This document shows positions 1 through 25,548 of a DNA stretch of 25,548 nt, one piece after another. Source of the DNA: a virus. Where the stretch lies: positions 1-25,548 of the IMG/VR virus record IMGVR_UViG_3300050821_002584, one strand, 5' to 3'. The stretch's first letter is position 1. Each line of letters begins with the position of its first letter. The notes beneath the pieces are model-generated. The model did no database searches and had not been told where the DNA came from. It saw only the letters and a list, made by a program, of their open reading frames with translations. Both the position numbers and the translations under genes were made by a program.

Positions 1-2
1 CT

Positions 3-44
3 TTAATTTTAATGGTTATCAGTATTGCTAGTATGAAAGATTAA
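3..44 (+). CDS. 3' end of a small gene, or too short to be real
   Basis: The frame is open from the window edge to TAA at 42-44 and would end in a hydrophobic stretch then MKD. It lies just before a run of small plus-strand genes with the same orientation. Only 13 codons are visible, so coding status cannot be decided. Confidence 0.2.
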   Translation, partial: LILMVISIASMKD

Positions 45-69
45 TAACATTCACTAAAGGAGATTCACC

Positions 70-207
70 ATGGATTGGTTCATTCAAATGTTGTTAGTGA
101 TAGGTTTAATATTCATATCTTCATTTTCATTGAAAGTTAATCAAGATGCTATTGGCGCAATGAATGCTATGAATAAACAAGTTCAAATGATGTTTGTTAA
201 AAGTTAA
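70..207 (+). CDS. Small single-span membrane protein, 45 aa
   Basis: The ATG at 70 follows a good ribosome binding site (AAAGGAG, 56-62). The product starts MDWFIQMLLV and has one hydrophobic segment at about residues 3-20, followed by a short polar tail, which suggests a single inner-membrane helix. It lies 11 nt before the next small membrane gene, as part of the left-end small-gene train. The family is not recognised. Small membrane peptides in phage early regions can affect the host envelope or superinfection, but nothing here shows which. Confidence 0.6.
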   Translation: MDWFIQMLLVIGLIFISSFSLKVNQDAIGAMNAMNKQVQMMFVKS

Positions 208-218
208 TGGGAGATTTT

Positions 219-374
219 ATGAAGAGTGAGATAGCAAAGTTAATAGGAATAGTGGCTGTAATGGTGTTTTTATTCATTCCAATATTTTTAACTTCAAAAT
301 ATGGAATGTTAGTTGGATGGTTATCAATGGTTTCAATGTTATTTGTATTTCACTTTTTACTAGACGATAAATAA
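219..374 (+). CDS. Small membrane protein with two predicted helices, 51 aa
   Basis: The start is ATG at 219, with GGGAG 6 nt upstream. Two hydrophobic segments (about residues 8-25 and 30-48) are separated by a short polar turn (TSKYG), and the C terminus ends DDK. This is the size and shape of a two-span membrane hairpin, though no family is recognised. The next gene follows after AAGGAG, so both are probably on one message. Confidence 0.6.
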   Translation: MKSEIAKLIGIVAVMVFLFIPIFLTSKYGMLVGWLSMVSMLFVFHFLLDDK

Positions 375-384
375 GGAGATTATC

Positions 385-564
385 ATGAAATACCCAACTG
401 TTTACGTAGATGCATTATTTAAAAGGATAGAATCATTAAGTTACTTTCATCATCCTTATGAAAAATCAATAAATAATATGATAGAGATTCTTGAAGAAAT
501 ACAAAGAGTAGTACGTGAAGAAAGAGAAAATGAAAACGAAGATTTTGGAATAGCAGGAAAATAA
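385..564 (+). CDS. Hypothetical small acidic/helical protein, 59 aa
   Basis: The ATG at 385 is preceded by AAGGAGATTATC, a strong ribosome binding site that recurs almost unchanged before the next gene. The product is soluble. Residues 28-52 are rich in Glu and Arg (NNMIEILEEIQRVVREERE) and should form an amphipathic helix or short coiled coil. No homologue is recognised. It is one of a colinear series of small early genes. Confidence 0.6.
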   Translation: MKYPTVYVDALFKRIESLSYFHHPYEKSINNMIEILEEIQRVVREERENENEDFGIAGK

Positions 565-582
565 AATACTAAGGAGATAATC

Positions 583-690
583 ATGGATTACAACGACATA
601 AACGACATAGATTCATACATAGAAAGACTCATAGAAGCTCAAGAACAAGAAATTAATGAACTTTACGACAATTATTATCAAGGAAATTAA
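583..690 (+). CDS. Hypothetical small protein, 35 aa
   Basis: A strong site (AAGGAGATAATC) precedes the ATG at 583. The product is acidic and probably one amphipathic helix (SYIERLIEAQEQEINELYDN). It is followed 2 nt later by the next start. The size is near the limit for calling a gene, but the ribosome binding site and the tight packing support it. Confidence 0.5.
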   Translation: MDYNDINDIDSYIERLIEAQEQEINELYDNYYQGN

Positions 691-692
691 TT

Positions 693-794
693 ATGAGAGA
701 AAAAGAAATATTATGCGAAACCTGCTCATTACCCCTCTTCGAATACGAAGAGGTTATTTGTGAAATATGCGAGGAAAACTTAAATGAAACTTGA
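693..794 (+). CDS. Small zinc-knuckle protein, 33 aa
   Basis: It carries two CxxC pairs, C8/C11 (CETC) and C23/C26 (CEIC), which together could bind one zinc ion as a minimal zinc ribbon. The rest is acidic. The gene overlaps the next one by 11 nt, which suggests translational coupling. Function is unknown. It is one of several tiny Cys-rich proteins in this window. Confidence 0.5.
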   Translation: MREKEILCETCSLPLFEYEEVICEICEENLNET

Positions 795-918
795 AACTGC
801 AATACTTTTCTTTTTATTAGGTAGTATTTTTTGGCTTACTCTAGATCAAGTTAAAGTCGAAAAAAGATTAAGTCACCTCGAATCCGTAACCTTTGGGAGC
901 TCACGATGTCCAAAATGA
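784..918 (+). CDS. Small membrane-anchored protein, 44 aa
   Basis: The start at 784 lies inside the end of the preceding gene. Residues 5-20 (TAILFFLLGSIFWLTL) form one hydrophobic helix, followed by a charged cytoplasmic or periplasmic tail (DQVKVEKRLSHLES). The architecture resembles short spanin-like or regulatory membrane peptides, but no family can be assigned. It is separated by about 50 nt of AT-rich sequence from the next gene. Confidence 0.5.
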   Translation: MKLETAILFFLLGSIFWLTLDQVKVEKRLSHLESVTFGSSRCPK

Positions 919-969
919 TTCACATATAAACCAATTCAATAATGATCTATATATAAACCATAAGGAATT

Positions 970-1284
970 ATGATGCATAAAACAAATAATGAATACACGT
1001 TACTTCCGTGTCCTTTTTGTGGTCCATATGCCGATGCAAAACCTATGCTTCTTTCTAACAAGAAAAAGCATTTTGATAAAATCCATCATACTGTCCAATG
1101 CACAAATTGCGGATGTGAACCAGATTATTGTGTTGAAACAGAGTGGGATGCAGTAACAACATGGAACAAAAGAGATTCTTTGGATAAAAATCAAGATTTC
1201 ATGAATGGATACAATCATGCAAAAGAAGATATAAAAACAATGATAGGAATGTTAGTTATTAAGGAACCCCCATGTCTGAAATAA
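970..1284 (+). CDS. Lar-like zinc-ribbon protein (restriction alleviation family)
   Basis: The N-terminal half matches the Lar/phage zinc-ribbon pattern: LLPCPFCG with C14/C17, then VQCTNCG with C44/C47, then an AVTTWNKR motif at 61-68, which is typical of this family. Lar of lambdoid prophage Rac reduces cleavage by type I restriction enzymes. Many phage members are annotated by homology only, so the role here is inferred. The C-terminal 35 residues are specific to this copy. The start may be ATG 970 or the adjacent ATG 973, which is better spaced from AAGGA at 962. Its last codons overlap the start of the next gene. Confidence 0.75.
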   Translation: MMHKTNNEYTLLPCPFCGPYADAKPMLLSNKKKHFDKIHHTVQCTNCGCEPDYCVETEWDAVTTWNKRDSLDKNQDFMNGYNHAKEDIKTMIGMLVIKEPPCLK

Positions 1285-1424
1285 AAATGATTTTTGTTAA
1301 TAATCAACAAAAAGATTATGACCCGAATAAAGCAGATGGAACCCAAGAAAAACCCTTTATAGGAATAGATGAAGCTTTTTCAAAAGCTTCGGAATTAAAT
1401 AAGGAAACCCCATGTCTGAAATAG
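1272..1424 (+). CDS. Hypothetical 50-aa protein starting MSEI
   Basis: It starts inside the end of the Lar-like gene, behind AAGGAA. It ends ETPCLK, almost the same as the EPPCLK end of the gene before it, because the last codons of both are the ribosome-binding region of the following gene. The N terminus MSEI is shared with the next small protein. No known domain is recognised. Coding is supported by overlap and spacing rather than by homology. Confidence 0.5.
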   Translation: MSEIKMIFVNNQQKDYDPNKADGTQEKPFIGIDEAFSKASELNKETPCLK

Positions 1425-1573
1425 AATTTAAACAAGAAGAAATGGCAAATCAACTATCAAGATTTAAAGTTATAGGAGGATGGTTAATAGTAAATATGTG
1501 TACAGGTCATTTGCAATTTATTTCAGATGTTAATCACGTATGGAAAATTAAGGAAACCCCATGCGCCCAATAA
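1412..1573 (+). CDS. Hypothetical 53-aa protein starting MSEI
   Basis: The ATG at 1412 follows AAGGAAACCCC, the same leader as the next gene. The product begins MSEIEFKQEE, has a central hydrophobic patch (VIGGWLIVNM) and ends KETPCAQ, where its last codons run 13 nt into the YopX gene. No family is recognised. The shared start and end with the preceding gene come from repeated junction DNA rather than from homology along the body. Confidence 0.5.
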   Translation: MSEIEFKQEEMANQLSRFKVIGGWLIVNMCTGHLQFISDVNHVWKIKETPCAQ

Positions 1574-2034
1574 AATTTAAATGTTGGCATCCAGGAAAAG
1601 GATGGATAAGTGAAGAACAAGTTATGGAATTTAATATAGGAATGCTTACGCATGCCACAGGTGTAACGTTCTATCAGTTTACCGGCCTTCACGACCGAAA
1701 CAAAAAGGAAATATTTGAATGTGATATTATTAAAAATAATACTTTTGTGGGAGTAATTAAATTTGAATCTTACGACGATGATGAAAGTTGGACAAAAAAA
1801 CATTTAGGTTGGATTATTGAATATCCTTTATGTTTTTACGGATCTATAAGATCATTAGTTAACGATCATTCCAGAATAGAAGTTATAGGTAACATACACG
1901 AAAACGAAGATTTATTATTATGCAAACATGAAATTTCTTCTATAGTCTTTGACACATTACCTGAAACTAAATTCTGCATAAAATGCAATAAAACTTTTTA
2001 CGACGAAAACCCCGAACTTTTGGAGACTAAATAA
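1561..2034 (+). CDS. YopX family phage protein with C-terminal zinc-finger extension
   Basis: The YopX family pattern is clear. An N-terminal RPIKFKCWHPGKGW leads to the hallmark YQFTGLHDRNKKEIF (38-52) and CDIIK, then a sheet-rich core, then EVIGNIHEN (107-115), which normally closes the domain. YopX proteins are common in phage early regions and their biochemical role is unknown. Beyond residue 118 this copy has an extra tail with a C-x-H pair (C121/H123) and CIKC (C139/C142), a possible zinc site that most family members lack. It starts at ATG 1561 behind AAGGAAACCCC and overlaps the next gene by one base (TAATG). Confidence 0.85.
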   Translation: MRPIKFKCWHPGKGWISEEQVMEFNIGMLTHATGVTFYQFTGLHDRNKKEIFECDIIKNNTFVGVIKFESYDDDESWTKKHLGWIIEYPLCFYGSIRSLVNDHSRIEVIGNIHENEDLLLCKHEISSIVFDTLPETKFCIKCNKTFYDENPELLETK

Positions 2035-2261
2035 TGTCGAATAAATGCAAAAAATGTGACATACAATGCATATGTCCTATATGCGATAACAATAAAATTA
2101 ATATGCCATTAGTTATTAAATATATTGATAAAGAAATGCCTATAATCATTCATACATGTGCAATTTGTCATGTTGAATTATTTAGATCAATGACATTTGA
2201 AAATATAACTCTTAATAAAAGTTTTTGTTTAATGTGTTCTATATTATTGGAGACTAAATAA
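2034..2261 (+). CDS. Cys-rich zinc-binding protein, 75 aa
   Basis: Four CxxC-type pairs are visible: CKKC (5/8), CICPIC (12/14/17), CAIC (42/45) and CLMC (65/68). They could hold two zinc ions. The remainder is soluble and mixed in character. It overlaps both neighbours by one base (TAATG), so translation is probably coupled. It ends LLETK, as does the YopX protein, because both genes end in the same junction sequence. Function is unknown; a small zinc-finger host-takeover factor is possible but unproven. Confidence 0.65.
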   Translation: MSNKCKKCDIQCICPICDNNKINMPLVIKYIDKEMPIIIHTCAICHVELFRSMTFENITLNKSFCLMCSILLETK

Positions 2262-2605
2262 TGCGATTCGAAGAAGCTCTCATTGAATTACGAAAAGGTA
2301 AAAAAATAGTATGCGTATCAAGAGAAGGAATGAGATTACATATATCAGATTACGATGAATTATCAGTCATTACAAAACCTAACTTCACTTCATTTGAATG
2401 CATGGAATTAATAGTAAAAGGCGAGTGGTTTATTGAAGAAGAACCCGGAAAAACATTCCCAGAAGTCTTTGAAGCGTTTAAGGAGGGTAAAAAGATAAAA
2501 CGTAAAGTATGGGAAGAAATATATTTTCATATAGATAAAGATATATTTTTTGAATGTATAACACCACGAGACTTAATTGAAGATGACTGGGAGATAATAG
2601 AATAA
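2261..2605 (+). CDS. Protein resembling two DUF2829 (Tad2-like) halves
   Basis: The sequence reads as two similar halves. Residues 1-57 start RFEEALIELRKGKKI, and residues 64-114 start TFPEVFEAFKEGKKI and then run KRKVW...DLIEDDWEII. The second half fits the DUF2829/Tad2 pattern: an F-x-EA helix, a GKK-[IV]-x-R-x-x-W turn and a closing D-L-x-x-DDWE. Tad2 proteins of this family block Thoeris defence by binding its cyclic nucleotide signal. The first half lacks the R-x-x-W and DDWE motifs, so it may be a degenerate copy. Assignment is by motif only. It is coupled to both neighbours by TAATG overlaps. Confidence 0.55.
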   Translation: MRFEEALIELRKGKKIVCVSREGMRLHISDYDELSVITKPNFTSFECMELIVKGEWFIEEEPGKTFPEVFEAFKEGKKIKRKVWEEIYFHIDKDIFFECITPRDLIEDDWEIIE

Positions 2606-2763
2606 TGAATAACTTAATAGCTACAGACGAAGAACTAAAAATATTATTTGATACTAAAGAAAAATCTGATGCATTTATAGCTATCATTAATCGCATACTT
2701 TATCAAATAACATCACGAACTGTACATGCACCATTTGTTAAACTTCATGAGGTAATCGAATAA
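2605..2763 (+). CDS. Hypothetical 52-aa protein
   Basis: It starts in the TAATG overlap with the preceding gene and ends in another TAATG overlap with the next. The product is soluble and mostly helical in appearance (acidic N terminus, then FIAIINRILYQITS). No known family is recognised. The back-to-back overlaps on both sides are the main support for its being real. Confidence 0.55.
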   Translation: MNNLIATDEELKILFDTKEKSDAFIAIINRILYQITSRTVHAPFVKLHEVIE

Positions 2764-2840
2764 TGGACTGGCCCACAGCAGTAGCAACATCAGCAAAAAT
2801 GCTCGTCCACCTAATAGAAAACAAACTCATCGAGGTTTAA
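2763..2840 (+). CDS. Possible 25-aa peptide
   Basis: The ATG lies in a TAATG overlap with the preceding stop. The product is a single amphipathic helix (MDWPTAVATSAKMLVHLIEN). It is very short. The only supports are the coupled start and the immediate start of another small gene after it. Confidence 0.35.
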   Translation: MDWPTAVATSAKMLVHLIENKLIEV

Positions 2841-2841
2841 T

Positions 2842-2955
2842 ATGTTTATCATTATGTTCTTAATATGCTTATTTTGCGGAGCCCCAGTCTGGGTGACAGC
2901 CATCATTGGATTCTTTTCGATAATGTCAATTTTAGTGTTGATTGACCCAAATTAA
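2842..2955 (+). CDS. Small hydrophobic membrane peptide, 37 aa
   Basis: Almost the whole chain is hydrophobic (MFIIMFLICLF, then VWVTAIIGFFSIMSILVLI), giving one or two membrane helices and a short DPN tail. It is the last gene of the left plus-strand train and its stop overlaps the stop of the convergent holin gene by a few bases. Function is unknown. No terminator hairpin is visible between the two. Confidence 0.45.
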   Translation: MFIIMFLICLFCGAPVWVTAIIGFFSIMSILVLIDPN

Positions 2956-3413
2956 TTCTTGATTTTAGGGAGGAGGCTTGGCACTTCCTCCCCACTTCCA
3001 AAGTAGAATTTATATATCTGTCTTACATCCCAAACAAGACTTACAAGTAGGACAATTAATATTTGATTAACAACATAGTCTTCTACATAATTAATTAACA
3101 TAATATCTGCGAAAATAGCAACCATAGCAAATAAAGCCAAGACAGGACGAACAAAACGTAATGCTCCAGTATCTTTAGATGCATAGTCTCTAGCATCCTG
3201 TAGGTCTTTTAATTGAAGCTCTAAGTCTTTTAACTTATCAACAGAAGATGGTTCAGAAAGTTTACTTAAAAATTCTTCAGGTTTGCTCATATCAACTCCT
3301 AGCGTACTAGAAATCAAAGAACCTACTAAAGCACCAGCAGGTCCGCCTAAAGCGCTACCTAATAACGGTGAAACTTTTGAAATAATCGGAATAAGTGAAG
3401 CATAAATAGACAT
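2952..3413 (-). CDS. Phage holin (three-helix type)
   Basis: The product is 153 aa. It has a Gly/Ala-rich hydrophobic N terminus (about 5-40), a charged linker with a helical segment LKDLELQLKDLQDARDYAS, then two strong membrane helices (about 88-108 and 113-132). The RPVLALFAM stretch is typical of three-helix phage holins of the 3TM type. Holins permeabilise the inner membrane at a set time to release the endolysin. The start ATG follows the lysozyme stop directly (TAA-ATG), so the two form a lysis cassette. Membrane topology is inferred from hydrophobicity. Confidence 0.75.
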   Translation of the reverse strand: MSIYASLIPIISKVSPLLGSALGGPAGALVGSLISSTLGVDMSKPEEFLSKLSEPSSVDKLKDLELQLKDLQDARDYASKDTGALRFVRPVLALFAMVAIFADIMLINYVEDYVVNQILIVLLVSLVWDVRQIYKFYFGSGEEVPSLLPKIKN

Positions 3414-3848
3414 TTAGAATTCTCCAGACTGCATGATCTTAATCAATCGTGAGGCTCGGGCCGTAAATTCCCTATACCAGACAGAATCCTTCATTGAGGT
3501 GGAGGCACCTTCGTAGTCTTTTGACCCGAGTGCTTTTAGCATATCATGAAAACCAAATAATCCGCCAATGCCCATCTGATATGCCATGTTAATCAATACA
3601 TACTTACGAGCATCATTTAGACTGTCCCAGAATACAATGTTTTCTTCTAGCTTGTATTCAATACCTAACAACAAGATATCTAACCATTCTAGTGCGATAC
3701 CTATTGGAATTGGCTGAGTATTTAGATTAAATCCGAAACCTATGGTTAAAAAACCTTTCGTGTCAGTATAAACCTTTTGACTAAAGCCTTCATCATTCGC
3801 AATAAGACTGCTGACTTTTTTCTTTATCTCACCTGATAAGTACATCAA
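3414..3848 (-). CDS. Endolysin: T4-type lysozyme (glycoside hydrolase 24)
   Basis: The catalytic set of T4 lysozyme is present with the same spacing: E20 (NDEGF), D29 (YTDTKG) and T35 (LTIGFGFNL), 9 and 6 residues apart as in T4 E11/D20/T26. The enzyme cuts the MurNAc-GlcNAc bond of peptidoglycan. At 144 aa it is slightly shorter than T4 lysozyme. The C-terminal lobe carries the MAYQMGIGGLFGF and WYREFTARASRL motifs of the family. No signal peptide is seen, so export should need the downstream holin. AGGTGA lies just before the ATG, and a promoter at 3877-3906 precedes the gene. Confidence 0.92.
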   Translation of the reverse strand: MMYLSGEIKKKVSSLIANDEGFSQKVYTDTKGFLTIGFGFNLNTQPIPIGIALEWLDILLLGIEYKLEENIVFWDSLNDARKYVLINMAYQMGIGGLFGFHDMLKALGSKDYEGASTSMKDSVWYREFTARASRLIKIMQSGEF

Positions 3849-3876
3849 TCACCTTTTATTATATTGAGTTACTATT

Positions 3877-3906
3877 ATTATATAACAAAATGCCATAAGA
3901 AGGCAA
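3877..3906 (-). promoter_or_regulatory. Sigma-70-like promoter for the lysis genes
   Basis: On the minus strand TTGCCT (3906-3901) and TATAAT (3882-3877) are separated by 18 nt, putting the start site about 20-25 nt before the lysozyme ATG. The spacer contains ATGGCATTTTGT, shared with the promoter at 4392-4420. The -35 box overlaps the 3' end of RNA element E. Confidence 0.55.
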
Positions 3907-4028
3907 TCGGCCAGAATTGCACTGGCTAGGTGAGCGTTTCAAGGTCGATATCTGTCGCCTATCTCACCAAGTTATTCATAGACAGTTTCACACTTCACTT
4001 ACGTTTCTCTGTCAACGCCGCGATTGCC
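3902..4028 (-). ncRNA. tRNA-like RNA element E, 127 nt, expanded anticodon arm
   Basis: The ends pair perfectly over 8 bp (GGCAATCG with CGATTGCC). Inside are a D-like arm GCGT-TGACAGAGAA-ACGT and, next to the 3' acceptor strand, a T-like arm GCCAG-TGCAATT-CTGGC. The anticodon arm is replaced by 73 nt with its own possible helices: CTGTCTAT with ATAG-GC-GACAG, and GGTGAG with CTCACC, which compete with GTGA/TCAC. No normal 7-nt anticodon loop is visible. The D-loop lacks the usual GG pair and the T-loop has G at position 55. It is clearly related to element D (same AGTTTAT leader, D-loop and T-loop). No CCA is encoded. Confidence 0.5.
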
Positions 4029-4039
4029 ATAAACTGATT

Positions 4040-4124
4040 GGAAATAGGAACGAGTTGCACGTTCTGTCTCGGCATCTTTTATATATTACATGTCGTGCGC
4101 TTCACTGTCAGCGCGGCTATTTCC
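4040..4124 (-). ncRNA. tRNA-like RNA element D, 85 nt, 14-nt anticodon-arm loop
   Basis: A full cloverleaf can be drawn with no leftover bases: an 8-bp acceptor (GGAAATAG with CTATTTCC), CC, D arm GCGC-TGACAGTGAA-GCGC, A, an anticodon arm CGACAT/ATGCCG with one A-C mismatch and a 14-nt A/T-rich loop, a 5-nt variable region AGACA, and T arm GAACG-TGCAACT-CGTTC. The acceptor could instead be 7 bp plus an extra G-1:C73 pair as in tRNA-His, but there is no 7-nt anticodon loop and no clear identity. The D-loop has no GG and the T-loop starts TG. It lies between tRNA-Gln and element E in one probable transcript. Confidence 0.55.
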
Positions 4125-4131
4125 ATAAACT

Positions 4132-4202
4132 TTTAGAGAGATGGACTCGAACCACCATTATTTGCGTCAAAGGCAAATGTCCTACAATTAGACGATCTCT
4201 AA
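4132..4202 (-). tRNA. tRNA-Gln (anticodon TTG)
   Basis: This is a canonical cloverleaf: 7-bp acceptor TTAGAGA/TCTCTAA, D stem GTCT/GGAC, anticodon arm TTTGC-CTTTGAC-GCAAA with anticodon TTG (reads CAA), a 4-nt variable region, and T arm GGTGG-TTCGAGT-CCATC with a normal T-loop. The discriminator is A and CCA is not encoded. It is the only element of the cluster with standard D- and T-loops. A phage tRNA-Gln(TTG) could support CAA-rich translation of this AT-rich genome, which is inference. Confidence 0.85.
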
Positions 4203-4208
4203 ATAAAA

Positions 4209-4302
4209 CTACGGGGGCAGGGCTTACACCTGCATCGTTGGGGTCAAAACCCAATGCTCTGGCGTATTATCCTAGGTTAGCCCGCTCTTAAGCTACCCCA
4301 TA
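4209..4302 (-). tRNA. tRNA-Gln-like (anticodon TTG) with enlarged D-loop
   Basis: The acceptor TATGGGG/CCCCGTA (one G-T pair), the anticodon arm TTGGG-TTTTGAC-CCCAA with anticodon TTG, the variable region CGAT and the T stem GCAGG/CCTGC all form. The D stem GCTT/GAGC, however, encloses about 30 nt instead of 8-11, and this insert can itself make a GGC/GCC hairpin. The T-loop is TGTAAGC, with the usual T55 and C56 replaced. At 94 nt it is too long for a glutamine tRNA. It is either degenerate or has an unusual fold. It lies 6 nt upstream of the canonical tRNA-Gln. Confidence 0.5.
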
Positions 4303-4312
4303 CCTAACTGGC

Positions 4313-4383
4313 GGACCCAGAACCGGCGTGAAGGACTATACCATAATCCTCGCAAGCGATCGTCTTGCACGTTGTCTGTGTCC
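4313..4383 (-). ncRNA. Structured RNA element A, possibly a degraded tRNA
   Basis: GGACACAG (4383-4376) can pair with CTGGGTCC (4320-4313) over 8 positions with one mismatch, enclosing a GCAAG-ACGATCG-CTTGC hairpin and an AGGA/TCCT hairpin. The total length is 71 nt, tRNA-like, but no normal anticodon or T-loop can be placed. It contains CAACGTGCAAGACGATC, which resembles the T arm of element D. It starts at the expected transcription start of the promoter at 4392-4420. Confidence 0.3.
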
Positions 4384-4391
4384 ATTAATAT

Positions 4392-4420
4392 AATATATCA
4401 CAAAATGCCATCTTCATCAA
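4392..4420 (-). promoter_or_regulatory. Sigma-70-like promoter for the RNA cluster
   Basis: On the minus strand TTGATG (4420-4415) and TATATT (4397-4392) are 17 nt apart, predicting a start around 4383-4386, right at RNA element A. The spacer shares ATGGCATTTTGT with the lysis promoter at 3877-3906. The boxes overlap the last codons of the small gene at 4398-4565. Confidence 0.5.
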
Positions 4421-4565
4421 ATGTTGGATGACATCTTGGGCATGAATATTTAGTATTATCTAATATAAATTTATCAATTAATTGAATCAAAAGATTATAA
4501 TCATTATTCATTCTTTCATTAATTAATGATAAGTCTATTTCATTATCCGCCTCTATACAATTCAT
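4398..4565 (-). CDS. Hypothetical 55-aa protein with one CxxC-H motif
   Basis: The ATG at 4565 overlaps the stop of the preceding gene (TAATG), indicating coupling. The product is acidic and helical at first (IDLSLINERMNNDYNLLIQL), then ends with CPRCHPTFDEDGIL, a lone zinc-knuckle-like CxxCH that could bind metal only as a dimer or with other ligands. No family is recognised. The end of the gene contains the promoter of the RNA cluster. Confidence 0.5.
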   Translation of the reverse strand: MNCIEADNEIDLSLINERMNNDYNLLIQLIDKFILDNTKYSCPRCHPTFDEDGIL

Positions 4566-4747
4566 TAAAAATTTTCCTCATTTAATATTTTATTCCATTC
4601 ATTTTGTACATTAACAAGATGTATTTTTTGACATTTATTACAAGATGCATTAACTATAGTTATTTCCTTGTGTTTCACAGGATGAAAAAGTTTTAAATAT
4701 CCTAAATTATTGTGAAAACAAAAATATTGTCTTATTTTTCTTAACAT
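4565..4747 (-). CDS. Hypothetical 60-aa basic protein
   Basis: The ATG at 4747 sits in a TGATG overlap with the upstream gene. An in-frame TTG one codon earlier is a less likely start. The product is Lys/His-rich with a CxxC pair near the middle (SCNKCQK), so a small zinc-binding or nucleic-acid-binding role is conceivable. No homologue is recognised. Confidence 0.5.
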   Translation of the reverse strand: MLRKIRQYFCFHNNLGYLKLFHPVKHKEITIVNASCNKCQKIHLVNVQNEWNKILNEENF

Positions 4748-4914
4748 CAAATGTTTTCCTTAAAATACTTATCAACCATACCAAACAAAGCATCAGGTTC
4801 TATTTCTACTCCTTCTCCCTTTATGTTAAATATCCACCATCTATTTTCTTGTTTAATTATTTTATAATCTTCAAGAGACGCTAAATCTTTAATAATAAAT
4901 TCACATTCAACCAT
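4747..4914 (-). CDS. Hypothetical 55-aa protein
   Basis: It starts with ATG at 4914 behind GAGGTAATC and ends in a TGATG overlap with the next gene. The product is acidic and soluble (MVECEFIIKDLASLEDYKII, then a WW pair and GEGVEIEP), with no known domain. It is held in a coupled series of small minus-strand genes between the replication genes and the RNA cluster. Confidence 0.5.
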   Translation of the reverse strand: MVECEFIIKDLASLEDYKIIKQENRWWIFNIKGEGVEIEPDALFGMVDKYFKENI

Positions 4915-4921
4915 GATTACC

Positions 4922-5236
4922 TCAATCTAATAAGTTTATTTCATTACCATCTTTCATAATCGCTCTAGCCGTAAGTCCTCTTCTTTTATAAAGTTCTTTA
5001 ATTTCTGGATCTTCAATATAATCTCCTTTAAGTATTTCCCAATCATTAGCTTTCTTATCTTCTTCTGATGGATCTATAAATCCATTATGTAAATCATGAA
5101 CTCTAAATTTATCAAATAACATACAATATCCTGCACATATAAAATCTGAATCAGAATCTAACCAGTTTCTTCTTCTAGCGCATTTATCTTGTGAACGACA
5201 AATTTTAACAGCATCTTCATAACTTAAATTTTTCAT
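4922..5236 (-). CDS. DUF2829-like (Tad2-like) protein, 104 aa
   Basis: The first two thirds follow the DUF2829 layout: an N-terminal LSYEDAVKICRSQ helix, then KCARRRNW at the GKK-x-R-x-x-W position, a strand region, and PSEEDKKANDWEIL at the closing DDWE position (residues about 56-69). A C-terminal extension (ELYKRRGLTARAIMKDGNEI) is extra. If the assignment holds, this is the second such protein in the window and could, like Tad2, sequester a defence signalling nucleotide. Evidence is motif-level only. The gene is preceded by GAGGAAATAGT. Confidence 0.5.
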   Translation of the reverse strand: MKNLSYEDAVKICRSQDKCARRRNWLDSDSDFICAGYCMLFDKFRVHDLHNGFIDPSEEDKKANDWEILKGDYIEDPEIKELYKRRGLTARAIMKDGNEINLLD

Positions 5237-5245
5237 ACTATTTCC

Positions 5246-5395
5246 TCAATTAATTGATTTCAAACTATCAAACTTAGGTGGATTACAAGCACATTCTTCG
5301 CATACACAAAATGCAGGAACCTGTTCATCCATATTAATAAAAGTAGCTCTTATTTCTTCTTGGTGTTTATCTCCCATACATTCAACGCATATCAT
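5246..5395 (-). CDS. Cys-rich 49-aa protein
   Basis: It starts in an ATGA overlap with the stop of the preceding gene. Six cysteines lie in two groups, C3/C6 (CVEC) and C30/C32/C35/C37 (CVCEECAC), suggesting a small zinc-bound fold. The family is not recognised. It belongs to the same coupled series of small genes as its neighbours. Confidence 0.5.
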   Translation of the reverse strand: MICVECMGDKHQEEIRATFINMDEQVPAFCVCEECACNPPKFDSLKSIN

Positions 5396-5640
5396 TCATC
5401 ATCTCCTTTATTTGCATAATAAATAGATTTTCCCCTAGCTGTTTTTCTCATCGATCTCATATGTCTCATTATTAACAAACCAAGATCATCATTTTCTATT
5501 TGGCATATCTCTATACATCTTTCAATACTCGAATCATCGATATTGTTATCATCCAGAACAACATGACAATTTCCACCAGCTAAATTTCCAGGAAGTGAAT
5601 AATACTGTTTTATTAATTTTGATAATTCTACTGAATCCAT
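5392..5640 (-). CDS. Conserved-looking phage hypothetical protein, 82 aa
   Basis: The core YYSLPGNLAGGNCHVVLDDNNIDD (residues 13-36) looks like a motif seen in many small phage proteins of unknown function. It is followed by SIERCIEICQ and a helical C-terminal part with MRHMRSMRKTARGK. The product is soluble and no enzymatic motif can be named. It starts at ATG 5640 shortly after the upstream gene and overlaps the next gene by 4 nt. Confidence 0.65.
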   Translation of the reverse strand: MDSVELSKLIKQYYSLPGNLAGGNCHVVLDDNNIDDSSIERCIEICQIENDDLGLLIMRHMRSMRKTARGKSIYYANKGDDE

Positions 5641-5656
5641 CTAAAAATCCCCCTTC

Positions 5657-5992
5657 TCAATAATTTTCAATTCTAAATTTTACATTACAATCGGTGCACT
5701 GATGTTTTGTTCCTATTTTTATATATCTTCCATTTTCGTCAGCAATTGGTTGATTATATATTTCATGTGTTTTCCAAATAGTTTCTTGAGGGTAAGGAAA
5801 GTTAGTTTTAGTTTGTTTACCACAATATCCACAATTAACTTCAGCATAGTAATCATTAAAAAAAATTATATTTTTCCCATCTAACTCCACAACATATCTT
5901 TTATTTTTAATATCAAACTTAAAAGAAGTCACTTTAGAACCAACTAATTCAAATCCATCTCTATCCGTACTACATTGAAATAAATTATCCAA
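5657..5992 (-). CDS. Zinc-ribbon hypothetical protein, TTG start
   Basis: The product is 111 aa. It has a beta-rich N-terminal half and two CxxC pairs, CGYC (54/57) and CTDC (98/101), fitting one zinc ribbon. The start appears to be TTG at 5992: it overlaps the upstream stop (TAATTG), GGAGA lies 6 nt before it, and no ATG is available before the conserved part. Function is unknown. Confidence 0.6.
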   Translation of the reverse strand: MDNLFQCSTDRDGFELVGSKVTSFKFDIKNKRYVVELDGKNIIFFNDYYAEVNCGYCGKQTKTNFPYPQETIWKTHEIYNQPIADENGRYIKIGTKHQCTDCNVKFRIENY

Positions 5993-6316
5993 TTAAAAAT
6001 CTCCTCTCTTAACAATTTCAATCTCAACTGGATATAAATCTTCCACCATCTTCTTCTTAATTTTAAAAGTGTCTGTTTCGACTCCTTTCACATCAACCAC
6101 CCTAACGCTACCGTCAGACATGAATAATAAGTAATCAGTTATGTATTTTGTTCCCCCTGGAAGATGGAAAGGTACCTGCTTCAAAAAGAACAAAACTTCT
6201 CCAGACTTAACTAACAATTCAAGGTGCTTAAAATATTTCCATTCCAAGGTGCTCGCAAACCTATTGCCATCATCCATAACCGGTTTAGCTTTGAACTTGT
6301 GTCCTAATCTTCTCAT
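5993..6316 (-). CDS. DUF1064-type endonuclease (PD-(D/E)XK fold)
   Basis: The sequence follows the DUF1064 phage nuclease pattern: KFKAKPVMDDGNRFASTLEWKYF with the first acidic residue (E25), QVPFHLPGG, then YITDYLLF (D61) and VRVVDVKG (D75, K77), which form the PD-(D/E)XK metal-binding core, followed by FKIKKKM. Such proteins are common next to phage replication genes and are thought to be structure-specific endonucleases or resolvases. At 107 aa it is a typical size. It starts in an ATGA overlap with the upstream small gene. Confidence 0.8.
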   Translation of the reverse strand: MRRLGHKFKAKPVMDDGNRFASTLEWKYFKHLELLVKSGEVLFFLKQVPFHLPGGTKYITDYLLFMSDGSVRVVDVKGVETDTFKIKKKMVEDLYPVEIEIVKRGDF

Positions 6317-6510
6317 TTTTTATCCCTCACTTCGGTCAACCTAGGAAATCCAAAACCATCATCAATATCATTATCTATATTATCTAAAATTGGAGCATAT
6401 CTTTTATTGAAATGATCTATTTGTGATTGACTTAATTCTTTACCATCTTTCTCATACATTTTTTTCAAAAACATTAAAGACATTTCAGCATTGGTTACAA
6501 ACCTACTCAT
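6313..6510 (-). CDS. Hypothetical 65-aa protein
   Basis: The ATG at 6510 follows AAAGGGGATTGT. The product is helical and charged (TNAEMSLMFLKKMYEKDGKELSQ, then DNIDNDIDDGFGFPRL). No known domain is recognised. It overlaps the nuclease gene by 4 nt (ATGA), so it may be a partner or simply coupled. Confidence 0.55.
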   Translation of the reverse strand: MSRFVTNAEMSLMFLKKMYEKDGKELSQSQIDHFNKRYAPILDNIDNDIDDGFGFPRLTEVRDKK

Positions 6511-6576
6511 ACAATCCCCTTTAAACGAATTTTAATGTATCGCCATTAAATTATTATTACCTCTTAACCTACTTAC

Positions 6577-7179
6577 CTATCCCAAGGCGTCAATCACGTC
6601 CTGGTCGCTATATTTAATTAACTCACGAATCAACTTTAAGTCATCCAAACCAGGATGGAAGATTCGTGCTTTCTTTTTTAACTCCGTAAACAGACTTGCT
6701 ACGCCCATCCATGTCTTATCTGGATAAATATTTTTCAATCTCTTGCAAATCTCTGCGCCTTCATCAATAATCGTTCGAACATGAGCGTTAGTTACATGCG
6801 CATTCTTAGGTTTTTCAAACTTAAGCACTTCTTCTGCCCACGGAGTTTTTGAACTTCCCTTATAGGACATGCATAGTTGTTTAAATTCTGCAACATCAGG
6901 ACACCATGCGAATTTATCAACACAATCTTCCATCGCTCTGCTAACATATTCATCTTCAATCCCGTATAAATGCGTAGCCCAAAGATTAATAGCCGAATCG
7001 ACTTGTTGTGTCGTATTGTAAATATTGGCCGTCTTCGCTGGGTAAGCTGTTTTCAAATAAGCGATTATCTTCTTGGCTCTCTCGTAACTTTCTCTCTTCA
7101 TCTTCTCGGATGCTGTCGAGTAAGTATTGCGTTGCATCGAACTTTCCATTTTTTCCAATATATTTACTATCTTTTCCAT
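6577..7179 (-). CDS. Phage replication protein P-like (helicase loader)
   Basis: The chosen start is ATG 7179, which has AAGGAG 7 nt upstream. The frame is open further to 7224 but without a comparable site. The 200-aa product resembles the lambda P family: a short helical N terminus, AYPAKTANIYNTTQQVDSAINLWATHL, and the CPDVAEFKQLC motif that in relatives reads like PSPAEFRALC, then a Lys-rich C-terminal half. P-type proteins recruit and load the host replicative helicase at the phage origin. The first 194 nt lie inside the 3' end of the O-like gene in another frame, a much longer overlap than in lambda. Confidence 0.75.
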   Translation of the reverse strand: MEKIVNILEKMESSMQRNTYSTASEKMKRESYERAKKIIAYLKTAYPAKTANIYNTTQQVDSAINLWATHLYGIEDEYVSRAMEDCVDKFAWCPDVAEFKQLCMSYKGSSKTPWAEEVLKFEKPKNAHVTNAHVRTIIDEGAEICKRLKNIYPDKTWMGVASLFTELKKKARIFHPGLDDLKLIRELIKYSDQDVIDALG

Positions 7180-7891
7180 GAGACGCTCCTTGTGATTTAA
7201 CTTCAAAAAACCCTTGCCATCCATGAGCTATGCTTTGGTCTATCACTTGTATGATGTCTTGCCCTTCACTTCTCAGTTTATCCAATATCTTTATTGACTT
7301 CTTTTGAGCCAAGTCAGACATTGGTTTTTTAATCTGTTTACGATGCTGTTTAAATTCTTCCCATGTTTCGCTTGGTAGCCAATCAGGTAAAACGATGGGG
7401 TCTACCGCTAAAGCAACCTGTTTTTTAGGTTGCGCCTTTTGTATATCTTTATTATTTGTATTTATATCTTTTATATTTGTATTTGTAGGGGGCTGATAGC
7501 CACATCCTGATACAACAGGTTGTGGCATTTCACGGGTACCCGTATTTTCAGGGTAGTGGATAAGGTTGTCACACATAAATTTAGATCCATTTTTTATCAC
7601 TATAATAACTTTGTCTATTTTTCCATCTTCGTGTCTTAACGTTTTGTGCTCTAATAGATTGTTTTTCTTTAAAGAGGATAAAGTTTTTTCAGTCTTGTCT
7701 TTTCCCCATTTAAACTTATTCATTATATATTTTTTGTTCACAGACCAATCTTTTGGCAGGCTCATAAGATGTGCCCACAAAGCTAAGGCATCAGCACTTT
7801 CGGTAAAATTTTGCAAAACATTATTTGGAAGTGAGGTATATGGAATGTGTTCTACTTCCCAAGATGATGAATCATATTTTTCAATGCTCAT
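6986..7891 (-). CDS. Phage replication initiator (O-like, winged-helix plus DnaT-like region)
   Basis: The product is 301 aa. The N-terminal part (about 20-105) fits a winged-helix domain: PNNVLQNFTESADALALWAHLMS, DWSVNKKYIMNKF, KTEKTLSSLKKNNLLEH. An Asn/Thr/Lys-rich linker (about 130-160) follows, then a C-terminal region WEEFKQHRKQIKKPMSDLAQKKSI...SIAHGWQGFFEVK (about 178-235) typical of phage O/DnaT-type replisome organisers. It should bind the origin and recruit the P-like loader encoded next. The last 65 codons overlap the P-like gene, and the linker DNA holds iteron-like repeats. The start overlaps the upstream gene by 4 nt. Confidence 0.8.
   Translation of the reverse strand: MSIEKYDSSSWEVEHIPYTSLPNNVLQNFTESADALALWAHLMSLPKDWSVNKKYIMNKFKWGKDKTEKTLSSLKKNNLLEHKTLRHEDGKIDKVIIVIKNGSKFMCDNLIHYPENTGTREMPQPVVSGCGYQPPTNTNIKDINTNNKDIQKAQPKKQVALAVDPIVLPDWLPSETWEEFKQHRKQIKKPMSDLAQKKSIKILDKLRSEGQDIIQVIDQSIAHGWQGFFEVKSQGASHGKDSKYIGKNGKFDATQYLLDSIREDEERKLRESQEDNRLFENSLPSEDGQYLQYDTTSRFGY
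7442..7482 (-). repeat. Iteron-like direct repeats inside the O-like gene (candidate origin)
   Basis: Two 20-bp A/T-rich direct repeats lie at 7442-7461 and 7463-7482, starting 21 bp apart, with a further partial ATTTGTA after them. They encode the Asn/Thr/Lys-rich linker of the O-like protein. In lambda the origin iterons also lie within gene O. The origin role here is inference, since low-complexity coding could also give this pattern. Confidence 0.4.
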
Positions 7892-8061
7892 AATTTATCC
7901 TTTGATTTAAATTCGTAATCCCTTATCTTAGCATCACCAGCATCTCCATTTCTCATTAGTCTTCTTAAATGAGTAGGACAAAGTTGATGCTTTTTCGTGT
8001 AATATGGTCTGTCGCATCCTCTTAATTTACATTTCAACTTGTAGGTTTTTTTCATTTTCAT
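7888..8061 (-). CDS. Small zinc-finger protein (CxxxxC...CxxH type)
   Basis: The pattern C-x4-C-D-R-P-x-Y-x6-L-C-P-x-H-L-R-R-x-x-R-N-G-D (CKLRGCDRPYYTKKHQLCPTHLRRLMRNGD) is a short zinc-binding unit seen alone or at the N terminus of phage HNH endonucleases. Here there is no HNH domain. I place the start at ATG 8061, or the ATG two codons on; the frame is open to 8106 but begins there without a clear ribosome binding site. It overlaps the O-like gene by 4 nt and is probably the first gene of that operon. Confidence 0.65.
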   Translation of the reverse strand: MKMKKTYKLKCKLRGCDRPYYTKKHQLCPTHLRRLMRNGDAGDAKIRDYEFKSKDKL

Positions 8062-8180
8062 CTCTTTACTAATATAGATAAATGTTTTAACATTATGGTA
8101 CATCAATTTATCAAAAAAGGAAATATATTTATGACGATATCTTATAGTGTAAAATAAATGTTTAATTAAAGGAGAATCCT

Positions 8181-8351
8181 ATGAATGAACACAATTATGT
8201 AAAACCTAAGATGGTCAAAGATCCACGTAATCCTATTGTTAAACCGCCATTAGACAATGAATGCTTGAACCACGAATCAGGCATGCATAGCAATGACCCT
8301 AATGTTGTATGTAATGAAAATGGTAAATTAGACCGTGGAAGAAGTTATTAA
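8181..8351 (+). CDS. Lone plus-strand 56-aa protein
   Basis: A strong ribosome binding site (AAAGGAGAATCCT) precedes the ATG at 8181. The product MNEHNYVKPKMVKDPRNPIV... is polar and Pro/Asn-rich with two Cys and a basic end, and no domain is recognised. Minus-strand genes lie on both sides and a strong terminator follows. An A/T-rich stretch just upstream (TATAGT at 8143, TAAAAT at 8150) may hold its promoter, but no clear -35 box is visible. Confidence 0.6.
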   Translation: MNEHNYVKPKMVKDPRNPIVKPPLDNECLNHESGMHSNDPNVVCNENGKLDRGRSY

Positions 8352-8407
8352 GTTGTGATATAGTGTTAATGAAATCCATGAAATTTTCTTTCCTATACAT
8401 GATTCCC

Positions 8408-8437
8408 ACCCCTGATACCACAGGGGTTCTTTTTATT
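8408..8437 (+). terminator. Rho-independent terminator
   Basis: A perfect 7-bp stem ACCCCTG/CAGGGGT with a 6-nt loop is followed by TCTTTTTATT. It ends transcription of the lone plus-strand gene and overlaps the 3' end of the repressor gene on the other strand. Confidence 0.85.
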
Positions 8438-8645
8438 CTTCTGGTCTTAAATCTTCAAGTGCAACTACAATATTCTTTAATTGCATTAATCTAATTATCT
8501 TATAGCATACGCGCAAAGATGGTTTTCTTTTTCCTGTTTCATAGTTGGACAATGTTGATTGCCTCATCGATAAAATCTTAGCAAATTCCTCCTGGCTTAA
8601 TTCTAGATGATGTCTAATGTTTTTAAATATTACAGACGAGCTCAT
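8433..8645 (-). CDS. Xre/Cro-family transcriptional repressor
   Basis: The product is 70 aa, essentially one HTH_3/Xre domain: IRHHLELSQEEFAKILSMRQSTLSNYETGKRKPSLRVCYKII. The recognition helix is about MRQSTLSNYET (27-37), and the YETGKRKPS turn is typical. There is no C-terminal dimerisation or cleavage domain, so it is Cro-like or a minimal repressor rather than a full CI. GAGGAG lies upstream of the ATG. It diverges from the recombination operon and most likely binds the operator region at 8720-8789. Confidence 0.85.
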   Translation of the reverse strand: MSSSVIFKNIRHHLELSQEEFAKILSMRQSTLSNYETGKRKPSLRVCYKIIRLMQLKNIVVALEDLRPEE

Positions 8646-8715
8646 TTTAACTCCTCGATATGGCTATTTGAGATATAATATACGAAAATCATTTAAAATA
8701 ATAGTGATAAAGGTA

Positions 8716-8744
8716 TTGCATTGAATATTTCAATATGCCATAAT
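8716..8744 (+). promoter_or_regulatory. Rightward early promoter
   Basis: TTGCAT (8716-8721) and CATAAT (8739-8744) are separated by 17 nt, giving a start near 8750 and a leader of about 55 nt before the first gene of the rightward operon. The spacer holds the palindrome at 8720-8734, as expected for a repressor-controlled phage promoter. Confidence 0.55.
8720..8734. promoter_or_regulatory. Palindromic operator candidate
   Basis: ATTGAA-TAT-TTCAAT is a perfect 6+6 inverted repeat lying between the -35 and -10 boxes of the rightward promoter. A dimeric Xre protein bound here would block RNA polymerase. Confidence 0.55.
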
Positions 8745-8758
8745 ACGTTTGTGTTTGA

Positions 8759-8789
8759 CGGTAATTAACCGGTAACTAACGGTAATTAA
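8759..8789 (+). repeat. Three tandem 10-bp repeats, CGGTAAYTAA
   Basis: Copies at 8759-8768, 8770-8779 and 8780-8789 (the middle one has C for T) lie head to tail at helical spacing, downstream of the probable start site. They could be binding sites for a second regulator or a leader element in the mRNA. Confidence 0.6.
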
Positions 8790-8806
8790 GAAAAAAGGAC
8801 ATGGAT

Positions 8807-8983
8807 ATGAACGACATTACAACTAGAGAAGCTGTAGCAAGGGTTTTAGAAAGAATGGGTTTTAAAGAGTTAGCTAAAGATGCTAGAGATGAAAAAACTA
8901 ATATCATAGGTTATATAAATTATATAAAGCATAAAAACAATAAGAGCACAGAGTTAAGAGATTTTATTGAATATTATCTATAG
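8807..8983 (+). CDS. Hypothetical 58-aa protein, first gene of the rightward operon
   Basis: The preferred start is ATG 8807, 8 nt after AAGGA. An in-frame ATG at 8801 is too close to that site. The product (NDITTREAVARVLERMGFKELAKDARDEK...) is helical and charged, with no named domain. Its place directly behind the operator region makes it the first protein made on derepression. Confidence 0.6.
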   Translation: MNDITTREAVARVLERMGFKELAKDARDEKTNIIGYINYIKHKNNKSTELRDFIEYYL

Positions 8984-8992
8984 GAGATTGAT

Positions 8993-9337
8993 ATGCAGAC
9001 ATTAAAGGAAGCCAGAAAGTACGCATATGATTTAGTGGCAGATGGAAAGACGCAATATCACATGTTAGATGATTTTGAGAAATCATGTTTAACAGGATTA
9101 ATTATAAATTCAACAGATAAAATACATATTTGGGAGTACATAACTGAAGCTGATTATAAAAATGAATTGCCAGTTATGTTGTCGGAGTGGTTGTGGACTG
9201 GAAGTAAAGATTTAGGTAATCACATATTAGAAACATTAAAAAATAATTCAGTTCTATATGCGTCTAAAGAATCAATAAGAATATTAGAAGAACAAGTTAA
9301 AGAATGGGAGTTAGATAAAAAATTAAATCACGAGTAA
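8993..9337 (+). CDS. Hypothetical 114-aa protein
   Basis: It follows the preceding gene by 9 nt with TAGGAGATTGAT before the ATG. The product is acidic and helical (LKEARKYAYDLVADGKTQYHMLDDFEKSCLTG, later SIRILEEQVKEWELDKKL). No family is recognised. Its place between the operator and the recombination pair suggests an early function. Confidence 0.65.
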   Translation: MQTLKEARKYAYDLVADGKTQYHMLDDFEKSCLTGLIINSTDKIHIWEYITEADYKNELPVMLSEWLWTGSKDLGNHILETLKNNSVLYASKESIRILEEQVKEWELDKKLNHE

Positions 9338-9357
9338 TCTACAGCCACGGAGGGCTT

Positions 9358-9441
9358 ATGAATTATTTTACTGACATTTTTTGGTTAATAATTGTATTTG
9401 GATTAGTTTATATATCATTAAGAATTGTAACGGGATTTTAG
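9358..9441 (+). CDS. Single-helix membrane peptide, 27 aa
   Basis: A very strong site (CACGGAGGGCTT) precedes the ATG at 9358. Almost the whole product, NYFTDIFWLIIVFGLVYISL, is a membrane helix with a short basic end. It ends 8 nt before the Sak4-like start. Function is unknown, but the strong ribosome binding site supports translation despite the size. Confidence 0.5.
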   Translation: MNYFTDIFWLIIVFGLVYISLRIVTGF

Positions 9442-9449
9442 GAGATTTC

Positions 9450-10121
9450 ATGAGCAATACAATTTTGATCATAGGAGAGTCCGGGAGTGGAAAAAGCACT
9501 TCCTTAAGAAATTTGAATCATGAAGAAACATTTCTAATAAATGTATTAGATAAACCATTACCTTTTCGAGGTTATAAGAAAAATTATATAAGAACGGCCA
9601 CAAAAGAAAGAAAAGTTAATTATTTTGCTACAGACAATTACGATTCAATAATACGCGCATTACGTAAAATCAACGAGGAGAGGTTAGATATTAGAAATGT
9701 CATTATAGACGATTTCCAGTATGTCATGGCTAACGAGTTCATGAAGCGTGCTACTGAGCGTGGATTTGATAAATTCACTGAAATAGGTCAGCACGCATGG
9801 AATATAGTAAATACCCTGATTGGGATACGTGAAAACATAGATTGTTTTGTTCTGTCTCACACAGATACCGATGCTACAGGAAAGGTTAAGCCTAAGACTA
9901 TTGGAAAGATGCTAGACGATAAAATTACCCTGGAGGGTATGTTTACTACTGTTCTACATGCTTTGATTTTAGATGGTAAATATAAGTTTTTGACACAAAA
10001 CGATGGAACTCATGTTGCTAAGTCACCCATGGGAATGTTCGATAATAAGTTAATAGATAATGATTTAATGCAAGTAAAAGAAAGAATGAGTGTTTATTTT
10101 AATGAAGATATTAACCAATAA
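9450..10121 (+). CDS. Sak4-like phage recombinase / AAA_24 ATP-binding protein
   Basis: The product is 223 aa from ATG 9450 (TAGGAGATTTC upstream). It has a Walker A motif GESGSGKST (9-17), a Walker B motif VIIDDFQ (84-90) and the later FVLSHTD segment (sensor-like), matching the phage AAA_24/Sak4 group, which has a RecA-like core without the RecA N- and C-terminal parts. Sak4 proteins promote single-strand annealing and recombination and work with a phage SSB. The gene directly downstream supplies a protein with an SSB-type tip, which supports this reading over a generic ATPase. Confidence 0.8.
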   Translation: MSNTILIIGESGSGKSTSLRNLNHEETFLINVLDKPLPFRGYKKNYIRTATKERKVNYFATDNYDSIIRALRKINEERLDIRNVIIDDFQYVMANEFMKRATERGFDKFTEIGQHAWNIVNTLIGIRENIDCFVLSHTDTDATGKVKPKTIGKMLDDKITLEGMFTTVLHALILDGKYKFLTQNDGTHVAKSPMGMFDNKLIDNDLMQVKERMSVYFNEDINQ

Positions 10122-10131
10122 GGAAAATTTA

Positions 10132-10527
10132 ATGAATACAGATATTGATTATGAACCAATGAGTGAAGAAGAAGCGTTAGGGTTACTACCTAAGGGTGAT
10201 TACGAAGCCACTATTACAGCAGCAGAAAACAAGCATAGCAAAGAAGGAAAAAAGTATGTTGTTTTCACATTAGAAGCTAGAGGTGTTGAGTTAACAACAT
10301 GGTGTACTTTCCCATTTATGTTTAAGCACGCAGCTGAAGCTATTGGTTGTGGTGAAAAGTACGAAAACAAAACGATTAGATTGTCAGATTTCCCAGGTAA
10401 AAAGTTAGTTATTCGAGTTAATATTAAAGAAGGTAATGAGCAATACCCAAGACCAAAGAATGTCGTTTTTGATTTCAAAGCTTTAAAACAAGATAGCTCA
10501 CCATTTAATGATGACATTGGTTTTTAA
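10132..10527 (+). CDS. DUF669-like, SSB-type single-strand DNA-binding protein
   Basis: The product is 131 aa. It starts DYEPMSEEEALGLLPKGDYEATITAAENKHSKEGKKYVVFTLE, the usual opening of DUF669 phage proteins with an OB-like beta core, and has FPGKKLVIRVNIKEG in the middle. It ends SSPFNDDIGF, an acidic aromatic tip very like the DDDIPF tail with which bacterial SSB binds partner proteins. An ssDNA-binding role is inferred from this tail, the fold pattern and its position after the Sak4-like gene. The chosen ATG at 10132 follows AAGGAAAATTTA. Confidence 0.75.
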   Translation: MNTDIDYEPMSEEEALGLLPKGDYEATITAAENKHSKEGKKYVVFTLEARGVELTTWCTFPFMFKHAAEAIGCGEKYENKTIRLSDFPGKKLVIRVNIKEGNEQYPRPKNVVFDFKALKQDSSPFNDDIGF

Positions 10528-10542
10528 TAAAGGAGGCGTGGC

Positions 10543-10797
10543 ATGAAGTTTGTAAATGTTTGTGTTTTAGCTTTAATGTTAGCAGTCACAGGTTGTTCAA
10601 CAACACAGAATCAAGTTTTATACGGTTCAGCATTGGGTTCATTGGGTGGTTTGCTTGGCGCTCAATTTGGCGGTGGTTCAGCTCAGGCTGTGTCAGGATC
10701 AGCAGGCGCATTGCTCGGAATAGCACTAGGATCTACTCTTGGTAGAACAGTAGATGATGTTGAAAAGTTAAAAGAAAAGTCAGTTATTGTAAATTAA
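10543..10797 (+). CDS. Glycine-zipper outer-membrane lipoprotein
   Basis: A short basic N terminus, a hydrophobic stretch and the lipobox AVTGC (C18) mark a signal-peptidase-II lipoprotein. Residues 28-67 are a glycine/alanine zipper (GSALGSLGGLLGAQFGGGSAQAVSGSAGALLGIALGS), a two-helix hairpin seen in SlyB-like and other envelope lipoproteins. A Lys/Glu tail follows. AAAGGAGGCGTGGC gives strong translation. Phage lipoproteins are often superinfection-exclusion or envelope factors; that role is inference. It is the last gene before a weak hairpin. Confidence 0.75.
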   Translation: MKFVNVCVLALMLAVTGCSTTQNQVLYGSALGSLGGLLGAQFGGGSAQAVSGSAGALLGIALGSTLGRTVDDVEKLKEKSVIVN

Positions 10798-10811
10798 TAT
10801 CCACTAATATA

Positions 10812-10832
10812 GGAGGGGTTAAAAGCCCCTTC
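10812..10832 (+). terminator. Weak terminator hairpin
   Basis: GGAGGGG pairs with CCCCTTC (one G-T pair) around a 7-nt loop. The downstream TACCCTTCT is a poor U-tract, so termination may be partial. Confidence 0.35.
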
Positions 10833-10902
10833 TACCCTTCTAGCTGTCATAATATTAAAGTTATACAATAGGTCTGTTATTAAACAACCAAATGGACTAT
10901 TT

Positions 10903-11148
10903 ATGAAATATTTAATGAAATTGTCTGTCATTTTTATGACATGCGTTTGTTTAAGCATCACCTATGCATCAGTTAATTTAGATAATGAATTTATATCAGA
11001 TGATGATGAGGTAGACTATGAAAGCTCTAGTGTACAAACTTCATTACCTGAAACTGAGACACGTGAAAAGTCTGAATACGATGTTGATATGAGACCATAT
11101 GTGGCTTTCAAATATACATCTAGTAGGACTAAAATTGAGAGAAAGTGA
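10903..11148 (+). CDS. Small secreted protein, 81 aa
   Basis: An N-terminal signal peptide is clear: MKYLMK, a hydrophobic core LSVIFMTCVCLSITYA, and a probable cleavage after Ala at about residue 22 (YAS). The mature part is very acidic (DNEFISDDDEVDYESSS...), ending with a basic Arg/Lys tail. No family is recognised. It is separate from the lipoprotein gene by about 105 nt with no good ribosome binding site, so expression strength is unclear. A hairpin terminator follows. Confidence 0.6.
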   Translation: MKYLMKLSVIFMTCVCLSITYASVNLDNEFISDDDEVDYESSSVQTSLPETETREKSEYDVDMRPYVAFKYTSSRTKIERK

Positions 11149-11152
11149 ACAT

Positions 11153-11180
11153 ATAGCCCGACACTAAAGTATCGGGCTAT
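11153..11180 (+). terminator. Hairpin terminator between convergent operons
   Basis: A perfect 9-bp stem ATAGCCCGA/TCGGGCTAT with a 10-nt loop lies between the rightward operon and the end of the leftward virion operon. The U-tract is short on the plus strand and absent on the minus strand. Confidence 0.6.
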
Positions 11181-11187
11181 TTAATGA

Positions 11188-12111
11188 TTATTGAGCACTT
11201 ACTACACAAACATATTGAATAACACTATTTAAACCTGGATCCGCTGTAAATTTAACTGTAAAAGCATTCAAAGCTGGTGTGCAAGTATTAATTGCTGCTG
11301 CACCATTAGACGCTACCTGTAAAGTTGCCGTAACAATACTGCTTGCGGTAAGTCTTGGTACAGGGACGGTATATGTTAAACCTGTTCCACCAATTCCGCT
11401 TGCTTCAACATTTGCTATAATGTTATCAACATTCTGTATGTTTGCTGCTGAAAAACCGCTATCTTGGACTGTGCCATTTACATCAGAAGCTTGCAATACA
11501 TTACCTACAACAGTCGCACCAAACACTGAAGATACGTTAGCTTTAGTGTTATCTGATACACCTTTAAATGCAGCTTGACCCAATGCGCCACCATCTTGAA
11601 CAGTCCCAGCAGTATCAGAAAAAGTAGCAACATGCCCTGCTGTTGTTGCAGCAGAAACAGATGCCAAAGTAGCTTTGGTATTATCAGAAGCTGCTTTTGC
11701 CGCTGCCGTTCCTAAAACTCCACCATCTGTTACTGTGCCAGAAGTGTCAGAGAATTTAGCAACATGATTTAATACTGTAGCTCCACTAACTGATGAAACG
11801 GTTGGTTTTGTATTATCAGATGCATTTTTAAATGCAGCTGTGCCCAAACCACCTGGTAAGTCAACATTTAGCGTGATAACTCCATTTGTATCAATGCTTA
11901 CATATAATTCAACATTGGTGGCAGTAGGCGTACCATAGTTATAAATGACTTCAATCAAATCATTTTTAACAAAAAACTGACCACCAGTGCCTTGCTTAAG
12001 ATATCCAGCAACCATGATTGCGGCTAAATTATCTTTTGTAAGCATTTTATAACTAGATGGCTGAACGCCTGCTTGACCTATTTTCACGGGTGATAATTGT
12101 AAAATTGACAT
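11188..12111 (-). CDS. Tail fibre protein with three 44-residue repeats
   Basis: The product is 307 aa. The N-terminal 90 residues (MSILQLSPVKIGQAGVQPSSYKML...) form a separate small domain. Residues 92-135, 136-179 and 180-223 are three copies of a 44-aa repeat with the skeleton AAFK..SDNTK..VSSVSGATV...V..FSDT.GTV.DGG, and a beta-rich C-terminal domain of about 80 residues ends the chain. Repeats of the FSDTxGTVxDGG kind are typical of trimeric phage fibre shafts. It is the last gene of the virion operon, a usual place for receptor-binding or side-fibre proteins. GGAGATTAAA precedes the ATG. Confidence 0.7.
   Translation of the reverse strand: MSILQLSPVKIGQAGVQPSSYKMLTKDNLAAIMVAGYLKQGTGGQFFVKNDLIEVIYNYGTPTATNVELYVSIDTNGVITLNVDLPGGLGTAAFKNASDNTKPTVSSVSGATVLNHVAKFSDTSGTVTDGGVLGTAAAKAASDNTKATLASVSAATTAGHVATFSDTAGTVQDGGALGQAAFKGVSDNTKANVSSVFGATVVGNVLQASDVNGTVQDSGFSAANIQNVDNIIANVEASGIGGTGLTYTVPVPRLTASSIVTATLQVASNGAAAINTCTPALNAFTVKFTADPGLNSVIQYVCVVSAQ
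11443..11838 (-). repeat. Three tandem 132-bp coding repeats in the fibre gene
   Basis: The repeats encode residues 92-223 of the fibre. Copy 1 and copy 2 share the most residues and copy 3 is more diverged. Equal length with no indels suggests recent or selected tandem duplication. Confidence 0.7.
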
Positions 12112-12124
12112 TTTAATCTCCTTA

Positions 12125-15100
12125 TTAGTTGTACTGTATGATGTTTAAATTCGGTAATATCAAGTTATAACTGTTAACTCCAACATAGGTTGGTGTCCAG
12201 GTCAGAGTTAGGTTGTTACTAACCAGTGGATTATACGCAACAGTAAAAGGAGATATAACCATTAATATAGGCTGTATTGCGCTAGCTTCATCGGTGTAAT
12301 ATCCAACGACAGATGCAGATATAAGTGTAGGATTAACTAAAGTTATTCGTGCTCTTATCTCAATAGGTGTAGTAACGCTCATTGTTCTCGTAATAACTTG
12401 CGATGTCACCATTATTAATGAACCGAAATTAAATGTAATAATTCCAGTTCCGGCAGGAGCTACAGAATTTAAAAATCCTGTAGCTGTAAGCTCAACCGTG
12501 TTACCTACGGCAAGAGATCCCGCTACAACTGTATTAGTTCCTACAAGCGTTTGCCATACCGAAGTTGTTACTCCACTAGGGTATGTGTCTTGGAAAACGC
12601 TTGTATTGCCTAGAACAGTAATAACTCTACCACCTAATGCTCCCAATGCATTATCAATACCACGATTGTAAGCGGTCTGCGATGTAACATCATAGGTTGT
12701 ACCATCTCCGACAGGCGTAAAGTTAAGAGGCGAGTATGCAGTTGCATTTAGACCATTAGATGATGAATGAGGCTGTATCTGTGAAAGTGTAGCGCCACCC
12801 CCAAGAGTCAAATTAAATTCCCACGAAGACACATCACAATTAACAACAACATTAGGACCGTTGACACTTAATGAGTACGTAAATCCGTTATTATTCCCTG
12901 TTATCTGAACAAACAAACCGCCAGCAGTTGAGCAAGATGCTGATATGGTAGGCGTAGTTCCGATTGGATTTAGAATTGTAGTGTAAGCGCCTGAGTTTAC
13001 AGTATTTGCTATACTCGTAACACCACCAGACAAATCCGTATTATCAAAAACTAAACCGATGTTTGTTGAAGTAAATGCGGTTGATCCAGTTACACCTAAA
13101 TTGTATATACAATCTAAGAAAACAACTTGTTCAAATATTCCTGATATAGAGGTTCCAGATCCTGTAATTGTTGCTGTTGGAACTAGAGTCGTACAACATG
13201 ATACAAAATTTAAGACTGAACCAGCTTGGAATATTGTATATATCAAATTAAAGGAAGACGCGGCAAAATTTATTCCATAGACCAAACCATTTGGGGAAGG
13301 CGTAGTATTCCAAGACGCATCTAAAACAATATTTCCCGATAAAACCACATTAGTCGAAAAAATACCTGATCCAATCGGATATATGAAAGGACTTACCGTA
13401 AAATCGCCAACTATGTTAAGTGATCCAATAATATAAATATAAACAGGAGCACTAGCCGATGCGCTTCTGCTTACAGCAAGCAATCTAGCGGCTTCATAAG
13501 TAGCCATCGGTCTATTAATATTTCCATCATTACTATCATTTCCTGAAGCAGCATTAACATATATTAATTGATTTTGATTATCACCAAGTTGAGCATCAAT
13601 ACCCGCCAAATTTCCCACCACACTGTTAGCTGTCCATTGTCCTGGAGGGCCACCGACTCTTGTATAATGAACGGGTGTAAAATATTGATTTGCTCCCATC
13701 GCATCCGCTATTGAAGTGGGAAAATAAGTTGCACCGTTTAAAAGAGTAGGAAGCGCTTCTAGTATATCAATATCAAACTTAACACTACCACCGCTTAAAC
13801 CATTGTCTAATGTTGGAGCTGAAAAATATTGCATGGATTTAGCAGTAACGTCTAATTCACCCGATCCTGTTGTTTGATAAAGAGAAGTTCCAAATATTTT
13901 GCAAGTATCTTGGAAAAATTGGAATGTATTTGCACTTGTATTTATTAAACTAAAATTCCCTATAATGGTCATATTACTTAAAGAATAGTTTGCTACATCA
14001 GTTAAAGAAATATTCCCTGATGCGCCTCCATTTATAGCACCAAACGCGTTTGATACATTGAAAGTGATTTCATTTCCAAAACCAAAATTATCCTCAATAA
14101 TAGTTATGGTTCCGGTAGGACTTCCTAGTATATTCATCGTTGTTACAGTAGATGTAACATTATCTTTCATAACAAAAACTGATAAAGGAGGAGCAAGTGA
14201 ATTAAAGTCTAAAGTTACTGTTGCAGGAAGCGATAGGCCATTAAAATTATTAAATGATATTTCACCGCCGCTTGACCAAGAAGAATGAAGTGTTACTGAT
14301 CCTGTAATATTTAATATAGCCTGATTACCATCAACAAAAATCCAAGGTTTAAGTGCAACATTAGTATCAGTATAACTACCGTCACCAAATTCTATCTTGA
14401 ATGGATTGGTTGAAGACGCTGTTGTAATGGATGCCATAGCATGAGATAAAGTAGCATAAGGTTTATCAAATGTACCTGTTCCCGTAATATCACTACCGTT
14501 TGTACCTATCCATACAATATTATCAGTTCCAGTGGTAACACTTGTTGACGCTGATAAATCTATATTTTGATTAAGAGGATTCGTTGTAATGGTAATAGAA
14601 CTATCTGAACTAGTTAATGATACGTCTCCATAAACTCCGTTAACATCTAATACACGCCTAATTAAATTCCAAGTTCCTGAAATAGTAGAATTAGTCGATA
14701 ATTTTGCTTCTAAGCATGCTCCTATATTTAAATTATCTAATGAAAAACCACTAGAATCTTGTAAATCTACTAATTGCGAAGAAGGACTATTGATTATAAT
14801 AGGTCCTTGAGATATCTGAAAAGCTTTTGCTCCTTGAGCAGGAGGAAGTTTTAAACTATATGAGCCTGCTAATGTAATTTGTATTCTTATAACATTTGGA
14901 CATGGATTAGTCAAAGTATGAACGCCGCCAGGAAAATCAGCATCCAATAAAAACAATGTTCCACCTGCTCCAAATCCTAGATTTTCAAAAGAATCTAAAC
15001 TATTTTGAACATCTGAAAGATTGTTAGCTTTTAATAAATAAGGTCCGGAAGGAATAGCACCATCTGCAACGTTTACAAAATTAAATGTTCCCATTCCTAT

Positions 15101-15487
15101 AATAGATGGCAAAGGCTCGACGAGAACATACATTGAACCTTCAAACGTATTTCCTCCACCAACACTAAAATATTGACCAACTTTTAACTGCTCTAAAGAT
15201 TGAAAATCAGGTGCTCTTTCTAACATCCACAAACCTATCGCTGAGCCAGTGGTTTGCACAACGTACAAACCATTCTGATTTGCATTTGTTTGATCTTTGA
15301 GTAAAAGTCTATCTCCAACATCAACCAATACACCGTCTACTGATAGATGACCATCTGTTAATGCTGTTAACGTTGCACCTACGCCATTATTCAGAGCACC
15401 ATTGAAATAATTACCTGGAATATTAGCTGTAGAAGCTAATCTTACAGATGTAATTTGTTGATAAATATTATATGACGTAGTTGTCAT
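12125..15487 (-). CDS. Large tailspike / receptor-binding protein, 1120 aa
   Basis: Residues 1-142 are an attachment domain (NNGVGATLTA...VDGVLVDVGDRLLLKDQTNANQNGLYVV...YVLVEPLPS) that also exists as a separate protein in the next gene upstream. Residues from about 321 (NIVWIGTNGSDITGTGTFDKPYATLSHA) and from about 639 (LIYVNAASGNDSNDGNINRPMATYEAA) both match the cap of right-handed beta-helix domains of the DUF1565/pectate-lyase-like type, followed by long Asn/Ser/Thr-rich beta repeats. The C-terminal 200 residues form a different beta domain. The shape fits a trimeric tailspike that binds, and perhaps cuts, surface polysaccharide. No catalytic residues can be named from sequence alone. Confidence 0.8.
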   Translation of the reverse strand: MTTTSYNIYQQITSVRLASTANIPGNYFNGALNNGVGATLTALTDGHLSVDGVLVDVGDRLLLKDQTNANQNGLYVVQTTGSAIGLWMLERAPDFQSLEQLKVGQYFSVGGGNTFEGSMYVLVEPLPSIIGMGTFNFVNVADGAIPSGPYLLKANNLSDVQNSLDSFENLGFGAGGTLFLLDADFPGGVHTLTNPCPNVIRIQITLAGSYSLKLPPAQGAKAFQISQGPIIINSPSSQLVDLQDSSGFSLDNLNIGACLEAKLSTNSTISGTWNLIRRVLDVNGVYGDVSLTSSDSSITITTNPLNQNIDLSASTSVTTGTDNIVWIGTNGSDITGTGTFDKPYATLSHAMASITTASSTNPFKIEFGDGSYTDTNVALKPWIFVDGNQAILNITGSVTLHSSWSSGGEISFNNFNGLSLPATVTLDFNSLAPPLSVFVMKDNVTSTVTTMNILGSPTGTITIIEDNFGFGNEITFNVSNAFGAINGGASGNISLTDVANYSLSNMTIIGNFSLINTSANTFQFFQDTCKIFGTSLYQTTGSGELDVTAKSMQYFSAPTLDNGLSGGSVKFDIDILEALPTLLNGATYFPTSIADAMGANQYFTPVHYTRVGGPPGQWTANSVVGNLAGIDAQLGDNQNQLIYVNAASGNDSNDGNINRPMATYEAARLLAVSRSASASAPVYIYIIGSLNIVGDFTVSPFIYPIGSGIFSTNVVLSGNIVLDASWNTTPSPNGLVYGINFAASSFNLIYTIFQAGSVLNFVSCCTTLVPTATITGSGTSISGIFEQVVFLDCIYNLGVTGSTAFTSTNIGLVFDNTDLSGGVTSIANTVNSGAYTTILNPIGTTPTISASCSTAGGLFVQITGNNNGFTYSLSVNGPNVVVNCDVSSWEFNLTLGGGATLSQIQPHSSSNGLNATAYSPLNFTPVGDGTTYDVTSQTAYNRGIDNALGALGGRVITVLGNTSVFQDTYPSGVTTSVWQTLVGTNTVVAGSLAVGNTVELTATGFLNSVAPAGTGIITFNFGSLIMVTSQVITRTMSVTTPIEIRARITLVNPTLISASVVGYYTDEASAIQPILMVISPFTVAYNPLVSNNLTLTWTPTYVGVNSYNLILPNLNIIQYN

Positions 15488-15512
15488 GCGTTTACCTCAT
15501 CCTTAAAAGTTA

Positions 15513-15926
15513 TTACGATTGAACAAGTGTCAATGCATCTATTCCAAAATGTGCAGGCAATGGCTCTACTAATACCCATATATTACCTGCATTAGCACTT
15601 CCAGCACCAACAGGGATAAATTGACCTGTTTTTAATTGTTCAATGTTTTGGAAATCACCAGATCTTGTTAAAACCCAATTTAAACTTGTTAAAACGTAAA
15701 TTCCGTTTTCATTAGCATTGGTTTGCGCTGTTAATAAAACTCGATCATTAAGTTGCACAGCAACACCGTCAATAGTTAATGTTGCGGGAGATGCAGCCGA
15801 TAAAGTTGCTCCAACACCATTATTTAATGGCCCATTCAAATAAATGCCTGATAAGTTTGTTACTCTTACCACTCTTACAGAAGTTAACTGTTGGAAAATG
15901 TTGTATTGCGAAGTTTGAACCGTCAT
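15513..15926 (-). CDS. Stand-alone copy of the tailspike attachment domain
   Basis: The product is 137 aa from ATG 15926 (AAGGA 9 nt upstream; the frame is open to 15944 without a good site). It aligns along its whole length with residues 1-142 of the tailspike: SQYNIFQQLTSVRV, LNNGVGATLSA, IDGVAVQLNDRVLLTAQTNANENGIYVL, FQNIEQLKTGQFIPVGAG, and WVLVEPLPA. This domain is a recurring phage tail module. As a separate protein it may form the adaptor to which fibres bind. It arose by duplication of the tailspike N terminus, or the tailspike arose by fusion to it. Confidence 0.75.
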   Translation of the reverse strand: MTVQTSQYNIFQQLTSVRVVRVTNLSGIYLNGPLNNGVGATLSAASPATLTIDGVAVQLNDRVLLTAQTNANENGIYVLTSLNWVLTRSGDFQNIEQLKTGQFIPVGAGSANAGNIWVLVEPLPAHFGIDALTLVQS

Positions 15927-15958
15927 TTCAATATTCCTTATCAAATGTTAATAAATTG

Positions 15959-16261
15959 TTAACTACCCCAAACTAATCCTGATGCTGTCGTGCCAACAGA
16001 ATTAATTCTTATAGAGTAGATATGATGCCATATTCCGGCTAATACGTTGGTTAAAACTTGAGTGGTTCCATCCCATTTCACATATGAAATATTACCAGTT
16101 GTGCCAACGTATAAGCGTGATGCAAATTCAACGTGGCCACCCACACCATAATCTGTATCTAAAGTTACATTTCCACTACGAACAGGAGCGCCCAAAAGCC
16201 TTGCCATTCCTGTATACAAATTGGGATCTAAAGGTGGTGTTAAAACTATTTGTTGTGCCAT
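15959..16261 (-). CDS. Small tail protein, possibly spike-base type
   Basis: The product is 100 aa with the beta pattern LYVGTTGNISYVKWDGTTQVLTNVLAGIWHHIYSIRINSVGTTASGLVWGS. The GTTG...V..WDG......V..G.......I...GTTA.G.V.G pattern resembles the small 'spike base' proteins of the Rcc01079 type found in tail gene clusters. Its position between the collar-fibre and tailspike genes fits a small virion adaptor. The assignment is tentative. TTAGGAGCTAAT precedes the ATG. Confidence 0.55.
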   Translation of the reverse strand: MAQQIVLTPPLDPNLYTGMARLLGAPVRSGNVTLDTDYGVGGHVEFASRLYVGTTGNISYVKWDGTTQVLTNVLAGIWHHIYSIRINSVGTTASGLVWGS

Positions 16262-16269
16262 ATTAGCTC

Positions 16270-17853
16270 CTAAAGCTTAATAATCATGTTGTAATATGTT
16301 GTAGGCTGATCAATACCAAATGGTGCACTTGTTCCTGGTCCATCCTCACTATTTCTAACAACATTTCCTGCACCAGCACCGTTACCTTTTACTACTGCAT
16401 CCACTAATCCAACACCGCTATTTGCATTAATAATTACTTGATGCTTATGGGGTGGTAAATTTGTAGCTAATAAAGTAGCAGTATGAGCACCAAAATGATG
16501 TCCTAATGCATTAGATTCTGTCCCTCTATTTGCTGGCACGCTATCAGTCATAACAGGTAATTTTAATCTATTATGATCATTCCAATTAGACAAGGCTGTT
16601 CCAGATTTAGCAATTGGAGCACCTGTGTTATCAAATAAAGGACAATCGGCGGCTACTGTATTATCAAATAATAATTGATACAAAAGCCAAGCATCTGGTT
16701 TTGCTCGGGTTGTAGCCCCCGAAGAAGAATCACCTATAGTTCCGTCATTAAGAGGAATCCAACCAGCTTGACGATTCATTAGATTATTATTAGAAAATCC
16801 ATTAGCTGATATTCTAATATCGCCTGTTCTTGGTGTTTCTGCTTGCGCTTCAATTTCTTCTACTGATTCAAAATCAGTGAGTGGGACAATAGTACCCGGA
16901 TAACATGCTACTTTAGCAATATCAATACTTGTGTTTTGATTGATAGGTAATGATATTTCTAAATATGTACCATCGTCCTGAGAGTTACCCGGAGTTTGCC
17001 CGGCTACGACAGGAAGCGCAATGAATAAAGAATATTCTGTCCAAACATTTGTCAAGTTAAATGGAACATCCACTGTTCTCACGGAGGGTGATGGTGTTCC
17101 TCCAGTACCAAAATACTGTAATGCACGAACATTTATTGTGTTAGCGCCTGAATTGCATCGTGCTCTGAACTTAACAGAAAAAGTTTGACCTGCCATAGTC
17201 GCAACAAAAGGAGCTAATGGTATTCTATAACCTTTTGTTAGCTCTGCTACTGGATTATTAGAACATGAATAATTCACATAATAAGGAGTTACGTAATCCG
17301 AACCAAATGGATTTAATCCAAAAGGTGTAAATGGGTTAAAAGTAATAGTATCTACAGCGCCAAGTGTACCAGTATGGAAAAATGTCATATCTGGAAACTC
17401 TAAATTACTATGAGCACTAGGAGATAAAAAAGTATTATCTGCTATTGGATTTGTAGAAGTTGCACCAATATTATTAATAAATGAATTATTAACTATAAGG
17501 TTCTTAATAGGTAGAGCTGTTGTGCCACCACCTCCACCGCCTCCACCACCAGCAATAGGATAATCTTGTACGTTAAATATTGGATTACCATTAGAATCAA
17601 ATACGTCTAAAAAGTATAAGTCCTGTGGTTGAGTGCTGTCTATACGCCAATAAAAAGGCCCTGCCGTACCATTTTCTGCAAATACAACTGGATTAGGATA
17701 AGGATTAGTTCCAGTTGGATCTTGGAAAACTTGCTTATCTAATGCAGGATTTAAACTACTTTTAACCTGCATAGTTCCGCCAGCTAACGGCCTTCCGGCA
17801 TTATCTGCAAAATACCATTTAGGTATGGGAGCTAATACATATGATATTGTCAT
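16270..17853 (-). CDS. Tail fibre with C-terminal tail-collar domain
   Basis: The product is 527 aa. The N-terminal domain (about 1-100: YVLAPIPKWYFADNAGRPLAGGTMQVKSS...GPFYWRIDS) resembles virion-attachment domains of phage fibres. A run of nine glycines (about 102-110) forms a flexible linker. A middle beta domain follows, then a C-terminal part with GWIPLNDGTIGDSSSGAT, AWLLYQLLFDN and LPPHKHQVI...QPTTYYNMIIKL, the pattern of the phage tail collar domain. It probably forms a short fibre or collar at the tail tip. It starts in an overlap with the stop of the preceding ejection protein gene. Confidence 0.75.
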   Translation of the reverse strand: MTISYVLAPIPKWYFADNAGRPLAGGTMQVKSSLNPALDKQVFQDPTGTNPYPNPVVFAENGTAGPFYWRIDSTQPQDLYFLDVFDSNGNPIFNVQDYPIAGGGGGGGGGTTALPIKNLIVNNSFINNIGATSTNPIADNTFLSPSAHSNLEFPDMTFFHTGTLGAVDTITFNPFTPFGLNPFGSDYVTPYYVNYSCSNNPVAELTKGYRIPLAPFVATMAGQTFSVKFRARCNSGANTINVRALQYFGTGGTPSPSVRTVDVPFNLTNVWTEYSLFIALPVVAGQTPGNSQDDGTYLEISLPINQNTSIDIAKVACYPGTIVPLTDFESVEEIEAQAETPRTGDIRISANGFSNNNLMNRQAGWIPLNDGTIGDSSSGATTRAKPDAWLLYQLLFDNTVAADCPLFDNTGAPIAKSGTALSNWNDHNRLKLPVMTDSVPANRGTESNALGHHFGAHTATLLATNLPPHKHQVIINANSGVGLVDAVVKGNGAGAGNVVRNSEDGPGTSAPFGIDQPTTYYNMIIKL

Positions 17854-19886
17854 TCTTTCTTACCCTCGGCTGATTTGGCTTTGGCTCTTTTTTTCAAAAT
17901 AGCATTAACTGTTTTTTCTCTAAATTTAGGAGAAGTTAATGCATTTACTATAGGTCTAGATATTAAACCAGGAGCTGCAACGCCAGCAATTGCTCCAGGT
18001 AAACCACCTAATAATCCACCTGCATAACTCGATCCAGCATGAGCCATTAAAGATGGAAGAAGATCTAAAGCTTGTTGACCAGTAGGAGGATTTTTAAGAA
18101 TATCAACTCCTTTAATGTTCATTTTATAAAGTTTAGAGAAGTTTAGCAACTCATTGCGCAAACTTTCTTCAGGAATAAGAGCTTTAAACTGTCTTTTTCC
18201 TAAATTTTTTATTAAACTATTAAGCTTGTTGGGATCTAAATTACCTTCGTTATCTAGGGCGCGTGAAAAATATGAATATCCTATTAGCTTTTGTTCTTTG
18301 TCCGGTAGTTTGCTGGTTAATTTTGACAATTTATTGCTACGATCAGTAGATCTTGATGTTTTCAAGAAGTCAGCAACAATCATATCAGCATCTTTTTGAC
18401 CTGAAATATGCTTGTATATATCTCTGTCTAAAAATGGCGAGAAATGTTTCTTGTAATTTTCTTCTGCTGTCTTGTAAGCATTCTTTACTGTTTCATTTCC
18501 TGAAGATTCTATAGACTTTTCTATGTCTGATTTCAAAGATTTTGCTAGATTACCATAAACACTAGCTAGTCCTCTTTGAGCAGGATCAGGTGACTGCTTA
18601 GCTTTTTCAGCATATCCATTTAACTTACCTTTTAAAAGATTAGCTTCTTTTAAGGTAATTTTTGGTTTTTTAACAATAGGTTTCCCCGTAATAACATCAG
18701 ATCTTGATGTTTTCTTAGGAATATAATTTTCTACTTTTCTAAGTATCTTAGCTACATCTGGCTCAGTTTTTAATATACCGGATGATTCAATAGCATCTTT
18801 ATAAGATTTTGCTGTTTGTGAAAACGAAGATAAATCAGGATTTACTCCATGTTTTAATGCTAATTCGTCAACAGCATCATAAAGAGATCTTTTTTCTTTT
18901 TGATGAGCATTAAATTGTTTTACTAATGTGTCTGAAACCTGTTGAGTAACATTTTCTGGATTATTTTCACCTAATAATTTATTTAATACACCTTTTCCTC
19001 TATTTACAACCTCACCTGCTGATTCTTGCATTTTTTGAGTAACACCAGACAAAGGAACTTTAGATAATACATTTTCATATTGTTTAGCTAAAAAAGGATT
19101 TTCCAATACGTTTCCTAGTGATGTAGGTGTTCCTTCAGCGGCTTTCAAATTTGACAACAGTTGCTCTTCAGATAAATTTTTAGCAGGAAACATTTTGGCT
19201 GCAATATTAGTAGGTCTTAAAGCTTCTTTTACTAATGGAGCAGCTTTATTGATACCTTGGCCAATAGCTGTACCTGCACCACCTAATAATGCTCCAGTTC
19301 CTTGATTCTCAGGAGATATAGTTGCTCCTGCTAATGCTCCCTTTCCAATATCTTCCGCTGCGCCAATAATTTTATTAATATTCTTAGAAGATTTACCTAA
19401 CATTTTGCTTACTTCAAGAATAGCATTTCCAACTTTTGGAATATGTTCTAATGACTTCAACACTTGGCTACCACCAACCATTGATCCGCCGAGCTGACCT
19501 AATGATGAAGCTAAACCATGGGGTACTAAATCAATTTCTTTAGCCATTGGTACATTTACACCAGGAACCAAATTAGCACCTTTAGCTAATATATTTCTAG
19601 TTCCAGCACCAACGTTAGCTAGACCTTGTCCTGCTCCAGCTCCTACATTTAAAGCTTGTCTTCCGATGTCTTCAACAGGTTCATTTATATATTTTTGAGC
19701 TATTCCTCCAGCTTTTTGAAGTAAGGATTCACCTTGGTTTTCTTCTGAAGATAATCCTATTTTATTATAAAACTCATCTTTTGGAATATCAGAATAGAAT
19801 TTAGCATGAAATTTATCAGCAAATTCTTGATCATTCATATCATTATATTGTGGGTATTTCTGCCTGATTTCATTTAATGATGGCAT
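17850..19886 (-). CDS. DNA ejection (internal virion) protein, 678 aa
   Basis: The N terminus NEIRQKYPQYNDMNDQEFADKFHAKFYSDIPKDEFYNKIGL (4-45) is a motif at the start of many podovirus internal virion proteins. A Gly/Ala-rich hydrophobic region (about 75-230) could insert in or cross membranes, followed by a long Lys/Glu-rich helical region and a Gly/Pro-rich C-terminal hydrophobic stretch before a basic tail. It stands where P22 has gp16, and is probably ejected with DNA to help form the channel through the cell envelope. It is directly linked to the neighbouring ejection gene (ATAATG). Confidence 0.75.
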   Translation of the reverse strand: MPSLNEIRQKYPQYNDMNDQEFADKFHAKFYSDIPKDEFYNKIGLSSEENQGESLLQKAGGIAQKYINEPVEDIGRQALNVGAGAGQGLANVGAGTRNILAKGANLVPGVNVPMAKEIDLVPHGLASSLGQLGGSMVGGSQVLKSLEHIPKVGNAILEVSKMLGKSSKNINKIIGAAEDIGKGALAGATISPENQGTGALLGGAGTAIGQGINKAAPLVKEALRPTNIAAKMFPAKNLSEEQLLSNLKAAEGTPTSLGNVLENPFLAKQYENVLSKVPLSGVTQKMQESAGEVVNRGKGVLNKLLGENNPENVTQQVSDTLVKQFNAHQKEKRSLYDAVDELALKHGVNPDLSSFSQTAKSYKDAIESSGILKTEPDVAKILRKVENYIPKKTSRSDVITGKPIVKKPKITLKEANLLKGKLNGYAEKAKQSPDPAQRGLASVYGNLAKSLKSDIEKSIESSGNETVKNAYKTAEENYKKHFSPFLDRDIYKHISGQKDADMIVADFLKTSRSTDRSNKLSKLTSKLPDKEQKLIGYSYFSRALDNEGNLDPNKLNSLIKNLGKRQFKALIPEESLRNELLNFSKLYKMNIKGVDILKNPPTGQQALDLLPSLMAHAGSSYAGGLLGGLPGAIAGVAAPGLISRPIVNALTSPKFREKTVNAILKKRAKAKSAEGKKE

Positions 19887-20995
19887 TATCTTATCCCCAA
19901 AGGATCATTTTCAGGTGAAGATTCTTGTTTTTCAGATATATCGGCTGTTACGCCACCTCTGACTTGTTTTTGTAATGCTCTAGAATTCTTATTTACCCAT
20001 TCCTGTAATTTTCTTAAGTCTTTTGAAACCTGCTTAGGATCATTCCACCAAGATGCTTGAGGATTCAATGCTTTTCCTAATGTGTCATATACATAATCAG
20101 GAACTACAGACGTACCAAAGCCTTTCCTTAATGTATCCATAGCCAAAATACTTATTTCATCTTGATAAGCTTTATATTCCCTGAATTCAGGAGAAACAGA
20201 TTCAGGATTAGTTAACATCTTTGTTCTTTCATAAGTGTAATTCATCTTACCTAATGGTCCTGCAAATTTTGCAATATTATCTACAGGGATATCATTCAAT
20301 TCAGATGCAGTAATAGCCATTGTTGCAGCCTGATTTTGGACTCCCACAGGGGCATTATATCTTTGAGCCTGAGCTATTAATGATTTAGACATTCCAGATA
20401 AAGGAGGTAAACCCTTGTTTGAACCTTCTAAATATGAACTCGCCGCTTGATCTAATTGTTGAGGAGGCCAATCTGGATGCTCAAATGCTAATTGATTTTT
20501 AAATGAAAGAAGTGCTTTTCCACCAACACCCATACCTGAAACGCCTTGAGATCTGTTTTGGGAAAGAGCCTTTGCATTTTCCACTTGAGCTCTCATTACA
20601 TCAGGACGCAACTTAGCAGCTTCAATGTCATAAGGTAATAATTGATTAAGTCTATTTGTACTTGCTTGGCTAGAGGCCAATCTTGCTTTGGCTTCTGGCT
20701 CTAAAAATCTATTTTGTATTTCTGCTTTTTGAATATTAAGAGGATTCATTTTTTGAGATAACTCATTAGCCATTTTCATCTTTTCTAAATTCAAAGGGTT
20801 TGCGCTTTTACTGTATTCATTTGCTAATTGTGATCTTTCCAAAGCGGCTTTAGCTTGTGGTTCAGCAAACTTATTCTTAATCAATGCATTCTTAATTTGT
20901 TCTTCCTTGAATCTAGCTTCTTGATGCTTAGCCAAGCTATTTTGGATCATGTCACCCAAAGATTCATAACCAGGCAATGGCAAATTAAATGGCAT
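19886..20995 (-). CDS. DNA ejection (internal virion) protein, 369 aa
   Basis: I use ATG 20995, which has GGGAGGTTAAT before it and follows the stop of the upstream gene. The open frame to 21034 would overlap that gene. Residues 20-130 are a long helical, heptad-like region with two related segments (FAEPQAKAALERSQLANEYSK and FLEPEAKARLASSQ, each near NPLNLEK/NPLNIQK), suggesting an internal duplication. The C-terminal half is mixed. The position corresponds to P22 gp20. It lacks membrane helices. Confidence 0.7.
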   Translation of the reverse strand: MPFNLPLPGYESLGDMIQNSLAKHQEARFKEEQIKNALIKNKFAEPQAKAALERSQLANEYSKSANPLNLEKMKMANELSQKMNPLNIQKAEIQNRFLEPEAKARLASSQASTNRLNQLLPYDIEAAKLRPDVMRAQVENAKALSQNRSQGVSGMGVGGKALLSFKNQLAFEHPDWPPQQLDQAASSYLEGSNKGLPPLSGMSKSLIAQAQRYNAPVGVQNQAATMAITASELNDIPVDNIAKFAGPLGKMNYTYERTKMLTNPESVSPEFREYKAYQDEISILAMDTLRKGFGTSVVPDYVYDTLGKALNPQASWWNDPKQVSKDLRKLQEWVNKNSRALQKQVRGGVTADISEKQESSPENDPLGIR

Positions 20996-20996
20996 A

Positions 20997-21680
20997 TTAA
21001 CCTCCCATACCTGGTTTACCAGTGAATGAACCAAATAAACTCATCAACCCGCTAAAGAAATCTTGCATTTGTTTATTTTTTGCCATATCAGAACCATAAG
21101 ATGAGCCTGCTTTAAATCCTCCAAGATCTCGGAATATATTGCTTAAATTATTTCCAGCATTCTGACCCATTCCTGTAAGATTTTCTAATCCTTGACCATA
21201 TTCAGAATTAATACCCAATGCTTGCTTGAGCCAATCGTTCATGCCACCTTGTGCTATCTCTCCAGCATTCTTTTGTTGTTGCTTCAAGAATGGAGTGCTT
21301 CCAATTAAACCAGAAGCGCTAGCAGCATTAATACCAGATCTTTCAGATTCATTTTGTAGGTTTTTGGTATAATCCGATTCTTTGTAATTTTTCATCAAAT
21401 TATTAAGGAATTCAGAAGGATCTTTCATACCTTTCAAATAATTCTGAAAATCACCTAATGCGCCAGTACCAGCTTGGAAAAATGGATTTTGATAACCAGC
21501 CGATTGATTGGCATATCTTTCGTATTCTTTAGATGCATTTTTGTATGGATTTTTACCAAAAAGACCTCCGAAAATGCCACCTAGAGCACTTCCAAGACCC
21601 CCTCCTAATCCACCAAATCCTTTTCCATAATCCGACCAGGAGGTTTCTCCTCCTCCCATATAATCTGGAGCTGTTGGCAT
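20997..21680 (-). CDS. DNA ejection / internal core protein, 227 aa
   Basis: A Gly-rich, weakly hydrophobic N terminus (YGKGFGGLGGGLGSALGGIFGGLFGKNPY) is followed by YERYANQSAGYQNPFFQAGTGALGDFQNYL, a helical centre and another Gly-rich segment at the end. This is the usual layout of small podovirus internal proteins in the position of P22 gp7. The N-terminal glycine zipper may allow membrane insertion after ejection. Ribosome-binding AGAGGATATTTT precedes the ATG. Confidence 0.7.
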   Translation of the reverse strand: MPTAPDYMGGGETSWSDYGKGFGGLGGGLGSALGGIFGGLFGKNPYKNASKEYERYANQSAGYQNPFFQAGTGALGDFQNYLKGMKDPSEFLNNLMKNYKESDYTKNLQNESERSGINAASASGLIGSTPFLKQQQKNAGEIAQGGMNDWLKQALGINSEYGQGLENLTGMGQNAGNNLSNIFRDLGGFKAGSSYGSDMAKNKQMQDFFSGLMSLFGSFTGKPGMGG

Positions 21681-21692
21681 AAAATATCCTCT

Positions 21693-21998
21693 TTACGGTG
21701 TGGTCGTTATAGTTCGCCAAGCACCTACATCTGCTTTAACTTGCCATACTTGCAAGCCACCTGTTCTATTAGGAGTACTGATAATATCAGTATTGTATAT
21801 CAATTGACCTTCTTGTGGCGACTGTATTTCATTACGCTGAGAAGTCGTCAATTTTGGCGTCAAAGCGCCATACTGGGTCAAATATTCCTGCAATGTCTGG
21901 ATAAAAGTAGCCATAGCCGCTATCCAGATAGAGCTCATGTTATCTCCATTATCTGTTAATCCGTCATACACAGGAAAATTGTCAAAATCTACTGCCAT
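21693..21998 (-). CDS. Small tail protein (position of P22 gp26)
   Basis: The start is taken at ATG 21998, 6 nt after GGAG and just after the stop of the tail-hub gene. A longer frame to 22028 lies inside that gene. The product is 101 aa: AVDFDNFPVYDGL, a helical middle (SSIWIAAMATFIQTLQEYL), then LTTSQRNEIQSPQEGQLIYNTD and QVWQVKADVGAWRTI, a C-terminal beta motif common in phage structural proteins. By position it could be part of the tail plug or needle, but it lacks the long coiled coil of P22 gp26, so that name is not used. Confidence 0.6.
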   Translation of the reverse strand: MAVDFDNFPVYDGLTDNGDNMSSIWIAAMATFIQTLQEYLTQYGALTPKLTTSQRNEIQSPQEGQLIYNTDIISTPNRTGGLQVWQVKADVGAWRTITTTP

Positions 21999-22000
21999 AT

Positions 22001-24037
22001 CTACTCCGGCATTACTTCTGAGTACCAAGCTCCACCCATCAAAACAAACGGAACTTGATTGTAAAATTCTATTTTTGGCACAAAAGCCTGACCTCTCGGT
22101 ATTGTACCTAATTTACGCCAAACTGTCCTAAACGATCTTTCACCTATTTTACCCATGGGAGCTAGTAATTTATTTCCATAAGTTTGACCGCCATCTTTCG
22201 ATATTGAAAGGAACACAGTTGGGTTATATGGTACGGGAGTTACTATATTAACCGAATTTGGAGCCGTGCCGGTGGTGGTCAAAGGTATGAAAACACCTTC
22301 TGCTGCATGGGTATATGTATCAGCAAAAAGAAGTTTAGTGGGAGATATTATAATTATATAATAAACAGTTCCCGCAACTAATGGTGATGGCAATGTATTT
22401 AGTGTTGAAAATATAGCTGTAGATCCTAATACAAATTCACTGGTATCAGGTACTTCTATATAGCTAAATCCTATATTTACATTAGATGCATCAAAAGGAA
22501 TAACAACAGATGTCGTCAAAGCCTGACCTTGTAATAAATCAACTTGAAATCTGTCTATTCTTAATCTGTTGTAACCATCGGGAACAACACCTTTTCCTAT
22601 TCTGATTCTTGGAATAGCTTCACCTGCATTGGTTGTAACCGTAGCATCTACTTGATATAAAATTGGATTTAAATAATCACCGTAATAATTATTACCATTA
22701 ATATAGGCGTGTGTTTGGGCTAAATGGCGTGTGCCATTGAGCACCTGTTCTTCATGCCATAGTCTTTCTGATTCATTTTCAGGATTAGACATGTTTACAT
22801 TATATACAAATGTTCTTTGTGCTTTGGTGAAATTCAATTTATAAAATATCAAACCATTTTCTTTAATTAATATGCCTGTCGAATCACTAACTGCATCGTC
22901 TGCAGCAAACTGTGCTAATTCAAAATCTAATGCTCTTATGCTCACGGGAATAGCCTGAGCACCTATAACCATCATTACAGATCCCTGACCTTCTTTATCT
23001 TGGGATAAGAAAAACATCATATCTAAGCCAACACGAATGCTAGCTACTGATGGAGTACCATATTCAATAAGTAAAGAATTATTACGTCTAAAGGGTAAGG
23101 TTGTTCCTAATCCAGCATTTTCCCAAACTTCAGTGTAATTTTGAGAAAATAAAAATAATCTACGGTGAAGTGTCCTGCATGCAACAATAGTACCTGGATG
23201 GCTTGTCATGGAACCCAATTGCAACTCACCATTATTGCTCATAGTGGTGGTTCCTGTTCCGGCTTGGGTGATAATAATAGCCGAGCCTCCCGATGTTGCA
23301 GAAACCTGAATAAGTGTATTACCACCGAATATGACAGAAGAAACAACAAAATAAGTCGTTCCAGCTACTAGAGGTGTTGGAACTGCTCCAGGAGTATTAA
23401 AAGTTACTCTTGTTCCTATTGGAAAATTAGTATGAACCCCAGCAATAATAAGTATAGGAGATCCATTATTCCAAGTGACAACTACGGAATCAGGACCCCA
23501 TACCAAACCTTGATTAAACTCCGATAATTGAAATGTATTAGTTAAACCATTGGCTACGACAAAAAAACCATCTAAATAGGTAACATCAACCGGTCTATCT
23601 GGAAAACTTGGGTCGGTTATTTTTAAAAAAATACCTGTTAAAGTATCGTAAATCCAGCCATTTGTTCCATCTACGAAGATGACCTGATATGTATTGGCAT
23701 CAATTCCTACGTAACCGATGCCTGTTCCTCCAATATCCTCCAGAAAACTCAAAGTAAGGGTAGGACCAGTAAGCTTATAAACTCCAGTTCCAATTACGCA
23801 ATACATGCTATCTTGGAAAGTAAACTGTGCTCTGAATGGACCTGTTTGTGGTAAACCAGTAAATGAGTTAAAAAACGCCTTATTTTTATTGATTAGTCCA
23901 GACGTAGGAATAAGTGTTTTTGGCTTCTTATCTCTATTATCGAGATATTCGAACATATTAATAGTTCTTTCAGCATCTATAGGGGTATAGCGCTGATTAT
24001 TATAAGAACCAACAATGTCGTAATCAGACAAGCCCAC
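22001..24037 (-). CDS. P22 gp10-like tail hub / packaged-DNA stabilisation protein
   Basis: The opening DYDIVGSYNNQRYTPIDAERTINMFEY and the later HPGTIVACRTLHRRLFLFSQNYTEVWENAG and the C-terminal SISKDGGQTYG...FRTVWRKLGTIPRGQAFVPKIEF match the gp10 family, which forms the hexameric ring below the portal and gp4 and seals the head. At 678 aa it is about 200 residues longer than P22 gp10. Much of this excess is two inserted beta domains at about 185-270 and 511-605, which resemble each other (PTPLVAGTTYFVVS and PSPLVAGTVYYIIIIS). Gene order, gp4-like then gp10-like, agrees with P22. Confidence 0.85.
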   Translation of the reverse strand: MGLSDYDIVGSYNNQRYTPIDAERTINMFEYLDNRDKKPKTLIPTSGLINKNKAFFNSFTGLPQTGPFRAQFTFQDSMYCVIGTGVYKLTGPTLTLSFLEDIGGTGIGYVGIDANTYQVIFVDGTNGWIYDTLTGIFLKITDPSFPDRPVDVTYLDGFFVVANGLTNTFQLSEFNQGLVWGPDSVVVTWNNGSPILIIAGVHTNFPIGTRVTFNTPGAVPTPLVAGTTYFVVSSVIFGGNTLIQVSATSGGSAIIITQAGTGTTTMSNNGELQLGSMTSHPGTIVACRTLHRRLFLFSQNYTEVWENAGLGTTLPFRRNNSLLIEYGTPSVASIRVGLDMMFFLSQDKEGQGSVMMVIGAQAIPVSIRALDFELAQFAADDAVSDSTGILIKENGLIFYKLNFTKAQRTFVYNVNMSNPENESERLWHEEQVLNGTRHLAQTHAYINGNNYYGDYLNPILYQVDATVTTNAGEAIPRIRIGKGVVPDGYNRLRIDRFQVDLLQGQALTTSVVIPFDASNVNIGFSYIEVPDTSEFVLGSTAIFSTLNTLPSPLVAGTVYYIIIISPTKLLFADTYTHAAEGVFIPLTTTGTAPNSVNIVTPVPYNPTVFLSISKDGGQTYGNKLLAPMGKIGERSFRTVWRKLGTIPRGQAFVPKIEFYNQVPFVLMGGAWYSEVMPE

Positions 24038-24047
24038 ATCATATCCC

Positions 24048-24785
24048 TTAATAAGCTAAAATATTAGGCCAGTAGAATGGCTCAGGTGCTGTCATAGTGA
24101 CAGATGGTCTAATCGTTACGTCGGTCTCATTAGCATTCTTCAGGGTGCTTATATAGTCTTGGTATTTCTCTTCAGCCGTTTCATTCCAATTAGCCGAAGG
24201 ATAATAAGACCTAAATTCACGACCTATAGCATATTTGAAGAATCCATAGTAGAACGGTGGCAAGTCTGTTAAATCTTGATTTGCCGTAAGGGAATTAATC
24301 ATGACTTTGCATTGCACAATAGCAGGATAGGGTTGATCTGGAGCTGGATATACTGTTAAAAAGCTTTCAGTTGCTTGCTTGTTTAAAAATATAAAACCAG
24401 GTCTAGCTAATAAGTTTTGCAACCTAACCACGTTATTATATGTGGCTTTGTTTATGATTTTCATCGGATAAACAATCGGCTCTGAAGCCAAAGGTTGAAC
24501 AATATAATTAGCAAAAGAAAGATCAACTATTCTATCAGCATTGATGTCCGCCGGTACGATATCTGAAACGCTATAAGTATCCTTTCCAACCACAAAATCG
24601 AAATTTAATGTAGTCAAATAAGGAATATAGATGCTATCGGCTGCAAATCCGTCTAATATCTCATTGATTATTTCAAGGCCAGTCGAAAGCATAAAGGCGT
24701 CTGGGGTTTCCCCGACACCTAGTTCACCAATAAGATACAAAGCACCTATGATAGCGTCATTTGTCGTTCGAGCAACTTGAGGCAT
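24048..24785 (-). CDS. P22 gp4-like head-tail adaptor (tail accessory factor)
   Basis: The product is 245 aa. ARTTNDAIIGALYLIGELGVGETPDAFMLSTGLEIINEILDGFAADSIYIPYLTTLNFDFVVGKDTYSVSD is the typical opening of gp4-like adaptors. YNNVVRLQNLLARPGFIF and the FLTVYPAPDQPYP region lie in the middle, and PPFYYGFFKYAIGREF (about 180-195) is the conserved helix near the end. Gp4 proteins form a 12-mer ring under the portal and are needed to complete DNA-filled heads. It is 10 nt from the tail hub gene, in the same order as in P22. Confidence 0.85.
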   Translation of the reverse strand: MPQVARTTNDAIIGALYLIGELGVGETPDAFMLSTGLEIINEILDGFAADSIYIPYLTTLNFDFVVGKDTYSVSDIVPADINADRIVDLSFANYIVQPLASEPIVYPMKIINKATYNNVVRLQNLLARPGFIFLNKQATESFLTVYPAPDQPYPAIVQCKVMINSLTANQDLTDLPPFYYGFFKYAIGREFRSYYPSANWNETAEEKYQDYISTLKNANETDVTIRPSVTMTAPEPFYWPNILAY

Positions 24786-24806
24786 GATTACCCCTTACAA
24801 AATCAA

Positions 24807-25073
24807 CTATTTAACAGGGAATGCTTTCTCATCTAGACCATGCGTAAGTTCACGAGCAAATTCTTGAGCATGCATACCGTTATTCATCATTTCAGCATTA
24901 AAGTTCATATAACGGCCTTCTAGATTGGGCATTTTACCTGCCAAAGTAGCTGCCATTGCTTCATGCTTCCGAACAAAAGCATTGTTGCTGCCATGATGTT
25001 CTTCAAACATCTTCTGTCTTTCGTTCGCTCTTGCGCTTTCTCGGCTTTTCACCTTTTCGTATCCGTCTCTCAT
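24807..25073 (-). CDS. Conserved-looking hypothetical protein between coat and gp4 genes, 88 aa
   Basis: The start at 25073 lies 71 nt inside the preceding gene, with GAGGG 6 nt before the ATG. The product is charged at the N terminus (YEKVKSRESARANERQKMFEEHHG) and ends NGMHAQEFARELTHGLDEKAFPVK, a tail that looks conserved in phage proteins at this position. Function is unknown. A small virion-assembly protein is possible. Confidence 0.6.
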   Translation of the reverse strand: MRDGYEKVKSRESARANERQKMFEEHHGSNNAFVRKHEAMAATLAGKMPNLEGRYMNFNAEMMNNGMHAQEFARELTHGLDEKAFPVK

Positions 25074-25200
25074 ATTCAGCCCTCAGTTGTTTAGCTTCAT
25101 TCGGTGTATTAAACCAGACTCCCGTTGCTAGCAATTTATCCCTTTCTACGTCTTCGACAACTCTCATGTTGTCGGTTGGATGATATACACAGCAAAGCAT
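25003..25200 (-). CDS. Small protein after the coat gene, 65 aa
   Basis: The product starts MLCCVYHPTDNMRVVEDVERDKLLATGVWFNTPNEAKQLR. The D-x-x-x-R-x-x-L-x-x-x-G-W-F-x-x-P-x-E-A-K layout is a pattern I associate with small phage proteins of unknown function near capsid genes. A strongly basic tail (RRIRKGEKPRKRKSERK) follows. It begins 15 nt after the coat stop and overlaps the next gene by 71 nt. Confidence 0.6.
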   Translation of the reverse strand: MLCCVYHPTDNMRVVEDVERDKLLATGVWFNTPNEAKQLRAEYERRIRKGEKPRKRKSERKTEDV

Positions 25201-25215
25201 CAGGAGCCCTCATTA

Positions 25216-25548
25216 TTACGATAATAGTTTAACTGCGTATTGTGGATGCCATGCAAAGCCGCACAATATGTCTAAACGCATAAAGTTTTGATATCCCAAG
25301 ATATCGCCGGTTTGAGTCACAGCTAGTGATAAACCAGTTTCAGGATCAATCGCAACAGATGCGTAAGGAACTTGCAGCTTGTAGAGCGGAGGACATACGA
25401 TATCCAAAGCTCTAGCCGGATAAGCCACGTTAACGTTATAACTTGGAATCATCGTTACGACTGCATTATCTGGGATTGGGTTAGATACGTTTTGTAACGG
25501 TGAAGATGTCGAGCTAATGATTACTGGATTAACTTGGACAACTAAGTT
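25216..25548 (-). CDS. P22-like major coat protein, C-terminal fragment
   Basis: The frame is open from the window edge and encodes the last 110 residues. The end VPYASVAIDPETGLSLAVTQTGDILGYQNFMRLDILCGFAWHPQYAVKLL is typical of the P22 gp5 coat family, whose C terminus reads ...RLD...G...P..A..L. The 5' part of the gene lies outside the window. An internal ATG at 25452 is not the true start. It stands first in the virion order, as expected. Confidence 0.85.
   Translation of the reverse strand, partial: NLVVQVNPVIISSTSSPLQNVSNPIPDNAVVTMIPSYNVNVAYPARALDIVCPPLYKLQVPYASVAIDPETGLSLAVTQTGDILGYQNFMRLDILCGFAWHPQYAVKLLS

What the first reader, a model, noticed from the sequence alone, without database searches (positions are those of the whole stretch)
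3902..4302. Cluster of tRNA-like RNAs with non-canonical T-loops and D-loops
Elements D (4040-4124), E (3902-4028) and the enlarged tRNA-Gln-like element (4209-4302) each form an acceptor stem and a 5-bp T stem. Their T-loops are TGCAACT, TGCAATT and TGTAAGC instead of TTCRA, so base 55, normally the TruB pseudouridine, is G. D and E also have 10-nt D-loops (TGACAGTGAA, TGACAGAGAA) with no GG pair, so both partners of the usual D-loop/T-loop contact have changed while all stems stay paired. D and E differ at many stem positions and still pair, which suggests selection on structure. They lie beside a fully normal tRNA-Gln. A tRNA mimic, a decoy for a tRNA-targeting nuclease, or a processing signal are possible; decay alone would not keep the stems.
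Basis: partly seen in the sequence, partly recalled or inferred. Interest (0 to 1): 0.75.

Follow-up and report, generated by a model that had tools for sequence, protein, structure and literature searches.

The report
Phage tRNA-like RNAs with swappable inserts
Two odd tRNA-like stretches in this phage belong to a previously unlisted RNA family found in about a hundred environmental phage fragments: each has the outer frame of a tRNA, but the part that reads the genetic code is replaced by a different insert almost every time.

Summary
D and E belong to a phage RNA family that matches nothing in Rfam. I found 110 distinct members in 102 loci, almost all IMG/VR phage contigs. All share one frame: an 8-bp acceptor stem (68 different sequences), 2 nt, a 5-bp D-arm with loop GACAGNGA, a 32-160 nt insert usually unrelated between members, an A, and a 5-bp T-arm with loop TGCAAYT. 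In 43 aligned members 99% of pair cells pair and 17 of 18 pairs carry two-sided changes (0/500 shuffles reach this). A covariance model finds nothing in 847 kb of other viral contigs. No anticodon arm exists. Three relatives have G18/U55 instead of A18/G55, so the elbow contact seems swapped by paired changes. Some inserts form subfamilies that covary themselves. The elements sit in arrays with tRNAs and a second constant-ends/variable-middle class (GGCCGACGATA...GGCCRCCA). The window's array is bracketed by 16-bp direct repeats and is missing from that site in a relative. Best reading: stable, tRNA-processed trans-acting RNAs carrying interchangeable insert domains. Structure is shown; function is inferred.

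The parts
3902..4028 (-). Element E: acceptor GGCAATCG (4021-4028) / CGATTGCC (3902-3909); D-stem 4014-4018 / 4001-4005; D-loop GACAGAGA 4006-4013; insert 3927-4000; T-stem 3922-3926 / 3910-3914; T-loop TGCAATT 3915-3921
   Evidence: CM 91.5 bits; fold z -2.45; homologues
4040..4124 (-). Element D, shortest member (32-nt insert): acceptor GGAAATAG (4117-4124) / CTATTTCC (4040-4047); D-stem 4110-4114 / 4097-4101; D-loop GACAGTGA 4102-4109; insert 4065-4096; T-stem 4060-4064 / 4048-4052; T-loop TGCAACT 4053-4059
   Evidence: CM 63.5 bits; fold z -2.92
4029..4034 (-). Spacer GTTTAT between D and E
   Evidence: read directly; GTTTAT/AATTAT/ATTTAT precede 25 of 84 members
4125..4130 (-). Spacer GTTTAT between tRNA-Gln and D
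   Evidence: read directly
4131..4203 (-). Ordinary tRNA-Gln(UUG) in the same array
   Evidence: ARAGORN; Rfam RF00005 61.8 bits
4209..4302 (-). Degenerate or enlarged tRNA-Gln-like element, T-loop TGTAAGC; array neighbour, not a member of the D/E family
   Evidence: Rfam tRNA 20.5 bits, below the 29-bit cut-off, over 4217-4281; no R1 match
4309..4383 (-). Array element ending GTCCGCCA; first 32 nt identical to an element of phage L003 with a diverged middle
4395..4410 (-). Upstream copy of direct repeat TGGCATTTTGTGATAT (3' end of the preceding ORF, ...DEDGIL*)
   Evidence: single copy at the array-free site of L004
3880..3895 (-). Downstream copy of the direct repeat TGGCATTTTGTTATAT (15 of 16 identical), closing the array
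   Evidence: same arrangement in L003

Best explanation
D and E are small structured RNA genes of a phage family in which a constant tRNA-like frame (acceptor stem, D-arm, T-arm and their elbow contact) holds an interchangeable insert where a tRNA has its anticodon arm. Shown: the frame, its covariation, the missing anticodon arm, the mostly unrelated inserts with some covarying subfamilies, the arrays with tRNAs, and the near restriction to phage sequences. Inferred: the frame is trimmed and protected by host tRNA-processing enzymes, giving a stable RNA in infected cells; the insert does the work in trans on differing targets, most plausibly host or rival-element factors, which would explain why inserts turn over while the frame stays.
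For: Covariation: 43 sequences, 18 pairs, 99.0% of cells paired against 68% shuffled, 17 pairs with two-sided changes, 215 such cells against 55, 0/500 shuffles, and collapse to 36-42% when partners are slid. 110 distinct members in 102 loci with 68 different acceptor 8-mers. Features the searches did not select are constant: acceptor 15 nt before the D-loop in 84 of 87, C9 in 109/110, A before the T-stem in 107/110. Specificity: 0 model hits in 847 kb of other viral contigs; a look-alike pattern gave no new true element in 24 contigs. Elbow: all clean single elements with the 8-nt loop pair A18 with G55 (110) or G18 with U55 (L445, L483, L197). No anticodon arm (0/110; hairpins elsewhere at chance). 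Insert subfamilies conserve and covary their own helices. Some phages carry 2-5 copies with different inserts. GC is 51% against 40% in flanks, higher in 80 of 84. Downstream genes differ (terminase, portal, small ORFs), so not a cis-regulator of one gene. The base after the acceptor is A in 51/84, and NCCA is encoded in 7/84, as in tRNA 3' ends.
Against: There is no expression, processing or binding evidence. Insert MFE z-scores do not differ from downstream control DNA (-0.47 against -0.27, p = 0.23), so most single inserts are not shown to be structured. Most members do not encode CCA. Loop conservation and the two inner T-stem pairs are partly imposed by the search patterns. No cultured phage with a member was found.
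Confidence: 0.6

Rival explanations
1. Punctuation signals: the elements are tRNA-like processing sites that let host RNase P and 3' endonucleases cut polycistronic phage transcripts between genes; the insert is filler.
For: They sit between co-directional genes, often a few nt after a stop codon and 17-30 nt before a start codon; 13-bp acceptor/T stack as in tRNA-type substrates.
Against: Filler would not be conserved and covarying between phages whose frames differ; arrays hold several elements in a row beside true tRNAs, more than punctuation needs.
Confidence: 0.2
2. Decoy RNAs: the tRNA-like elbow or acceptor occupies a host defence or tRNA-modifying enzyme; the insert varies to escape or to tune binding.
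For: Elbow geometry kept while position 55, normally the TruB target, is G; multiple copies in some phages.
Against: No anticodon arm, so no anticodon nuclease is addressed; the hypervariable part is the insert, not the frame; no target known.
Confidence: 0.13
3. Mobile DNA cassettes: the outer stems are terminal inverted repeats or recombination sites, and RNA structure is secondary.
For: Array bracketed by 16-bp direct repeats in window and L003, single copy in L004; shared GTTTAT spacer; in L004 an endonuclease ORF lies between intact acceptor halves.
Against: Terminal repeats would not need D- and T-arms with conserved loops, nor the 18/55 pair swap; acceptor sequences differ between neighbours in one array (D against E). 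This may be how arrays spread, not what they do.
Confidence: 0.05
4. Ordinary tRNAs with random deletions and mutations.
For: They lie beside tRNA-Gln and a degenerate tRNA-Gln-like element.
Against: 99% paired cells with compensatory changes in 43 relatives, one loop pair nearly throughout, no anticodon arm anywhere.
Confidence: 0.02

Closest known systems
T4 stable RNAs C and D (species 1 and 2; AF158101 70908-71046 and 71053-71171)
   Same: Small stable phage RNAs of unknown function at the end of a tRNA array with a homing endonuclease gene; tRNA-like 3' features; spacer ACCA-AATTAT resembling CCACCA-GTTTAT here. Late RNAs, seen on Northern blots (PMC9697503).
   Different: RNA C has a canonical T-arm (CCGGG-TTCGAAT-CCCGG) and no GACAGNGA arm; model R1 finds nothing in the T4 region.
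tmRNA
   Same: Anatomy: tRNA acceptor and T-arm with the anticodon arm replaced by a large insert (established knowledge).
   Different: No ARAGORN or Rfam tmRNA match; has a paired D-arm; no fixed acceptor identity; only 85-213 nt.
Canonical tRNA (RF00005)
   Same: Acceptor/T-arm stack (8+5 bp, as in bacterial tRNA-Sec), 2-nt joint, D-arm, T-loop signature U-N-C-R-A, A after the acceptor in most.
   Different: No anticodon arm; U55G and G18A; no RF00005 match for D or E even at E up to 10.
GOLLD/ROOL/OLE and other large structured RNAs
   Same: Structured non-coding RNAs, some phage-borne.
   Different: Size and fold differ; Rfam scans gave no match.
Natural and laboratory tRNA scaffolds (viral tRNA-like structures, YrlA RNA, the 'tRNA scaffold' vector)
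   Same: Works like: a tRNA fold protecting or presenting another RNA (own knowledge).
   Different: No sequence or Rfam relation found; here the frame is a natural family with dozens of different inserts.

Membership tests
Canonical tRNA (Rfam RF00005) | Scores above the family cut-off | tested here: not met
   D and E give no match at E up to 10; tRNA-Gln beside them gives 61.8 bits
Canonical tRNA (Rfam RF00005) | Anticodon arm after the D-arm | tested here: not met
   0 of 110; similar hairpins anywhere in the insert at shuffled frequency
Canonical tRNA (Rfam RF00005) | D-loop GG and T-loop TTCRA | tested here: not met
   GACAGNGA with TGCAAYT; G18/U55 only in three related neighbours
Canonical tRNA (Rfam RF00005) | Acceptor/T-arm stack and D-arm | tested here: met
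   8+5 bp and 5 bp, 99% paired with compensatory changes
tmRNA | Detected by tmRNA models | tested here: not met
   No ARAGORN tmRNA and no Rfam tmRNA match
tmRNA | Tag-peptide reading frame | not tested
   Inserts were not searched for a tag ORF beyond ARAGORN
T4 RNA C / RNA D | Homology to the T4 stable RNAs | tested here: not met
   R1 search of AF158101 68500-73500 (L324) gave no match; loops differ
T4 RNA C / RNA D | Stable RNA made during infection | not testable with these tools
   No transcript data for these uncultured phages
Integron attC cassette | GTTRRRY / RYYYAAC core sites | tested here: not met
   By eye the recurring site is GTTTATG (T at the first R); no integrase was searched for
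Any Rfam 15 family | Match above gathering score | tested here: not met
   Only tRNA, over separate tRNA genes, reached its gathering score
The new family itself | Covarying frame found in loci not chosen by the loop pattern | tested here: met
   L009 pair found through a neighbouring protein; further copies in the same contigs; L197 found by the model

The most novel reading that the evidence does not exclude
Phages keep a modular RNA effector system: constant tRNA-like frames with a rebuilt elbow (A18/G55 in place of G18/U55), and a second frame class (GGCCGACGATA...GAAAATAGGCCRCCA), carry rapidly exchanged insert RNAs, arranged as cassettes with tRNAs, that act in trans against host or competitor targets, much like an arsenal of RNA anti-defence factors. 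T4 RNAs C and D could be distant counterparts.
Probability: 0.3. Interest if true: 0.95.

Novelty: categorically new. Interest (0 to 1): 0.87.

Why it matters
If confirmed, this is a large natural RNA family that Rfam does not hold, with clean comparative support. It suggests that a tRNA elbow can be rebuilt by a paired change at 18 and 55 while the fold is kept, which crystallography or chemical probing can test directly. It would also make the old question of what stable non-tRNA RNAs do in phage tRNA clusters (T4 RNAs C and D) testable in many systems. The insert turnover hints at RNA-level arms races that protein-centred annotation misses, because these regions look like empty intergenic DNA.

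Tried and rejected
Scan for the flanking repeat TGGCATTTTGTNATAT: nearly all chance hits. Scan for TCCGCCAGTTTATGG: mostly chance, a few true arrays. BLAST of a whole element and of 30-nt consensus modules against 50,697 isolate phages: only short chance matches; five were checked and no full element found. Insert as antisense to its own contig: no. Insert as anticodon-arm carrier: no. A common partner protein: the most shared neighbours are portal, terminase and Sak4-like proteins plus a small FTKEEL protein, no obvious partner. Element as an integron attC site: the core does not fit. Canonical-loop variant as a large sister class: only L445 returned. Paper searches: no description found, but only open-licence PMC text was searched. 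Protein structure prediction was not used, since the object is RNA.

Full report
What was claimed and what is there. The window is a 25.5-kb IMG/VR virus fragment with P22-type podovirus genes (stabilisation protein, lysozyme, Sak4). Each beats 198 of 200 shuffles on folding energy, which alone would be modest evidence. The Gln-like element scores 20.5 bits against Rfam's tRNA model, below its 29-bit cut-off, and is a separate thing.

Relatives. Proteins beside the array brought in six related loci each. One of these, L009, held two clear homologues of D/E beside a tRNA-Asn, with the same kind of spacer. The shared core was a hairpin with loop GACAGNGA and a T-arm GGTGCAATTCC. Three gapped-pattern scans of 2.9 million viral contigs and a structure check written for the purpose gave 110 distinct elements in 102 loci. 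The strict check asks for at least 7 of 8 acceptor pairs, a full 5-bp D-stem and a full 5-bp T-stem. The acceptor stem has 68 different sequences.

Bias and controls. The patterns fixed the two loops and the two inner T-stem pairs, so their constancy is partly selected. These features were not selected by the patterns: the acceptor stem, the D-stem, three outer T-stem pairs, the 15-nt spacing (84 of 87), C9 (109/110) and the A before the T-stem (107/110). On an alignment of 43 members, 99.0% of pair cells are standard pairs against 68% after shuffling. Part of that percentage follows from the pairing check used to accept members, but the two-sided changes do not: 17 of 18 pairs have them, and no measure is reached by any of 500 shuffles. 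Sliding the partners by 1-3 columns drops pairing to 36-42%. A covariance model (R1) finds nothing at E up to 0.5 in 847 kb of viral contigs fetched for another reason. In 727 kb of others it finds one new full-length member (L197) and one partial match to a 17-nt stretch that had been fetched for that stretch. A look-alike pattern with canonical loops returned 25 contigs, of which only the already known one had the structure.

The elbow. In tRNA, G18 pairs with U55 (pseudouridine) and G19 with C56. In this family the D-loop reads GAC-A18-G19-N-GA and the T-loop U54-G55-C56-A-A-Y-U. Three relatives in these contigs have the canonical pair: L445 and L483 (CACGGTGA with TTCGACT) and L197 (GACGGTGA with TTCAATT). 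Among clean single elements with the 8-nt loop there are 110 A18/G55, these three G18/U55, and no mixed case (the one A/T row spans two neighbouring elements). Some more distant neighbours have shorter D-loops with either T-loop. I read this as a paired change that keeps the elbow contact; three cases make it suggestive, not proven.

The insert. A tRNA would have its anticodon arm where these elements have 32-160 nt of other sequence. No member has an anticodon arm there, and anticodon-like hairpins elsewhere are at chance. In the first 86 elements the inserts fell into 72 groups at E below 1e-3, the largest with five members. Inside such groups the insert is well conserved while the outer stems differ, and it shows its own two-sided changes, for example in a GAAA-capped hairpin. 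For single inserts, folding energy does not beat control DNA, so structure is shown only for the subfamilies. Several phages carry two to five copies with different inserts. The inserts are not antisense to their own contig.

Where they sit. Elements lie between co-directional genes of many kinds, including terminase and portal genes, so they are not a leader of one gene. Neighbours in arrays are tRNAs and other RNAs that often end in CCRCCA followed by GTTTAT. One second class, GGCCGACGATA...GAAAATAGGCCRCCA, again has constant ends and a variable middle: 14 distinct matches in 11 loci, none in reversed sequence. The window's array and the differently stocked array of L003 are both bracketed by copies of TGGCATTTTGTKATAT; L004 has one copy and no array there. 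In L004 an ORF matching a PHROG endonuclease family lies between the two acceptor halves of a member. Arrays therefore seem to be gained, lost and restocked. The family is close to phage-only: one true hit among 120 bacterial-genome stretches, on a contig with phage-like proteins, and none in 58 related genomes.

How it probably works. Shown: frame, covariation, inserts, arrays. Inferred: trimming by tRNA enzymes (A after the acceptor in 51/84, encoded NCCA in 7/84, AU-rich GTTTAT-type leaders in 25/84), stability, and action in trans through the insert. Rivals are a processing signal, a decoy, and a DNA cassette; the last may describe spread rather than function.

What is known. Rfam has no matching family at permissive thresholds. 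The nearest concept is T4 RNAs C and D, late stable RNAs of unknown function in the T4 tRNA cluster (PMC9697503); the model does not match them. Full-text searches found no description, but they cover only open-licence papers, so prior publication elsewhere cannot be excluded. I file it as categorically new because a constant tRNA-like frame with dozens of exchanged inserts fits no family that I tested. A stricter reader could call it a new variant of tRNA-like RNA.

Noticed in passing
L004, L010, L012, L239, L450, L455, L461, L491, L498, L521, L638: Second RNA class with constant ends GGCCGACGATAC / GAAAATAGGCCRCCA and a variable middle (about 58-113 nt), in the same kind of arrays; no reversed-sequence hits.
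   Followed up: partly
L003:9755-9868 and L164 (minus, just upstream of its first member): Third array RNA with shared core GCGTGTGCGCGTC...ATAACGCGCCCAATATGGTAGT, then GAGCCAAATAGAC, and an end in CCGCCA or CCACCA.
   Followed up: no
L277 (upstream of 7605) and L269 (downstream of 453): Array RNA beginning GGGAT(G/T)GGAGCTCGAAAAGCTATAAGCGAA; the L277 copy ends in T-arm GCGGG-TGAAATT-CCCGT and ACCA: another tRNA-like element with a non-canonical T-loop.
   Followed up: no
L004:1123-1536 minus: ORF of a PHROG 2340 endonuclease lies between the two intact acceptor halves (GGCAATCG / CGATTGCC) of a family member, in place of the D-arm remainder, insert and T-arm start; possible homing into the frame.
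   Followed up: partly
window 3880-3895 and 4395-4410; L003 about 9373 and 9955; L004 about 5086: 16-bp direct repeat brackets the RNA array in two phages; a single copy occurs where a relative has no array.
   Followed up: partly
L003:9398-9502: GCCCTA...TAGGGC-closed intergenic element followed by a small ORF, possibly another structured RNA; folding no better than shuffles.
   Followed up: no
L303, L310, L444, L446 and others: A small phage protein beginning M(N/S)DFTKEEL is shared by 12 of 77 loci and follows the RNA element directly in L303 and L444.
   Followed up: no
window 4309-4383 minus and L003:9676-9744: Element whose first 32 nt are identical in two phages while the middle differs, again a constant-end/variable-middle pattern.
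   Followed up: no
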